Part shown: positions 1 through 64,000 of the stretch, piece after piece | Layout: each line of letters opens with the position of its first letter | How positions within the stretch are numbered: position 1 is the stretch's first letter | IMG/VR virus record: IMGVR_UViG_3300027782_000054 | Span: 1-64,000 of that record | Strand: one strand, 5' to 3' | DNA length: 64,000 nucleotides | DNA from: a virus | Notes under the pieces: generated by a model | The model's database searches: none | The model's input: only the letters and a program-made list of their open reading frames with translations | What the model was told of the DNA's origin: nothing | Program-made: the position numbers and the translations under genes

Positions 1-1
1 A

Positions 2-739
2 CACTGGGAAGATGTCATCATTGATCTATCAGAAGAAGATCGTAAACTTTATGACTATGTACTCGACACTATCTTAAATGATGTTGACGATGACAAAGTT
101 TTGTCTAGCATTCTTATGTTGCAATTAATATGTGACAACCCAGATCTTATCAACTTCTCTAATGGAGATTTTGCAGCAGAACTGAGAAGTAAGAAAGTCT
201 TCACAGATAACAACAGCGCAAAACTTCAAAAGCTAAAAGATCTTCTATCAGAGATAGACGGCAAAGTTGTTGTTTTTAATATGTATAACGAGCTAGGTTC
301 TGAACGTCTCTATCATTACATTTGCAACTGGGGATATAACGCAGTTCTCTATGATGGATCTGCAAGCGATAAGCAGAAGGCAGAAGATGCCTTCCGTAAC
401 GATCCCTCCGTCAAAGTCTTCGTATCTTCTGACAAAGGGTCAGACTCAATCAATCTAGAACAAGGGTCATCTGTTATTAATTATAATTTGCCATGGAAAC
501 ATACAACGCTCATTCAAAGAGTAAACAGAATAAATCGCCTAACTTCAAATCATGACAATATCTATTATTATAACTTACTAATCGCAGATTCTATTGAAGA
601 TAGAAAGTTAGAGATCCTAGAGCAGAAGAAACAGCTTCAAGAGTCAATCTTCACTGGAACAATATCTGATCATGCAGATGCCCTTGAAGAGCTTTCCAGG
701 AAGAACTTACACTACATCCTTACTGGCAGCAACTCTTAG
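2..739 (+). CDS. SNF2-type DNA helicase, C-terminal part (cut by window edge)
   Basis: The frame is open to the first base of the window, so the protein starts upstream and only its last ~245 residues are seen. It opens with the D-L-S-E-E-D-R-K-L-Y stretch typical of SNF2 helicases just before the second RecA-like lobe. The region then shows an LYDGSAS segment, a motif V-like segment (SDKGSDSINL) and motif VI with the arginine pair (QRVNRINR). Known SNF2-like phage proteins translocate on dsDNA in replication, recombination or remodelling. The last 33 bases overlap the convergent gene on the other strand. The family is fairly sure; the exact job is not. Confidence 0.8.
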   Translation, partial: HWEDVIIDLSEEDRKLYDYVLDTILNDVDDDKVLSSILMLQLICDNPDLINFSNGDFAAELRSKKVFTDNNSAKLQKLKDLLSEIDGKVVVFNMYNELGSERLYHYICNWGYNAVLYDGSASDKQKAEDAFRNDPSVKVFVSSDKGSDSINLEQGSSVINYNLPWKHTTLIQRVNRINRLTSNHDNIYYYNLLIADSIEDRKLEILEQKKQLQESIFTGTISDHADALEELSRKNLHYILTGSNS

Positions 740-1417
740 ACCCTTAAAGACTGCAGAGAAGCTGGGCTTCTGCTTGTACGTTGCAGAATTCGTAGAAGAA
801 GCTACCTGAGCATTTGGATTAATTACTACAGGAGCAGCATACTCTGAGTCTTCTTCAATGTATTCATTGCGAATGGCATCATAAAGACGATCAATCTCTT
901 TATTAGGAAGAATGAATCCCTTATTACCATACCTCATAACACGCTGAAGAGTTTTCTTGCCACTGTCAATGTTATGTACGCTTAGTGTTTTAGTAGCAAG
1001 ATCAATAAAATAATTATAAGTACAGTAGAGTACTTCGCCATCCGTCGCACACATACAGATATTAAGGTCAAAAGAGAAGATAGTATGCTCAGGATTAGAA
1101 AAGGTTCTGAGTGGAAGATCATATGAGACTCCTTCTAGGACATAGATCTGAGAGATTGGTGAACTATCTAGCAGGGTCGCTCCCTTAGCTACCAGACAAG
1201 CAATGACTCTATCACGGACCTGTGAATCTACACAGTAGATATCAATATCTCTAGGAGTCTCATCTAGGAAGTAAGAGCGCATAGCACCACCAGCAATCCA
1301 GAACTTGCCCTTAAGCCAAGCTGGAAATAGGCGGAAGAAGTTCTCTTCAAAAAGACGAATACAGTCTTTAATAGACTCAGGGCAATCATCGTCTAAGTAG
1401 TATGCGTTAGCGAACAT
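707..1417 (-). CDS. Nucleotidyltransferase of the CCA-adding / poly(A) polymerase head type
   Basis: This 236-residue protein carries the polymerase-beta-fold signature near residues 41-61: the G-G pair in FWIAGGAMRSYF, followed by the two metal-binding aspartates in PRDIDIY. A further carboxylate lies in FSFDLNI. After this comes a segment (DLATKTLS, then LQRVMRYGNKGF) resembling the D-L and R-x-x-R-x-x-x-x-G-F motifs of class II tRNA nucleotidyltransferases. It is shorter than a bacterial CCA-adding enzyme and lacks a recognisable tail domain. It sits beside the tRNA cluster, whose tRNAs carry no encoded CCA, so tRNA 3'-end maturation is an attractive inferred role; an antitoxin or other NTase role is the alternative. 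A TTGACG/TACGCT promoter ends 6 bases before its ATG, implying a leaderless mRNA. Confidence 0.7.
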   Translation of the reverse strand: MFANAYYLDDDCPESIKDCIRLFEENFFRLFPAWLKGKFWIAGGAMRSYFLDETPRDIDIYCVDSQVRDRVIACLVAKGATLLDSSPISQIYVLEGVSYDLPLRTFSNPEHTIFSFDLNICMCATDGEVLYCTYNYFIDLATKTLSVHNIDSGKKTLQRVMRYGNKGFILPNKEIDRLYDAIRNEYIEEDSEYAAPVVINPNAQVASSTNSATYKQKPSFSAVFKGLRVAASKDVV

Positions 1418-1423
1418 AGAAGA

Positions 1424-1452
1424 AGCGTATCATCGATACTCAACCCCGTCAA
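1424..1452 (-). promoter_or_regulatory. Promoter of the nucleotidyltransferase gene
   Basis: On the minus strand TTGACG, a 17-base spacer and TACGCT are followed after 6 bases by the ATG of the nucleotidyltransferase. The predicted transcription start therefore falls at or next to the start codon. No Shine-Dalgarno sequence can fit. Confidence 0.6.
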
Positions 1453-1474
1453 CAACGCCTTACAATGCATTTCC

Positions 1475-1503
1475 AATAAAAAAGGCAATACCACCGTATT
1501 GCC
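1475..1503 (-). terminator. Rho-independent terminator closing the tRNA region
   Basis: On the minus strand an 8-bp perfect stem (GGCAATAC / GTATTGCC) with a 4-base loop is followed by a run of six T. It lies after the tRNA-Met gene and before the next gene, so it ends the minus-strand tRNA transcript. Confidence 0.85.
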
Positions 1504-1519
1504 CTTTCGATCTTATTTA

Positions 1520-1544
1520 TAGCGGGGGCGGGATTTGAACCCGC
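1520..1544 (-). pseudogene. Orphan tRNA 3' half (T-arm plus acceptor)
   Basis: On the minus strand a perfect T-arm (GCGGG, TTCAAAT loop, CCCGC) is followed by CCCCGCT and A, exactly like positions 49-73 of a tRNA. No matching 5' acceptor AGCGGGG, D-arm or anticodon arm precedes it; the 5' neighbour is the complete tRNA-Met. It looks like a tRNA remnant left by deletion or recombination, just ahead of the terminator. Confidence 0.6.
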
Positions 1545-1557
1545 GATAGTTCTTTAA

Positions 1558-1628
1558 TAGCGAAACTCAGAGTCGAACTGAGAACTAAGCCTTATGAGGG
1601 CTTCGTGTTACCCTTACACCATTTCGCG
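1558..1628 (-). tRNA. tRNA with CAU anticodon (Met or Ile2)
   Basis: The cloverleaf is visible on the minus strand: acceptor CGCGAAA / TTTCGCT (first pair mismatched), a short D-arm GTG...CAC, anticodon stem AAGCC/GGCTT with loop CTCATAA, and T-arm CTCAG-TTCGACT-CTGAG. The anticodon is CAU. The stem lacks the three G-C pairs of an initiator tRNA, so it is elongator Met or a lysidine-modified Ile tRNA. No CCA is encoded. A promoter lies just upstream. Confidence 0.85.
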
Positions 1629-1638
1629 ACGTAAAAAC

Positions 1639-1666
1639 ATTATAACATACAATTTAACAAAGTCAA
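1639..1666 (-). promoter_or_regulatory. Promoter driving tRNA(CAU)
   Basis: On the minus strand TTGACT, a 16-base spacer and TATAAT sit between tRNA-Gly and tRNA(CAU). The -10 box ends 10 bases before the tRNA 5' end. The -35 box begins at the discriminator base of tRNA-Gly. Confidence 0.6.
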
Positions 1667-1739
1667 GCGGGCAGTGGGGTACGATCCCACAACCTCCTGC
1701 TTGGAAGGCAGGCGTTCTAGCCAATTGAACTATGCCCGC
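1666..1739 (-). tRNA. tRNA-Gly (UCC)
   Basis: A 7-bp acceptor (GCGGGCA / TGCCCGC), D-arm, anticodon stem CTGCC/GGCAG with loop TTCC and a T-arm GTGGG...CCCAC are all visible. The anticodon is UCC, reading GGA. No CCA is encoded. The 3' end of the upstream HNH reading frame runs into this tRNA. Confidence 0.92.
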
Positions 1740-2127
1740 GAATATACGTTCTTTGTCTATGGCAATTTGCACAGACTAACTCACATTTTTTGAGTTCCTC
1801 GTATATTTTTTTTCTATTGCATCTTTCTATAAGTTTCCCTATGTCTGATTGTTTATCATAAAGATGATCCCAATCCATTTGCCAAGTATTGAATGTATTT
1901 TTGCAATCCGTACAAGGTTTTCTTTTTAATTCTCTTATCTCTTGCTTAATATTATCTTTATATTCTTTAGATTTATCTTTATATTTTTCTTTATTATTTA
2001 AATAATGTTCTCTGTGTATTAATTTTCTACACTCTTTACAATGAGAGCCACATCCATCTTTCTTAGTCTTACTTTTATGAAATTCATCAAATGTTTTTTC
2101 TTGCTTGCATTTTGGACATGTTTTCAT
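1717..2127 (-). CDS. HNH-type endonuclease with N-terminal zinc ribbon
   Basis: The product is about 136 residues from the ATG at 2127. It starts with a Cys4 ribbon (CPKCKQEK, then CKECRK), followed by a lysine-rich linker. A second half has C-T-D-C, the MDWDHL segment and C-A-N-C-H-R, which fits the HNH beta-beta-metal fold with a structural zinc. Such proteins in phages are free-standing homing endonucleases or packaging nicking enzymes. The composition is far more A/T- and lysine-rich than its neighbours, which suggests a mobile gene. A TTG at 2151 is an alternative start. The last eight codons lie inside tRNA-Gly, which is unusual. Confidence 0.75.
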   Translation of the reverse strand: MKTCPKCKQEKTFDEFHKSKTKKDGCGSHCKECRKLIHREHYLNNKEKYKDKSKEYKDNIKQEIRELKRKPCTDCKNTFNTWQMDWDHLYDKQSDIGKLIERCNRKKIYEELKKCELVCANCHRQRTYIRGHSSIG

Positions 2128-2217
2128 ATATATTATATAGAGATATTCCAACTTTTAAGGTAGGTTGGAAACCTGAGGTAATAGCCAGTATACGAAGCCC
2201 GCAAAAAATTAATAAGA

Positions 2218-2289
2218 AGCTCTATCAAGGACTTGAACCTTGCACTTATCCTTACAAGGGATATGTTTTGCCTGATAAACTAATAGAGC
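2218..2289 (-). tRNA. tRNA-Thr (UGU)
   Basis: Acceptor GCTCTAT/ATAGAGC, D-arm GTTT...AAAC, anticodon stem TATCC/GGATA with loop CTTGTAA and T-arm CAAGG-TTCAAGT-CCTTG are intact. The anticodon is UGU, reading ACA. No CCA is encoded. Confidence 0.93.
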
Positions 2290-2292
2290 AAG

Positions 2293-2368
2293 CTCCGGGG
2301 GTATGAATCGAACATACGAATTTTGGGTTCAAAGCCCAACGATTAATACCAACATAATCTACCCCGGA
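2293..2368 (-). tRNA. tRNA-Gln (UUG)
   Basis: Acceptor TCCGGGG/CCCCGGA, anticodon stem TTGGG/CCCAA with loop CTTTGAA and a T-arm around GTTCGATTC are visible. The anticodon is UUG, reading CAA. It lies three bases upstream of tRNA-Thr, so the two probably share one precursor. No CCA is encoded. Confidence 0.92.
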
Positions 2369-2371
2369 ATG

Positions 2372-2581
2372 TTATTTATTTTTTGTTGTATGTGCGTAAA
2401 CTGTGTCCATCATTTTAAATACGGGAACAAAAGCTTTCTTAGATCCATCTCCATTGCATTCTGGGCAGTAATCATTATCTAGTTTCTCTTTGGAATAGAA
2501 ACAATGATTCTTTGGACAAAACCAAATACCCCTGAAGACTTCTGACTGATAAAACTTTTGCCATTTTTCATCATCTGTCAT
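2372..2581 (-). CDS. Small zinc-ribbon protein
   Basis: A 69-residue protein of unknown function. CPKNHCFY near residue 22 and CPEC near residue 39 give a likely Cys/His zinc knuckle. Its start overlaps the stop of the upstream 65-residue gene in an ATGA arrangement, pointing to coupled translation. tRNA-Gln begins four bases after its stop, so the gene sits in a joint mRNA/tRNA transcript. Confidence 0.65.
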   Translation of the reverse strand: MTDDEKWQKFYQSEVFRGIWFCPKNHCFYSKEKLDNDYCPECNGDGSKKAFVPVFKMMDTVYAHTTKNK

Positions 2582-2775
2582 ATATCTATCCAGATTTCTT
2601 CAGATTGATTTTTCTTATTGTTTACTCTTCCCCATTCTTTTGCTGCAGCAATAGCCTGCTTCTCTGTATTGAAGGTTCCTATTGGACGCTTTGGAATGAT
2701 TGTAGCAGAAGCTTGTATATAATAGGCATCTGCTTTCCATTGCCCTTCTCCTGTTTTATATATTCTAGCTTTCAT
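2578..2775 (-). CDS. Small conserved-looking protein of unknown function
   Basis: A 65-residue protein, not recognised. It has a compact mixed pattern (MKARIYKTGEGQWKADAYY, then KQAIAAAKEWGR) that could form a small alpha/beta fold. Its ATG lies only two bases after the last base of tRNA-Pro, so tRNA 3' processing would leave an almost leaderless message. No Shine-Dalgarno is possible except inside the tRNA. It is followed by a 4-base overlap with the next gene. Confidence 0.65.
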   Translation of the reverse strand: MKARIYKTGEGQWKADAYYIQASATIIPKRPIGTFNTEKQAIAAAKEWGRVNNKKNQSEEIWIDI

Positions 2776-2777
2776 AA

Positions 2778-2852
2778 TCGGGATGACAGGATTCGAACCT
2801 GCGATTTTCGCGACCCAAACGCGACGGATTAGCCAAACTTTCCCACATCCCG
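2778..2852 (-). tRNA. tRNA-Pro (UGG)
   Basis: Acceptor CGGGATG/CATCCCG, anticodon stem TCGCG/CGCGA with loop TTTGGGT and T-arm GCAGG-TTCGAAT-CCTGT are visible. The anticodon is UGG, reading CCA. The downstream gene starts two bases after the discriminator. No CCA is encoded. Confidence 0.92.
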
Positions 2853-2858
2853 ATAAAC

Positions 2859-3011
2859 TTATCTTACTGACTCTAGACTACATTCCTCTTCGCACTTATC
2901 ACAACAATTACATTTCTGATCATCAGTATCGTCCATATCTTGCTTGGGGCAATAGTGGCGATAACCGTCTACTGGATAGCCACAGCTTTCACAAGGCTCT
3001 GTGTTAGACAC
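2859..3011 (-). CDS. 50-residue cysteine-rich zinc-binding protein
   Basis: This short gene starts with GTG at 3011, preceded by AGGAAG at a suitable distance. The protein has two cysteine clusters (CESCGY near the N-terminus; CNCCDKC and C near the end), as in small metal-binding proteins. The GTG overlaps the stop of the upstream 58-residue gene, and tRNA-Pro follows six bases after its stop. Function unknown. Confidence 0.6.
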   Translation of the reverse strand: MSNTEPCESCGYPVDGYRHYCPKQDMDDTDDQKCNCCDKCEEECSLESVR

Positions 3012-3180
3012 TCTTGCTCTTCCTGAAGGAATTCCAATCGTTGCTATTTGCGGGCTTGTGTTCCTGGCTCCATGAGCGAATACGATCCCACTCCTTCACT
3101 CTATCACGTTGTCCCGAAGGTTGCAAGTCTTGACGAGACTTGTTTTTGTGCATTTGTTGAAAAGATGATTCAGTTGTCAT
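3004..3180 (-). CDS. 58-residue basic protein of unknown function
   Basis: An ATG at 3180 opens a 58-residue frame (begins MTTESSFQQM, ends FRKSKSV), rich in Q, S, K and R. AAAGG lies eight bases ahead. It overlaps the upstream gene by 11 bases and the downstream GTG gene by 8 bases, so it fills the gap between two supported genes without leaving spare sequence. No known domain is seen. Confidence 0.55.
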   Translation of the reverse strand: MTTESSFQQMHKNKSRQDLQPSGQRDRVKEWDRIRSWSQEHKPANSNDWNSFRKSKSV

Positions 3181-3559
3181 TCATTAAGCCTTTCTTGCGT
3201 TCTTTTCCCTTGTGAGTAAGGGAGAAAGTAGGATTATCTCCCTCTACATCATTTTCATCAAAATAGACATGAACATCGCCTGATAAGATAAGATTGATAA
3301 GATCGACACCAATCTTCATCCTGTTGTGCCAGTTTAGCAGCTTCCAGATCTCATTGACGGTTGGAGATCCTGCCTCACGCATATTCATACTATCTATAAA
3401 CCTTACAATAAGAAGCTCCTCTTCTTCAAGCTCTTTCTCAAGAGTACCTCTACGAAGAGCATTAATCGCTTCGGCAGATAAATCTATCTGAGAGTCTTCC
3501 TGAAACTCATCATCAGAAGCATATAGTTCAGAATCTTCATCTTCTTCAAAATAGGTCAC
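3170..3559 (-). CDS. Acidic protein with possible winged-helix C-terminus
   Basis: A 129-residue protein with a strongly acidic first 50 residues. The rest (residues ~58-125: AGSPTVNEIWKLLNWHNR, then FSLTHKGKER) has a helix-turn-helix followed by a beta-hairpin, like a winged-helix DNA-binding domain. That domain call is tentative. The GTG start overlaps the MazG stop (GTGA), so translation is probably coupled. Confidence 0.6.
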   Translation of the reverse strand: MTYFEEDEDSELYASDDEFQEDSQIDLSAEAINALRRGTLEKELEEEELLIVRFIDSMNMREAGSPTVNEIWKLLNWHNRMKIGVDLINLILSGDVHVYFDENDVEGDNPTFSLTHKGKERKKGLMNDN

Positions 3560-3864
3560 TTACTATGCCTCTCTTTTAGTTTATCGATATTGAATTTTGC
3601 AACGTCTTCTAGACGGAAGTCTAGCTCACTGCATAGATTGGCTACATACCATAGCACATCCCCTAGATCTTCGTATAAGTTCTTGAGGCGATCATCAGGG
3701 AAGTCTGACCCATCTGATAGGTAACCCCTACGCAGACACTTCTTGACCTCTTCTGCGACCTCTCCGGCCTCTCCAGCGACTCCCAGAGCAAGGTAGGATG
3801 CAGCTACATCCTTGGGGTAGATTGCTGTTTCTTTTGCTTGTTGTTGATATTCATTTAGATTCAT
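3556..3864 (-). CDS. MazG-like nucleoside triphosphate pyrophosphohydrolase
   Basis: About 102 residues from the ATG at 3864; the upstream open frame is tRNA sequence and was excluded. The MazG signature is clear: EAGEVAEEV, then ~25 residues later EDLGDVLWYVA, giving the E-x-x-E...E-x-x-D metal site. The family hydrolyses (d)NTPs to monophosphates, removing abnormal nucleotides or, in phages, lowering alarmone levels. The start codon is two bases after tRNA-Leu, so processing of the tRNA would generate its 5' end. It overlaps the next gene by three bases. Confidence 0.85.
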   Translation of the reverse strand: MNLNEYQQQAKETAIYPKDVAASYLALGVAGEAGEVAEEVKKCLRRGYLSDGSDFPDDRLKNLYEDLGDVLWYVANLCSELDFRLEDVAKFNIDKLKERHSK

Positions 3865-3866
3865 AA

Positions 3867-3950
3867 TGGGAACGGTGGGAGTCGAACCCACATGGGCTTG
3901 CGCCCGACGCATTTTGAGTGCGTTCCGTAAACCAGTTCCGGCACGTTCCC
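3867..3950 (-). tRNA. tRNA-Leu (CAA)
   Basis: Acceptor GGGAACG/CGTTCCC, anticodon stem ACGCA/TGCGT with loop CTCAAAA, a long variable arm (GGGCGCAAGCCC) and T-arm GTGGG-TTCGACT-CCCAC mark a class II tRNA. The anticodon is CAA, reading UUG. No CCA is encoded. Confidence 0.94.
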
Positions 3951-3953
3951 AGG

Positions 3954-3971
3954 TGTGGGGTTGCCCCCACA
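3954..3971 (-). other. Stable hairpin between the lysin mRNA and tRNA-Leu
   Basis: A 7-bp G/C-rich stem (TGTGGGG / CCCCACA) sits between the endolysin stop codon and the first base of tRNA-Leu, three bases from the tRNA. No T-run follows, so it is a poor terminator. It probably caps the 3' end of the lysin message after tRNA excision. Confidence 0.5.
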
Positions 3972-3978
3972 TCATACA

Positions 3979-4740
3979 CTACTGCCAGTTGACGAAGGCT
4001 GCGATGTTCTTCACATAACGAAGACGCTGTGCAACCTGACCACCGTTACTCTGACTACCCTTTTCGCTTGAGGAAGTATTTCCCTCGACAGCATAGAAGG
4101 AAGTCTTCTCCTTATCGGCCCACTTGATGAAGAGTCCAATATGATCCGGTACCCCATCCTTCTGCCAATCGAACAGTACAACACTGCCCTTGACAGGAGT
4201 GGTCGTGATAGAAAGACCATTGCTCTTGGTCTGGGCATCACGAAGTACATTCGGGCAGTAAGAATATGTCTTACCCTTTACGAATGACTTTGATCCAGCC
4301 TGAACAGCACACCAAGTTACGAACATGGCACACCACGGACCATTGACTCCATACCATTTTGAGAACTCAACAATATTGCTCTCGGGCGGATCTTCAGCAA
4401 CATTCAGCTTAGATAGACCGACATCTACAGCCTTTGCATACTTAGCACCTACATCGCCCTGAGCCTTCTTGTAGGCTTCAGCCCTCTTGAGCATATCCGG
4501 ACCCTGCTGAGTATTGCAAAGAAGATAATCCTCAAATACCTGATCGTATAGTGAAGTTGCAGAAGCTTCGGTATAACCTAGCTCACGCTTTGCATTAACG
4601 ATGGCTCCGGCAGTACGCTCACCGAACTCACCATCGATATCTCCACCATAGAACTTGGCCTTCTTTAAATTTTGCTGCGCCTTCTTTACTGCATCGCCCT
4701 TCATATTTGGCGACGTTAGCTTGAGGGGTGTTGTTGGCAT
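3979..4740 (-). CDS. Endolysin: peptidoglycan-binding domain plus CHAP amidase/endopeptidase
   Basis: A 253-residue protein. Residues ~10-60 (KGDAVKKAQQNLKKAKF, DGEFGERTAGAI) form a PG_binding_1 domain. Residues ~125-250 form a CHAP domain with the catalytic cysteine in GPWCAMFVTWC (C137), the histidine in VPDHIGLF (H200) and the EGNTS strand (E219). CHAP enzymes cut peptide bonds or the amide link of peptidoglycan for host lysis. The binding domain is N-terminal, as in some actinophage lysins. AAAGGAG precedes the ATG. A hairpin and tRNA-Leu follow. No holin is adjacent; a small two-helix membrane protein at 37848 is one candidate. Confidence 0.88.
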   Translation of the reverse strand: MPTTPLKLTSPNMKGDAVKKAQQNLKKAKFYGGDIDGEFGERTAGAIVNAKRELGYTEASATSLYDQVFEDYLLCNTQQGPDMLKRAEAYKKAQGDVGAKYAKAVDVGLSKLNVAEDPPESNIVEFSKWYGVNGPWCAMFVTWCAVQAGSKSFVKGKTYSYCPNVLRDAQTKSNGLSITTTPVKGSVVLFDWQKDGVPDHIGLFIKWADKEKTSFYAVEGNTSSSEKGSQSNGGQVAQRLRYVKNIAAFVNWQ

Positions 4741-4771
4741 TCATTCTCCTTTTGTTATTTACTAGATTAAG

Positions 4772-4846
4772 TAGACAGGGTGGGACTCGAACCCACATTT
4801 GACACTGCTTATAAGACAGCCGCCTCCACCATTGGGCTACCTGTCC
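4772..4846 (-). tRNA. tRNA-Ile (UAU)
   Basis: Acceptor GGACAGG/CCTGTCT, anticodon stem GCTGT/GCAGT with loop CTTATAA and T-arm GTGGG-TTCGAGT-CCCAC are visible. The anticodon is UAU, reading AUA directly. Most bacteria read AUA with a lysidine-modified CAU tRNA instead, so this is an uncommon tRNA. No CCA is encoded. Confidence 0.9.
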
Positions 4847-4857
4847 AAGCATAGCTT

Positions 4858-5037
4858 TTACAATCCTATAAGCTTTGTCAATTCTTTAAATACCGGCACT
4901 TTTTCCCAGAGCAAGTGTTCAAAAGGAAAACCTAAGGTTGTTCCGATCCAGAACTGCCAAGTTAGAGTTAGGTTCCGGCACTTATGGTAGCACTTATGAA
5001 GGATCCCATCTGTATCTGAGTGGAAGTGCGATGACAT
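4858..5037 (-). CDS. 59-residue protein of unknown function, leaderless
   Basis: The frame is open from 5061, but a TTGACA/TATACT promoter ends 6 bases before the ATG at 5037, so that start is preferred. The protein has a His/Cys-rich beginning (SHFHSDTDG, HKCYHKC) and an aromatic second half (WQFWIGTTLGFPFEHLLW). It is not recognised; the Cys/His spacing could bind a metal. It precedes tRNA-Ile by 11 bases. Confidence 0.6.
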   Translation of the reverse strand: MSSHFHSDTDGILHKCYHKCRNLTLTWQFWIGTTLGFPFEHLLWEKVPVFKELTKLIGL

Positions 5038-5043
5038 GACTTC

Positions 5044-5071
5044 AGTATAGCAAAGACACATGTCCTGTCAA
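5044..5071 (-). promoter_or_regulatory. Strong promoter ahead of the tRNA-Ile/lysin unit
   Basis: TTGACA, 16 bases and TATACT on the minus strand, with the ATG of the 59-residue gene 6 bases after the -10 box. It would start the transcript through tRNA-Ile, the endolysin, tRNA-Leu, MazG and the small genes below. It lies right after a terminator. Confidence 0.75.
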
Positions 5072-5077
5072 GAGGAA

Positions 5078-5095
5078 AGGGGGCTTTCGCCCCCT
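5078..5095 (-). terminator. Terminator of the upstream minus-strand operon
   Basis: A perfect 7-bp stem (AGGGGGC / GCCCCCT) with a TTTC-type loop, followed on the minus strand by TTTCCTCTT. It lies 30 bases after the stop of the 88-residue gene and just before the next promoter. Confidence 0.75.
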
Positions 5096-5124
5096 AACCT
5101 TGAAACTTTACTGAATGTTTACAT

Positions 5125-5391
5125 TCAGGATGTTTGACGCAGAACATCGCCATAGGCTCTTGAAAGATCAAAGCCATCGGCAGGAGCAAGAGCGCCATTG
5201 TTAAGTTGACCCTTTTGATTAAATTCTGTAACAACAATCTTGCCAGCCGTATTGTCGATACCTTCATCTACAAGGGCATCGCTTAAGCCAAGATAAGCAG
5301 GTGTAGGATTATTGGGGTTTACGCCAATACCATCTGTATGAAAAACACCAGAGGCAGCAGTCTTTTTGTAGTTTTTCTGATCGTTAGTCAT
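5125..5391 (-). CDS. Small protein of unknown function
   Basis: An 88-residue protein with no recognised domain; N/D/G/T-rich and without membrane segments. It follows the 82-residue gene by 9 bases, with AAAGAGGAATC before its ATG, so the two are probably co-expressed. The composition resembles small virion-associated proteins, but this is a guess. It is the last gene before the terminator at 5078-5095. Confidence 0.6.
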   Translation of the reverse strand: MTNDQKNYKKTAASGVFHTDGIGVNPNNPTPAYLGLSDALVDEGIDNTAGKIVVTEFNQKGQLNNGALAPADGFDLSRAYGDVLRQTS

Positions 5392-5400
5392 GATTCCTCT

Positions 5401-5649
5401 TTATATCTTAGATTTATTTACGGTTGTATAAGAAGCCTGGAAATCTGTAGCGCCATTGTCTGAGTCTGTTCTGAAGACTTTGGTCTGAACCTGGACATTG
5501 CGATCCTCCGCTGCGTAAGCAGCGCGAGCTACTTCATTATAGGTATTAACAGGTCTTGTCTCTGTATCAGTGTAGACAGTTCCGGTCTGCGCCGCAAAAG
5601 CGTAAGCACCTGGAATGTTTAGAACAAAAGATGATGAAGATGTAGCCAT
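5401..5649 (-). CDS. Small protein of unknown function, possibly virion-associated
   Basis: An 82-residue protein starting MATSSSSFVLNIPGAYAFA, rich in A, T and S, similar in style to small phage structural proteins. It has a very good ribosome site (AGGAGG) seven bases before the ATG, stronger than most genes here, suggesting abundant product. tRNA-Arg lies upstream in the same transcript. Not recognised as a named family. Confidence 0.6.
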   Translation of the reverse strand: MATSSSSFVLNIPGAYAFAAQTGTVYTDTETRPVNTYNEVARAAYAAEDRNVQVQTKVFRTDSDNGATDFQASYTTVNKSKI

Positions 5650-5702
5650 TAAGTATTCCTCCTATATTTTAAGCATAGGAAGATAGAAAGATAAAGGTAC
5701 TA

Positions 5703-5775
5703 AGGCCCCTCCAAGGATCGAACTTGGGCTTGGGAGGTAGAAACTCCCCGTGATAATCCACTTCACTAAGGGGCC
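5703..5775 (-). tRNA. tRNA-Arg (UCU)
   Basis: Acceptor GGCCCCT/AGGGGCC, anticodon stem GGGAG/CTCCC with loop TTTCTAC and T-arm CCAAG-TTCGATC-CTTGG are intact. The anticodon is UCU, reading AGA. No CCA is encoded. A G/C hairpin lies five bases 5' of it. Confidence 0.93.
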
Positions 5776-5780
5776 ATGTT

Positions 5781-5797
5781 GGGGAGCTAGGCTCCCC
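5781..5797 (-). other. Stable hairpin between the VWA mRNA and tRNA-Arg
   Basis: A perfect 7-bp stem (GGGGAGC / GCTCCCC, 3-base loop) sits 3 bases after the VWA stop codon and 5 bases before tRNA-Arg. No T-run follows. It mirrors the hairpin ahead of tRNA-Leu. Confidence 0.5.
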
Positions 5798-5800
5798 GTA

Positions 5801-7069
5801 TTACTTGATGTACTCTTTAAGTGTCTTAATTTTACCAAAAAGATGGCTTGAGCGTAGGTAATAACCGTCAAGAAGCCAGAACCAGTTGTCTTTGTGCTTA
5901 TCTTCTGGCTTTGCTCCATAGAATGATGCATCACCATCAGTAATAACAACAACAGACGAAGGGTACTTGTTCTTGTACTTAGGCATAACAGTACTGCGGA
6001 TATAGCTTTCAATGGGGCTAAATGAAGTACCCCCACTTTGGAACCTTGGATTGTCAAGATCCAGAGGCATAACTGAATCTGTAAACGTAATTACTTCTAG
6101 ATGAATATTATCACGCGGGATTGAGCGAGCCAGGGTGATGAACTTTCTTGCCGTATCATCACCGATAGAACCCGATGTGTCAAGTGCCATAAAGATGACA
6201 GGCTTCTCACCGAACTTGTTCTGCTTGCTTACCTCCTTGACAGGCAGGATGACCTCTGGGAAGCCACCAAGCTTGCGAGGACGGCGATGATACGAAGGGC
6301 GAGGCTTCTTGCCACCCTTCATGTTAAAAATGTCTGGATCAAGCTCCTTGAGTAGATTGACCCAATTCATAGATACACCATTCACTTCAATGAACTTCTG
6401 GGCATCCATAGAACCAGTACCAGCGCCACTACCATGAATAGTTACATTACTCTTAGCATTGATATCATCTTTGATATCTTGAAGCTCAGAAGGAAGAATT
6501 GCATTACCAGCAATTTGTTCTAGAATCTTCTTTGCAAGTGAGTCCGGAACATGAATCCAGTCATGGCTATCAATATTCATGCCTGCACCCATCTGATCCA
6601 CAATGTCCTGGGGGAGATCGTCATAGACTTGACCTACTGTCACATGGGCGCAGTTATACCCCACATTCTTCTGACCAGACATAAGTTGATCCATGATGTT
6701 CTGTGATGCATCAAATCCAGCTGAGATAAGGTAATCATTGATAACACAATCTGCTGCGATGTTAAATCTAACCTTATCAGAGAAGCGTGGAGCTAGATTA
6801 AGGTGATCTAGAATAATATGCATAGTCTCATGTGCAAGAACAAATGCGTAGTCCTCTACATCAAGCTGATCAGCGAAGTCAGGATTGAAAGCAAAGTAAA
6901 AATCATCACCTGCCTTTCCTGACTTCGCTGTTTCTATATCAGTCATAACACATGCAGTTGGAACAATATTGGTATCTACAGGCTTACCAATATTAAGAAC
7001 ATGGGTTACAAAGAATGCGAACTGAGAATCAAGAAGCCGAATTGCTTCGCTATATTTAGAACGGGACAT
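5801..7069 (-). CDS. VWA-domain protein with N-terminal metallopeptidase-like domain
   Basis: About 422 residues. Numbered from an ATG at 7075, the N-terminal part has HETMHIILDH (H82-E83-x-x-H86), a zinc-peptidase HExxH site as in the DUF2201 putative metallopeptidase family. The C-terminal ~135 residues form a von Willebrand A domain with the MIDAS motif DTSGSIG (D299, S301, S303) and a later ITDGD. The ATG at 7069 is preferred because AAAGG then sits at a normal distance; 7075 is the alternative. It overlaps the preceding MoxR-type ATPase gene. MoxR/VWA pairs usually act as chaperone or remodelling machines; the phage target is unknown. Confidence 0.8.
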   Translation of the reverse strand: MSRSKYSEAIRLLDSQFAFFVTHVLNIGKPVDTNIVPTACVMTDIETAKSGKAGDDFYFAFNPDFADQLDVEDYAFVLAHETMHIILDHLNLAPRFSDKVRFNIAADCVINDYLISAGFDASQNIMDQLMSGQKNVGYNCAHVTVGQVYDDLPQDIVDQMGAGMNIDSHDWIHVPDSLAKKILEQIAGNAILPSELQDIKDDINAKSNVTIHGSGAGTGSMDAQKFIEVNGVSMNWVNLLKELDPDIFNMKGGKKPRPSYHRRPRKLGGFPEVILPVKEVSKQNKFGEKPVIFMALDTSGSIGDDTARKFITLARSIPRDNIHLEVITFTDSVMPLDLDNPRFQSGGTSFSPIESYIRSTVMPKYKNKYPSSVVVITDGDASFYGAKPEDKHKDNWFWLLDGYYLRSSHLFGKIKTLKEYIK

Positions 7070-8183
7070 TGGCATCCTTTACCAGATCTGTGTCCCAGTT
7101 ACCAGAACGCGCACCCTTAGCAAGCACCTTCTCTAGAGAGATATACGCCTTGGTTCCCTTGGTGTTCTGATAGGCATTGCGGATCTGACTGCGCTTGCTG
7201 GACGAGAGTGAGTTGAAGTAACCCTCAAGGAGAGCAGGACTGAGGTTATCAAGGATCGGGCCGTAGGTCTTGATAAGAGTATCAGAACCGACAGCAGCAC
7301 TCTTGAACACATCAATCACACTCTTATGAGTTTCAAGCTCATTTGGATTGGCATTGAGATATGAAGCAATTTCAGTTCTCTGACGAACAAGACCACCAGT
7401 AGTATACTGGAAATCCGCATTAGCGTTTGAACCGATTGTATCCTTGATAGTTTCAATACGCTTACCAGTAGCAACCTCAAGGTTATAAATAAGCTTCTGT
7501 ACATCCAGATTGCTACCCGGAGGAAGAGCATACTTAACGGCCTGCTGATTCTTGGTAGCCATGTAGACAAGACCAATCTTCTCAAGGCGGCGAGGAGAAA
7601 CATAATCCTTGAAGTCACGCTTCTTACGATTCTGCTCATCCCACCAATCCTTAAGAGCCTTCGCTACTTCCTTCGGCATCTTCTGACTCATGTACTGGAC
7701 AGAGGGCTTCGGCTTCATTTCAATGAATGCATCGAAACGATCCATCAGAGCAGGATCAAGCTCCTCGACATTATAATCCTTGTCAGGAGGATTCATAGCT
7801 GCCCAGCAGCAACGTAGATTGGGGAGAGGCTCACCATTGATGGATCTGAACTGAATAATCTCAAAGACAGCATTGATAGTCTTTGAATCAGCACGATTGA
7901 ACTCATCGAAGAAGATAAGCTCTGCCTCGTCTACTTCACGGGGACGAATCATCTTAAGGAAGTCAACACCATTCTCATCTTTCTGAGGAACAGGTACTCC
8001 AACAAGATCGGTATACGGATCAAGAGTCGCGCAAGAGTAGTACTTCACCTTGATGCCGCGTGATTTGGCTAGATCAAAGATAGATTGAGTTTTGCCTGTA
8101 CCATGAAGACCGATGAGCATGATGTTCATGTTATTATCTAGGTACGTATCTGCCATTGGGATGAGATTTGAGTCCTGTGCCAT
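7056..8183 (-). CDS. MoxR-type AAA+ ATPase
   Basis: About 375 residues from the ATG at 8183, chosen because GGAAGGAAG precedes it; the longer open frame upstream has no ribosome site. Walker A is GLHGTGKT (residues 25-32) and Walker B FFDEFNRAD (D93, E94). A sensor-1-like segment (AAMNPPDKDYNVEELDPA) and LMDRFDAF with the arginine finger follow. This pattern is typical of the MoxR/CbbQ/NorQ branch. These ATPases work with VWA partners to insert cofactors or remodel complexes. The VWA gene follows with overlap, so the two likely form one complex. Confidence 0.85.
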   Translation of the reverse strand: MAQDSNLIPMADTYLDNNMNIMLIGLHGTGKTQSIFDLAKSRGIKVKYYSCATLDPYTDLVGVPVPQKDENGVDFLKMIRPREVDEAELIFFDEFNRADSKTINAVFEIIQFRSINGEPLPNLRCCWAAMNPPDKDYNVEELDPALMDRFDAFIEMKPKPSVQYMSQKMPKEVAKALKDWWDEQNRKKRDFKDYVSPRRLEKIGLVYMATKNQQAVKYALPPGSNLDVQKLIYNLEVATGKRIETIKDTIGSNANADFQYTTGGLVRQRTEIASYLNANPNELETHKSVIDVFKSAAVGSDTLIKTYGPILDNLSPALLEGYFNSLSSSKRSQIRNAYQNTKGTKAYISLEKVLAKGARSGNWDTDLVKDANVPF

Positions 8184-8417
8184 TTGGCTACTTCCTTCCT
8201 TCAGTGATTGACATAGAGATACTGTAGCACGACCTGTTGCACCAATTGTAAAGACTTTGTAAACTCTAAACACGTTCAACAGTATGGGATGTTTCAGATG
8301 CCACTCTAGCATAGATACAAGGGGTTGACCAATGGCTTTCCCCATGCTATACTTATTTTTATAATATTTATATTTTTTTATCTGTTTATAATTAAATCTA
8401 ATATATAATATATACAT
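8184..8417. promoter_or_regulatory. Divergent intergenic region with plus-strand -10 box
   Basis: This 234-base A/T-rich gap separates the minus-strand MoxR gene from the plus-strand genes. On the plus strand TATAAT at 8404-8409 ends 8 bases before the ATG at 8418; its -35 box is not clear. On the minus strand TGCTACAGT at about 8216-8224 resembles an extended -10 box for the MoxR gene, with a poorly spaced TTTACA upstream. No gene is seen in the gap. Confidence 0.45.
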
Positions 8418-8726
8418 ATGAATAATAATAATAACTGGAATCCATTAAATGATCTATGGGATTCTTATAATGAAAAATTAAAAGAAAATGAATTAAAAAA
8501 TATATTTTCTTTAAAAGAAACAGATATTGATGCAATTTTTTGGCCTGAAGACCTTTTCATGGGAGAAGGTGAGCTTGAAGATGCCAAGCAGTTCATTGCA
8601 GAGCGCACACAAGAAATGATCCAAGTCATTCGTTATTACAAAGCTGTGCCTCCCGAGATGCTGTCATCGTATGTATTACGATCACTTATAGCTGGGATGT
8701 TGTGGCAACAAGACCGTATAGGTTAG
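8418..8726 (+). CDS. Small acidic protein of unknown function
   Basis: A 102-residue protein beginning MNNNNNWNPLNDLWD. It is mostly predicted helical and acidic, with a C-terminal segment (EMLSSYVLRSLIAGMLW) that could pack as an amphipathic helix. The start follows a TATAAT box by 8 bases with no ribosome site, implying a leaderless message. It is the first plus-strand gene before the reductase and may be regulatory. Not recognised. Confidence 0.6.
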   Translation: MNNNNNWNPLNDLWDSYNEKLKENELKNIFSLKETDIDAIFWPEDLFMGEGELEDAKQFIAERTQEMIQVIRYYKAVPPEMLSSYVLRSLIAGMLWQQDRIG

Positions 8727-8742
8727 CACTAACCAAGGCGTC

Positions 8743-8772
8743 TTGACGGTCATAGCGCATGGATGCTATGAT
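8743..8772 (+). promoter_or_regulatory. Promoter overlapped by a palindrome (possible operator)
   Basis: TTGACG, 18 bases and TATGAT. An inverted repeat covers the promoter: CATAGC (8751-8756) and GCTATG (8765-8770) as inner arms, with GACGG and CCGTC outside. This is a good layout for a repressor site controlling the genes that follow. Confidence 0.5.
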
Positions 8773-8785
8773 TGCCGTCACATAG

Positions 8786-8814
8786 ATTTTCTAGTAGCCA
8801 GAAAATATTTTTTT
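8786..8814 (+). terminator. Rho-independent terminator before the reductase gene
   Basis: A 7-bp stem (ATTTTCT / AGAAAAT) with a 7-base loop is followed by A and seven T. It ends transcription from the 102-residue gene or attenuates the promoter only ~15 bases upstream. The stem is A/T-rich, so read-through is possible. Confidence 0.65.
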
Positions 8815-8900
8815 GGCTTTAGATAATGTCGCTAAGAAATCAAAACCGTCTTGATTATAAATAATGATAACTAAAAAAAGCAGAGAAGAAAAAGGATGGA

Positions 8901-10721
8901 TTGTCGAAAATGAGTGACTGGGAGCCGTCGGGTCTAGGAAAGACTATCTTCACAGATAGATACGCGAGAAGCGAAGAAGAAACATGGCAAGAAGCCTGCA
9001 GAAGAGTTGCTGACCATGTTGCAAGTGCGGAACACAATGGCAAGTTTAGAAAGTATGCAGATAGATTTTATGATCAGCTAGTTAGCAACAAATTTAACCC
9101 AGGTGGTCGTATCTGGTACGGATGTGGTCGTCCTATGGCTCAGTTGCTTAATTGCTTCGTTCTTCCTACTACTGATTCAGCAGAAGGCTGGGGTCAGACT
9201 CTTAAGGAAGTTATTGTCGTTTCTAGCTCAATGGGTGGCATTGGTATCAATGTTTCTCCCATTCGTGGCAGAGGAACTCCTCTTAAGCGCAAGGGTGGAG
9301 TAGCCACTGGCGCTGTCAGTCTCATGCAGATGATCAATGGTGCAGGAGATGTTCTTGTTGGTGGAGGTGGGCGTCGTATGGCTCTCATGCTCTGTCTTGA
9401 TATTAATCACCCAGACCTAGAAGAATTCCTGAATGTTAAGCTAGATCTCAATCAGCTTAATAATGCAAATGTCTCAGTTGTTCTTCCTTCAAATATTTCT
9501 ACTGAAGATTTCCAACGTATGGTTGAGAATGGCGAAGAAATCGAAGTAAAATTCAATGGTATGCCAACTGGCAAGACCATCAATGCAAAGACTCTTTGGA
9601 ATAAGCTTGTAGAGAATGCATGGAAATCAGGAGAACCTGGATTCCTAAATGGCTATGTTGCTAACAAGATGAACAATATTGCCTACTATGCTCCGCTTAT
9701 TTCTACCAATCCTTGTGGAGAAATTTGGCTTGAGGCTTATGGTTGTTGCGACCTTGGCGCTCTTGTCCTTCCTCGTTTTGTTTCTAATGGAAAATTCAAC
9801 TGGGATGAGTTTGATGAGAGCATCCGTCTAGGTGTTCGTTTCCTTGATGACGTTCTTACAGTCAATCATTACCCTCTACCTGAGATTGAGGAAAACTGTC
9901 AGAAGACTCGTCGTATCGGTCTAGGCGTTATGGGTCTTCATTCAATGCTTCTTGAGCTTGGTCTTAAGTACTCATCGAAAGAAGCTCATGAATTTGTAGA
10001 CAAGCTGTTCTCGTTCATCAAGAATACTTCTTACGATGAAAGCACTATTCTCGCGGTAGAGAAGGGTCCGTTCCCTGCTTATAAGCCAGAATTCCTTGAT
10101 GGTGGATTTGCAAAGACCCTTAAGCGCGGTCTTCGCAATAAAATTAAAGAGCATGGTATTCGTAACTGCGCTCTACTCACCATTGCTCCAACTGGTACAA
10201 CAAGCATGGTTTCTGATGTTTCTTCAGGAATTGAACCTCTACCTGCGCCTGTCTACTGGAGAACCTATCTCAAGGCAACAGCAGATGGTCGCAAAGAGAA
10301 GCATCGTGACCTAGTGGTCCGCAAGGAATACCATGATTTCCCCGATATCATTGAAGGTGCTGCTGACCTTAGTCCACGCTCTCATTTTGAGATGCAGAAG
10401 ATCGTTCAGTCTCACATTGACAATGCCGTAAGCAAGACTATTAATCTTCCCACAGATTACCCGATGGAAGAGCTTGCTGACATCTGGCTTGAGTACCTAC
10501 CTCACATGAAGGGATCTACCTTCTATCGCTGGGGTACGAGAGAGGACGAGCCGATTAAGCCTGTAAAGATCGAAGATGCTCAGGCTGTCATTGCGGAGAA
10601 CCAAGCTAATGTAGTCTACGACTTCGATGTTGATACTCAGGCTATGCTTGATCTCGCTTGTGTCGGTGGAGTTTGTGATGTTCCTGTAAAATGGGCAGAA
10701 GAAGCCGCTTCAATTTCTTGA
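8901..10721 (+). CDS. nrdJ: Class II (adenosylcobalamin-dependent) ribonucleotide reductase
   Basis: A 606-residue catalytic subunit converting ribonucleotides to deoxyribonucleotides. Landmarks are the redox cysteine in LLNCFVLPT (C85), MGGIGINVS, the finger-loop NPCGE (residues 270-274, C272 and E274), and a C-terminal cysteine pair (CVGGVCD, C587/C592). No small radical subunit gene is nearby and the length fits NrdJ-type monomers, so class II is preferred over class I. TTG at 8901 has AAAGGA four bases ahead; ATG at 8910 is the alternative. It supplies dNTPs for the replication genes downstream. Cofactor dependence is inferred from the family. Confidence 0.85.
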   Translation: MSKMSDWEPSGLGKTIFTDRYARSEEETWQEACRRVADHVASAEHNGKFRKYADRFYDQLVSNKFNPGGRIWYGCGRPMAQLLNCFVLPTTDSAEGWGQTLKEVIVVSSSMGGIGINVSPIRGRGTPLKRKGGVATGAVSLMQMINGAGDVLVGGGGRRMALMLCLDINHPDLEEFLNVKLDLNQLNNANVSVVLPSNISTEDFQRMVENGEEIEVKFNGMPTGKTINAKTLWNKLVENAWKSGEPGFLNGYVANKMNNIAYYAPLISTNPCGEIWLEAYGCCDLGALVLPRFVSNGKFNWDEFDESIRLGVRFLDDVLTVNHYPLPEIEENCQKTRRIGLGVMGLHSMLLELGLKYSSKEAHEFVDKLFSFIKNTSYDESTILAVEKGPFPAYKPEFLDGGFAKTLKRGLRNKIKEHGIRNCALLTIAPTGTTSMVSDVSSGIEPLPAPVYWRTYLKATADGRKEKHRDLVVRKEYHDFPDIIEGAADLSPRSHFEMQKIVQSHIDNAVSKTINLPTDYPMEELADIWLEYLPHMKGSTFYRWGTREDEPIKPVKIEDAQAVIAENQANVVYDFDVDTQAMLDLACVGGVCDVPVKWAEEAASIS

Positions 10722-10746
10722 CACGCTGGCTAAATGATGGTAGAGT
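10718..10746 (+). promoter_or_regulatory. Promoter inside the end of nrdJ
   Basis: TTGACA overlaps the last codons and stop of the reductase gene, with a 17-base spacer and TAGAGT. A GTG start codon follows 7 bases after the -10 box, again a leaderless arrangement. It would start a new transcript for the replication genes. Confidence 0.65.
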
Positions 10747-10753
10747 GGAGACT

Positions 10754-11029
10754 GTGGAATATACTCTCTGCTCTACCATCACTAAGCCTAAGAATATTGC
10801 CTATGCATCTACCAAGGGTACAGAGGTATATTCTGTTGCCCTGTCTACGCCAGTAAATGGATCCTCTTGCACCTGCAGGGGGTTTGTTTTTGGCGATGTC
10901 TGCAAACACATCAAAGATGCAGAGAATACTAGATGCAGGTTCATTCATAAGGGCGATACAGATCTAACGGCTTGTCCGTTGTGTGGTGCAGAATTGGACT
11001 ATTGGGAAGAGGATGTTAAATTTATATGA
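10754..11029 (+). CDS. SWIM-type zinc-finger protein
   Basis: About 91 residues from the GTG at 10754. That start is chosen because a promoter ends 7 bases before it; an in-frame ATG at 10691 lies inside nrdJ. The motif CTCRGFVFGDVCKHI matches the C-x-C...C-x-H SWIM zinc finger. It is followed by CPLCG with an upstream cysteine, a second ribbon. SWIM fingers bind DNA or proteins in recombination and chromatin factors. It overlaps the next gene by four bases (ATGA). Confidence 0.7.
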   Translation: MEYTLCSTITKPKNIAYASTKGTEVYSVALSTPVNGSSCTCRGFVFGDVCKHIKDAENTRCRFIHKGDTDLTACPLCGAELDYWEEDVKFI

Positions 11030-11589
11030 GCGATATGAGTAAAGTTATTAGTGAGTATTTTGAAATAGATTCAGATATCAAGCGTCTTACTGTCATTAAA
11101 GAATCTCTAAGACAAGATATTAATAATATCGCTAAACAAGAATGGGAAAAGAGTGACTCAGACAAAAGCATTAAGCATGTCCATATTCCCAATTCATTCT
11201 TAGACACACAAGAAAAAGTTATTAAGCATATTGAAGATAACTTTATTACCTGGAATGTAATGGATTGTATTCAAGAAGACGATGGATATTCTGTTTTCTT
11301 AGAAAAGAAGCCTGAATACTGTGCCTATAAGTTTGAAGATGAAAACTTTACAGTTCGTAAAGACATTACTCATGGGACTCCCAAAATTAACTGGGACTCA
11401 TTATCTCTTGAATACCCGGAAGTTGCAAAGCAAATTAGTAGAGTAAATACAGTAGAGACTCTTTCAGTAGATGAAGAAGAGTTTAAAAAGTTTATAGATG
11501 AGAGTCAAGATGCCATCTCTATAATTGAAAGGCATCTTATTGAGGTAAGCCCTACTTCAAGGGTCATTGTAAGGAAGGTTAAGAAATGA
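11026..11589 (+). CDS. Protein of unknown function in the replication operon
   Basis: A 187-residue, charged, mostly helical protein with no motif recognised. The first ~45 residues look like a coiled coil (EYFEIDSDIKRLTVIKE). A beta-rich middle follows (residues ~90-135), then an acidic helix. It overlaps both neighbours by four bases and so is translated with them. The location between a SWIM protein and the helicase loader suggests a role in DNA replication, but that is context only. Confidence 0.7.
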   Translation: MSDMSKVISEYFEIDSDIKRLTVIKESLRQDINNIAKQEWEKSDSDKSIKHVHIPNSFLDTQEKVIKHIEDNFITWNVMDCIQEDDGYSVFLEKKPEYCAYKFEDENFTVRKDITHGTPKINWDSLSLEYPEVAKQISRVNTVETLSVDEEEFKKFIDESQDAISIIERHLIEVSPTSRVIVRKVKK

Positions 11590-12158
11590 GAATTGTCTTA
11601 CTTGGTCCAGAGGACTGTGGCAAGAAGGCATTTGCAAAATCCCTCAAGAGAAGGTATCCTTCTCTGTCTATCGCTCCAGGGCCAGAAGACTTCTATAACA
11701 GGATCTTCCCTAGCAAAGAGAAGATGCCTGCATTAGGATTCTTATCTGATTATAGATCAGAAATACTTCTTGCGTCATATCGTGCTTGTCATATGGTTAA
11801 AAATGACAATATGATCTACACACACAGTGTTTTAGATAATCTCGCATACGCTCTATCTATCGTGTCATTGAAGATCCAGAATGATACAATAGACGAACAA
11901 TGGACAGAAGCTTTCAAATGGATGCCATATTTAGTAAGAGACTCGCTTATGGCAGATCTTGTTATCACTTTTAATAAAAAAGAAGATGATGAGCTTTTGA
12001 GTTTGTTTAATCAGAACCTTAAATTTATTGTTGACAATTATTCTTTATATGCAATAGATAATACAGATATCAAAACTATACATAGAATATTAGACTCTAA
12101 GTTTGGAAGGACAAATGAAAGCACTAACTCAGGAACAGGTAAAAAGAAATCTAGTTGA
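11586..12158 (+). CDS. Divergent P-loop NTPase, possibly a nucleotide kinase
   Basis: A 190-residue protein beginning MRIVLLGPEDCGKKAFAKSL. The G-x-x-x-x-G-K-K P-loop has lysine in place of the usual S/T after the catalytic lysine. A DLVITFNKKEDDE strand resembles the distal part of kinase folds. Deoxynucleoside or thymidylate kinase-like activity is plausible, but no substrate-binding motif is certain. It overlaps the helicase loader gene by 44 bases. Confidence 0.6.
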   Translation: MRIVLLGPEDCGKKAFAKSLKRRYPSLSIAPGPEDFYNRIFPSKEKMPALGFLSDYRSEILLASYRACHMVKNDNMIYTHSVLDNLAYALSIVSLKIQNDTIDEQWTEAFKWMPYLVRDSLMADLVITFNKKEDDELLSLFNQNLKFIVDNYSLYAIDNTDIKTIHRILDSKFGRTNESTNSGTGKKKSS

Positions 12159-12912
12159 CAAGATCGACAATGAGACTCTTCGTCGCATAAAATCTATCCA
12201 CCCAGACATTGATAAATGTCCTACGTGTGAAGGTCGCGGTAAATACGTTTTTGAGTCAAAGACTCGTACATGTAATTGTGATTATCAGAAGCTCCTGCAG
12301 AAGCATTACTATGCTGCTAATATCGGCAGAGCTTACCATACTCTATGTATTGATCATTTTATCTCTGATGAGTCTGAATTACTAAAGTCTTCTGTAAATA
12401 AGTATACTGAGGACTGGAAGAATAATCGTCATTTTGGTCATGGCATCACCTTCAATGGTAATGTTGGCACAGGTAAAACTTTTGCTATGTCGCTAATCCT
12501 CAAGGAACTTGTCAAGCGTGGATATCGTGTCCATTTTATGACATTCGATGACATTATCAATACATTCGGTGCAGCATGGAATAATGACGAAGCAAAGCAT
12601 TTAAATATGAAGTTACGTTCTGTTGATATTCTTGGTATTGATGAGCTAAAAACGGATGCCCGTAATTCATCTGGATTCCTTTCTACAGTCGCAGAATCTA
12701 TTATTCGCCATCGTGCAGTCAATCTACTACCAACTTTGATTACAACGAACTTGACACCGACAGAAGAAGCAGCTACATTCACTAAGGCGTTTTCCCTATT
12801 GTCTGCGCTCAATGTTAGAGTAGAGACTGAGGGCTATGATATCCGTGGTAAAGAAGTTCGTGAAAGAGAACACGACATGAAAAGGAAAAATGAGCGTAGA
12901 GCCGTTTGTTAG
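12115..12912 (+). CDS. DnaC-like helicase loader (AAA+ ATPase)
   Basis: About 265 residues from the ATG at 12115, preceded by GGAAGG. Residues ~35-56 carry a zinc ribbon (CPTCEGRGKYVF, then TCNCDY). Walker A is GNVGTGKT (115-122) and Walker B is DILGIDELKT. LITTNLTP is sensor 1. This is the DnaC/DnaI loader fold, which delivers the replicative helicase to DNA. The next gene is a DnaB-like helicase and overlaps it by 23 bases, supporting the pair. It resembles loaders with an N-terminal zinc domain more than E. coli DnaC. Confidence 0.85.
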   Translation: MKALTQEQVKRNLVDKIDNETLRRIKSIHPDIDKCPTCEGRGKYVFESKTRTCNCDYQKLLQKHYYAANIGRAYHTLCIDHFISDESELLKSSVNKYTEDWKNNRHFGHGITFNGNVGTGKTFAMSLILKELVKRGYRVHFMTFDDIINTFGAAWNNDEAKHLNMKLRSVDILGIDELKTDARNSSGFLSTVAESIIRHRAVNLLPTLITTNLTPTEEAATFTKAFSLLSALNVRVETEGYDIRGKEVREREHDMKRKNERRAVC

Positions 12913-14176
12913 CGTTATGAATCTTGAAGAAGAGCTAGTCAAGCATCTTCTTATTAAAGATAGCCTTGAGAAGGTTGTTAAGGATGGTCTTAGTGACCAC
13001 ATTCTTATTCTTCCAAAGGTAAAGAGTGCTGTTGCTTTTGCAAAGCATTATTACAATGAGTCAACAACTGCTCCAACAGCTGAAGTTTTTAATACAGAGT
13101 TTCCTGATCATGCTTTTGATCTTGTCGATCCAGAGTCATCTATCGACTGGGTTATTGAAAAACTTCGTAATCGTTATAGAAAATCTGAGATTTGGGATCT
13201 TACTCTAAAGCTTGCTGATCATTGGAAGGCTGATCAAGTCGATGAGGCTATTGGTCTTCTACGAAATACAACTGTAGAGATTGAGAAGAACACTCTTTCT
13301 CATACTAATACATGGAGTACCGGTGACCATAAGATGTTCATCGGGATGATTCAGGATGAGATCATTCACAATAAGTATAAGGGGTACTCAGTAGGTTTTT
13401 CTCAAATCGACAAGTACACTGGTGGACTTAAGCCTGGATATCTTGCTTTCCTTGCTGCACGACCAAAGAGGATGAAGTCATTCTTTCTTATTCAGTCTTT
13501 TATTGAACAAATCAAGCAGGGTCATACTCCAGTATTCTTCACTCTAGAGCTTACTCACAAAGAAATCATGAGTAGATTCATGTGCATGGTTAGTGGTTAT
13601 CCTTGGGATAAGGCGCAGCGTGGAGAGTTTAGTTCTTCCAAAGATTGGGATATGATTGAAAAGACTTGGCTTAATTTCACCGAGGAGTATGGTAAAGCTT
13701 TTGTAATTCAGCCGAAGGCAGATGAGAGATCAGTTTCTCAGCTTATGCTTCTAGCAGAAAAGAATGACTGTGACTCTATCTTCATCTCACAGCTTAAGTA
13801 TATTACTCCTGTTAAAAATTACTACAACAGTCATGAACAATATGCAGAGATTGTTATTGATCTAAAGAATCAAGCAGTTAAGACTGGAAGCGAAAGACCT
13901 ATCTATGTCGAGGCTCAATTCAATCGTGAGGCTCAGAGCGTTAAGGAACTCCAAGACCTTGACTTAGCACAGCTTGGCCTTACAGACGCCATTGGTCAGA
14001 CCGCAGACGTTGTCTACAGTATTGTTCAGAGTCAGGATATGTATAACTCAGGAGTCGCAGAGATGGGTATTGTTGAAGCTCGTAACCATGGCAAAACTTC
14101 ATGGATGTTTCAAAGCGAATTCAAAAAGAACACTTATCTCAAATGCCTGGGCCTAAAAGAACTATATGGCGCTTAA
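12890..14176 (+). CDS. dnaB: DnaB-like replicative helicase with a degenerate Walker A
   Basis: A 428-residue protein: a short helical N-terminus and a RecA-fold core from ~165 (GFSQIDKYTGGLKPGYL). The Walker A region reads AARPKRMKSFF (190-198) where DnaB proteins usually have A-R-P-x-x-G-K-T, so the glycine before K196 is replaced by M, while K and S remain. FFTLELTHKEIMSRF matches motif H1a. The Walker B position reads CDSIFISQLKYI, without a clear D-D pair. It should unwind DNA ahead of the polymerase. ATG at 12890 has AAAAGGAAAA before it. It is followed by primase with an 11-base overlap. Confidence 0.8.
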   Translation: MSVEPFVSVMNLEEELVKHLLIKDSLEKVVKDGLSDHILILPKVKSAVAFAKHYYNESTTAPTAEVFNTEFPDHAFDLVDPESSIDWVIEKLRNRYRKSEIWDLTLKLADHWKADQVDEAIGLLRNTTVEIEKNTLSHTNTWSTGDHKMFIGMIQDEIIHNKYKGYSVGFSQIDKYTGGLKPGYLAFLAARPKRMKSFFLIQSFIEQIKQGHTPVFFTLELTHKEIMSRFMCMVSGYPWDKAQRGEFSSSKDWDMIEKTWLNFTEEYGKAFVIQPKADERSVSQLMLLAEKNDCDSIFISQLKYITPVKNYYNSHEQYAEIVIDLKNQAVKTGSERPIYVEAQFNREAQSVKELQDLDLAQLGLTDAIGQTADVVYSIVQSQDMYNSGVAEMGIVEARNHGKTSWMFQSEFKKNTYLKCLGLKELYGA

Positions 14177-15395
14177 TACAGAAAAGCTTAGTAGAATATC
14201 TAGTTTTGATCTAGCAGCCCTAAAAGCTGCTAGTGTCGATGCAAAGGAGATTCTTGAGACACTAGGCATGAGTATTGTTCAGGTTGGAAGTGACGAAATC
14301 ATTTGTCATTGTCCTTTTGCTGAAAATCACAAGAATGGAGACAAAACTCCAAGCTTTAGTTTTAACACAGAGAAGATGGTGTATAACTGTTTCACTTGTG
14401 GTGGCGGTACCTTAATCTCTCTGATTAAGTATCTACAGGGTTGGGATGATTCTCAGGTAGAGAAGTGGGTTCTTGAACATGCAAGCAGCGTCAGTGAAGA
14501 TAGAGATCTCAGAGATGAGGTTAATAAACGTCTTATCAAGGAAGAAGATGTTGCTACAAGTTTCCCACAATCTATTCTTACATCATTCAATGGATTCCAT
14601 CCATACTTAGATCAAAGAGGGCTTTCTAAAGAAGTGTGTTCTAAAATGAGGATTGGGTATGATGAAGCTCATAGTGGAATTACCATCCCTCACTTCTTCA
14701 ATAACAAACTTGTCGGATGGCAAACTCGTCATTTAATCCAAGATTCTAATGGCAAATTTCTTTGTCAGAAATGCCCTGATAGCAGAGTTCCCAAGTACAC
14801 AAATACGCATGGATTCCCTAAGAAGAATACTCTGTATAATTACTCTAACGCTCTCGACAACTGTCGAGTAACAGGCGAAGAGATTATAGTAGTTGAATCA
14901 CCTATGACTGCTCTTAAGCTAATGACTCTTGGATACAACTCAGTCGTTGCTACATTTGGATCATGGTCAAAAGAGCAAATGTTCTCTCTGATAGGCTGTC
15001 TACAAGGAGTCATCCTTTGGCCCGATTCAGACAAGGCAGGAGATGCAAACGTAAGAAGAGTCATTCCAATCTTGACTCAATTTGTACCAGTAAAGGTCGC
15101 TCCAATTCTAGATAAAGAAAAGGGTGATCCTGGTGATCTTGATAAAGAAGAAGTTGCGGAATACTTAAAATACTGCTATAGTCCATTCACAGTTATAGTA
15201 GAAAAGAATTTATTAAATTTAAAGGAGGCTAAGATGAGTTTTCAAAAGTTTGGAGATAAAGAAAAGATTGTTCCCCTTGACAACGAGGAGCAGCTTGTGG
15301 TACAATCACATGTAGTGAAGACGGGTAAAGCGGTTCAAGACTTTACCGATGAAGAGAGAGATTCTCTACATGTCGATCTTGACAACACGGAATAA
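14166..15395 (+). CDS. dnaG: DnaG-like primase (CHC2 zinc finger and TOPRIM)
   Basis: A 409-residue protein. The N-terminal zinc finger is C49, H55, C75, C78 (HCPFAENH, CFTCGG). A TOPRIM domain near 240-330 has VVESPMTALKL (catalytic glutamate), WPDSDKAGD (D-x-D) and GDPGDL. It makes RNA primers for the phage polymerase. It is shorter than bacterial DnaG and lacks the DnaB-binding C-terminal domain; the last 53 residues are acidic and preceded by a strong internal ribosome site (see 15234). It overlaps the helicase gene by 11 bases. Confidence 0.87.
   Translation: MALNTEKLSRISSFDLAALKAASVDAKEILETLGMSIVQVGSDEIICHCPFAENHKNGDKTPSFSFNTEKMVYNCFTCGGGTLISLIKYLQGWDDSQVEKWVLEHASSVSEDRDLRDEVNKRLIKEEDVATSFPQSILTSFNGFHPYLDQRGLSKEVCSKMRIGYDEAHSGITIPHFFNNKLVGWQTRHLIQDSNGKFLCQKCPDSRVPKYTNTHGFPKKNTLYNYSNALDNCRVTGEEIIVVESPMTALKLMTLGYNSVVATFGSWSKEQMFSLIGCLQGVILWPDSDKAGDANVRRVIPILTQFVPVKVAPILDKEKGDPGDLDKEEVAEYLKYCYSPFTVIVEKNLLNLKEAKMSFQKFGDKEKIVPLDNEEQLVVQSHVVKTGKAVQDFTDEERDSLHVDLDNTE
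15234..15395 (+). CDS. Possible internal in-frame start giving a 53-residue acidic protein
   Basis: AAAGGAGG at 15221-15228 stands six bases before an in-frame ATG at 15234, one of the best ribosome sites in this region, although it lies inside the primase gene. Translation from it would give the last 53 residues of primase (MSFQKFGDKEKIVPL...) as a separate protein. It could also be a formerly separate gene now fused to primase. Confidence 0.4.
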   Translation: MSFQKFGDKEKIVPLDNEEQLVVQSHVVKTGKAVQDFTDEERDSLHVDLDNTE

Positions 15396-15429
15396 AACAA
15401 ATACAAAACGGACATAAAGGAGCAATACT

Positions 15430-16248
15430 ATGGCAATGGGTGAACTTAGAGCAGGCAAGGATCTAATCAAGAAGTCTGCTGAACCGGGTTCTCGCAAGGG
15501 AAACAACGGAGGCTATACTCCGTTCATTGGATGGAAGCCGGATGAAGTAAAGTCGCTATTTTTCATTACACCCATTGATGAGGTACCGAAAGTCCTCATG
15601 CATGAGTTTGTTCGTAAGACTGTCGTTGACAGTAACGGTGTTCGTAAAGAGCGCTGGCTTACGTTCATGTGCCGCAAGGATCCGGCATGGCGTACAGAGA
15701 GTAACAATTCTTGCTCGCTCTGTGACGATATTGGTCACAAGGCAACAGAGAAGTTCGTTGCTCTTGCCGCAGAAGTAGATTCTACTTACGATGGAAAGCG
15801 TCTTCAGGGTGTAAAGATTAAGTTTAACCCTGGGGTCGATAAGGACGGAAACGAAGTGGACTATCCCGCTTTTGGTCTAGTCGTTAAGGGTCCCAAGTTC
15901 TTCGGTACTCTTGTCGCCCATGATGCAAAGCGTGATGTTAGTGAACTCTGTTGGGAGATCACTAGAGAAGGTGCTGACCTTAAGACTCAGTATATCTTCT
16001 ATCCGCTAGATGAAAAGCCAGATCTTAGTGAAGTCGAGGAAGCTATCCCCAACCTCAATGACATTCTCGCTTATCTTGGTTCGCAAGAAAAGTACGACAA
16101 TGATCTAGAAGGCGTAACTGCCGAAGATCAGCCTGCAAGGTTCGGAGAAAAGGCGGCAGCGAAGAAAACTGTTCCTGCTGATTCCCCAGATCTCGCATTC
16201 GATCAGTTGAAGAAGCAACTTGATTCTAAAGTAGAATCATATAGTTAG
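15430..16248 (+). CDS. Probable single-stranded DNA-binding protein with zinc site
   Basis: A 272-residue protein. A central zinc-like module (FMCRKDPAWR, then SCSLCDDIGHKA) and a beta-rich region resemble phage SSBs of the T4 gp32 style, and the acidic tail (residues ~215-272) is typical of SSBs. No exact signature is present, so the call rests on context and architecture. The ribosome site AAAGGAG is strong, as expected for an abundant protein. It lies between primase and polymerase and is closed by a GC-rich terminator. Confidence 0.6.
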   Translation: MAMGELRAGKDLIKKSAEPGSRKGNNGGYTPFIGWKPDEVKSLFFITPIDEVPKVLMHEFVRKTVVDSNGVRKERWLTFMCRKDPAWRTESNNSCSLCDDIGHKATEKFVALAAEVDSTYDGKRLQGVKIKFNPGVDKDGNEVDYPAFGLVVKGPKFFGTLVAHDAKRDVSELCWEITREGADLKTQYIFYPLDEKPDLSEVEEAIPNLNDILAYLGSQEKYDNDLEGVTAEDQPARFGEKAAAKKTVPADSPDLAFDQLKKQLDSKVESYS

Positions 16249-16255
16249 AGAAAGT

Positions 16256-16282
16256 GGGGCGGCGAAAGCCGCCCCATCTTCT
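16256..16282 (+). terminator. Rho-independent terminator after the SSB-like gene
   Basis: A perfect 8-bp stem GGGGCGGC / GCCGCCCC with a GAAA tetraloop is followed by ATCTTCTTCTT. It begins 8 bases after the stop codon at 16248 and ends the replication-initiation operon. Confidence 0.85.
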
Positions 16283-16284
16283 TC

Positions 16285-16313
16285 TTGCTTTGCAAACTTC
16301 TATCTGATAGGCT
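16285..16313 (+). promoter_or_regulatory. Probable promoter for the polymerase gene
   Basis: TTGCTT, 17 bases and TAGGCT, with the ATG 6 bases after the -10 box. Both boxes are weak, but spacing and distance to the start match the other leaderless promoters here, and a terminator lies directly upstream. Confidence 0.45.
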
Positions 16314-16319
16314 GGTACC

Positions 16320-19300
16320 ATGATCGTACCACTACATAATCATTCAATGTACTCTCGACTTGACGGTTTATCTACTGTCAAAGAGATTGCTCAGAGAGCG
16401 CAAGATCTTAATATTTCTGCTATTGGTTTAACTGACCATGATGTAGTTAGCGGTCATATTGATTTCTATAGAGCGATGCGTAATGCTGACATCAAGCCTC
16501 TTCTTGGTGTCGAAACGTATCAGGCTTCTGCGTCTCGTCTTGTTAATGCTGGTTCTCTGAATGAGAAAGGCACGAAGAATAAGATTGAGAACTTCCATCT
16601 CATCCTTCTTGCTCAAAGTAATACTGGCCTAAAGAATCTTTGGCGCATGAATACAGAGGCACATCGTTCTGGCTTCTACTACAATGGCCGCGTAGATTGG
16701 GATCTACTCAGTAAATTTAATGAAGGAATTATCTGCACATCTGCATGTGCATCAGGACTACTATCATCATACATTCGTCAGGAGAAAGATTATGAAGAGA
16801 TCCTTAAGAAGTACATTAGCATCTTTGGTGATCGGTTTTACATTGAGCTATCTACTTATTCGGGTGATTTCCAAAAAGACATTAACAAAGAGCTAGTCTC
16901 ACTTTCAAAGAGATGGGGCATCCCTACTGTATATGGCAACGACGCTCACTATGCCTTCCCTGAGCAGTATGACCTACATGAGGCAATTCTTGCCGTACAG
17001 TATAACCAGAAGCTCTCAGAACTAAAAGAGCCTCATCATGAGCCATGTCTTTACATCATGGATGAAGATGATGTTCGTAAGCATCTTAGTTATCTAGACG
17101 ATAGTATCGTTAATGATGCTATTGCTAATACTGTATTAATTGCAGATAGTTGCAATGTAGAACTTCCTGCTATCAAGGATCGTACCCCTGCGTTTATTCC
17201 AGACAAGAAATGGCAGAACAGTTGGGATATGTTCTTTGATCTAGTCAAGGATGGATACCAGGAAAAAGTCGTGGATAAGGGCAAGCATTCTGAGATTTAC
17301 TTTGAGCGCCTTCAAAAGGAGCTTTCTGTTATTAAGAATGCAAATCTTTATGACTACTTCCTCATTGTCCGCGACTACATTGAGAATGCTCGTAAGCAAG
17401 GGATCGTTACTGGTCCTGGCCGTGGATCAATCGGTGGATCACTCGTTGCCTATCTTGTAGGAATTACTTCAATTGACTCAGTCCAGTATGGATTGATCTT
17501 TGAGCGTTTCTATAACAAGGGCCGTGTAAAGTCTAAGCCAGATATTGATACAGACTTCTCTACTAAGGGTAGAGACAAAGTTAAGAGCTACGTATCAAAT
17601 AAATATGGAGCTAAGTACGTATCTGATCTTGGTACTACTATCGGTCTAAAGAGTAAGGGTGCTATCAACGACGTAGGTCGTGTGCTTGGTATTCCCATTC
17701 CTGAAGTCCGTGCTATCGCCTCAATCATTGATCGTACTATTGTTGCAGGCATCCAGGCAGACTGGGATACGATCAATGATGAAGTCGGAAAAGATCTTGC
17801 TCCCTACCGTCAGAAGTACCCTCAGATGTTTGAGTGGGCTGAACGTCTCTTTGATCACATCCGTGGGTACGGTGTACACGCTTCTGGCGTCATCATCGGT
17901 GACGATGAGCTAGATGGCATCTTCCCAATGCGTTGGGTCACCAAAGATAAAAAGCTTGTGACTCAGTGGCCCATGGAGATTGCTGAAGAGTTTGGATATA
18001 TGAAGATGGATTTCCTTGGTCTTCGTACTCTCGACACTCTAGAAGAAGTAAATAGCATTCTCAAAGAGAGTGGCAAGGAGGTTATTGATTATGACTCCTT
18101 GCATGATATGGAATTTCCTGAAGAAATGTGGACTCTTCTTGATAAGGGTCTTTCTGTAGGCTTGTTCCAGATTGAAGACGGAATCGCCAAGGGTCTTGTC
18201 AAGAAGATGAAGTGTCGCAATATTGAAGACCTCATTGACTTCCTTGCTCTTAACCGCCCAGGCCCGGATGTAGAGGCTTACATGAATGGTCGCAATGGCG
18301 GTATGGTGACCTACGCAAACCCACTCATTGAGAATGTAACCCGTAGCACATATGGAATGTTCCTATTTCAGGAGCAGATTATTGAGTTCATGCAGCAGCT
18401 TGGGTACTCACTTGATCAGGCGGATAACTTCCGCTCTGTCATGGGAAAGAAGAAGGTCAGTGAGATCAACAAAGAGAAGGATCTATTCTTTTCCAAGTCT
18501 AAGGACTTTATGTCTGATGATCAGGCATATAAGATCTGGAACATGATCGAGAACTTCTCCAAGTATGGATTCAATAAAAGCCATGCTGTAGGTTACGCCA
18601 TCATTCTTCTTTGCACACTCTATGCTAAGTGGGCATATCCAGCAGAATTTATTCTCGCTGGCATTAGAACCGTAGACAAGCCGCAGATTAAACGCTTCCT
18701 AGGAGAAGCCCGTCGTATGGGCATCAATGTCTATCCTCCAGATATTAATGAATCAGAAAATAAAACTATCATCAAGAATGACGCGATTAGATTCGGATTC
18801 TCTGATATCAAGTACTTCAGTGATACTTCTGCAAGATGGATTCTTCAGAATCGTCCGTTTACCAGCATGAGTGATCTTTTAGAGAAGATTCAGGAAAAGA
18901 AGATCACTCTTCCTAACGGTGTTCGTCGTGTTGTCCTTACAAGCAAGCATATTGATATCCTCACAAAAATCGGTGCTTTGAATAGTGTTGAGGGTGTTGA
19001 GATTACGGTTGATGAAGATGAAAGAATTTTGGCAGAAGAAGAGTATATAGGTATTGCTTTTTCTGATAAAACTGCTAGAATTTTAGAACAGTATGGAGAT
19101 GAGATCACCGACCATTGCACAGCAATTTCTGCAATCGAAGATCCAGGTATGTATCTCATTGCTGGCGCTATTTTTAAGATTGAAGAAAAGATCACAAAGA
19201 CAGGTAAAGAATATATCAAGATCTATATTAGAGACATTGAAGATCAAGAAATTGAAATTTTTGTTTGGAACAATGAAAGAGAACGATTCCAGTTTATGTG

Positions 19301-19397
19301 GAGAAGAAATGTCGTTGGCATCTTCTCAATTAAAAAGACTGAGATGGGTTTTACATTGAAAGATGCGAAGACGCTATTTGACAAGGAGAGTAGATGA
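16320..19397 (+). CDS. dnaE: DNA polymerase III alpha subunit (DnaE type, with PHP domain)
   Basis: A 1025-residue replicative polymerase, shorter than bacterial DnaE (~1160). The N-terminal PHP domain begins VPLHNHSMYS (H6, H8) with LTDHD. The palm has GPGRGSIGGSLVAY and the catalytic PDIDTDF (D408, D410). The third catalytic aspartate is in KMDFLGL (D564). A C-terminal OB-like region (~925-1015) follows. Retained PHP histidines may support a metal site or proofreading; a separate exonuclease-like gene lies at 32729. No ribosome site precedes the ATG, which follows a likely promoter. The stop overlaps the RecA gene start by four bases. Confidence 0.93.
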   Translation: MIVPLHNHSMYSRLDGLSTVKEIAQRAQDLNISAIGLTDHDVVSGHIDFYRAMRNADIKPLLGVETYQASASRLVNAGSLNEKGTKNKIENFHLILLAQSNTGLKNLWRMNTEAHRSGFYYNGRVDWDLLSKFNEGIICTSACASGLLSSYIRQEKDYEEILKKYISIFGDRFYIELSTYSGDFQKDINKELVSLSKRWGIPTVYGNDAHYAFPEQYDLHEAILAVQYNQKLSELKEPHHEPCLYIMDEDDVRKHLSYLDDSIVNDAIANTVLIADSCNVELPAIKDRTPAFIPDKKWQNSWDMFFDLVKDGYQEKVVDKGKHSEIYFERLQKELSVIKNANLYDYFLIVRDYIENARKQGIVTGPGRGSIGGSLVAYLVGITSIDSVQYGLIFERFYNKGRVKSKPDIDTDFSTKGRDKVKSYVSNKYGAKYVSDLGTTIGLKSKGAINDVGRVLGIPIPEVRAIASIIDRTIVAGIQADWDTINDEVGKDLAPYRQKYPQMFEWAERLFDHIRGYGVHASGVIIGDDELDGIFPMRWVTKDKKLVTQWPMEIAEEFGYMKMDFLGLRTLDTLEEVNSILKESGKEVIDYDSLHDMEFPEEMWTLLDKGLSVGLFQIEDGIAKGLVKKMKCRNIEDLIDFLALNRPGPDVEAYMNGRNGGMVTYANPLIENVTRSTYGMFLFQEQIIEFMQQLGYSLDQADNFRSVMGKKKVSEINKEKDLFFSKSKDFMSDDQAYKIWNMIENFSKYGFNKSHAVGYAIILLCTLYAKWAYPAEFILAGIRTVDKPQIKRFLGEARRMGINVYPPDINESENKTIIKNDAIRFGFSDIKYFSDTSARWILQNRPFTSMSDLLEKIQEKKITLPNGVRRVVLTSKHIDILTKIGALNSVEGVEITVDEDERILAEEEYIGIAFSDKTARILEQYGDEITDHCTAISAIEDPGMYLIAGAIFKIEEKITKTGKEYIKIYIRDIEDQEIEIFVWNNERERFQFMWRRNVVGIFSIKKTEMGFTLKDAKTLFDKESR

Positions 19398-20371
19398 GTA
19401 AGAGCTTTAGATCAGCAACGGAGATACCCCCAATGAATGTACTACCAACAGGAATTGCAAATTTAGATTTTGCTACAAGAGTAGGTGGAATTCCCACTGG
19501 TACACAAGTGGAGATTTTTGGTCGTGAGGCTGTAGGTAAATCTCTCATGGCCTACTACATGATTGCCGAAGCACAACGCAGAGGCCACAAGGTCGCTTAC
19601 ATCGATCTAGAAGGCACCTTTGAGCCTAAGTGGGCAAAGTATACATCAAAGCTTTCATTAAAAGATTTAGATATGGCAGATCCGCTTCCTGGTCAGGAAG
19701 CTGTTGCCACATTAGATGAAGCTGTGAAGAGCAATGAGTACCGTTTAATTATCTTTGATTCACTTGGTTGCATGGTTGATGATACTGAGAAAGATATTAC
19801 AAAGATGCGTGTAGGTGGCACTTCTCTTCTCATCTCTCATATGGTGAATAATGTAAATCCCTATGTGCGTCAGAACAATTGCATCGTGGTCTACATTAAT
19901 CAAGCGCGTGAGTCATTCAACTCGTATGGTGTCTCTGGCTCTCAGGAAGAGGCTCCAGGCGGTCGCGCCAAGCGCCACATGTGTTCCATTAGAATCCATC
20001 TAAGACCCGGTGAGCCTTTAAATCATAAGGGTGAAAAGATTGGCTTCCGTGTTAAGGCGAAGATTATCAAGAACAAGGTTGGTACTCCGAATCAGACTGC
20101 AAGCTGGAATGTGTGGAATCAACCAGATCCAGTTAATGGTGTTTTGGGCATTGATCTTATCCAAGATATTATTGACACCTCATTGAATGAGGGGATCATT
20201 AAGAGAAGTGGAGCTTGGTACTCACACGGCCTATTTGGTGAGAAGCCTCTACAAGGCACTGAGGCAGTATTCAATTTCCTCTCTAGCCATCCTGAAGGGA
20301 TAGTCACTCTTAAGCAGGAGGTCCTTGATCTTGCGAAAGAAGTCTACTCAGAGGAAGTTAATGGAGAATAA
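19394..20371 (+). CDS. recA: RecA/UvsX-like recombinase
   Basis: A 325-residue protein. Walker A is GREAVGKS (43-50), with LDEAVKSNEYRLIIFDSLG as Walker B region and VVYINQAR as the L1-preceding strand. The GGRAKRHMCSIRIHL segment matches the RecA/UvsX core. The family forms filaments on ssDNA for strand exchange and recombination-dependent replication. It lacks the long C-terminal domain of E. coli RecA. It is translationally coupled to the polymerase (ATGA overlap) and followed by nucleases and RuvC, forming a recombination block. Confidence 0.88.
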   Translation: MSKSFRSATEIPPMNVLPTGIANLDFATRVGGIPTGTQVEIFGREAVGKSLMAYYMIAEAQRRGHKVAYIDLEGTFEPKWAKYTSKLSLKDLDMADPLPGQEAVATLDEAVKSNEYRLIIFDSLGCMVDDTEKDITKMRVGGTSLLISHMVNNVNPYVRQNNCIVVYINQARESFNSYGVSGSQEEAPGGRAKRHMCSIRIHLRPGEPLNHKGEKIGFRVKAKIIKNKVGTPNQTASWNVWNQPDPVNGVLGIDLIQDIIDTSLNEGIIKRSGAWYSHGLFGEKPLQGTEAVFNFLSSHPEGIVTLKQEVLDLAKEVYSEEVNGE

Positions 20372-20516
20372 CTGCGATCATACCTGGATGCATTTCAAAT
20401 CTGCAGAACCGTCAACTAAAAAGATCTACTTGACCTTCTACTGTCAGAAATGCCTTCTCCTTCGTTTTGAATCATATACGGATGGGATAAGGGATGGAAG
20501 CAAAGAGTACAACTGA
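20361..20516 (+). CDS. 51-residue zinc-finger protein
   Basis: The ATG at 20361 overlaps the end of recA and has GAGG eight bases ahead. The protein has NNCDHTWMHF and YCQKCLLL, a C-x-x-H...C-x-x-C pattern of a small zinc ribbon. The longer frame from 20325 has no ribosome site. It overlaps the nuclease gene by 23 bases. Function unknown. Confidence 0.6.
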   Translation: MENNCDHTWMHFKSAEPSTKKIYLTFYCQKCLLLRFESYTDGIRDGSKEYN

Positions 20517-20844
20517 TATGGGGAGGGAGTTTGAGCTTGAATTAGTCAGAGTCCTTTCTTTTGACAAAGCAAGAAGATCTCCATCTAGTGGAGCATCATT
20601 CCATGACAATATTGATGTAACTTCAGAACATTTTGTCATTGAAGCGGAAGCTACTGAGAAAAAAAGTTATTCAGTCAAATTGTCATTTTGGGATGAAGTC
20701 AGACATAAAGCTTACAATAATAAAAAACCCCTGATTGCATTTAGATTTCGTGACACTAAAAACCCAAGAAAGTCTGTAGACCTTATTGCAATGGATAAGA
20801 ATGACTTCGTAGAATTAATGGAGAAGATATATGGAAGACCTTGA
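20494..20844 (+). CDS. Putative Holliday-junction-resolvase-like PD-(D/E)XK nuclease
   Basis: A 116-residue protein. GREFELELVRVL gives the first helix glutamate. SPSSGASFHDNIDV contains the conserved S-G and the metal-binding aspartate, and FVIEAEATEK takes the place of the E-x-K motif (here E-A-E). This order is that of archaeal Hjc/RecU-type resolvases. A generic restriction-like endonuclease is the alternative. Its position between recA and an exonuclease supports a recombination role. Confidence 0.6.
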   Translation: MEAKSTTDMGREFELELVRVLSFDKARRSPSSGASFHDNIDVTSEHFVIEAEATEKKSYSVKLSFWDEVRHKAYNNKKPLIAFRFRDTKNPRKSVDLIAMDKNDFVELMEKIYGRP

Positions 20845-21079
20845 AGAGTTTTTTAATGCAGTAACGGAGGATGACCAGTCATTCAGAGATGTCTCCATGT
20901 TCTTTTTAACTATGTTTGTTAATAGAAATTTACTAAAAATGCATTGGGATATGAGTACCCAATCTTTTGCTTTTACTGTAAATGAATTACAAGAGCAAGA
21001 AGATGAAGAAGAAGATCTTATGGAAGTTGATCCAGACGATATTCTCAGAAGAATGCTAAACAGAAAGAAAAGGAAATAA
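20831..21079 (+). CDS. Small acidic protein of unknown function
   Basis: An 82-residue protein. A helical hydrophobic segment (DVSMFFLTMFVNRNLLKMHW, residues ~20-39) is followed by a strongly acidic stretch (QEQEDEEEDLMEVDPDD) and a basic end (LNRKKRK). It overlaps the previous gene by 14 bases and shares one base with the next (TAATG). No family recognised. Confidence 0.6.
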   Translation: MEDLEEFFNAVTEDDQSFRDVSMFFLTMFVNRNLLKMHWDMSTQSFAFTVNELQEQEDEEEDLMEVDPDDILRRMLNRKKRK

Positions 21080-21804
21080 TGGACTCAACTAAACTAATTA
21101 AATCTTTATCTAGTAAGAATCAAATTCTTGTTCCTCACATTCATCGTTTCCTTGCAGAAGCAGACCTCCCTGCTCAATGGATAATCAAGATTGCAAATCA
21201 AAAAGAGAAGCGTGAGTATGGTGAAGCAGATATTCGCTTTAGTCCAAGCTCAGATACCCTCACTTCAGTAGAGGATCTTGTTAGTAAATATACTGATGGG
21301 AAGCCTTATGATCCAATCAGTCCTAACATGAGAATGACCTTTGACATTGGAACCATGTGGCATGAGTACCTTCAGAATATTATTAAGGCCATGAACTTTG
21401 TTCCAGATGAAGGTGTTGAGAAATATTTCATTAAGAAGATTGAGAGGCCAGCAGGCATTGCTTATACTTCAGGACTAGGTGACTTAGTCGGAGTAAATAT
21501 TCCAGGTCATGGATCTTGGCTTGTAGATATCAAGACAATGAATAAAAGAAGTTTTGATAATCCTCCTACAGACCTAATGCAGAAATATACTGCTCAGATT
21601 AATTTGTATGGAGATTGGTTTGGATATGATAAGCTAATGATCCTTGCTGTCTCAAAAGATTCTCCACATGATTTTAAAGAGCTTATTACTCCATCTAATC
21701 CATACTTAGTAAATGAAATCTATGATAGATGGGTTGAAGCATATGGTAAGATCAAAGAATGGCAGAATGGCAATTGCAGGAGCAATGATTTTACATTTAA
21801 TTAA
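21079..21804 (+). CDS. RecB/Cas4-like PD-(D/E)XK exonuclease
   Basis: A 241-residue protein. GTMWHEYLQ gives the G-x-x-x-H motif, TSGLGDLVGV the aspartate, WLVDIKTMNKR the D-x-K catalytic strand, and QKYTAQINLYGDWFG the Q-x-x-x-Y motif. This order defines RecB-family exonucleases, including Cas4 and phage recombination nucleases. The Cas4 iron-sulphur cysteines are absent. It likely resects DNA ends for the RecA-like recombinase. The stop is followed by a promoter for ruvC. Confidence 0.82.
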   Translation: MDSTKLIKSLSSKNQILVPHIHRFLAEADLPAQWIIKIANQKEKREYGEADIRFSPSSDTLTSVEDLVSKYTDGKPYDPISPNMRMTFDIGTMWHEYLQNIIKAMNFVPDEGVEKYFIKKIERPAGIAYTSGLGDLVGVNIPGHGSWLVDIKTMNKRSFDNPPTDLMQKYTAQINLYGDWFGYDKLMILAVSKDSPHDFKELITPSNPYLVNEIYDRWVEAYGKIKEWQNGNCRSNDFTFN

Positions 21805-21818
21805 TATTATGTTATAAT
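21790..21818 (+). promoter_or_regulatory. Promoter of the ruvC-like gene
   Basis: TTTACA, 17 bases and a perfect TATAAT. The ATG of the RuvC-like gene follows 7 bases after the -10 box and has no ribosome site, a clear leaderless promoter. Confidence 0.75.
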
Positions 21819-21825
21819 ATGTTTT

Positions 21826-22389
21826 ATGAAAGTATTATCAATAGATCCAGGCAATCAACGCATGGGTCTTGCTTCTTTGAATCAAGACAAAGATGGAGTC
21901 ATACACTTAGGACCATGTAGTTTAATTTTAAATCCTAAAGACGAAAGTATTCCATTTAATAAGTATTTAAATAGGGGGATAGCTCAGATTTGTGAGCTAT
22001 TCCCCCTTATGCTTCATAAGGTCCAACCCGACTTTATAACTAGCGAGACTGTTCCCGTAGGTAGATTAGGCTCCAATACAGAGCTTGTCGTTGCTTCAAT
22101 CACCGTATGCAAGGTGATCGCTTGGCAATGGGGAGTAGATTGGTATGACATTGCTGCCAATACTGTGAAGAAGCAAGTTACCGATGACGGTAGAGCCACA
22201 AAGTCTAAAGTAAAGCACGCAGTTATAAAACAATTTCCTTCTGTTTTAAAGCAGAATGATGAATACAAGGAACAGCAGAAAAAGGAAGGGTTAAAGCCAG
22301 AGGGTTTTCCTCAGGATCTTTACGATGCAATTGCCATCGGATGGGCAGGCTTAATTAAATATGGAAACCAAGAACAGAAAGGGAACTGA
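21826..22389 (+). CDS. ruvC: RuvC-like Holliday junction resolvase
   Basis: A 187-residue RNase H-fold nuclease. It begins MKVLSIDPGNQRMGLA (D7, the first catalytic aspartate with the D-P-G turn). It continues with the glutamate in ITSETVPVG, then LYDAIAIGWAG, the D-x-x-D-A-like last motif. RuvC cuts four-way junctions; phages use it to debranch replicating DNA before packaging. The mRNA is predicted to be leaderless. The next gene overlaps by 29 bases. Confidence 0.85.
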   Translation: MKVLSIDPGNQRMGLASLNQDKDGVIHLGPCSLILNPKDESIPFNKYLNRGIAQICELFPLMLHKVQPDFITSETVPVGRLGSNTELVVASITVCKVIAWQWGVDWYDIAANTVKKQVTDDGRATKSKVKHAVIKQFPSVLKQNDEYKEQQKKEGLKPEGFPQDLYDAIAIGWAGLIKYGNQEQKGN

Positions 22390-22759
22390 TTCTAGATTTA
22401 TCCCTCATCGTGTTTTGAGGGAAGTGTATAGACACTATATAGATTTTCAGGATTATTATCAACGCACAGGCAATGATATTATTGAATACAAAGGATATGT
22501 TATTTCCTTTGTTGATCTTAAGGGAAGCTTGTCTCAACTCTCTAAGAGAAAAAGAGAAGCGTTCTTCTATAATGTCATATTAGATAAGAAACAAGAAGAT
22601 GTCGCAAAGATCATGAATGTCACCACTGTTACTGTGGGGCAGTATGTTGAAGCTGCTTGTATTATTCTTGCAAAGAAGTATTTTCCAGAGCTAGAAGAAC
22701 AATCTCCAAAGGGCAGAAAGCCCAAGCAGCACTATAAAAATGATGATTTGGACACTTAA
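22361..22759 (+). CDS. Sigma region-4-like DNA-binding regulator
   Basis: A 132-residue protein. Residues ~58-110 (LSKRKREAFFYNVIL, KQEDVAKIMNVTTVTV) closely resemble sigma-70 region 4, the helix-turn-helix that reads the -35 box. No region 2 is visible, so it is more likely an anti-sigma-like or co-activator type factor than a full sigma. It stands just before the packaging and head genes, which suggests late-gene control. ATG at 22361 lies inside ruvC. Confidence 0.65.
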   Translation: METKNRKGTDSRFIPHRVLREVYRHYIDFQDYYQRTGNDIIEYKGYVISFVDLKGSLSQLSKRKREAFFYNVILDKKQEDVAKIMNVTTVTVGQYVEAACIILAKKYFPELEEQSPKGRKPKQHYKNDDLDT

Positions 22760-22765
22760 TTAATA

Positions 22766-23125
22766 ATGTGGTATAGAAGACAACAAAAACCTGCAGATTA
22801 TGCTGACTTTTCAGAAAAAGAAACATATACCTCTACTGAGCTAGAAGCATTTGCAAGCGCTCTCCTAAAGAAAGACAGAAGAGATAGCGGACACGACCAT
22901 GATATTCTTTTTGAAGAACAGCTTTACAATAAGTCAAAAAGAGAAATCATGGTAGATGCTTTTGATATTGATGGGACATTAACAAATATCATGCAGGATA
23001 AAGATAAGCCCGGTATTTACAAAGGTGATGGACAGAAGATGTATAACCGTTCACACCCACAAGGAAGAAAAGTAAATACCGAAGACTCCCGTAAAAATCG
23101 CGGGAGTAGCTACTACAAGAACTAA
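22766..23125 (+). CDS. Protein of unknown function with a lone HAD-like motif
   Basis: A 119-residue, mostly charged protein. VDAFDIDGTLTNI reads like motif I of HAD phosphatases (D-x-D-G-T), but the rest is too short for a HAD fold and no motif II-IV is seen. It may be a remnant or a coincidence. The C-terminus is basic and disordered (HPQGRKVNTEDSRKNRG). It lies just before the putative small terminase gene. Confidence 0.55.
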   Translation: MWYRRQQKPADYADFSEKETYTSTELEAFASALLKKDRRDSGHDHDILFEEQLYNKSKREIMVDAFDIDGTLTNIMQDKDKPGIYKGDGQKMYNRSHPQGRKVNTEDSRKNRGSSYYKN

Positions 23126-23129
23126 AATT

Positions 23130-23804
23130 ATGACTAATCAACCAGCTAAAAGAGGCAGACCTAAAAAGTCAGTAGATCCAAGTGCAGATCTAGCCGCAAT
23201 CAAAGATACTCTTCCTGTAAGAGAACCTCGTTGTAAAATATGTCAGAGTCCTGTCCGTGATCGTATTGAAAGACTTGCTGCTGCTGGCTATGGGGCGACC
23301 TCAATAGCAGAAGAGATTATGGGCATAGACCCAAAGCTTTCCACAAATCTTGATACTCTTAGAAAAAATATTGATAGACATGTTAATTCTCACTTACGTA
23401 TTAGAGAAAAAGCAATCCGTCGTATATTAGAGAATCGTGCAAAGCAGCAAGGAATCTTGATGGAGAATGTTGAGACAGCTTTTATTGATGATAAGAGCTT
23501 ACTTGATATTCTCGTAAGACAAGCTACTGAGCAAGCTGGTGACTCTAATTTCCGTGTTCATATGAAGGATGCTCTTGAGGCAATTAAGATCAAGAAGGAC
23601 ATTGAGTCATCTGAATTCTCAGAACAAATTAAGGTTATGGAAAAACAGCTATGGGCTATCTCCCAGGCTGTTAAAGATGTTATTCCAGAAGAGCTTTATG
23701 CAAAGCTAACATCAAGAGCAAGACAACTATTTGAAGGTGACCTTATTGATCTTCCGTATAAAGAAGAGGCCACTGCTATATCATTTAAGGAGATTGAAGA
23801 ATGA
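23130..23804 (+). CDS. Putative terminase small subunit
   Basis: A 224-residue protein. An AT-hook-like start (KRGRPKK) and one C-x-x-C (RCKICQSPVRDRIERLAAAG) are followed by an HTH-like segment and an H (NIDRHVNSHLR). A long helical region runs to the end. Small terminase subunits bind DNA by an N-terminal HTH and oligomerise by helices, and this gene is two short steps before the large subunit. No sequence signature proves it. Confidence 0.6.
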   Translation: MTNQPAKRGRPKKSVDPSADLAAIKDTLPVREPRCKICQSPVRDRIERLAAAGYGATSIAEEIMGIDPKLSTNLDTLRKNIDRHVNSHLRIREKAIRRILENRAKQQGILMENVETAFIDDKSLLDILVRQATEQAGDSNFRVHMKDALEAIKIKKDIESSEFSEQIKVMEKQLWAISQAVKDVIPEELYAKLTSRARQLFEGDLIDLPYKEEATAISFKEIEE

Positions 23805-24103
23805 AAGATTTAATTGAAGTAACAAAAGAAGAAAAAGTTGCAATCTACAAGCTAACTGAATACCTTAGTTATAAGTGGTCGCACAAGACAGCCAATAGAG
23901 CAAATCTACAAGAGTTCGCCTATGAAGCATCAAGCCGTTATGCAGAGCTAGGTTATATCGTAAATGTTGATATTACTCCAGCACTAGTCGGTGTTGGTCG
24001 TCCAGATATTTCTATCGTGGGTAAGATCAATAACTTAGAAACAGACCATGACCGTATTCGTTATGATGTTAAAAAAGAATATAAGGAAAAAGGTAAGTTG
24101 TAA
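23801..24103 (+). CDS. Small protein of unknown function between terminase genes
   Basis: A 100-residue protein with an alpha/beta pattern (helix ~10-55, then strands NVDITPALVG and DISIVGKI). It overlaps the previous gene by four bases and ends three bases before the large terminase, so it is co-translated with packaging genes. Not recognised; an accessory packaging role is a guess from position. Confidence 0.6.
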   Translation: MKDLIEVTKEEKVAIYKLTEYLSYKWSHKTANRANLQEFAYEASSRYAELGYIVNVDITPALVGVGRPDISIVGKINNLETDHDRIRYDVKKEYKEKGKL

Positions 24104-24106
24104 TCA

Positions 24107-26146
24107 ATGGCGTCTAAGCAATCCTCTGCAGATAAAATTAAGGTTCCAGACCTGCTCAGTATGTTTGAGTCCCAACTTGTCAAGCGCAAGGTGGGTATTG
24201 TGGAGTTTGCTCATTCACCAGAATTCTGTGGTAAGCCTCTCTACCCTCGACAAAGAACTCTTTTAAAGCTTATCTTTCTAGAAGATCTAGACAGTTATGA
24301 TAAAAAAGTTATTGATGAATGGATTAAATCATCAAAAGAGGGTGGAGAGGTTACCATTTCTCCTGGCATATATGACAGATATGATTATCTAAGGGATCTT
24401 AACTTTCCTCATTTCCGTCAGATCCAATTAGTTGGTGGACGCCGTTCTAGCAAGGGCCATATAACTGGCCTAGCTACAGCAAAGAAAATCTATGACCTTA
24501 CTCTCATTGATAATGTTGGCGAACACTATGGTATCGACGTAGATAAGGATGTTTATATTCAAGTAGTAGCCAACTCTAAAGAGCAGGCTAAGGCCATGCA
24601 ATTTGCAGACTCTACGAACTGGCTCCTTGCTTGCAAGTCAATTGCAGATCAAGGTCTTATTTCAAAGCTATTGGCAGAAACTACATCTATTTTCACACCA
24701 TACGATAAACAGAGAGTATTAAAGATTGAGTCTCAGCAAGGTAAGATTGATAAAGATCTTGCAAAGATTCGCCTACAGGCTCAGGGGACTAACTCTCGTA
24801 CCCTTCGTGGTCAGGCAGCTATTGCCTATATCTTTGATGAGTTTGCTCACTTTCTTTCAGGAGAGTCTAATATGTCTGCTGAAGAGGTATATAAAGCCGC
24901 TACGCCATCATTAGCTCAGTTTGGTAAAGATGCTATGATTTTCACCAATTCATCTCCATATACAGAAATTGGGATGTTCTTTACTTTATATAATCATTCA
25001 TTGCAACTGGACCCACCAGTGATTGGTAAGCCAGTTTATCCCGATATGTTAATGTTGCAATATCCTTCATGGGAGCTTTACAAAGACTGGGATAATGATC
25101 CATTGTATAAATGGAAGGGTGCCATCATGGTATCCCCAGATGTCTCCGATGAATTACTCGCTAACTCAGATGAACGAATTAAATCACAACAAGCTCGTTT
25201 TGAGGAAATGGCTAACCCAGAATCATTCGCTGTAGAATATAGAGCCAGATTCGCCAAGGTAATCGATGCCTTCTTAAATCCGGAAATGGTAGATAGGGCA
25301 TTTGATCCTGAATTTACTAAGTCAAAGGTTGGCCGTTATATTGATACAGAGTATGGCGCAAAGATGTTTTCTATGTATAAGGCACATGGAGATCCTTCCT
25401 CAGTTGTAGCTAACTTCGGTATAGCTGTTGCACATATTGAAGAAGTAGAGGAAGAGATGCCAGATCGTAATGGTGGAATGTTCCTTATGAAGGTTCCTCA
25501 TGTTGTATTTGATCTCGTAGATGCCTTCTATCCAGAAGATTTCGAAGAGAAGACTATTGACTGGATGCAAGTTGTCCCCCAAATTGGTAAGCTTATTAAC
25601 GCTTTCCGTCCTATTGAATGGACATTCGATCAATTCGATTCTAATTTTGCTATTCAACAACTAAATTCTGATATTGGTAATATGGGAATCACAGAGACTC
25701 AGGTATACATGAAGACCGCCAATGCTGCAAATAACAAGAGACGCGCTATGAATTTCAAAGCTGCCCTTAATCTTGGTCGTATCCATATCCCCCATCCTAC
25801 CTATCCAAGCGATAAATCTAACAAAAAGTCACTTGAGCTTGTCAGACAGGAGCTTAAGTTCCTTCAAGATAAGAATGGTCGTATTGATAAACAGGAAATT
25901 GGCCCAGTGAGGACCAAAGATATTGCAGACTGTTTAATGGAATGCGTAGACTTCTTAATTGGAGACAGCTTAACAATCAATATGTTCACTCAGTCTAGAC
26001 CAGAATTTGGTAGTGCTAGTGGATATGGTATTGGTAAGCATCAAGACAGCCCATTCTCTTCATTCTATGAAGCGTCTAGGCTAAATCAGAAGCATGATCT
26101 GGCCCGTGGAGGAAGATTTTTCAATAAAAGAGAAAGACCACGTTAA
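24107..26146 (+). CDS. terL: Terminase large subunit
   Basis: A 679-residue packaging motor. Walker A-like GGRRSSKGH (110-118), Walker B YIFDEFAHF (D244, E245) and the coupling motif IFTNSSPYTE are clear. The C-terminal nuclease lobe shows VFDLVDAFYPED and WTFDQFDSNFAIQQL, typical of the RNase H-like terminase nuclease (including a late DCLMECVDFL). The motor cuts concatemers and pumps DNA through the portal. Length is at the upper end for TerL. Its C-terminal ~50 residues are basic and glycine-rich. Confidence 0.9.
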   Translation: MASKQSSADKIKVPDLLSMFESQLVKRKVGIVEFAHSPEFCGKPLYPRQRTLLKLIFLEDLDSYDKKVIDEWIKSSKEGGEVTISPGIYDRYDYLRDLNFPHFRQIQLVGGRRSSKGHITGLATAKKIYDLTLIDNVGEHYGIDVDKDVYIQVVANSKEQAKAMQFADSTNWLLACKSIADQGLISKLLAETTSIFTPYDKQRVLKIESQQGKIDKDLAKIRLQAQGTNSRTLRGQAAIAYIFDEFAHFLSGESNMSAEEVYKAATPSLAQFGKDAMIFTNSSPYTEIGMFFTLYNHSLQLDPPVIGKPVYPDMLMLQYPSWELYKDWDNDPLYKWKGAIMVSPDVSDELLANSDERIKSQQARFEEMANPESFAVEYRARFAKVIDAFLNPEMVDRAFDPEFTKSKVGRYIDTEYGAKMFSMYKAHGDPSSVVANFGIAVAHIEEVEEEMPDRNGGMFLMKVPHVVFDLVDAFYPEDFEEKTIDWMQVVPQIGKLINAFRPIEWTFDQFDSNFAIQQLNSDIGNMGITETQVYMKTANAANNKRRAMNFKAALNLGRIHIPHPTYPSDKSNKKSLELVRQELKFLQDKNGRIDKQEIGPVRTKDIADCLMECVDFLIGDSLTINMFTQSRPEFGSASGYGIGKHQDSPFSSFYEASRLNQKHDLARGGRFFNKRERPR

Positions 26147-26207
26147 AAATACATATATTTGCACGTTTGCCGTTATAAATAAATGATATATATCAAAGGA
26201 AACTTTC

Positions 26208-27659
26208 ATGTTTGTAGAAGAGACTAATAAAATTTTCGTTGTGGAGGACAACAGAGTAGTGGAGTCTTTTGTAAAACAAGCCTATTATGGCAGCTGCCCG
26301 CATCCTGATTGTGAGGAGCATGGCGCTACAAAGTACGACATTAAGAAGAACGAAAATTGCAAGTCTTGTAATACAAGTATGAAGGTAGAGTTCCCTAAAG
26401 GCAAAACTCCAAAGAAAGATTCTGAGGACAAAGAAACATCCTCTGATAAAGACGAACCTATGACAACTTCTTCTAAAACAGCAGCTGGTTTCCTTGGTGA
26501 AGTCCCTGAATGGGAAGACACTCCTGGCCTAAGTCAAGAAGCTCCCATCCCAGGTAGCGTTCCACAACCTAGACAACCTAATGAAGAAGACAATGTCCAT
26601 GATTGGCGCGTACAAAGATTGACTCAAATGGGATTTGACCCACAGAAAGCATTAGGGCTTGCTTCTAATCCAAATATAGACTTACATCAGGCGGAAAATA
26701 TGATAAACAATGGAGCTACTCCAGATCAAATTGAGAGAGTCCTTTCAAGGGTCGCTGCAGAAGAAGCCCCGGCCATGTCTTCAGACGAAGAAGAAGAAGA
26801 GTGGAAGGAAGACGAGGAAGCAGAGACTTCTTCAGAAGATACTTCTTCTGAAAAGAAGGGTCTTGGCAAGGGATCTAGAGTTTCTCATCGTGAAAAAGAA
26901 GGAACTGTTATTAGCATGGTCCCTGGTATTTATGGTGACACCTTTGGAGTTAAGTTCGATGATGGAAAGGTTGCCGAGTTCCTAAGTGAACAATTAACTG
27001 CTGTTGAGAGCGAAAAGACAATTTACCTTTCTTCTATTGAAGAAATTGTTTCTGATCATATTGAATACGATCTAGCTCCTGCCAATACTCTAGACGAACT
27101 AGAGGGCAAGACAAGAGTTGCTCGCTCATTAAATCTTCGCGCCAAGGGTCTTATTGTTGGAAGCAAGATCTCAATGAATGAAAGAGTCCAGCTTGATAAT
27201 ATCATCACTTCTACATCAGCCGATATTCGTGACTTCAATGAAGGCACAAGTCATCTGCAAGAGATTGAAGCTGAAGCATACCTTGCTCGTTCACCCAAGT
27301 ATAAGATTAATGATGAGTTCATTGGATGGGGTTCACAAGCTCGTACAAAGACTGATGAAGATGTCTCATGGCTCAATGATGTTGATACAGAATTTGATAT
27401 TACTTCTGATCCTAAGTTGATCGCCATCGCTTCTAATTCTGTTGGTAGCCTAACAAGAGAACAGCTTGAAAATGCTGATTTCATGAAGGAAGTCCATTAC
27501 TACTCTGCTCTTAATCTTCCTGCCGAAGCTTCTCCTCGCCTTGCCTCCTTCATGAAGGAAGCTGCTAAGATGAGACTAGAAGAACCAATTCAATCAATCG
27601 CCAAACAAGCCAGTGTCGAGTCATTTGATGATGTAGACGATGCTGCACTCTACATGTAA
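26208..27659 (+). CDS. Head-region protein with zinc ribbon, UBA-like and SH3-like segments
   Basis: A 483-residue protein, not recognised as a whole. Residues ~30-58 hold a zinc site (CPHPDCEEH, then CKSCNT). Residues ~135-170 (RLTQMGFDPQKALGLAS, LHQAENMI) match the M-G-F...A-L...A spacing of UBA domains. Residues ~220-265 (GLGKGSRVSHREKEGTV, then GVKFDDGKVAEF) look like an SH3-like barrel. Acidic linkers separate them and the C-terminal half is helical. AAAGGAAA precedes the ATG. Its place between terminase and portal suggests a virion or scaffold role. Confidence 0.6.
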   Translation: MFVEETNKIFVVEDNRVVESFVKQAYYGSCPHPDCEEHGATKYDIKKNENCKSCNTSMKVEFPKGKTPKKDSEDKETSSDKDEPMTTSSKTAAGFLGEVPEWEDTPGLSQEAPIPGSVPQPRQPNEEDNVHDWRVQRLTQMGFDPQKALGLASNPNIDLHQAENMINNGATPDQIERVLSRVAAEEAPAMSSDEEEEEWKEDEEAETSSEDTSSEKKGLGKGSRVSHREKEGTVISMVPGIYGDTFGVKFDDGKVAEFLSEQLTAVESEKTIYLSSIEEIVSDHIEYDLAPANTLDELEGKTRVARSLNLRAKGLIVGSKISMNERVQLDNIITSTSADIRDFNEGTSHLQEIEAEAYLARSPKYKINDEFIGWGSQARTKTDEDVSWLNDVDTEFDITSDPKLIAIASNSVGSLTREQLENADFMKEVHYYSALNLPAEASPRLASFMKEAAKMRLEEPIQSIAKQASVESFDDVDDAALYM

Positions 27660-27667
27660 GGATTAAA

Positions 27668-28438
27668 ATGGATATCTATACTTCAGACGAATTCCAAAAG
27701 AAAGCTAATAAGCAAGCTCTAATCCTTGCTCGTACACGCTACAATGAATTGATTGCTCCATTTGTCAAGAACTCAAGTTCAAGATTTGAGTACGCCAAGA
27801 ATGATATTGAAAAGATCGTTCTAGCTGCCGTTGAACAATTTGATGCAGATGCTAACTATGTTCGTTCTAATCTTCGTGCAGTAATTGCAGAAGAATCAGA
27901 TAATAAGCGCACAATGGAAAAGGGTCTTGGCGTTGACGGAGAAGCCGTCAAGGAAGACCTAACAAATGCCGGGAAGTCATACACTGGCTTTGGTGATGGC
28001 AAGGGCGATGCAAAAGACAAGGGTCTTGGTGTTGAAGGTGAGAAGGGTGGCGAAGAAGCCACTTCTGAACCTAAGTCAGAGAGCGTTAATTTTGACAAGA
28101 ATGATGCCGAGAACGAGGATGCTGTCGAAGGTTTCGGTGGAGGTCCTGAAAGCCCATCATCTGAAGTCAAAGATCCAAGCGAAAGACCTGACGAATCCAT
28201 TGAAGAGACAGATATTTCTTACCACAATGGCCCAGTCCTTGAAAAGGAAATTCGTGGCCCATCTGCTGGTGGCCCTGGCAAAAAGCATGAGCTAAAAGAA
28301 GATACTTTCAAGTGGACAAAGGTTGAAGATCGCCTAATTGTTAGCACGAAGGAGTCGTCTTGCTGCGATAGTGATTGCTCCAGTTGTAGCTGTGGCGGTA
28401 GTTGCGGTAGCGATTGCCCTTGTAAAAAAAAAGTCTAG
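27668..28438 (+). CDS. Head-region protein with cysteine-rich tail; possible frameshift donor
   Basis: A 256-residue protein. The N-terminal ~80 residues are helical (EFQKKANKQALILARTRYN). A long acidic, glycine-rich disordered part follows. The end (CCDSDCSSCSCGGSCG, then CPCKKKV) holds ten cysteines in ~20 residues, like a metallothionein. The stop TAG comes four bases after a run of nine A. A -1 shift on that run would join the downstream 395-residue frame. Function unknown; likely a virion component from position. Confidence 0.65.
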   Translation: MDIYTSDEFQKKANKQALILARTRYNELIAPFVKNSSSRFEYAKNDIEKIVLAAVEQFDADANYVRSNLRAVIAEESDNKRTMEKGLGVDGEAVKEDLTNAGKSYTGFGDGKGDAKDKGLGVEGEKGGEEATSEPKSESVNFDKNDAENEDAVEGFGGGPESPSSEVKDPSERPDESIEETDISYHNGPVLEKEIRGPSAGGPGKKHELKEDTFKWTKVEDRLIVSTKESSCCDSDCSSCSCGGSCGSDCPCKKKV

Positions 28439-28506
28439 CAAAAAAAACTGATTCTCAATATAAAACCTACCTCTCTTCTGAAGAAGGAAATAAACCTACC
28501 TCTGGA
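28424..28506 (+). other. Candidate -1 frameshift (or slippage) site joining two frames
   Basis: Nine A then G at 28424-28433 in codons AAA AAA AAA GTC TAG. Moving back one base enters the frame of the next gene, which is open through all 25 codons between the run and its first ATG at 28507. That ATG has no ribosome site at normal distance and no other start codon exists in the interval. A second A8 run follows at 28440-28447. A sequencing error in the homopolymer would look the same. Confidence 0.5.
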
Positions 28507-29694
28507 ATGAAATCTGCTGCTGCCCGTGCTTTGAAATGGCATGAAGAAGGCAATAAGGGTGGCACAAGCATTGGACTAGGCCGCGCTCATCAAATTGTAA
28601 ATGGCGAGAATTTGAGTAATAGTACGGTAAAAAGAATGCATTCATTCTTTGCTCGCCATGCAGTAGATAAAAAAGCTCCTGGCTTTAATTCTGGGCCAGA
28701 GTTTCCTTCCCCAGGCCGTGTTGCATGGGATCTATGGGGTGGAAATTCAGGAGCTTCCTGGTCAAAAGCTAAAGCTGCACAAATGGATAAAAGTTCTTCG
28801 TTAGAAAAACAAACATTTGCTCAAATAGGCCAGCCCATAACTGGTTATGGACCAAGCAATGGAGATAATCCAAATGATGAAGCTAATCCACTTGTTGGAA
28901 CTAAAATCTGTCCTTCTTGCAATACAGTGAATGAATCAGAGGCAACGCAGTGTGCAAACATTTCCTGTGGAAAGTCATTGACAAATCAAACACTGGCTGC
29001 TACAAAAACCGCTGAACTTCCTGGTGAACCACAGGGATCAGTTCCCAATGGTGCAGAAATGCCCATGAACAATGCTCCCAATCCTGCTATGATGGGCGAG
29101 AACGTCAGTGATGAGAACAAATCACTACAAGACCCAAAGGCTTTAGCTCGTATCACAGTAGCCAATGAAAGTGCTGCTAAAGAATTCTCTCAAGTAGATA
29201 AACTTGAGAATGCTCCGGAAGTTAAAAAACTTATCTCACAGAAATATCATCTTCCAGAAGAATATCTTGATCATCATCTAGTTGTAGAAGCTACGTTTGG
29301 AGACAGCATCGCCATCAATGGTCAGATGAAGGTAGAAGGAATAGATACTGAAACTCTATCTGAAGTTCATGTTGATCAACAATTCATTGAAGAGGGCGAT
29401 TCTTTAACTGAGGTCAAAAAGGGAGCATCTGTTCCTCTTAAGCTCATTATTAAAAAAATAATGAAAGAAGAGAATATGGATGAAATTACTGCGATGAATT
29501 CCCTAAAAGATTCATGGGCAGGAGAAAGTCCTCCTCTTGAGATGAAAGTTCTTGTTCAAGGATCATTAAGGTATTTCCTCCCAATAGAAGCTGTTGGGCA
29601 ACAACAAACAGAGTCTCCATTCCAGCAACAACAAAGACCAGAAGATGTAATGGATCAGGAATACAATCAAGTCCCTGAACAACCTGCTCACTAA
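28507..29694 (+). CDS. Head-region protein with conserved phage N-terminal domain and zinc ribbon
   Basis: A 395-residue frame. Residues 1-95 (MKSAAARALKWHEEG, then RMHSFFARHAVD, GRVAWDLWGGNSGASW) form a domain I have seen in other phage virion or protease-associated proteins; no name is certain. The domain seems to begin before the ATG, since the preceding codons read K-P-T-S-G. A zinc ribbon (CPSCNTVNESEATQC, later C) lies near 135-155. The second half has repeated strands and a Q-rich tail. It may be expressed only by frameshift from the upstream gene. Confidence 0.65.
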   Translation: MKSAAARALKWHEEGNKGGTSIGLGRAHQIVNGENLSNSTVKRMHSFFARHAVDKKAPGFNSGPEFPSPGRVAWDLWGGNSGASWSKAKAAQMDKSSSLEKQTFAQIGQPITGYGPSNGDNPNDEANPLVGTKICPSCNTVNESEATQCANISCGKSLTNQTLAATKTAELPGEPQGSVPNGAEMPMNNAPNPAMMGENVSDENKSLQDPKALARITVANESAAKEFSQVDKLENAPEVKKLISQKYHLPEEYLDHHLVVEATFGDSIAINGQMKVEGIDTETLSEVHVDQQFIEEGDSLTEVKKGASVPLKLIIKKIMKEENMDEITAMNSLKDSWAGESPPLEMKVLVQGSLRYFLPIEAVGQQQTESPFQQQQRPEDVMDQEYNQVPEQPAH

Positions 29695-29696
29695 AA

Positions 29697-29963
29697 GTGT
29701 TACATAAAATTAATCTACATAAAAAAGAATTAAATTTTATCTGTTGTGAAATATGCGGGTATGATAAGTATGTTACCCGTCATAGAATAAGGCCCGGTAA
29801 AAAGGGTGGAAGGTATGCTCCAGAAAATGTAATAGGATTATGCCCTAACTGTCACATAGAGGCAGAGCTTAAATTAATTTCTCCATTAACACTATTAAGC
29901 ATAATTTATGATAGAATAAAGAAAGAAAGAGAAAATATTTTAAGCTGTAGAGGTCGTAGTTGA
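29697..29963 (+). CDS. Small HNH endonuclease-like protein
   Basis: An 88-residue protein. FICCEICGYDK, TRHRIRPGKKGG, YAPENVIGLCPNCHIEAE give the zinc cysteines and the H-N-H order (RHRI...N...H). These small HNH proteins are common mobile nicking enzymes in phages and can also assist terminase. Start GTG at 29697 is the first in frame, with no clear ribosome site; a later start is possible. The low-GC, lysine-rich composition hints at mobility. A promoter overlaps its end. Confidence 0.72.
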   Translation: MLHKINLHKKELNFICCEICGYDKYVTRHRIRPGKKGGRYAPENVIGLCPNCHIEAELKLISPLTLLSIIYDRIKKERENILSCRGRS

Positions 29964-29987
29964 CATTAGAATAATCTAGTGTATAAT
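29960..29987 (+). promoter_or_regulatory. Promoter upstream of the portal gene
   Basis: TTGACA, 16 bases and TATAAT, both perfect. The -10 box is followed directly by ATGAAAACAAGGTAA, a four-codon mini-frame whose AAGG forms part of the ribosome site for the portal ATG at 30005. Unlike the leaderless promoters, this one leaves room for a short leader. Confidence 0.8.
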
Positions 29988-30004
29988 ATGAAAACAAGGT
30001 AAAG

Positions 30005-32077
30005 ATGGCGGATTTTTTAAACGGAGGAGAGTTACACAAGTATCGCTCAAGTGCGCTACATACTCCTCGTATACCTAGAAATGTTCTTACATCCCAAAAG
30101 GATGATAAGCTTTTTGAACAGGTTGATGATCATAATCGTAAATTAGCCGGTGAATTCGCTAATAAGCGCAATAATCGTAAGACAGCCTCTGCTATGAGAA
30201 AACTGTCTGGGTACTCATCTACTGCTGTAGGTGGCGATGTATTTGCAGCTATTCCTCGTTTCTATTCACCACTTGAATACTTTGAACAGACACAGATCCC
30301 TTATGACATTAACAATAAGAAGCATCGTTTTGAACTTTATAAGTGGCTTGATCTTTTCTATAGGACTCATTATCTTATTCCTATTCTTGTTGATATTTTC
30401 ACTCGCTTCCCTCTTGTCGGAGTTGATTTCTTTGGCCCCGATGAGGAATTAAATAATTTCTACCATGAGCTATTCTTTGATCGCCTAGACTATGAACAGT
30501 TCATGGTGGATATGGGTCGTGAATACTGGACTCTAGGTCAGTCATTCCCAATGGGTACCTTTAATGAAACCCTTGGTATCTGGGAATCAGAAGAACTTAT
30601 TGACCCAACTCTTGTCGATGTAAAGCGTTTCCCCATTATTGGTGGAGAGCAATTCTTTATCGTTCCTCCTAAGGAACTTGTAGACCTTGTTAAGAACCGT
30701 AGACCTGCTCCTCAGTTCGCTCTTCTTGAGAAGAACTATCCGGAGCTTATTCCGTTCTTAATGAATGGTCGCAACATTCCGATCTCTAATGTTCTAATGA
30801 AGCAAGTTGCTTTCAAGGCTTCACCAAGAGATCTTTATGGAACTCCCATCCTTCTTCGCGCATTAAGAACACTTATGCATGAAGAGAAGCTACTCGCATC
30901 ACAGGATGCTATTGCTGAACGTCTCTATTCACCACTTATTCTTGCCAAGCTTGGTGTTCAGGAGATGGGCGCAAATAGAATGCCATGGATTCCTGGTCCT
31001 CAGGAAATCTCTTCATTCCGTAACGATCTTGATATTGCTCTCTCATCAGACTTCCGTTTGATCGTCCACCATTTTGGCATTGATATTCAGAACGTCTTTG
31101 GTCGTGAACAGATGCCTCGTCTTGATAACGACTTTGATCGTATTGAGAAGCGCATCATGCAATCATTCGGAGTCAATCCAAATCTCTTGAGTGGTGGTAA
31201 CGCATCTACGCCTTACGCATCATCTGCTCTACAGGCTGAATTCTTGAATCAGATGCTTCGCACCTATCAGAATTTCCTCAAGAAGCATTACAAAGAACGC
31301 GCACTTATTGTTGCTGAAGCTCAAGGTCATTATGCATATGAGAAGCGTGGAGATACTCGCGTACCGATCATGGAAGAAGTTCTTATCTATGATGAGGAAG
31401 GTAATCAGCGCATTGAAAGACGCAAGAAGCTTATGATCCCTGAGATGAGAATGAAAACTCTTGACCTTCGTGACGAAGCAACTCAACGTCAGTTCCTCAC
31501 ATCACTTAGACAACAGGGTGTTCCGATCCCAGATCAAGATATTACAATGGGTATGCATTACGACTTCACAGAGTCTCTCAATAAATTCAGCGATGAGACA
31601 GTTAAGAAGACTATCGCAACTCAACAGGCTAAGGTTCGTGCCTACAATATCCTTGTCGCTATGAATCTACCTGTCCCACCAGACCTCCTTGCAGAAATGC
31701 AGGTTGCTGGACTTGCCCCTGCCGGTCAGCAAGGCGTCCCAGGAAGTCCTCCACAAGGACCACCAGCAGGACAGCAACCCGGTGGTGCCGGAGGTGCCGC
31801 AGGTGGGCCAGGAGGTCCTCCTGCAGGTGGAGGCGGTGGAGGCATCCCTATGCCCCCAGTTCCTACAGACCTAGGTGGATACAATCCTGAACGTGGCAAC
31901 GTGCCTGAGCAGTCTACTGAGAGGCTCCCAGGGCCAGGAGGAACTAATGCTCCTGCTGCACCGAAGGCTGCTTCCTACAAAACATCTAACTTTGACCTAC
32001 CAAGAGCTAAGTCTATTCCTAAAATTGAGTTCCTCCATACGTGGCAACTTGATGATGAAGAAGACTTGACAGACTAG
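30005..32077 (+). CDS. Portal protein
   Basis: A 690-residue protein. The portal core is recognisable by layout: a clip/stem region, DLYGTPILLRALRTLMHEEK (typical of portal proteins), and QSFGVNPNLLSGGNASTPYASS, the segment seen in many large-phage portals. The last ~150 residues carry a long Gly/Pro/Gln-rich linker (~550-620) and a short conserved tail. The portal forms the dodecameric DNA gate at the capsid vertex. AAGG precedes the ATG. Downstream comes metabolism, not capsid genes, so the head cluster is split. Confidence 0.82.
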   Translation: MADFLNGGELHKYRSSALHTPRIPRNVLTSQKDDKLFEQVDDHNRKLAGEFANKRNNRKTASAMRKLSGYSSTAVGGDVFAAIPRFYSPLEYFEQTQIPYDINNKKHRFELYKWLDLFYRTHYLIPILVDIFTRFPLVGVDFFGPDEELNNFYHELFFDRLDYEQFMVDMGREYWTLGQSFPMGTFNETLGIWESEELIDPTLVDVKRFPIIGGEQFFIVPPKELVDLVKNRRPAPQFALLEKNYPELIPFLMNGRNIPISNVLMKQVAFKASPRDLYGTPILLRALRTLMHEEKLLASQDAIAERLYSPLILAKLGVQEMGANRMPWIPGPQEISSFRNDLDIALSSDFRLIVHHFGIDIQNVFGREQMPRLDNDFDRIEKRIMQSFGVNPNLLSGGNASTPYASSALQAEFLNQMLRTYQNFLKKHYKERALIVAEAQGHYAYEKRGDTRVPIMEEVLIYDEEGNQRIERRKKLMIPEMRMKTLDLRDEATQRQFLTSLRQQGVPIPDQDITMGMHYDFTESLNKFSDETVKKTIATQQAKVRAYNILVAMNLPVPPDLLAEMQVAGLAPAGQQGVPGSPPQGPPAGQQPGGAGGAAGGPGGPPAGGGGGGIPMPPVPTDLGGYNPERGNVPEQSTERLPGPGGTNAPAAPKAASYKTSNFDLPRAKSIPKIEFLHTWQLDDEEDLTD

Positions 32078-32094
32078 CTAATCTACGCTAGTAT
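32066..32094 (+). promoter_or_regulatory. Promoter inside the end of the portal gene
   Basis: TTGACA, 17 bases and TAGTAT, overlapping the last codons of the portal gene. A GTG start follows 7 bases after the -10 box with no ribosome site. Confidence 0.65.
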
Positions 32095-32101
32095 TCCTGT
32101 T

Positions 32102-32533
32102 GTGTTAGAACAGAAGCAGCTATCTCTATTTGGTGATAAGCCAAAGTATAGAATCGTATCCACTGCTGAAAAACGCAGTCTACTTGAAGAGGCAGGAGAG
32201 TCTTGGCCTGTCTGCGATTGTTGCGGAATAGAAAAGCAATGGAACGCACAAGCTTATAAAAAAGCTGGAGGTTCTTGGGCATTACGTTGCTCAGTATTAG
32301 CCTTGGTTCATAGAAATGCAAAAACCCCTGGCACTTATCGTTATAATACAGGTCATGGTATAGGTGAACCTGGGGCGAAGGCAAGGGCAAAAAAAAGAAG
32401 ACTGTCCAATACTCCTGGCACTTATGCGTACAATCAAAGAATAAAGGTTATAGATCAAAGAATGCAGAAATACATAGATGGTACTCCTGAAAATATTGAA
32501 TATCTAGAAAGGGTTAAATCAACATGGATCTAA
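32102..32533 (+). CDS. Zinc-binding protein of unknown function
   Basis: A 143-residue protein from a GTG placed 7 bases after the -10 box. PVCDCCGIEK and a later cysteine (ALRCSVLAL) suggest a zinc site. An internal near-repeat (TPGTYRYN and TPGTYAYN, ~36 residues apart) is visible. The basic middle (KARAKKRRL) may bind nucleic acid. It is not recognised; an HNH-like origin is possible. It overlaps the next gene by 10 bases. Confidence 0.6.
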   Translation: MLEQKQLSLFGDKPKYRIVSTAEKRSLLEEAGESWPVCDCCGIEKQWNAQAYKKAGGSWALRCSVLALVHRNAKTPGTYRYNTGHGIGEPGAKARAKKRRLSNTPGTYAYNQRIKVIDQRMQKYIDGTPENIEYLERVKSTWI

Positions 32534-32745
32534 AAAGTAAAATTACTATTGATGATGATCTTCACAGAGCAAAGCTAAAGCAGAGTCATGCTTTACGCGC
32601 AATCTTCAACTACAATGTTGGTATGCAGCGCATTGACCATCATTTTGATGTAATTAGACCTGCTCTTGCACAAATTGATAAGAATGCTATTAAGGGTGAA
32701 GTTCCTGTGTTTGAGTTACTGGAAATCAATGCAAATCAAGGCTAG
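32524..32745 (+). CDS. Small protein of unknown function
   Basis: A 73-residue, helical, charged protein (ITIDDDLHRAKLKQSHALRA). No motif is recognised. It overlaps the upstream gene by 10 bases and the downstream exonuclease-like gene by 17 bases, so the three are co-expressed. The A/G-rich end of the upstream gene (AAAGGG, ~14 bases ahead) may serve as ribosome site. Confidence 0.55.
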   Translation: MDLKSKITIDDDLHRAKLKQSHALRAIFNYNVGMQRIDHHFDVIRPALAQIDKNAIKGEVPVFELLEINANQG

Positions 32746-33322
32746 TAATAAAAAGCTCAAGATCCTAGACTTTGATCTAGAAAATAGACCAATCAGTTAT
32801 GCAGGTAATGACTTCACATTTTCTGATGTTACTGCTATAGCTGCATCATTTGTTGGCTCTAGAGAAGTCAAGGTATGGGCTATCCCAGAAGTATCTTATG
32901 AAGAGATGCTTGCTGAGTTTAAGATCATGTATGATAAGGCTGACATGGTTACTGGTCATAACATTCGCAAGCATGACCTTCCTATCCTTAGAGGAGCAAT
33001 GCTTGAGTTTGGTATTGGCATTCTTTCGCCCAAGCTCACCTCAGATACTTATCTTGATCTAATTAGCTTCAGTGGAGTTTCCAAGTCTCAGGAAAACCTA
33101 TCTGATATGTATGGGCTTCCTGCTTCTAAGTTTCACATGAATCAGAATAGTTGGAGACAGGCTAATAGACTAACTGCTGAAGGCATCGCTCTCACTAAGA
33201 AGCGTGTCATCTCTGATGTTAAGCAGCACAAGCAACTGCGTAATCGTTTGATCGAAGCTAACGCGCTTCGTGGTCCTAAGATGTGGACTGGCAAAAGTAC
33301 ATTCACTGTTGGAAATCACTAA
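32729..33322 (+). CDS. DnaQ-like 3'-5' exonuclease or RNase H-fold protein
   Basis: About 197 residues from the ATG at 32729; the longer frame from 32666 reads through another gene and has a poor N-terminus. LKILDFDLENRPISY resembles Exo I with D-x-E spacing (D-x-D-x-E). TGHNIRKHDLPILRGA matches Exo II (N-x-x-x-x-D). A clear Exo III is not seen. It could proofread for the DnaE-type polymerase, or be a related RNase H-like family B polymerase-derived nuclease. Confidence 0.65.
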   Translation: MQIKASNKKLKILDFDLENRPISYAGNDFTFSDVTAIAASFVGSREVKVWAIPEVSYEEMLAEFKIMYDKADMVTGHNIRKHDLPILRGAMLEFGIGILSPKLTSDTYLDLISFSGVSKSQENLSDMYGLPASKFHMNQNSWRQANRLTAEGIALTKKRVISDVKQHKQLRNRLIEANALRGPKMWTGKSTFTVGNH

Positions 33323-33330
33323 GGAGAACT

Positions 33331-33507
33331 ATGGCTAAGACAGACTTTAAACCGGAATATGCTCTCAATCGTTGCTGGTATCTAGCAGTTTACGATGTTC
33401 AAGGTGGACCCGTTCCGCCTCAGGCAATTGAAGATCTTGAGTCCTTTGCAGAACAGATTGCAGAGCAGTACAATCTTGTCGTTTCATCTGAAATCGCAAC
33501 GAGATAG
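33331..33507 (+). CDS. 58-residue protein of unknown function
   Basis: Start ATG at 33331 has AAGGAG six bases ahead; the open frame upstream is inside the exonuclease-like gene. The protein has a strand-helix pattern (RCWYLAVYDVQGGPVPPQAI, then a long helix). It ends four bases before the kinase gene. Not recognised. Confidence 0.6.
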   Translation: MAKTDFKPEYALNRCWYLAVYDVQGGPVPPQAIEDLESFAEQIAEQYNLVVSSEIATR

Positions 33508-33510
33508 ATT

Positions 33511-34074
33511 ATGCTAATCGGAATGACAGGAGGGCTTAGGGTTGGTAAGGATACAGCCTTTAAGCTTATTCAGGAAGAGCATCCGAGTGTAAAAAGAATT
33601 GCCTTTGCTGATAAAATGAAAGAGTCTGCTGCAGCGATACTAGATATCTCTGTGGCAGAACTCAATCATCTTAAGTCACATCCTAAGGTTAAGCTGTCTC
33701 TATATGATCCTCTCAGCACAGTCTCTGTGTCTCTCTCTATGAGACAGTTTCTTCAGAGATATGGAACAGAGGCTCATCGTGACATCTTTGGTAATAATTT
33801 CTGGGTAGACATTAGTCTACCCAGAGACTTTAGTCATGACAATAATATCGTCATCGTCACAGATGTTCGTTTCGAAGAAGAAATCAAAAGGATCCATGAA
33901 CTTGATGGATATATCATAAAGATCTCAAGAGATAATAGGCATAGCGTAGATAGTCATATCTCAGAACAGCAGATAGATGATTATGATTTTGCCATCGAAA
34001 ACAATTCATCTCTTCTTGAATACAAGAAGGGTCTTTTAGATATTATGGGGTTAATTAATGATAATCCAAGTTGA
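33511..34074 (+). CDS. Deoxynucleoside monophosphate kinase
   Basis: A 187-residue P-loop kinase. It begins MLIGMTGGLRVGKDTAF, with G-x-x-x-x-G-K-D-T as in T4 gp1-type dNMP kinases. IAFADKMKESAAAI and the LQRYGTEAHRDIFGNNFW segment are the nucleotide-binding and lid parts seen in that family. It would phosphorylate dNMPs to dNDPs for DNA synthesis. The next gene overlaps by 17 bases. Confidence 0.83.
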   Translation: MLIGMTGGLRVGKDTAFKLIQEEHPSVKRIAFADKMKESAAAILDISVAELNHLKSHPKVKLSLYDPLSTVSVSLSMRQFLQRYGTEAHRDIFGNNFWVDISLPRDFSHDNNIVIVTDVRFEEEIKRIHELDGYIIKISRDNRHSVDSHISEQQIDDYDFAIENNSSLLEYKKGLLDIMGLINDNPS

Positions 34075-34663
34075 TATTGACTCTACACTCTATGATGCCG
34101 ACCCTCTCTTTACAGAACTAGCAAGAGAGGCTGGCATTGATTATCCAGAACATGCATATAGATGGATGTCATATAGTGATATTAAAAAGCTAGATGGATC
34201 TCCTGTAACACTACAGGAGATGAAGTCTGTTTTTAGGAAGGCTCATTCTGCTGAGTATATTAATAAGCAAGTTCCTTATGAAAATGCAGCGGCAGTTCTT
34301 AATTACATTAAGCGTGTACATGATAATGTAGATATTATCTATGTGTCAGATAGACATCAACAATCTAATGGCTCTCTTCGTCAATGGCTCATTGAGCATA
34401 ATTTTATCAAGTTCAATGATGAGAATGTAGCTACTACAAAAGATAAACGTCATTGGATGAGGACAAACAAGCCAGAGGTTGTCATTGATGATCGTGTACG
34501 CACGATCCTTGTGGCAAGATATGAGTTAAATTCAAAGGTAATCGTTCCAAAGCATAATCATAATGTAAATCTCTTTGGAGAAGCTGAAGGTATTTATGTA
34601 GAAGATGATTGGAACCATATTGGCACCAGACTTGACAAACTAGTAAGTTTGTATCTAAAATAA
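34058..34663 (+). CDS. HAD-family 5'-nucleotidase-like phosphatase
   Basis: A 201-residue protein with the HAD motifs in order: QVDIDSTLYD (motif I, D-x-D), VSDRHQQSN (motif II region) and EVVIDDR (motif IV, D-D). The helical cap between motif I and II fits 5'(3')-deoxyribonucleotidases. It may balance nucleotide pools or salvage host nucleotides together with the kinase it overlaps. Polynucleotide 3'-phosphatase is an alternative. Confidence 0.75.
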   Translation: MIIQVDIDSTLYDADPLFTELAREAGIDYPEHAYRWMSYSDIKKLDGSPVTLQEMKSVFRKAHSAEYINKQVPYENAAAVLNYIKRVHDNVDIIYVSDRHQQSNGSLRQWLIEHNFIKFNDENVATTKDKRHWMRTNKPEVVIDDRVRTILVARYELNSKVIVPKHNHNVNLFGEAEGIYVEDDWNHIGTRLDKLVSLYLK

Positions 34664-34679
34664 TTATAAGGAGAATAGA

Positions 34680-34973
34680 ATGACTGAAAACGAACAAACA
34701 ACTCAAGATGATCCTCACGGTCCATCAATAGGGATTTACCCATCTATGCATGGTATTGTCCTAGATGTGTCTGATGGCACAGAGACTAAGCAGCAAATTC
34801 TTCTTAGCCCGGATGATGCGTCTAAGATTGCTATCAATCTTATTACCAACATCGTATTATTCCAGATGAATACTGCAATGAGAGCAGCCTCAGAGAACAT
34901 AGAGGTCGAGAGAATGCGTCAGCTTATTACTCAGGGCGTACAAGGAGTACCCAGTGTTCCAAATATTTCGTAA
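34680..34973 (+). CDS. Small protein of unknown function
   Basis: A 97-residue protein. A beta-hairpin start (GIYPSMHGIVLDVSDGTE) is followed by helices (SKIAINLITNIVLFQMNTAM). A strong ribosome site (AAGGAG) precedes the ATG. No family recognised. The GTG of the following gene lies 20 bases before its stop. Confidence 0.6.
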   Translation: MTENEQTTQDDPHGPSIGIYPSMHGIVLDVSDGTETKQQILLSPDDASKIAINLITNIVLFQMNTAMRAASENIEVERMRQLITQGVQGVPSVPNIS

Positions 34974-35196
34974 AAATAAACCGACTGTCACTGAGATCAT
35001 CGCACTTCAAAACATTGGCATCATCGGGACTATCGAAACTCGTTCATGGCTAGCTCATGAATTCAAAGGTTTCCGCAATGCCCGTAGAGAAGATGTAGAT
35101 GGTATGATTGAAAATTATGCTTCTGCTGCAACTCAAGAGCCAGAAGGTAAGTTCAACGATTTTGGCTTTAAGGATGATGAGGACTACGATGATTAA
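34954..35196 (+). CDS. Small protein of unknown function
   Basis: An 80-residue protein starting at GTG (34954), inside the previous gene, with ACAAGGAG upstream. A helix-turn-helix-like first half (VTEIIALQNIGIIGT) is followed by an acidic C-terminus (FGFKDDEDYDD). Not recognised. Confidence 0.55.
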   Translation: MFQIFRKNKPTVTEIIALQNIGIIGTIETRSWLAHEFKGFRNARREDVDGMIENYASAATQEPEGKFNDFGFKDDEDYDD

Positions 35197-35198
35197 CA

Positions 35199-35372
35199 AT
35201 GACAAAGGCTAAGAAACCAATTAAAATTTATTTTAAATACTCTTTCTCTCCATGGTCACTATATGATCAGACTAGAGATGAGTCCTGGGCGGATGTTCAA
35301 TTTGAGAGAATGAAGCAAGATCACCCAGGTGCAGAATATAAAAGAGAACCGGAGGCAAAAGAAAAGAAATGA
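35199..35372 (+). CDS. 57-residue protein of unknown function
   Basis: A small frame from ATG 35199 (MTKAKKPIKIYFKYSFS...) three bases after the previous stop. It is basic at both ends with an aromatic core (YFKYSFSPWSLYD). It ends in an ATGA overlap with the next small gene, which argues that it is real. No motif recognised. Confidence 0.55.
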   Translation: MTKAKKPIKIYFKYSFSPWSLYDQTRDESWADVQFERMKQDHPGAEYKREPEAKEKK

Positions 35373-35539
35373 CATATGGAAGTAATATACTGCCATCCAA
35401 GTTTGGTCGTGGAAAAGATGATCCCCAGGAATGGACTTGCATCTGCGATAAACATAATAGAAGATGGCACAAGAAGTGTCAGGTCTGTGGTATTGACAAG
35501 GATCTAGCTAAGAAAGCGATTCATGAATCTAAGCAGTAA
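35369..35539 (+). CDS. 56-residue zinc-ribbon protein
   Basis: ATG at 35369 overlaps the previous stop (ATGA), and its own stop overlaps the next gene by 17 bases. TCICDKHNRRWHKKCQVCG gives four cysteines and two histidines in the spacing of a small zinc ribbon. Unknown function; one of several such mini zinc proteins in this genome. Confidence 0.6.
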   Translation: MTYGSNILPSKFGRGKDDPQEWTCICDKHNRRWHKKCQVCGIDKDLAKKAIHESKQ

Positions 35540-36527
35540 ACTTGGGTTAGGTCTGACCTATGGAGATGTTCTTCTTGTCCCTAAATTAGGGATTGTCTCA
35601 TCTAGAACAGAAGTTAATACAGATACTTTCCTAACAGAGAGTATTAAGATGACGGTTCCAATCGTTGCAGCGCCAATGTCTTCTGTTACTAATGCTAAAG
35701 TAGCTAGGTCAATTTCTATGATGGGCGGTAGCGCTTTCATCCATAGAAATCAGGCAGTAATGTATCAGGTAAACGAATGGAGTGATTCAAGAGCTAATAA
35801 CACCAATTCAGGTAATGTAGGATGCGCTGTAGGTATCACTGAAATGGTGGGAGATAGGCTCATCCATCTTTATAAATATGGCTGTAGATTATTCTGTTTA
35901 GATATTGCCCATGCTCATTCAGTTTATGCTGAAAAATGGCTTAGTAGTATCCCCGGCTACATCATGGATGAGTCTGAGTTTATTTTTGGGTCAATTGCTA
36001 CAGGAGAGGCTGTAGACTGGTATAAGCAAAGGTTTAACCCTGCTGGCTTCCGTGTTGGTATCGGGCCGGGAGCGGCCTGTACAACGCGGGAGAAGACTGG
36101 TCATGGAGTACCCCAGCTAACCGCTGTCTCTGAATGTGTTCATGCTGCTGATGGTATTCCAGTTATTGCTGATGGTGGAATTAACACATCAGGAGATATC
36201 GTCAAAGCACTTGCGGTTGGCGCATCTTCTGTTATGCTTGGTAGGCTCCTAGCAGGAGCAGAAGAATCACCTCATCCAGGTCATTATTATGGGATGGCAA
36301 GTGATAGAGCTAAGAAAGAATTGGGCTACACTTCTGAATTTACAGAAGGTGTAGAAGCAGAGGTTCCAGTACATGGAACTATTGAGAGTATTGTTAATTC
36401 ACTTATGTCTGGAATAAAATCTGGCATTAGTTATTCTGGTGGTAAAGATATTCGTGGTCTTCAAAAAAACTATGAATTTATTAAGGTATCTCCTGCCACT
36501 GAAAAAGAGAGTAATGTTAGAGTATGA
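35523..36527 (+). CDS. GMP reductase / IMP dehydrogenase family enzyme
   Basis: A 334-residue TIM-barrel oxidoreductase. [10 protein letters not shown] begins the barrel. The catalytic loop [17 protein letters not shown] carries the active cysteine (C186). [21 protein letters not shown] is the phosphate-binding glycine pair. CBS domains are absent and the size fits GMP reductase; the signature cannot separate GMPR from IMPDH with certainty. It would interconvert GMP and IMP/XMP, shifting purine pools during DNA synthesis. It sits next to ThyX. Confidence 0.85.
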
Positions 36528-36560
36528 ATCTATTCGTAACTAAATATATAATGGAGAACT

Positions 36561-36779
36561 ATGGCTGATGTATATGAAATTTGTTTAAATTGTCGTGAAG
36601 ATGATTGCGATTTATGTGAAGACTCCTGGGTAAGCCCAAATGGTGATGAGTATTTTTGCATTTGTGATTGCAATAAATCAGATGACGATGGTATTCTAAT
36701 CGATGTTCAATCAGATACTTGGAATAAATATCGTGATGCATATGAAGATCTAGATGACGATAAATATTACGATTCATGA
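36561..36779 (+). CDS. Cysteine-rich acidic small protein
   Basis: A 72-residue protein with seven cysteines in the first 35 residues (ICLNCREDDCDLCED, FCICDC) and a very acidic remainder. Metal binding is likely. TGGAGAAC precedes the ATG. It overlaps thyX by four bases (ATGA). Function unknown. Confidence 0.6.
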   Translation: MADVYEICLNCREDDCDLCEDSWVSPNGDEYFCICDCNKSDDDGILIDVQSDTWNKYRDAYEDLDDDKYYDS

Positions 36780-37393
36780 TTAATACAGTAGAACTCATCG
36801 GAACATATGGTGATGACTTTACGATTGCTCAGTCAGCATGGACTAGTACTAGCCGTGACTTGTCTGAGGAACGTAAGAACAGGGTGGGTGGCCTTCTCAG
36901 TATGCTTGCTAGGGAGGGCCACCATACTCCCTTTGAGAAGAGTATGCTTCATTTCTATGTTGTGTGCGATACAGCAAGTCATATTCACTTCCTTAAGCAT
37001 CGCGTTGGTGTCAGTATTAATGCTGAGTCAGCACGTTACAAGGAATTGAATGATGATAAATTCTACGTTCCTGAGGATTGGCCCGATCATCTCAAAGCCT
37101 TCATGAAGAGAAAGGCTAATTATCTATATGATGACTATCACTATCTCATCAATGAGCTAGAGGAATTGGGGTACGATAGGAAGAGAGCTAAAGAGTCTGC
37201 TCGTTTTATTCTTCCCTATGCAAATCAGCTAGGTCTTGATGTTAGTTTTAACATGAGGTCATTCATGCATTTTCAGGGTCTTCGCAATAAACCTGATGCA
37301 CAAGTTGAAATCCGTGAGATTGCGGATCAAATGCTTCAGCTAGTCAAAGACACAGGAAAGTTTGATCTTACCTTAAAAGCTTTTGAATATTAG
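36776..37393 (+). CDS. thyX: Flavin-dependent thymidylate synthase
   Basis: A 205-residue ThyX, which makes dTMP from dUMP with FAD and folate. The signature region is KHRVGVSINAESARY (74-88), a variant of R-H-R...S-x-x-S-R-Y with lysine in place of the first arginine and one extra residue before the serine. Other ThyX features are HHTPFEKSMLHFYV and the C-terminal FMHFQGLR with R-x-x-A-Q-x-E-I-R. Length fits the family. It is coupled to the upstream Cys-rich gene. Confidence 0.92.
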   Translation: MINTVELIGTYGDDFTIAQSAWTSTSRDLSEERKNRVGGLLSMLAREGHHTPFEKSMLHFYVVCDTASHIHFLKHRVGVSINAESARYKELNDDKFYVPEDWPDHLKAFMKRKANYLYDDYHYLINELEELGYDRKRAKESARFILPYANQLGLDVSFNMRSFMHFQGLRNKPDAQVEIREIADQMLQLVKDTGKFDLTLKAFEY

Positions 37394-37403
37394 CTTTCTA
37401 TGG

Positions 37404-37409
37404 TATAAT
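37404..37409 (+). promoter_or_regulatory. -10 box of the 64-residue gene
   Basis: A perfect TATAAT ends 7 bases before the ATG at 37417. The -35 position is only TTTTGA. The layout matches the leaderless promoters elsewhere. Confidence 0.5.
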
Positions 37410-37416
37410 ATATACC

Positions 37417-37611
37417 ATGGGACGTAGAGTACAATTTGCTTATCCACCTTGCCAAGTGGATCCGTCTACGGAAAAACCATATCCAAGGCATGATTGGGAG
37501 ATAATTAAGGACACTCTCATTAAGAAAACTTTTAATGATGAGTCTATTTATTACTACAAGGTTCGTTGTAGGCGTTGTGGTATCAATGATCCTAATCCAC
37601 CTCTACACTAG
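37417..37611 (+). CDS. Small protein with a C-terminal zinc pair
   Basis: A 64-residue protein (MGRRVQFAYPPCQVD...) with VRCRRCGIND at the end, likely half of a zinc ribbon with the earlier cysteine. It has no ribosome site; the ATG stands 7 bases after TATAAT. The TTGACA of the next promoter begins 2 bases after its stop. Unknown function. Confidence 0.6.
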   Translation: MGRRVQFAYPPCQVDPSTEKPYPRHDWEIIKDTLIKKTFNDESIYYYKVRCRRCGINDPNPPLH

Positions 37612-37613
37612 AC

Positions 37614-37641
37614 TTGACAATCACTTCAAGAAGGGTACAAT
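37614..37641 (+). promoter_or_regulatory. Promoter of the 66-residue zinc gene
   Basis: TTGACA, 16 bases and TACAAT, followed after 6 bases by the ATG at 37648. A strong consensus promoter with a leaderless arrangement. Confidence 0.75.
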
Positions 37642-37647
37642 GTAGGT

Positions 37648-37848
37648 ATGTCAAAGATATTCTCTAGCGGAATTATGGTCCGCTGCTCAGATAGCCCGTG
37701 TCATCACACGATGATGTACTACGATCCGCTCAAGAAGAGTACGAACACTGATCCTCCGTGGCAGTGTGATCTTTGTAATAGTGGCCGTGGTCCGTTTATT
37801 CCTAAGGATGCCCGTGTAGGTCAGCAGAAACAGAGTAAGGGTAAGTAG
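37648..37848 (+). CDS. Small zinc-binding protein
   Basis: A 66-residue protein. VRCSDSPCHH and WQCDLCNSG give two cysteine pairs, a zinc ribbon. It starts 6 bases after a -10 box. Its stop shares one base with the GTG of the membrane protein that follows. Function unknown. Confidence 0.62.
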   Translation: MSKIFSSGIMVRCSDSPCHHTMMYYDPLKKSTNTDPPWQCDLCNSGRGPFIPKDARVGQQKQSKGK

Positions 37849-38009
37849 TGATAATCGTTATCCTGATTGCCTTATTTAACTTTATTGCTTATATATTAAG
37901 TCTATCAGGTAAAAATATTGAGGCCGCTGGTATTAATGGCTCTTTGATATTATTTTATACATTTTTACTATGGAGCCACTACAAAGAGAAATTCGCTAAG
38001 AAAAAGTAA
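37848..38009 (+). CDS. 53-residue two-helix membrane protein (holin candidate)
   Basis: GTG at 37848 overlaps the previous stop and has AAGGG eight bases ahead. The product has two hydrophobic helices (IVILIALFNFIAYILSL and INGSLILFYTFLLW) joined by a short polar loop, and a basic tail ending KEKFAKKK. That is the shape of small class II/III holins. No lysis gene is adjacent, so another membrane role is equally possible. Confidence 0.5.
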   Translation: MIIVILIALFNFIAYILSLSGKNIEAAGINGSLILFYTFLLWSHYKEKFAKKK

Positions 38010-38083
38010 TGATAATGTGTCTACGTCCCCTTTATTCTTTGGAAGAACTGTTTTAGAATTATAGAGAATTGGAGTTATAAAAT

Positions 38084-38470
38084 ATGATTCGTAGACATGG
38101 ACAGCCCGACGGATTTTGGGGCGTAGGTACAACTCAGGAAGTGACTGGCGCTAGTGGTGCTTCACGCGCCGTCCAGCTTGGTCAAGCTGTTAGCCAGTTT
38201 ATTGTCTATTTAGACGTTTCTGGTGCTACAGTGATTACCATTCAAGCTGCTCATTCAGGAGAACCTGATGTAGATGGTACAGGTCAACAGCCGCCGGATC
38301 TTTCTACTTATAAAGATCTTTATTGGATAGCTGATCCAATGACTATTACCTTCGTTGGCAGTGGTTCCAGGGCAGTAATTGTCCCTGACTTTACTCCAGG
38401 TTGGGTAAGACTCACAAGTTCAAACAGCGTTAGCTGTCTCGCCGGTTGGGAAGTCTCAGCGGGAGACTGA
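38084..38470 (+). CDS. Small virion-like protein of unknown function
   Basis: A 128-residue, Gly/Ser/Val-rich protein with a strong beta pattern (FIVYLDVSGATVITIQAAH, MTITFVGSGSRAVIV) and few charges, typical of small head or tail decoration proteins. GGAG lies ten bases before the ATG. It opens the structural and adhesion block. Not recognised by family. Confidence 0.6.
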   Translation: MIRRHGQPDGFWGVGTTQEVTGASGASRAVQLGQAVSQFIVYLDVSGATVITIQAAHSGEPDVDGTGQQPPDLSTYKDLYWIADPMTITFVGSGSRAVIVPDFTPGWVRLTSSNSVSCLAGWEVSAGD

Positions 38471-38482
38471 AAGGGATAAATT

Positions 38483-39034
38483 ATGGCAACATGGGCAGTT
38501 TACGGAGCTTTACAAAGCAGTGGTACTTTACAGTTAAATGCGACAGATCATATCTGGCTTACTGGCACATCATTTAGTAATAATGTTGTTGCTGGTACGT
38601 ATCAGGATGGTACGCATATTTCAGATTCAAATGATGTTCAAAGAGACACAGCTTCGCCTATAAATAATGTGAAGTATGTTACATCAAGCACGGCATCACT
38701 TAATGGTGCATCTGCTGTTGCTCTTAGCTCTATATCACAAACGTACGTTTCATTTAAGTTTGTTTTTTCAGACGTAGGTTCTGTTGCAACCTCTGCTGCT
38801 AAATTCTATGCTTATGATGGAGTAACAGATACCACCGCCCTTATTGGAATTGATTTCCAGGCAGCAGAACAAGGAAACTCAACTTGGACTGCTGCAAATG
38901 GTTCTGGTTCTGCGTTAAGCCTTGCTAATCAAGGCGCAAGTACAACACACAACTTCTATGTTATTCTATCTGCTTCACCAACATCTCCTGGTGCTAAATC
39001 AGGATCTGTTAAATTAACAATTACCTATTCGTGA
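38483..39034 (+). CDS. Beta-rich virion protein
   Basis: A 183-residue protein with beta-sandwich composition (TATS-rich, e.g. VSFKFVFSDVGSVATSAAKF, and a C-terminal strand GSVKLTITYS). AAAGGG precedes the ATG. Position and composition suggest a tail or decoration protein. It is followed by a strong terminator, so it forms a two-gene unit with the 128-residue gene. Confidence 0.6.
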   Translation: MATWAVYGALQSSGTLQLNATDHIWLTGTSFSNNVVAGTYQDGTHISDSNDVQRDTASPINNVKYVTSSTASLNGASAVALSSISQTYVSFKFVFSDVGSVATSAAKFYAYDGVTDTTALIGIDFQAAEQGNSTWTAANGSGSALSLANQGASTTHNFYVILSASPTSPGAKSGSVKLTITYS

Positions 39035-39073
39035 TAGGTATGCAGTAAAAACTGAATGTTGTCTTCATAGGGA

Positions 39074-39104
39074 AAACCGTCAATTTTGACGGTTTTTCTC
39101 TTTT
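39074..39104 (+). terminator. Terminator whose stem carries the next promoter's -35 box
   Basis: A 9-bp stem (AAACCGTCA / TGACGGTTT) with an ATTT loop, followed by TTCTCTTTT. The TTGACG in the right arm is also the -35 box of the promoter at 39086-39114. Confidence 0.8.
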
Positions 39105-39114
39105 ATGCTATAAT
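39086..39114 (+). promoter_or_regulatory. Promoter of the 138-residue gene
   Basis: TTGACG, 17 bases and TATAAT; the ATG at 39121 follows 6 bases later. The -35 box is embedded in the terminator stem just upstream, so termination and initiation are interlocked. Confidence 0.7.
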
Positions 39115-39120
39115 TTTTCT

Positions 39121-39537
39121 ATGATTAAATGGGTAGCTACACTAAGTAATGGAGAAATTGCTACTGAGGGTGAAGAACCCTGGTCAGTAATTCCCGAAGA
39201 AAGACTTCCTTGGCCTCGTCTTTGCAAGTATCTACAAGAAAATAATCTACATATAGATGATGTAAAGATTTTAGATGAAGATAACAATGTAATCTTGACA
39301 CAAGTTGAAGATGAGTGGAATAGCAAAGGAGAACAACCTCTATATTACTCTATTCAATATGATGTAGAATTAGACAACATTTTGGGCGGTGGAGTATCAA
39401 AGACATTCCTCCATCTCGCCAGTCATTATGATGACCATATTGAGCATTTCTATATAGACTTTGATACTAAAGAAGTCAGATCAGAAATCACAGAGAAATA
39501 CAGCCCAATAGTTCCAAGTCCTTCTAGAAAAGAATAA
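39121..39537 (+). CDS. Protein of unknown function
   Basis: A 138-residue acidic protein. Two similar-looking halves each have strands and helices (MIKWVATLSNGEIATEGE; YSIQYDVELDNILGGG), but no motif is known. It starts 6 bases after a -10 box and is closed by a bidirectional terminator. It stands alone as a single-gene transcript within the tail region, so it may act in regulation or host takeover; that is speculative. Confidence 0.6.
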   Translation: MIKWVATLSNGEIATEGEEPWSVIPEERLPWPRLCKYLQENNLHIDDVKILDEDNNVILTQVEDEWNSKGEQPLYYSIQYDVELDNILGGGVSKTFLHLASHYDDHIEHFYIDFDTKEVRSEITEKYSPIVPSPSRKE

Positions 39538-39559
39538 GGGAGAGGTTTCCCTCTCCCTT
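39536..39559. terminator. Bidirectional terminator between convergent genes
   Basis: A 10-bp stem (AAGGGAGAGG / CCTCTCCCTT) with a 4-base loop separates the plus-strand 138-residue gene from the minus-strand 127-residue gene. It starts on the last two bases of the stop codon. Confidence 0.75.
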
Positions 39560-39590
39560 ATCACTTCTTAATTTACGGTAAAACTTAATC

Positions 39591-39974
39591 TCACGTAAAT
39601 TCTACGCGCCAAGTGAACTGAATTGAGTCTCCGTCATTGAGGTTGACCTCAAGGAAGTCGGAGTACGCAAACATGTCACCTGTAGCATTAGCAGAATCAA
39701 GGAATAAACCTGACTCTGTAATGGCATACGAAGCATTAGCAGTAAGAGTAGCAATAACTTGGTACGTGTCACCAGTAACCGTAGTCGTCTCAATGCTTTC
39801 CGTACCGCTAGCCTTGTTCTGAACTTGGTCGTCTAGATCATTACCGCTCTGTAGAACACCGTTACCTATACCGTAGGCGACATACTTCGGGCCGTTGGTG
39901 TAGGTGGCAGGCGTTGTTTGGAGACGGTCAGTAATTACGTTCTTACCTTTATCGGTAGTGTATGGACCAGCCAT
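39591..39974 (-). CDS. Phage tail-associated protein (minus strand)
   Basis: A 127-residue beta-rich protein beginning MAGPYTTDKGKNVITDRL. This start and the AITESGLF segment followed by D-x-F resemble small tail-fibre or baseplate proteins that share the ITESGLFD-type motif. AAGGAG precedes the ATG. It is on the opposite strand to the fibre genes around it, immediately after a 50-residue gene (TAA/ATG adjacent). Confidence 0.65.
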   Translation of the reverse strand: MAGPYTTDKGKNVITDRLQTTPATYTNGPKYVAYGIGNGVLQSGNDLDDQVQNKASGTESIETTTVTGDTYQVIATLTANASYAITESGLFLDSANATGDMFAYSDFLEVNLNDGDSIQFTWRVEFT

Positions 39975-40127
39975 TTATTTCATTCTCCTTACGATTTTTT
40001 TTAGAAACGATTCTTTCTTTTCCCAATGAGCAATCATGCCCAGGTTTTCCTTGTCACCATTAGCTCTTGTGATAACAGCCTCTAGTTCAAGCTTTTTTAC
40101 AGGTGCGTTTATTTGTACATTTCCCAT
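39975..40127 (-). CDS. 50-residue basic protein of unknown function
   Basis: A frame from ATG at 40127 (MGNVQINAPVKKLELEAVIT...) ending FLKKIVRRMK. It stops exactly one base before the ATG of the tail-associated gene, and its last codons contain that gene's ribosome site. This tight join supports it. It starts with strands and ends in a basic helix. No ribosome site is visible before its own start. Confidence 0.5.
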   Translation of the reverse strand: MGNVQINAPVKKLELEAVITRANGDKENLGMIAHWEKKESFLKKIVRRMK

Positions 40128-40211
40128 ATCAGCTATTAATTCATAGAATATAATAAAAAGATAGGTACAGTACCTTCTTAAAAGTAAAAATCTGTTGCAT
40201 TAATAAATGAT

Positions 40212-46118
<5,907 letters not shown>

Positions 46119-46140
46119 AACAATATGAGGATATTCAATT

Positions 46141-46938
46141 ATGGCTAATACCGCCGCACAAACATACGTAGGAGCTACTGGTGTAACTGGTCCAGCTGGC
46201 GCTGCTGGTGCATCCGGTTCTACAACTTATGCAGGCAGTCTTGCCTCTTCATCTTCAGTTGCAGTTTCATCTGGAAATCAGACATATCTTCTGACTGGCA
46301 CAACTGGAGTAACTACCGTTACAGGTGGCACAAGTGGTTCAATATTAACTCTCATCGCTTCAGGGCAAGCCACGGGCGTCTGTGTCGTTCTCAACCATGC
46401 GGCATCTACCAACAACCTGTCGCTGCGTGACTCCGCAAACCTAGGGATTTACGCTGGTGAGTCCGTCACGTTCGTGTACGACGGAACAAAGTGGGTTGAG
46501 ATTGCCCGCGACCTTCGCAAAGTGCTGTCGTACAACTTTGCTGAAGCTTCCGGCAGTATTTCGTCAACGACCGTGGCTGGCGGAAACACGTTGGCTACAG
46601 CATCTTCGATTACGTTTGATGGTGCAACGCCCATTGTAATCACCCTCTACCTCTACTACTGGGCGACCGGTTCAACAGCCGGTAGCGCGGTCTTTGCAAA
46701 CCTGTGGGATGGCGCTACCGCAAAAAACCGAGTCGCGTACCTAAGTAACAGTGCGGTCGCTTCCGCGCAGTCCTTGACTCTGTTCACGCAGGTTCGGTTG
46801 ACGCCTACGGCTGCGGCTCGCGCCTACTCAATTCGTGCTTTTCGCGCAACCTCAAACGGAGAATGGGGAACAACCGATAATCCGAGCGCCACCGGCGATA
46901 ACGGGCAGGGTTTCATTCGCATTGAGCGGGACATCTAA
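46141..46938 (+). CDS. Tail adhesion paralogue 1 (collagen-type N-terminus, GC-rich second half)
   Basis: A 265-residue member of an eight-gene family. It begins [17 protein letters not shown], a short collagen-like anchor. The shared core follows (LSLRDSANLGIYAGESVTF, KWVEIARDLRKVL), then a variable beta domain ending RIERDI. From about 46370 the DNA becomes clearly GC-rich (33 of 60 bases at 46381-46440, against 21 of 60 at 47701-47760 in the next paralogue), suggesting import. A frameshifted small gene follows in TAATG overlap. Probably a receptor-binding or tail-tip protein; not a named family. Confidence 0.7.
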   Translation: MANTAAQTYVGATGVTGPAGAAGASGSTTYAGSLASSSSVAVSSGNQTYLLTGTTGVTTVTGGTSGSILTLIASGQATGVCVVLNHAASTNNLSLRDSANLGIYAGESVTFVYDGTKWVEIARDLRKVLSYNFAEASGSISSTTVAGGNTLATASSITFDGATPIVITLYLYYWATGSTAGSAVFANLWDGATAKNRVAYLSNSAVASAQSLTLFTQVRLTPTAAARAYSIRAFRATSNGEWGTTDNPSATGDNGQGFIRIERDI

Positions 46939-47010
46939 TGTCTCCGAACTTTTTCACTAGGTGTTTTTTTTGATGCGTACGAGAAGTTTCCCGGCATTGG
47001 TATAGGCTAA
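46938..47010 (+). pseudogene. Shortened, frameshifted copy of the 56-residue gene
   Basis: ATG at 46938 reads MSPNFFTRCFF and stops. In the next frame GATGCGTAC onward gives DAYEKFPGIGIG then stop, matching the end (DAYDKYPGLGIG) of the gene at 50638. The break is at a run of eight T; removing one T would restore the match. Most of the body is deleted. It follows paralogue 1 just as the intact copy follows paralogue 5. Confidence 0.65.
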
Positions 47011-47087
47011 TTAATATTAATTTTGCCCAAAACCTTTATTTTTACTCTACAACCAAGAATAATATATAGAATGAATGGATTAACACA

Positions 47088-47414
47088 ATGACTGATGTTG
47101 TCACTAAATTTTATCAGGGGTATCTAGCTCCTTCTGGAACCAATATTACAGGAGTAGCTCCTGCTGCCACAAACTTTACTATTAAGCATATTGTATTTAG
47201 TAATGTAGGTACAGGAAGTGCTTCAATTGCTTGTGGATATAACAATATTGCCGTTTCTTCTAATTATATTATGCCAAGCGGCATTGTCATTGGTGCTGGA
47301 GAATGGGCAGAATCCACAGACATCTATGTTCTTAATGCTGGAGACTCATTATTTGCCGCAGCATCAGTCAGCGGTACAATTACCGCCACTGTCCATGGAA
47401 TCACTAGTACCTAA
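47088..47414 (+). CDS. Small beta-rich tail protein
   Basis: A 108-residue protein (MTDVVTKFYQGYLAPSGTN...), low in charge, with many beta strands and alternating small residues. It resembles short tail or decoration proteins of phages, such as those with a G-x-x-x-x-A-G-D-S-L-F pattern (VLNAGDSLFAAASVSG). It lies within the paralogue array but is not a member. Function inferred from position only. Confidence 0.6.
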   Translation: MTDVVTKFYQGYLAPSGTNITGVAPAATNFTIKHIVFSNVGTGSASIACGYNNIAVSSNYIMPSGIVIGAGEWAESTDIYVLNAGDSLFAAASVSGTITATVHGITST

Positions 47415-47431
47415 ACTAGGGCAGGAATCGT

Positions 47432-48229
47432 ATGGCCTGGAAATTCTTTAATAATAGTGGACAGCAGAAGATTAATAGTCCTACATATGATTTTGCTACC
47501 GTTTCTTCAGCATCTTCTATTGCCATAGCAAACAATACCGTGAATTCAGTTACGGGGACAACAACTATCTCTTCTATGACTAATGGAGTGCCTGGAAGCA
47601 TCGTTACTCTTCAAGCTTCGGGTCAGGCTAATGGTACATGTCTTATCTTAGCAAATGGAACTGGATCAAATAATCTTTCATTAAGAGATAATCAAAATTT
47701 TGGTATTTACGCCGGTGAATCAGTTACTTTTCAATATAATGGTTTTAAGTGGGTTGAAGTTAATCGTAATATAAGAACTATTCTCCAAACAGTTAGAGTT
47801 ACTACTGCAACAACAATTACTGCAACTACTTCAACTTCAGGAAACTCTGGTGGAACATTAATAGCTGACTTGGGCGCAATGTCATTTGATGGAACTACTC
47901 CAATGTCTCTTGAATATCATATTCCATATATATATTCAAGTTTAAATGTAAATGGAATTAGTCGTGTTTTATTTTGGCAAACTTCTCCTTCTAGCATCCA
48001 GATAAGTAGTTACTTTTTATATTACCAACCCGACAATGCAGGACAAGAGTATTTTTCAATGAAAAACTCTTATCGTTTTACTCCTTCAGCTGGATCTGCT
48101 ACATATAGATTAACAGCTAATCGTGACAGCTCTGGAGTCAGTTCATCTGCTGCAGTGGCTGGAACTAATAATTCAGGAGGCCAATGCACAGGATACTTCA
48201 GAATTGCAAGATCTCTATCTTATGCTTAA
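47432..48229 (+). CDS. Tail adhesion paralogue 2 (MAW-type N-terminus)
   Basis: 265 residues, beginning MAWKFFNNSGQQK, the second anchor type in this family. The shared core is present (LSLRDNQNFGIYAGESVTF, KWVEVNRNIRTIL). A variable domain follows with a SAGSATYRL segment and a final strand YFRIARSL. The DNA is A/T-rich like the rest of the phage. It likely presents a receptor-binding head on a common base. Confidence 0.7.
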   Translation: MAWKFFNNSGQQKINSPTYDFATVSSASSIAIANNTVNSVTGTTTISSMTNGVPGSIVTLQASGQANGTCLILANGTGSNNLSLRDNQNFGIYAGESVTFQYNGFKWVEVNRNIRTILQTVRVTTATTITATTSTSGNSGGTLIADLGAMSFDGTTPMSLEYHIPYIYSSLNVNGISRVLFWQTSPSSIQISSYFLYYQPDNAGQEYFSMKNSYRFTPSAGSATYRLTANRDSSGVSSSAAVAGTNNSGGQCTGYFRIARSLSYA

Positions 48230-48247
48230 ATATTAAGGATTATCAAT

Positions 48248-49027
48248 ATGGCATGGAATTTTTTTACAAATAATGGATCTACCAAATATAATTCAGGTGG
48301 GAATAGTCCTATTGTCGTAGCATCTGCTGCCTCTATTTCAATAACTAGCAATACTGTGAATTATATTACAGGGACAACATCTATAAGCTCTATGACTGGT
48401 GTAGCGCCAGGGGACACCGTAACTCTTTCTGCTTCCGGTCAAGCAACTGGTGGCTGTCTTATCCTAGTGCATGGAACCGGATCAAATAACCTTTCTCTTA
48501 GAGACTTGGCAAATTTCGGTATATATAATGGCGAATCGGTTACCTTCCAATACACAGGCTCATATTGGGTTGAAATCAATCGTAATGTAAAAGAGATTAT
48601 TAACTATAAATCTATTACAGCAGATACTTCTGTGACAACTTCATATAGCGAGACTTTTGCGGGTGTTTTCAATGTAGCCACAACGGACAATATAACATAC
48701 GATGGAGTCACTTATGTTGATATTGAAATGTATCTATCAGATCTTTATTCCCTTCTTATTAATGCAAATTTGTATCTTACCTTATGGGAAGTCAATAGCC
48801 AAACAGCAATTGGAAGAATAGCTAGGTATTCTGATCCTAGTAGCGCTGGTAATTTTCATAGACCTGGACATGGAAGAATTAGATTACAGCCTGGATCCGG
48901 AACATCTGGTGCATATCAGTATAAATTAGGCGCTAATTCCGTAACTGCCGCAACAACAATTGGAGGCGCTACTTATGCAGGTTCATACCTAAGAGTAGTA
49001 AGATCTCCCGCATCCATTTCTTCATAA
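48248..49027 (+). CDS. Tail adhesion paralogue 3 (MAW-type N-terminus)
   Basis: 259 residues. MAWNFFTNNGSTKYN anchor; core with TGTTSISSMTGVAPG, LSLRDLANFGIYNGESVTF and YWVEINRNVKEII. The variable part carries its own beta pattern and ends YLRVVRSPASISS. It is separated from the neighbouring paralogues by about 20 bases each, suggesting one message. Similarity to paralogues 2 and 4 is highest in the first half. Confidence 0.7.
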   Translation: MAWNFFTNNGSTKYNSGGNSPIVVASAASISITSNTVNYITGTTSISSMTGVAPGDTVTLSASGQATGGCLILVHGTGSNNLSLRDLANFGIYNGESVTFQYTGSYWVEINRNVKEIINYKSITADTSVTTSYSETFAGVFNVATTDNITYDGVTYVDIEMYLSDLYSLLINANLYLTLWEVNSQTAIGRIARYSDPSSAGNFHRPGHGRIRLQPGSGTSGAYQYKLGANSVTAATTIGGATYAGSYLRVVRSPASISS

Positions 49028-49046
49028 AAAATTAGAAAGATACATT

Positions 49047-49826
49047 ATGTCTTGGAATTTATTTACAAACTACGGATCTATTAAGAAAAACACAACAAAA
49101 CAGACAACTGGAGTTGCCACAGTAGCTTCTGCGTCGTCTATTGCTGTAACCAATAACGCCATTAACTATATTACAGGTACAACAGGTATTACCAATATGA
49201 CCGGAGGAGTACTAGGAGGCATAGTTACCCTTATAGCATCCAATCAAGCCGCTGGAGCTTGTGTTGTTTTAAATCATGGTACATCAACAAACAATCTTTC
49301 TCTTAGAGATTCTATAAATCTAGGTATATATGCCGGTGAATCAGTGACTTTTCAATACAACGGTTCATATTGGGTTGAAATTAACCGTAATTTAAGAACT
49401 ATCATTGAGAATAAAGCTACTACATCTGCTATTACAACCATTACAACAACTGATACCTCATCATCTACATTGTTTGCTTCAACAAGCAGCATAACATATG
49501 ATGGTGCAACATATATTACTCTTGAAGTTTTTGCCCCAACTTGTGCGCCTCCAGCTATAGCCGGTAATTACGTTATTGCTACTGTTTATGATGGAAGTAC
49601 AAATACAGGCTATATGGTCGAACGAAAAACATGTGCCAGTGGTGCAGATTATGCTTCATTTACTGGAATTTCGACAATAAGACCTACAGCAGGCGCTCAT
49701 ACATACAATGTAAGACTGTGGCAAACAGTAAATGGTGGGAACGTAACCTCTGGTGTCGGTGGTGCAGGTGCTTATGTAAATGGAGGGATAAGAGTTAGTA
49801 GACTTTTATCTGGATATACAAATTAA
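49047..49826 (+). CDS. Tail adhesion paralogue 4 (MSW-type N-terminus)
   Basis: 259 residues. MSWNLFTNYGSIKKN anchor; core ITGTTGITNMTGGVLGG, LSLRDSINLGIYAGESVTF, YWVEINRNLRTII. The C-terminal domain (YDGATYITLEVFAPTCAPP) contains cysteines not found in the other copies and ends GIRVSRLLSGYTN. Otherwise as the rest of the array. Confidence 0.7.
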   Translation: MSWNLFTNYGSIKKNTTKQTTGVATVASASSIAVTNNAINYITGTTGITNMTGGVLGGIVTLIASNQAAGACVVLNHGTSTNNLSLRDSINLGIYAGESVTFQYNGSYWVEINRNLRTIIENKATTSAITTITTTDTSSSTLFASTSSITYDGATYITLEVFAPTCAPPAIAGNYVIATVYDGSTNTGYMVERKTCASGADYASFTGISTIRPTAGAHTYNVRLWQTVNGGNVTSGVGGAGAYVNGGIRVSRLLSGYTN

Positions 49827-49882
49827 ACTTATATTTCAAGAACAACTGTCTTATAATAAGAGAAATGAGGATAGCATAAGCA

Positions 49883-50638
49883 ATGGCATGGAATTTATTC
49901 ACTAATACTGGTAGTCAAAAGACTAGTGGTACTGTTACTGCTGGTGTTTCTACAATAGCCTCTGCATCAAGCATTGCTATCACTAATAATTCCATTCATC
50001 TTATTACCGGTACAACTGGTATTAGTGCAATGACTGGTGGAGTTCTTGGTAGTTATGTAACACTTGTTGCAAGCGGACAGGCTACTGGTGTGTGTGTTGT
50101 TCTTAACAACGGAACTACGTCCAATGCTTTGAGTTTGCGTGACTCCGCTAATCTTGGCATTTATGCGGGTGAGAGCGTGACGTTCATGTATGACGGAACG
50201 AAATGGGTCGAGATCGGCCGCGACCTTCGCAGCGTCCTCGACTACGTGCAAGGCACCTCGAACACAAACATCACTGCCACAACGGCCGGTACCGCTAACA
50301 CCATTGTGACCGCCACAGCGTTTACATCAGACGGCGCAACACCAGTCGATATCACCTATTTTGCCGCAGCCATTGACACCCCTAACGTCGTAAACGGCAC
50401 CGTTAGTCTGATCCTGTACGAAGACGGCACGAACCGCGGACGCATCGGGGACTCCCCGGGCATTCAGAACACCCGTTTTGGCTTCGGCACATATGTGACT
50501 CGGCTTACACCGGCATCTGGTTCTCGCACTTATTCAATGCGCGGATATGTTAACGGTGGTACTGGCGTGATTCAGGCCGGTGCAGGCACAACGACGACCT
50601 ACACGCCGACGTACATCAAGATCAGCAGGGCGCTCTAA
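49883..50638 (+). CDS. Tail adhesion paralogue 5 (MAW-type N-terminus, GC-rich second half)
   Basis: 251 residues. MAWNLFTNTGSQKTS anchor and core (LSLRDSANLGIYAGESVTF, KWVEIGRDLRSVL). From about 50130 to the stop the DNA is GC-rich (35 of 60 bases at 50221-50280), unlike the first third, and resembles the imported half of paralogue 1. The stop overlaps the start of a 56-residue gene (TAATG). A hybrid made by recombination is the best explanation. Confidence 0.7.
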   Translation: MAWNLFTNTGSQKTSGTVTAGVSTIASASSIAITNNSIHLITGTTGISAMTGGVLGSYVTLVASGQATGVCVVLNNGTTSNALSLRDSANLGIYAGESVTFMYDGTKWVEIGRDLRSVLDYVQGTSNTNITATTAGTANTIVTATAFTSDGATPVDITYFAAAIDTPNVVNGTVSLILYEDGTNRGRIGDSPGIQNTRFGFGTYVTRLTPASGSRTYSMRGYVNGGTGVIQAGAGTTTTYTPTYIKISRAL

Positions 50639-50808
50639 TGCAACTAGTCATCAAAACAGACACAACGTATAACGAAGACAGGACTGTTAATACTCAAGGC
50701 AAGTGGTGGTATGAACATCCGGATGGTTTTGTATCGGATCAATTCGATAGCAGGGACGAATGCTTCCCTGATGCTTATGATAAGTATCCTGGTCTTGGTA
50801 TAGGGTAA
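50638..50808 (+). CDS. 56-residue protein travelling with the GC-rich paralogues
   Basis: ATG at 50638 overlaps the paralogue 5 stop. The protein starts MQLVIKTDTTYNEDRTVN, has GKWWYEHPDG and ends DAYDKYPGLGIG. A frameshifted relic of the same gene follows paralogue 1, so the two pieces move as one cassette. It may be a chaperone or assembly helper for the fibre head, by analogy with small genes next to phage tail fibres; this is inference. Confidence 0.6.
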   Translation: MQLVIKTDTTYNEDRTVNTQGKWWYEHPDGFVSDQFDSRDECFPDAYDKYPGLGIG

Positions 50809-50864
50809 CTGGTCTTATATTGATAAAATAACTTCCTCATAATAAGAGGAATGGGAATAATATA

Positions 50865-51647
50865 ATGACTAGTAGCTCTGAACAGACTTATATGGGTCCT
50901 GCTGGTCCTAGTGGCGCAGCTGCTCCCTATGGAATATCCACAATAGCTTCTGCGTCTACAGTAGCCATTACGTCTGGATATACACATCTTATCACTGGCG
51001 TAGTCCCCATTACTAAAATGACTGGTGGTATCCAAGGGTATACAGTGACCTTGGTCGCTTCTGCTCAATCATCTGGAATTTGTATTATCATTACCAATGG
51101 TGATGGTTTTACACAAGACACACTTAGTTTAGTTGGATCAAGATCACTTGGTCTTTATGCTGGCGAGTCTATTACTTTTCAATATGATGGTGGATCATGG
51201 AATGAAGTCGGGAGAAATCTAAAAGATATATTAGATTTTCAATCAATATCTTCGACAGTGCCTTTCACTGGTGGACAGTTCTCTATAGCACAACTCGTAA
51301 TAGCACATAATGCTATCACGTTTGATGGTGCGACTCCTATTGAAATTAAGTTTCATTGTCCAGCAATTACCGCTCAAAAACCCTATGGTAGCGATGGTAT
51401 ATCAATACAGATATGGGCAGGAACGGTCTATACTGCGGATATTGGATACATGGGAAAAGGAAATATCCAAAGTTCTAGTTACATTGGATCATACTCTCGA
51501 TACTTTATTCCTCCTCACTCATCAGTACAATATACCATTAGAGTTTTGGGAACTGTTGAAAGTCCAGGTTCAAATTATATTCAAGCAGGAAATAGTAGTT
51601 CAGGTAATTATGGAAATGCTTACTCAGTAATAAGAAGAGCGATTTAG
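50865..51647 (+). CDS. Tail adhesion paralogue 6 (collagen-type N-terminus)
   Basis: 260 residues. MTSSSEQTYMGPAGPSGAA is a short Gly-Pro-rich anchor. The core is more diverged (ITKMTGGIQGYTVTL, GLYAGESITFQYDG, WNEVGRNLKDIL). The C-terminal domain ends YSVIRRAI. The upstream gap has an inverted repeat TTCCTC/GAGGAA around AATAATA and is similar to the gap before paralogue 5. Confidence 0.7.
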   Translation: MTSSSEQTYMGPAGPSGAAAPYGISTIASASTVAITSGYTHLITGVVPITKMTGGIQGYTVTLVASAQSSGICIIITNGDGFTQDTLSLVGSRSLGLYAGESITFQYDGGSWNEVGRNLKDILDFQSISSTVPFTGGQFSIAQLVIAHNAITFDGATPIEIKFHCPAITAQKPYGSDGISIQIWAGTVYTADIGYMGKGNIQSSSYIGSYSRYFIPPHSSVQYTIRVLGTVESPGSNYIQAGNSSSGNYGNAYSVIRRAI

Positions 51648-51655
51648 GATATACA

Positions 51656-52438
51656 ATGACAAGTAGTATTTCACAAGTATATATAGGAACAATGGGACAA
51701 ACTGGACCCACTGGTCCTACTCATAATTCAGGATCTATTCATATATATTCAGATTCTTCTATTGCAATAACCCCCTACTCCACAAACTATATACAGCTTG
51801 GGGATAATCAGATTATCCAATCCATGACAGGGGGATCACCTGGGGATATTATAAATATAAAATCAGATGTATTCCCTCCTCCTGACATCCCCGGAAAAAC
51901 TTATCTTACTCTGCAGAATGGCGTTGGATCAAATAGCCTTTTATTGAGAGATTCTAAGGATGTTAGTCTTTATATTGATGATTCAGTAATGTTTCAGAAT
52001 GATGGAACTCAATGGATTGAAATAAGTCGCAATATTCAAAAAGTATTGTCTCATCAATCATCATCTTCTTCAAAAACTATCAATCATAATACTGAGGCCA
52101 CTGCTAGTCTAGCCCTTACTCATGATCAATTTGAGTTTGATGGATCTACTGCAATAGAAATTATGTACTTTATGCCTAAACTTGACTTAGCCGACACAAG
52201 CTTTTCTGTAATATTATTTGACAATGGTTCTTCTGTAGGCAAAATGGGATATTCAAATATTACGGCAACTTACCCATCTTCTGTTTCACAACTTTTAACA
52301 CCGACATCTGGAAGCCATGAATATAGTATTAGATTATTGAATTCAGGAAGCAATCCAACGACTATATCTGCAGGCGCTGGTACTTCATCAGGGTCTAATC
52401 CAGGCCCAATGTATTCAATAATGAGAAGGATATCGTAA
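51656..52438 (+). CDS. Tail adhesion paralogue 7 (collagen-type N-terminus)
   Basis: 260 residues and the most diverged member. MTSSISQVYIGTMGQTG PTGPT gives the anchor. The core is IIQSMTGGSPGDI, LLLRDSKDVSLYIDDSVMF, WIEISRNIQKVL. The C-terminal domain ends YSIMRRIS. Its stop overlaps the next ATG (TAATG), so paralogues 7 and 8 are coupled. Confidence 0.68.
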   Translation: MTSSISQVYIGTMGQTGPTGPTHNSGSIHIYSDSSIAITPYSTNYIQLGDNQIIQSMTGGSPGDIINIKSDVFPPPDIPGKTYLTLQNGVGSNSLLLRDSKDVSLYIDDSVMFQNDGTQWIEISRNIQKVLSHQSSSSSKTINHNTEATASLALTHDQFEFDGSTAIEIMYFMPKLDLADTSFSVILFDNGSSVGKMGYSNITATYPSSVSQLLTPTSGSHEYSIRLLNSGSNPTTISAGAGTSSGSNPGPMYSIMRRIS

Positions 52439-53181
52439 TGGCTAGTAGCTCTCTACAAGTATATCCTGGCCCTACTGGTGCTACTGGAGCAGCTATACCC
52501 GCTAGTATTTCAACCATAGCCTCTAGTGGCTCTATTGCAATTACTCCAGACTATACTCATTTAATTACTGGAACAAATACAATAAGCACGATGACTGGTG
52601 GAACTACTGGATCAACCGTTATTCTCATTGCTTCTGAAAGTGACATACTTATACTAAGTCATGATACTGGGTCAGATAATTTAAAACTAAGAGACAGTAA
52701 GAATTTTGGCATCTATTCTGGTGAATCTGTGACTTTCCAATATGATGGCACAAAATGGATAGAAGTTGGTCGTAATACCAGATCAATCCTTAGCTACAAA
52801 TCTACTCAATCTGCTATTACTGTCAGTGGAACATCTGAAGCTACTGCTGTATCTCTCTTTAGCCATGACTCTATCCCTTGCGATGGAGTAACTCTAGTCC
52901 AAATTGAATTTAGTTGCAACGCATTGACATCCAGTACGTCTAGTGATACATATTTTGTACTTTTTGAAGACGGAGTATCAAAAGGATTCATAGGAGTAAG
53001 CACCATGGACTCAGTATCATACCCGATAACAACTTCTAGAATATTCACACCTTCATCTGGAAATCATCAATATTCTATAAAAGCCTATAGAACTACTGGG
53101 AACAATACTATCCAGGCTGGCAATGGAACATCGGGAAATTACAGCGCTGCATATTCTATAATTACAAGAGTTTTCAGGTAA
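52438..53181 (+). CDS. Tail adhesion paralogue 8 (collagen-type N-terminus)
   Basis: 247 residues. MASSSLQVYPGPTGATGAA anchor; core ISTMTGGTTGSTVIL, LKLRDSKNFGIYSGESVTF, WIEVGRNTRSIL. The C-terminal domain contains two cysteines (DSIPCDG, FSCNAL) and ends YSIITRVFR. It closes the array, just before the second collagen-like fibre. Confidence 0.7.
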   Translation: MASSSLQVYPGPTGATGAAIPASISTIASSGSIAITPDYTHLITGTNTISTMTGGTTGSTVILIASESDILILSHDTGSDNLKLRDSKNFGIYSGESVTFQYDGTKWIEVGRNTRSILSYKSTQSAITVSGTSEATAVSLFSHDSIPCDGVTLVQIEFSCNALTSSTSSDTYFVLFEDGVSKGFIGVSTMDSVSYPITTSRIFTPSSGNHQYSIKAYRTTGNNTIQAGNGTSGNYSAAYSIITRVFR

Positions 53182-53223
53182 CAAGACTTACATTTAAGCA
53201 GTAACTTTGTATTAATATTAGAT

Positions 53224-55059
<1,836 letters not shown>

Positions 55060-55079
55060 CCTAATTAATTATTTTATGC

Positions 55080-55085
55080 TATAAT
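55080..55085 (+). promoter_or_regulatory. -10 box upstream of the glycosyltransferase gene
   Basis: A perfect TATAAT 27 bases before the ATG at 55113, leaving room for the ribosome site AGGAT. The -35 position is weak (TTTGTA at long spacing). Confidence 0.4.
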
Positions 55086-55112
55086 ATATTTAATTATTAT
55101 AGGATATCAAAT

Positions 55113-56165
55113 ATGAGACTACACCTTGTTGCAATGCCCCATACTAAAGTAACCGCAGAGTTTTGCGGTTGTGCATATACGGCGAAGGCATTGAAGTTCT
55201 GCAAAATGATGACTGCTATTGGTCATGAAGTTATTCTTTACGCGCCCGAAGGCAGCGATGAGACTTATGCCAAACTAGTAGTTTGTCTTACAAATGAAGA
55301 GCGCATTGGCATCTTTGGTGAAGATGATTCATCAAGACTTCCTGCGTGGCCTAATGATGATGAGTGGAGGCTCTTTAATCAAAGAGCCATTGAGGGTATC
55401 AAGGAAAACGCAGATCCTCACGATCTTGTTCTTCTAGCATCTGGTTGGTCACAAAAGGCTATCCAAGATGCTCTTCCTGATCTTCTTTATTGTGAGCCAG
55501 GAGTAGGATATGAAGGTATCTTAACCTCAAGATGTGCATTTGAATCATATGCCTGGATGCATCATATCTATGGCAAAGCCAATATCAATGATGGTAGATG
55601 GTATGACGCTGTAATTCCAAATTACTTTGATATGGCCGATTTCCCCACTATTGGAGAAGGAAAAGGCGGTTACCTAGCTTACCTAGGCAGACTTATTCAT
55701 CGTAAGGGTGTAGAAACTGCTGCTCAAATAGCCAAAGATATGGGTATGCCATTAAAGATTGCTGGTGCAGGTCATATGAATCTACCTGGAGATGTTGAAT
55801 TTATTGGTCCAGTAAATGTGCAACAAAGGGCCGAATTCCTTGGTGGAGCAGTCGCTCTACTTACTCCAACCTATTATATTGAGCCATTTGGCGGTGTAGC
55901 CATTGAAGGAATGATGTCTGGAACACCTGTAATCACCACAGATTGGGGTGCTTTTAGCGAAACAGTCAAGAATGACGTAAGCGGATACCGTTTCAGACTG
56001 CTCCGTGAGGCCATAGAAGGCGTTGAGAAGGCTGCAAGCCTTGATCGCAATGCTGTGCGTCAGTATGCAATAGATAACTATTCACTAGAAGCCGTAGGAC
56101 CCATGTTTGATAAATGGTTTAATAACCTTCAAACACTCTGGGGCGATGGCTGGTATGCTAAATAA
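55113..56165 (+). CDS. GT-B fold glycosyltransferase (family 4-like)
   Basis: A 350-residue enzyme. The N-terminal lobe ends near 180. The C-terminal lobe has YLGRLIHRKGVETAAQIA, and the donor site TYYIEPFGGVAIEGMMSGTP with the E-x7-E motif, then TTDWGAFSETV. Such enzymes move a sugar from an NDP-sugar to an acceptor. Next to the fibre genes it may glycosylate virion proteins, for example the serine/threonine-rich repeats nearby, or modify phage DNA or the host surface. The acceptor cannot be read from sequence. Confidence 0.82.
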   Translation: MRLHLVAMPHTKVTAEFCGCAYTAKALKFCKMMTAIGHEVILYAPEGSDETYAKLVVCLTNEERIGIFGEDDSSRLPAWPNDDEWRLFNQRAIEGIKENADPHDLVLLASGWSQKAIQDALPDLLYCEPGVGYEGILTSRCAFESYAWMHHIYGKANINDGRWYDAVIPNYFDMADFPTIGEGKGGYLAYLGRLIHRKGVETAAQIAKDMGMPLKIAGAGHMNLPGDVEFIGPVNVQQRAEFLGGAVALLTPTYYIEPFGGVAIEGMMSGTPVITTDWGAFSETVKNDVSGYRFRLLREAIEGVEKAASLDRNAVRQYAIDNYSLEAVGPMFDKWFNNLQTLWGDGWYAK

Positions 56166-56234
56166 AAAAGTCAATGCACAAAATAAGGTAAAAACTCTAG
56201 CATAATCTGTAGATAGTTCATAGATAGGCAATAG

Positions 56235-59200
56235 ATGGAATTTTACCCACTAGGCGACGACTCTTTAGGTACAGACGGCAGTGTTCAGCATGATATCCCC
56301 CTTGAGACTTCTGTTTCTACTTCTGTTAGGGAAAATAAAAAAGCATATGTTCTATTGGTGTCTGCTACGCAGAATGTTCTTTCGTTCCTTTATATCCTAA
56401 AAGCTGTGATCCTTGCTGCATCTATTCTCACCTCTATTCCTAATGCGATAGGAAAAGCAATTGCCAAGCGCATTCCATTTATTCAGAGTCCCTCATTTGC
56501 ATTTAGTCATGCAATTCAATTATTTATCGGCAAGATCACTGCTCTTACTCAATCATCTCTTGCTACCACAATAGTCCATGAGCTTAAGACCATTGCTATC
56601 ATAGTAGCCGACTCTGCAAATCTTACAAAAAATATCCTCTTTAATCGCTTAGTAAGTCAATCTGCCAATATTGCTCGTACAAATGCCATAGCCAAGACAA
56701 TCTTGGCTACGCAAGGCTTGTTCATTGCTGTTATTAAGGCTATCGCACTAACTATTGCTTCAAGTGTGACAACTACAGTCAATGTTGCCAAAGATCATAT
56801 TCAGCATCTTAAGGCCATCGCTGCTTCTGTACTTGGAACAGCATCTCTACTTAAGAATATTGGGTTCAATAGATCTGCTTCACAAAGCTCAAATCTATCC
56901 CGCAATAACCTTATCTCTAGAACTATTTCAGCTGCACAAAGCGCGTCATTTGGACTTGGAAGAGGCATCCAGTTCTTTATCGGGAAGTTTGTAGTTGCAA
57001 CTCAATCTTCAGTCGTAACAAAAACGGTCAAAGATCTGAAAACTATTGCAGCTTCTGTGGTAGCATCAGCCTCAATCTCTAAGGCTATCTCATTCGCTAG
57101 ATCCATTACCCAGTCTTCAAATCTAAGTGCTGCAAAAGCCTTTAGTCAACTTATCTCTGTTGTTCAATCTACTAACTATGCCCTTGCCAAGGGTTTCCAA
57201 ATGCTTGTCGGCAAGTTTGTTATCTTCACTCAAGCTTCAGTTATTAGAAAAGCAGTTAAAGAGCTAAAGACAATCTCTGCCATAGTAGCTGATTCTGTCA
57301 ATATTGCTAAACTTATCTCATTCAAGAGATTAGCGGGTGCTGTTAATTCAGGTTTCCTAGCTAAAGAAACATCTCTCGTTCGTCGCGTAACACAGTCCTC
57401 TTCCTATGGATTCACCAGAGGGTTCCGCATGGCTATTGGCAAGTTTATTGTAAGTACAGTTGGCTCTGTCATTAGGAAAACAGTCCAAGAGCTTAAAACG
57501 ATCTCTGCCACTGTGTCAGACTCTGTCACTCTTTCTAAGGCTAAGTCACTTACTCTGGCGATTCTGCAGTCATCCAGTCTCTCTCCGACTAAGGCTATTG
57601 GTAAATTTGTATCTGCTTCTCAAGGAGCAGCTTATGGATTTACCAAGGGTTTCCAGATGGTGGTTGGAAAGATTATTATTGCCACGGATGCTTCTGTTGT
57701 CCGCAAAGCAGTACAAGAACTTAAGACCATTTCAGCTACAGCATTAAGTTCTGTCAGTGTACTTAAGAACATCCTATTTAATAGAACGGCTTCCCAGTCT
57801 GCTACATCTACATTAACAAAGTTTATATCAAAAACAATAATTGTCTCACAAAGCATTGTTGCTTATATAACCAAGGCTATCAATAAGCTCATTCAGGGTA
57901 TTAATGTTGCAACACAAGTATCAGTCAATTCAGACATTATTCTTCACCTGAAGGCCATCTCTGTTGCAGTTGCAAACTCAGCATCTCTAATGAAGGCAAT
58001 CTTATTCAATAGACTTGCTACTCAATCAGAAAGCCTCGCACAAAATAAATTCATTGCAAAGACAACCTCTTCCATTCAGTCTTTATCTTACGGCTTTGTA
58101 AAAGGATTCCAGATGGTGGTTGGAAAGATTATTGTCGATGCACAGGCTTCAGTTATTCGCAGAACAGTACAGGAACTTAAGTTTATCTCTGCAGCTGTAG
58201 CCAACTCAGCCACAATAGCCAAGAGCGTTCTATTTAATAGGATCGCCACTCAATCATCAACTGTCTTCATCGCCAAGGCTATAAGTAAAACTATTGCATT
58301 CGCTCAAAGCCTTATCTTTGTCTTTACTAGAGGAATGCAACTCTTTGTCAGCAAGACTATAGTTGATGTATCTGCCTCAGTCGTAAGAAGATCTATTAGT
58401 GAACTTAAGGCTATCTCAGCGACAGTATCTAACTCAGTCAATCTTATGAAGAGTGTTCTTTTCAATCGCATAATTGTACAGTCATCTACTTCTCGTCTAA
58501 CAAAGGCAATCTCTAGATTTGTTGATTTTGCTCAAGCAGCAACTGTTGCTCTAACAAACAATAGAGCTATATACCAAACTATATCTACACAAGTATCATC
58601 TTCAATAGCTCGCATTATTGATGTCTCTAAGGGTGTCGCCTCTAGCGTAGCCACCTACTCAATGCCATTCAAGGCGATAACTCTTGATATTGCCAAGATC
58701 ATCTCTGCTTCAGTCGTGACTGTTGCCAAGGACAACATAAGAGAATTTAAGATGATTGCAATATCTGTAGCTAACTCAGTTTCAATAGCGAAGGCAATTG
58801 TATTTAATCGGTTTGTAAATCAATCAAGCAGTTTAACGAGAAATGTTGCTATTAATAAAGCCGTATCAATTTCTCAGAGCATAGCGTTCACCTTCGCAAA
58901 GGGCGTTCAAATTGCTGTTGGTAAAATCATCGTTGCAATCCAGGCTTCTGTAGCAAGGATGACTGTTCAGGAGCTTAAAGCAATTGCCGCTTCAGTCTCT
59001 AACTCAGTAAGTGTTGCAAAGTCCACCGTGTATGCAATACAATTGTTGCAAAGCTCTAGTTTAAACCTCACAAAGTTTATCTCTAAAGCTGTTTCCGCCG
59101 GACAAGCAATATTCTTTGTCTTCGCCAAGGGCGTACAAATCCTCGTTGGAAAGACAATAGTCGCGTCTGTAGGCTCTGTAGCTAGGAAAACTGTTCAAGA

Positions 59201-62200
59201 ACTCAAAGCGATTACGGCCACTGTTGGAAACTCCGTTACTCTGTCTAAGGCCAAGTCGCTTACCTTAACCGTTCTACAGTCATCTACGCTTGGACCAGTA
59301 AAGGCCATCACAAAGTTTGTATCTGCGGCACAGGGAGCGTTATATGGCTTCACAAAGGGCTTCCAAATGGTCGTGGGCAAGGTTATTGTGTCTATCCAGG
59401 CATCAATGGTCAAAAAGTCTATAGCGGAACTTAAGGCGATTGCTGCTTCAGTTGCAAATTCAGTCAATATTACGAAAAATATCTTCTTCAATCGTGCATT
59501 CAATCAAGTTACGTCAGTTGCTCGCACTAATGCCATACACAAGAATATTAGTGCCATCCAAGGCTCACTTGTTGCAATAGCAAAATTAGTTGCATTAACA
59601 CTTAGTGCCTCTGTAAATACAATTGCGACTGTGACCAAAACTCACATTGCACATCTCAGAACCATCTCTGTCTCTGTCTTTAATGCAGCTACTTTAGTCA
59701 AGAATATCTCATTCAATAGAATCTCATCTCAGTCTGCCACTCTAATACGCGGTAAGGCTATCTCTAGAGCGGTATCTATTGCACAATCTACATTCTATGT
59801 CTTTAGCAAGGGCGTACAGATATTTGTCAGTAAGTTCATCGTAGATACTCAGGCATCTGTTGTCAGAAGAGCAGTTAAAGAGATTAAGACGATCTCTGCT
59901 ACTGTATCAAATTCAGTATCTATCGCCAAATCAATCTTATTCAATAGAAGCATCTCTCAAGCAAGTAATCTATCTTCACACAAGTCAACTAACAAATTTG
60001 TTAATGCTGTACAAAGCTCTTATTTCGTATTCTCTAGGGGAGTGCAGCTATTCATTAGCAAGTTCATCGTTGCCTCTGTTGTTTCTGTTGCCAAAGTCGC
60101 TGTTGCTGAGATCAAGGCTATCTCCGCATCTGTATCTAGCTCTGTCAATTTGACAAAGGCTATCTCATTCAGCAGATTTATTACACAATCTAATAACCTA
60201 CAGCACAACAAAACTATCTCTAAAGCAATAGATGTTGTTCAATCTTCATTCTTTGCTTTAGCCAAGGGTTTTGAAATGATCGTAGGAAAGATTGTAGTCG
60301 TAATCCAGTCTTCAGTAATAAGAAGAACAGTCAGCGAACTGAAGACTATCTCTGCTTCAGTCGCCAATTCAATCAACCTACTTAAACTTATATCATTCAG
60401 CAGAAACGTAAATCAATCTTCAGTTCCTGGGTTCACCAAGGGCTTCCAGATGTTCATCTCTAAATTCATTGTTGAAACACAAGCCACTGTAGTCAAGAGA
60501 GCAGCGGAAGAATTCAAGATAATCTCTGCCACTGTATCTAGCTCAGTATCATTAGCTAAGGAAATCTTATTTAATAGATCCCTAATCCAAGGTTCGTCAT
60601 CAACAATAGCCAAGGCGATTTCCAAATTCATATATGCATCACAAAGCACTTCAGTAAATATTGCAAAGAGAATCTCTCTAGTAATTAAGGCATCTGTTTC
60701 TACTATAGTAACTCTGATTAAGACACACGTTGCACATCTCAGGACAATTGCTGTAGCAGTCTCAAATCCAACATCGCTTATTAAAGCAGTGCAGCAACAC
60801 AAGCCTACCTTAGTAGCTTCTAATTTCGTATTCAATAAGTTTATTGGGACAGCCTTATCAGTAACACAGGGCGCTCTTTATGGATTTACCAAGGGCTTCC
60901 AAATGTTCATTAGTAAGATCATTGTCGATACTCAGTCTTCTCTGGTAAGAAGATCTATTCGTGAAATTAAGACAATTTCACTAGCAGTAATGAGTTCAGC
61001 GAATGTTGCCAAGAATATATTGTTTACTAGACTTACTACACAATCATCTATTGTATCTTTAAACAAGGTCGTATCTCTTACGATTGCCTTTGTACAAAAT
61101 ACAGCCTATACCTTCCTTAAGGGTTTCCAGATGCTCGTTGGCAAGTTTATCGTTGCAACACAGATTGCTGTAGCCAGAAAAGCAATTGCTGAAATCAAGG
61201 CTATCTCGGCTATCGTCTCAAACTCAGCTTCAATTGCAAAGGCCATCTTATTCAGTCGCAATGCTACTCAATCATCTAGTTCTGAAATCGCTAAAGCAAT
61301 CTCAAAGATTGTTCACTTCATACAGAGTGCTTCGTATTCAATTAGAAGAAATGTTTACCTAACAATATCTAGTGTTGTTAATGTATCTGTAACTCTTAGC
61401 AAGATGGGAGTAGCACATCTCAGGACTATCTCTGTATCTGTATCTAATTCAGCTACTCTAATCAAAGACCTTGTCTTTAATAGAAGTGCGTCACAAGCCT
61501 CTGTCTTGAATCCTGCTAAGTTTATCTCTAAGACTACATCTCTCGCTCAGAGCATGGCCTACGGCTTCACGAAGGGCTTCCAGATGGTTGTAGGCAAGAT
61601 CATATCTGCCACTCAAATAGCCGTAGCTAGAAAAACTGTTCAGGAACTTAAGGCAATCACGTTTGCTGCCGCTAGCAATGTAAATATTACAAAAGCTATA
61701 TTCTTAAGTACGCTTGTTACTCAGAATATATCTGCGACAATAACTAAGCTTATTGGTAAGACCTTGGAGGCTATCCAATCTGCGGTTGCTACTCTAGCTA
61801 AGAATATATCTCTAACCATACGCAGTATAGTTACCACAGTAGTAACTGTAACTAAGACTCATATTGCTCACCTCAGGACCATTTTAGCAACGGTAGGAAG
61901 TCCTGCATCCTTGGTGAAGGCAGTGCAGCAGCATAAGGTAGTCACAACCCCCCTGAGCTTTACTTTTGTTAAGCACATCAGAGAAACTCTCTACGCTTCT
62001 CAAGGCGCTGTTTACGGGTTTATCAAGGGTTTCCAGATGGTCGTCGGTAAGATCCTATCTTCTACTCAGATAACTCTTGCTAGAACAACAATTGCAGAGC
62101 TTAAGACTATCTCTCTTACTGTTGCAAATACAGCCAATCTCAATAAGGCTATCGCCTTTAGTAGAGTAGTAGCACAATCCTCAACAGTTGCTCTATTTAA

Positions 62201-64000
62201 AACTATCAATAAGTTTGTTATTGCGACCCAAGGAACATTTGCATCAATTGTTAAGAATGTCTCTCTAACAATTCTTGCATCAGTTAACACAGTCACCGAT
62301 ACTATTAGAGATATCGTCGCTCATCTCAAGACCATTGCCGTAAGCGTAGCTAATACAGCGAATCTTAGCAAGGAAATTCTATTCACTAGATTTGCGTCAC
62401 AAGTTAATACAATCAATTCTTCCAAGATTGTATCTAAGTACCTCCAGCTTTCACAGACAACAGTCTATGTCTTTACGAGAGGTTTCCAGTTATTCATTAG
62501 CAAGTTCATAGTGGCGATACAAGCTGTAGTTGTAAGAAGAGCCATTGCAGAGCTTAAAACAATCACGGCTTCAGTATTTAATACTGCTTCTATCATAAAA
62601 TCAATTGCATTTAATCGTAACGCAAGTCAATCCTCTACGATTGCTCCTCAAAAGTTTATTTCTAAAGCCACTTCATTTACTCAGGCTATGGCATATGGGT
62701 TCACTAGAGGATTCCAGATGTTCATTGGTAAGCTTGTAGTAGGGGTTCAACCAATTGTTGCTAAGCTAGCAATCTCTGAACTTAAAGCAATTACCGCAGC
62801 TGTAGCTAATTCAATTAATCTAACTAAGGATATCCTGTTCAGTAGATTCATTAGCCAATCCTCTAACCTAAAGAGATTCAATGCCATAGACAGAGCGATT
62901 GCTATTGCTCAAGGCGCAGCCTATGGGGTTACCAGGGGATTCCAGATGTTAGTTGGTAAGTTCGTTATCGCAACGCAGATGTCAGTTGCTAGAAAGACTA
63001 TCTCTGATATCAAGACCATTGCTCTTACGGTTAGCAGTAATACAAAGATTGCCAGGGATATCGTGTTCAATAGAGCAATTATCAATAACACACAAGTAAC
63101 TGTTACTAAGAGCATAAATAAGGCAATTAGCATCGCTCAAGGCATCTCTGCATCAATTGTTAAGTACATTTCACTAACCATTATTGGGTCTGTGAATACA
63201 GTCGTAACTGTGAATAGAGCAAGCATCGCACACATAAAGGCAGTATCTGCTTCTGTATCCAGCACAGTCAATCTTACAAAGAGTATTCTATTCAATAGGG
63301 CTATTGGACAATCAGTAATTGTTAACCTCACTAAGGTTGTATCTAAGACAATCACGTTTGCACAAACAGCTGCCTACAGCTTTACGAAGGGCTTCCAAAT
63401 GTTTGTTGCTAAGTTCGTAGTAGCAACTCAAATGACTGTTTCAAAGCTCACAGTAGCAGAACTAAAAACAATTTCAGCAACAGTTGCTAACTCTATATCT
63501 CTAAATAAACTTATTTCATTCAATAGAGAAATATCTCAAGCTTCTTCAGCAACCTTATCTAAGGCTATTTCCAAGCTCATCGTATTAGTCCAAACAATGT
63601 CATATGGCACAGTTAAGGCTGTAGGAATACTCGTTGGTCGTATACTTACTGTCACACAATCATCTGTTGTCAGGAAGACAATTGCAGATCTTAAGACAAT
63701 AAGTACAACAGTCGCAAGCTCTGTATCACTAGCCAAGGTCGTTGAGCTTAGACGCCTTGTGGCTCAGTTGTCAAGTCTATCTCTATCAAGAACTATAGCT
63801 CAATTCATCTCTGTATCACAACAGACTGCCTATTCACTTGCCAAGGGCTTCCAAATGTTCGTAGGTAAGATCATAATTGAAATACAAGCATCTATGGTCA
63901 GGCTCACAGGTCAAGAGCTAAAGACAATTGCTACTACCGTTGCTAACTCTGTGAGACTTTCTAAGCGTATCTCATTCAAGAGATTCGCAGTTGTTATCGA
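56235..64000 (+). CDS. Giant repeat protein, open to the window edge (at least 2588 residues)
   Basis: From ATG 56235 (AGG six bases ahead) the frame shows no stop to base 64000, so the protein is at least 2588 residues and continues. After ~90 unique residues it consists of 76-residue units. A typical unit has KGFQM at 1-5, GK at 8-9, QAS at 15-17, ELK.I at 25-29, N-S at 35-36, FNR at 45-47, QS at 51-52, K near 59 and 63, QS at 69-70. It is rich in S, T, I, V, A and K, with few acidic residues and almost no Pro or Cys. Unit spacing of 76, 151-152 and 190 residues suggests a ~19-residue sub-repeat. Not recognised; a long fibre or tape-measure-like virion protein is possible. Confidence 0.8.
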   Translation, partial: MEFYPLGDDSLGTDGSVQHDIPLETSVSTSVRENKKAYVLLVSATQNVLSFLYILKAVILAASILTSIPNAIGKAIAKRIPFIQSPSFAFSHAIQLFIGKITALTQSSLATTIVHELKTIAIIVADSANLTKNILFNRLVSQSANIARTNAIAKTILATQGLFIAVIKAIALTIASSVTTTVNVAKDHIQHLKAIAASVLGTASLLKNIGFNRSASQSSNLSRNNLISRTISAAQSASFGLGRGIQFFIGKFVVATQSSVVTKTVKDLKTIAASVVASASISKAISFARSITQSSNLSAAKAFSQLISVVQSTNYALAKGFQMLVGKFVIFTQASVIRKAVKELKTISAIVADSVNIAKLISFKRLAGAVNSGFLAKETSLVRRVTQSSSYGFTRGFRMAIGKFIVSTVGSVIRKTVQELKTISATVSDSVTLSKAKSLTLAILQSSSLSPTKAIGKFVSASQGAAYGFTKGFQMVVGKIIIATDASVVRKAVQELKTISATALSSVSVLKNILFNRTASQSATSTLTKFISKTIIVSQSIVAYITKAINKLIQGINVATQVSVNSDIILHLKAISVAVANSASLMKAILFNRLATQSESLAQNKFIAKTTSSIQSLSYGFVKGFQMVVGKIIVDAQASVIRRTVQELKFISAAVANSATIAKSVLFNRIATQSSTVFIAKAISKTIAFAQSLIFVFTRGMQLFVSKTIVDVSASVVRRSISELKAISATVSNSVNLMKSVLFNRIIVQSSTSRLTKAISRFVDFAQAATVALTNNRAIYQTISTQVSSSIARIIDVSKGVASSVATYSMPFKAITLDIAKIISASVVTVAKDNIREFKMIAISVANSVSIAKAIVFNRFVNQSSSLTRNVAINKAVSISQSIAFTFAKGVQIAVGKIIVAIQASVARMTVQELKAIAASVSNSVSVAKSTVYAIQLLQSSSLNLTKFISKAVSAGQAIFFVFAKGVQILVGKTIVASVGSVARKTVQELKAITATVGNSVTLSKAKSLTLTVLQSSTLGPVKAITKFVSAAQGALYGFTKGFQMVVGKVIVSIQASMVKKSIAELKAIAASVANSVNITKNIFFNRAFNQVTSVARTNAIHKNISAIQGSLVAIAKLVALTLSASVNTIATVTKTHIAHLRTISVSVFNAATLVKNISFNRISSQSATLIRGKAISRAVSIAQSTFYVFSKGVQIFVSKFIVDTQASVVRRAVKEIKTISATVSNSVSIAKSILFNRSISQASNLSSHKSTNKFVNAVQSSYFVFSRGVQLFISKFIVASVVSVAKVAVAEIKAISASVSSSVNLTKAISFSRFITQSNNLQHNKTISKAIDVVQSSFFALAKGFEMIVGKIVVVIQSSVIRRTVSELKTISASVANSINLLKLISFSRNVNQSSVPGFTKGFQMFISKFIVETQATVVKRAAEEFKIISATVSSSVSLAKEILFNRSLIQGSSSTIAKAISKFIYASQSTSVNIAKRISLVIKASVSTIVTLIKTHVAHLRTIAVAVSNPTSLIKAVQQHKPTLVASNFVFNKFIGTALSVTQGALYGFTKGFQMFISKIIVDTQSSLVRRSIREIKTISLAVMSSANVAKNILFTRLTTQSSIVSLNKVVSLTIAFVQNTAYTFLKGFQMLVGKFIVATQIAVARKAIAEIKAISAIVSNSASIAKAILFSRNATQSSSSEIAKAISKIVHFIQSASYSIRRNVYLTISSVVNVSVTLSKMGVAHLRTISVSVSNSATLIKDLVFNRSASQASVLNPAKFISKTTSLAQSMAYGFTKGFQMVVGKIISATQIAVARKTVQELKAITFAAASNVNITKAIFLSTLVTQNISATITKLIGKTLEAIQSAVATLAKNISLTIRSIVTTVVTVTKTHIAHLRTILATVGSPASLVKAVQQHKVVTTPLSFTFVKHIRETLYASQGAVYGFIKGFQMVVGKILSSTQITLARTTIAELKTISLTVANTANLNKAIAFSRVVAQSSTVALFKTINKFVIATQGTFASIVKNVSLTILASVNTVTDTIRDIVAHLKTIAVSVANTANLSKEILFTRFASQVNTINSSKIVSKYLQLSQTTVYVFTRGFQLFISKFIVAIQAVVVRRAIAELKTITASVFNTASIIKSIAFNRNASQSSTIAPQKFISKATSFTQAMAYGFTRGFQMFIGKLVVGVQPIVAKLAISELKAITAAVANSINLTKDILFSRFISQSSNLKRFNAIDRAIAIAQGAAYGVTRGFQMLVGKFVIATQMSVARKTISDIKTIALTVSSNTKIARDIVFNRAIINNTQVTVTKSINKAISIAQGISASIVKYISLTIIGSVNTVVTVNRASIAHIKAVSASVSSTVNLTKSILFNRAIGQSVIVNLTKVVSKTITFAQTAAYSFTKGFQMFVAKFVVATQMTVSKLTVAELKTISATVANSISLNKLISFNREISQASSATLSKAISKLIVLVQTMSYGTVKAVGILVGRILTVTQSSVVRKTIADLKTISTTVASSVSLAKVVELRRLVAQLSSLSLSRTIAQFISVSQQTAYSLAKGFQMFVGKIIIEIQASMVRLTGQELKTIATTVANSVRLSKRISFKRFAVVI
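56508..64000 (+). repeat. Tandem 228-base (76-residue) repeats in the giant gene
   Basis: The K/R-G-F-Q-like motif begins at 56961, 57189, 57417, 57645, 58101, 58329, 58899, 59127, 59355 and 59808 and continues to the edge. Steps are 228 bases or near multiples of 57 bases (456, 570, 453). Alternate units replace this motif with a THIAHLRTI type. Copies have diverged in DNA, so no exact tandem repeat remains. Confidence 0.85.

Follow-up and report, generated by a model that had tools for sequence, protein, structure and literature searches.

The window analysed in this study is a stretch of 64,000 nucleotides forming part of a virus record of 95,174 bases (IMG/VR record IMGVR_UViG_3300027782_000054). 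A terminase large subunit gene and a portal protein gene were found in the window, and the interval between them contained a gene of 483 aa, ORF1, ORF2, and a small HNH gene (Table 1). The portal protein showed 42% identity to that of Rhodococcus phage Finch and 38% identity to those of Bxz1-like mycobacteriophages, with Gordonia phage Stormageddon falling within 38-42%; the phage group is a distant relation of the Bxz1/Finch group. A DNA search returned no named-phage relatives at the DNA level, scans of genome contigs gave no host link, and a search of the record for a T7-type RNA polymerase produced no match, the control likewise producing no match anywhere. The small HNH endonuclease ORF (29697-29963, GTG start) lies 2 bases past the ORF2 stop, and HNH-type ORFs resembling it occupy the same position in two relatives (L043 and L050). 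Elsewhere in the window, eight tRNA genes were found on the - strand at 1557-5775 (Met, Gly, Thr, Gln, Pro, Leu, Ile, and Arg), Lys being absent, and positions 40212-46118 encode a collagen-repeat tail-fibre-like protein of 1968 aa with CBM_5_12 carbohydrate-binding modules.

Table 1 Coordinates of features at the ORF1-ORF2 locus and of the neighbouring genes in the window
Feature	Position	Strand	Remarks
Terminase large subunit gene	24107..26146	+	phrog_2, E 2e-18
ORF1, 256-aa frame-0 product (short form)	27668..28438	+	Ends CPCKKKV
ORF1 N-terminal helical domain	about residues 1-76	+	Conserved in 10 relatives
9-bp RNA hairpin, GGTAGTTGC GGTA GCGATTGCC	28396..28419 (ends approximate to a few bases)	+	Directly 5' of the A9 run
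A9 slippage-prone run	28424..28432	+	Frame-0 heptamer A_AAA_AAA; one base short of joining the frames
ORF2 frame (-1 relative to ORF1)	28426..29694	+	422 codons from the upstream stop; would be residues 256-675 of the fusion
Frame-0 TAG stop	28436..28438	+	One codon past the A9 run
Earliest ATG in the ORF2 frame	28507..28509	+	Without Shine-Dalgarno; would cut into the domain
C-terminal domain	29083..29691	+	Common to single-ORF relatives L006, L043, and L050; hmmsearch and alignment
Portal protein gene	30005..32077	+	phrog_2833, E 3e-153; relatives were located and placed through this neighbour

In frame 0, ORF1 ends as TGC CCT TGT AAA AAA AAA GTC TAG. The -1 frame has an upstream in-frame stop (TAA, 28423-28425) and reads AGT CTA GCA AAA AAA ACT GAT at the end of the run and beyond. 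A -1 shift gives a computed fusion of 675 aa, and the unshifted short form has 256 aa; the peptides predicted for the fusion are ...CPCKKKSLAKK across the junction and TDSQYKTYLSSEEGNKPTSGMK. The preliminary description had placed an A9 run within TGT AAA AAA AAA GTC TAG, with -1 entry into an ORF2 frame open for 25 codons before its first ATG, and had proposed a fusion of about 675 residues together with a short form with a Cys-rich tail. The coordinates, sequence, and lengths were all confirmed, the 25 codons being counted from AGT at 28432.

The A9 run is the sole A or T run of at least 9 in the 95-kb record. When the window's genes were codon-shuffled, a mean of 0.50 runs of at least 9 was obtained per gene set and at least one appeared in 41% of shuffles, so the run by itself is unremarkable; its weight comes from its conservation in relatives together with that of the -1 offset. 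A further A8 run at 28440-28447 showed no conservation in L002 or L003.

The relatives were drawn from IMG/VR and comprised two close ones (L002 and L003), a more distant one (L004), and farther ones found through the portal. L002 is 91% identical to the ORF2 frame, and its gene forms one ORF of 825 aa, reading TGT AAAAAAAAAA GTC TAG. L003 and L004 both need a -1 shift; the former reads GAT AAAAAAAAA GTC TAG and the latter GTA AAA AAA AAG TAA, with the stop directly after AAA AAA AAG. The gene was found in one piece in seven divergent relatives (L006, with 622 aa, L043, L045, L047, L048, L049, and L050). All seven carry the ORF1 N-terminal domain in one ORF, and in three of them (L006, L043, and L050) it is joined to the ORF2 C-terminal domain. 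An HMM made from the single C-terminal sequence of the window matched the same three in hmmsearch (E 4e-13 for L043, 1.5e-12 for L050, and 4.7e-11 for L006), and the matching polypeptides begin with the ORF1 N-terminal domain. The Cys-rich stretch of L006 continues in frame into KASKYLAS, the counterpart of the shifted-frame KKKSLAS. Since relatives hold both domains in single polypeptides, ORF1 and ORF2 are the two ends of one conserved protein, and the conserved product is the long protein. The preliminary description had spoken of two head-region genes and had asked whether relatives encode one ORF; the seven divergent relatives do, the close relative L002 has A10, and the locus is better described as one gene.

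The N-terminal domain of ORF1 is followed by a charged middle part of low complexity, which ends in EIRGPSAGGPGKKHELKEDTFKW and gives way to the Cys-rich tail. The AlphaFold model of ORF1 was mostly helical (mean pLDDT 79.6), with the N-terminal domain modelled as a small helical bundle. The ORF2 frame holds a small domain of the phrog_2859 type (KPTSGMKSAAARALKW...SFFARH...LWGG), a CPSC...CGKSL segment resembling a zinc ribbon, and the conserved C-terminal domain of the family, which was modelled with moderate confidence (pLDDT 69). The N-terminal domain and the Cys-rich tail are both present in the short form, which lacks the conserved C-terminal domain. Small domains in the middle of the protein are exchangeable: the SFFARH/LWGG domain was found in the window, L002, and L003, and a second block (GGDN...ESAI.ICKSS) in L003 and L006, neither being present in L004. 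At ORF1 residue 75 (27890 region of the window), L002, L003, and L004 have about 80-130 extra residues that differ from one another, and the position appears from this comparison to be a variable cassette site.

An A/T run of at least 9 is present in the window, L003, and L004 (A9) and in L002 (A10). A slippery X_XXY_YYZ heptamer stands in frame 0 before the stop in each of the A9 sequences, being A_AAA_AAA in the window and L003 and A_AAA_AAG in L004. Programmed -1 ribosomal frameshifting on these heptamers, with the adjacent stop and with the short:long ratio set as in dnaX or lambda G/GT, would agree with their canonical form, with a stop that follows at once or one codon later, and with the identical -1 offset in all three. 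However, no downstream stimulatory RNA structure was found in the window at 28433-28532 (z +0.57 for local folding without pseudoknots), where the first 45 nt, counted from the stop codon, show no structure and fold to 0 kcal/mol, and the downstream structure is modest to moderate in L003 (z -0.91) and L004 (z -1.57). Shine-Dalgarno-like pairing upstream of the run is also weak (-3.0 kcal/mol in the window and in L002, -2.1 in L003, and -1.5 in L004). In addition, with A10, as in L002, a shift would no longer be needed, and A9 exceeds the length that such a site requires. Ribosomal frameshifting as the device that sets the ratio is considered possible but rather unlikely, and polymerase slippage is preferred as the main route.

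Slippage by RNA polymerase is efficient in vivo at nine A/T, and Thermus dnaX uses A9 (PMC5009743, PMC1088944), while in Citrobacter tssM1 slippage on A11 restores an interrupted ORF and both length variants are needed (PMC4256274). By this route A9 or A10 DNA would each give both products, which fits L002. Of the -1 frameshift linking two genes that had been put forward earlier, the fusion is upheld by the relatives; the ribosome as the slipping machine is not shown, since no downstream stimulator was found and RNA-polymerase slippage accounts for the mixture of A9 and A10 no less well than a ribosomal -1 shift.

Nascent-RNA hairpins are known to stimulate polymerase slippage (PMC5009743), and the 9-bp hairpin directly 5' of the run is a possible candidate for such a stimulator. 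It was predicted in the window and L003, with a different hairpin in L002 and one of only 4 bp in L004, the stability of which is no greater than that of ordinary ORF1 stretches. The hairpin was given little weight because it is absent from L004 and showed no compensatory changes.

The best explanation of these results is that ORF1 and ORF2 are one gene just ahead of the portal gene, interrupted in the window's lineage by the A9 run, which leaves the DNA one base short. RNA polymerase would add one A in part of the transcripts, giving A10, and these transcripts would be translated in a single frame, like the L002 gene, into the full-length protein of 675 aa. Ribosomes slipping -1 on A_AAA_AAA may add to the long product. 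Unslipped transcripts would give the 256-aa protein with its Cys-rich tail and KKKV. Slippage on the A-run is thus very probably how the phage obtains the full protein, the short version being a by-product or second product. Recoding by one machine or the other is, taken as a whole, considered likely, and the chance that transcriptional slippage is its main route is put at about even. Against this explanation, A9 arises by chance fairly often, the 5' hairpin is confined to the window and L003, the window (TGT then AAA) and L004 (GTA then AAA) have the run in different phases with respect to frame 0, and the four sequences carrying the run represent only two clearly diverged lineages, the window group and L004.

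In the portal tree, the window, L002, and L003 grouped together, with L004 outside and then L006 and the other single-ORF relatives. Between the window and L004, identity at four-fold sites was 0.31-0.38, and Lys AAA was still AAA at 10 of 25 positions (40%); synonymous sites are saturated. For this reason, the A9 run and -1 offset shared by the window and L004 go beyond mere recency, and they would either have been retained through synonymous saturation or have arisen twice. Independent origins of the two runs are possible because of their different phase.

In a reading without recoding, the true or functional genotype carries A10, with A9 being either an assembly or PCR undercount or one state of a replication-slippage toggle between A9 (off) and A10 (on). 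L002, with A10 and one ORF, agrees with this reading, and homopolymers readily mutate. However, A9 with the same offset occurs in three separate contigs, one of them with very different surroundings; A10 can be assembled, as L002 shows, and A8 runs elsewhere in the window break no gene. The reading is regarded as improbable. An isolated assembly error at A9 in particular appears unlikely because three independent contigs carry A9 with the same -1 split and one carries A10.

It had also been stated earlier that ORF2 has neither a ribosome site nor a start codon before its ATG and that its conserved domain begins ahead of that ATG, and both statements were borne out. The ORF2 frame contained no ATG, GTG, or TTG before this ATG, and no Shine-Dalgarno sequence was found at it, the best pairing being +1.6 kcal/mol compared with mostly -4 to -9 kcal/mol in the other genes of the window. 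With residues counted from 28426, the ATG is residue 28, and homology to other phages begins 5-10 residues ahead of it (residue 23 in tblastn and residue 18 for phrog_2859). In L003, a block of 55 codons between the run and the equivalent ATG is 73% identical to the single ORF of L006, the differences at codon positions 1/2/3 being 13/10/32, and no possible start codon was found ahead of the block. As the block matches the L006 ORF with differences biased to the third position, the stretch before the ATG is taken to be translated. The early ATGs of L003 were without a Shine-Dalgarno sequence, and in no relative was the second gene found to have a normal ribosome site. A separate ORF2 translated from the ATG, by a site of its own or by coupling to the ORF1 stop, has in its favour an ATG 68 nt past that stop, but it is highly improbable given the lack of a Shine-Dalgarno sequence, a domain that starts ahead of the ATG, the conserved block in L003, and the relatives with one ORF.

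Slippage on the A-run of a single gene has parallels in known systems. The dnaX gene of Thermus thermophilus likewise carries A9 on the sense strand, close to where a coding frame ends, and gives two products with a common N-terminus (PMC5009743, PMC1088944); it is not homologous, and its unslipped product is the long one (tau), whereas unslipped DNA would give the short one here. In Citrobacter rodentium tssM1, a poly-A run also lies a few bases ahead of a premature stop, relatives are intact, and slippage restores the full length, but this is a secretion-system gene with A11 for which the need for both forms has been shown (PMC4256274).

E. coli dnaX and lambda G-GT share the -1 direction and an extended second product with the window gene, and the E. 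coli dnaX heptamer is A-rich. However, E. coli dnaX is flanked by a Shine-Dalgarno-like element upstream and a hairpin downstream, whereas the upstream pairing is weak here and no downstream hairpin was found. Lambda G-GT is a tail assembly chaperone, and this identity was rejected for the window gene, which sits between terminase and portal and not before a tape measure gene. The frameshifts of T7/T3 gene 10A/10B and of Listeria phage capsid genes resemble the present case in that recoding of a phage head gene adds a C-terminal extension. They extend the coat protein, whereas the gene here is an uncharacterised portal neighbour with an extension that holds the conserved C-terminal domain of its family. 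A capsid frameshift of the T7 10A/10B type was rejected because ORF1 gave no capsid family match in Pfam, PHROGs, or PDB.

Among phages, recoding is known chiefly from tail chaperones and coat proteins. To these the window would add an unusual gene, a portal neighbour from a little-studied group with a relationship to Bxz1/Finch-like phages. Gene callers split the protein in two, and ORF2 would be annotated from a false start. The difference between A9 and A10 in relatives that are 91% identical provides a natural experiment for telling transcriptional from ribosomal slippage in a phage. A more far-reaching idea, considered rather unlikely, is that a conserved poly-A transcriptional switch sets the ratio of a short Cys-rich protein to a full-length portal-associated protein, both being needed for head assembly. 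If true, the head module would have its own equivalent of lambda G/GT, produced by the polymerase, and genomes with A9 and with A10 would differ only in how one ratio is set.

The place of the gene suggests a role near the portal or in packaging. Searches of Pfam, PHROGs, and PDB by sequence and fold with the N- and C-terminal domains gave nothing usable on function and no significant fold match, and tblastn found no ORF1 in named phages. In mycobacteriophage Pleione the positional counterpart is gp91, and homology to it found no support (hhalign probabilities of 0.9 and 0.15, the scale being 0-100).

The 16-mer AAAAAAAAAGTCTAGC (A9GTCTAGC) also directly precedes the SFFARH/LWGG domain in L012, L015, L016, L018, L026, and L037. 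In those six the gene is an unrelated, portal-like one, and the 16-mer at its C-end is read in frame as KKKSS within a single ORF and in another phase. Its recurrence was treated as coincidence or as a remnant of cassette exchange and not as a shared signal.

In-frame inserts were observed in neighbouring genes of two relatives. The terminase ORF at L047:1154-3988 has about 944 aa, about 250 aa more than its relatives, with an insert that had no Pfam match. The portal ORF at L050:4784-7894 has 1036 aa and a large insert with a LAGLIDADG domain (PF14528), which is a probable intein.
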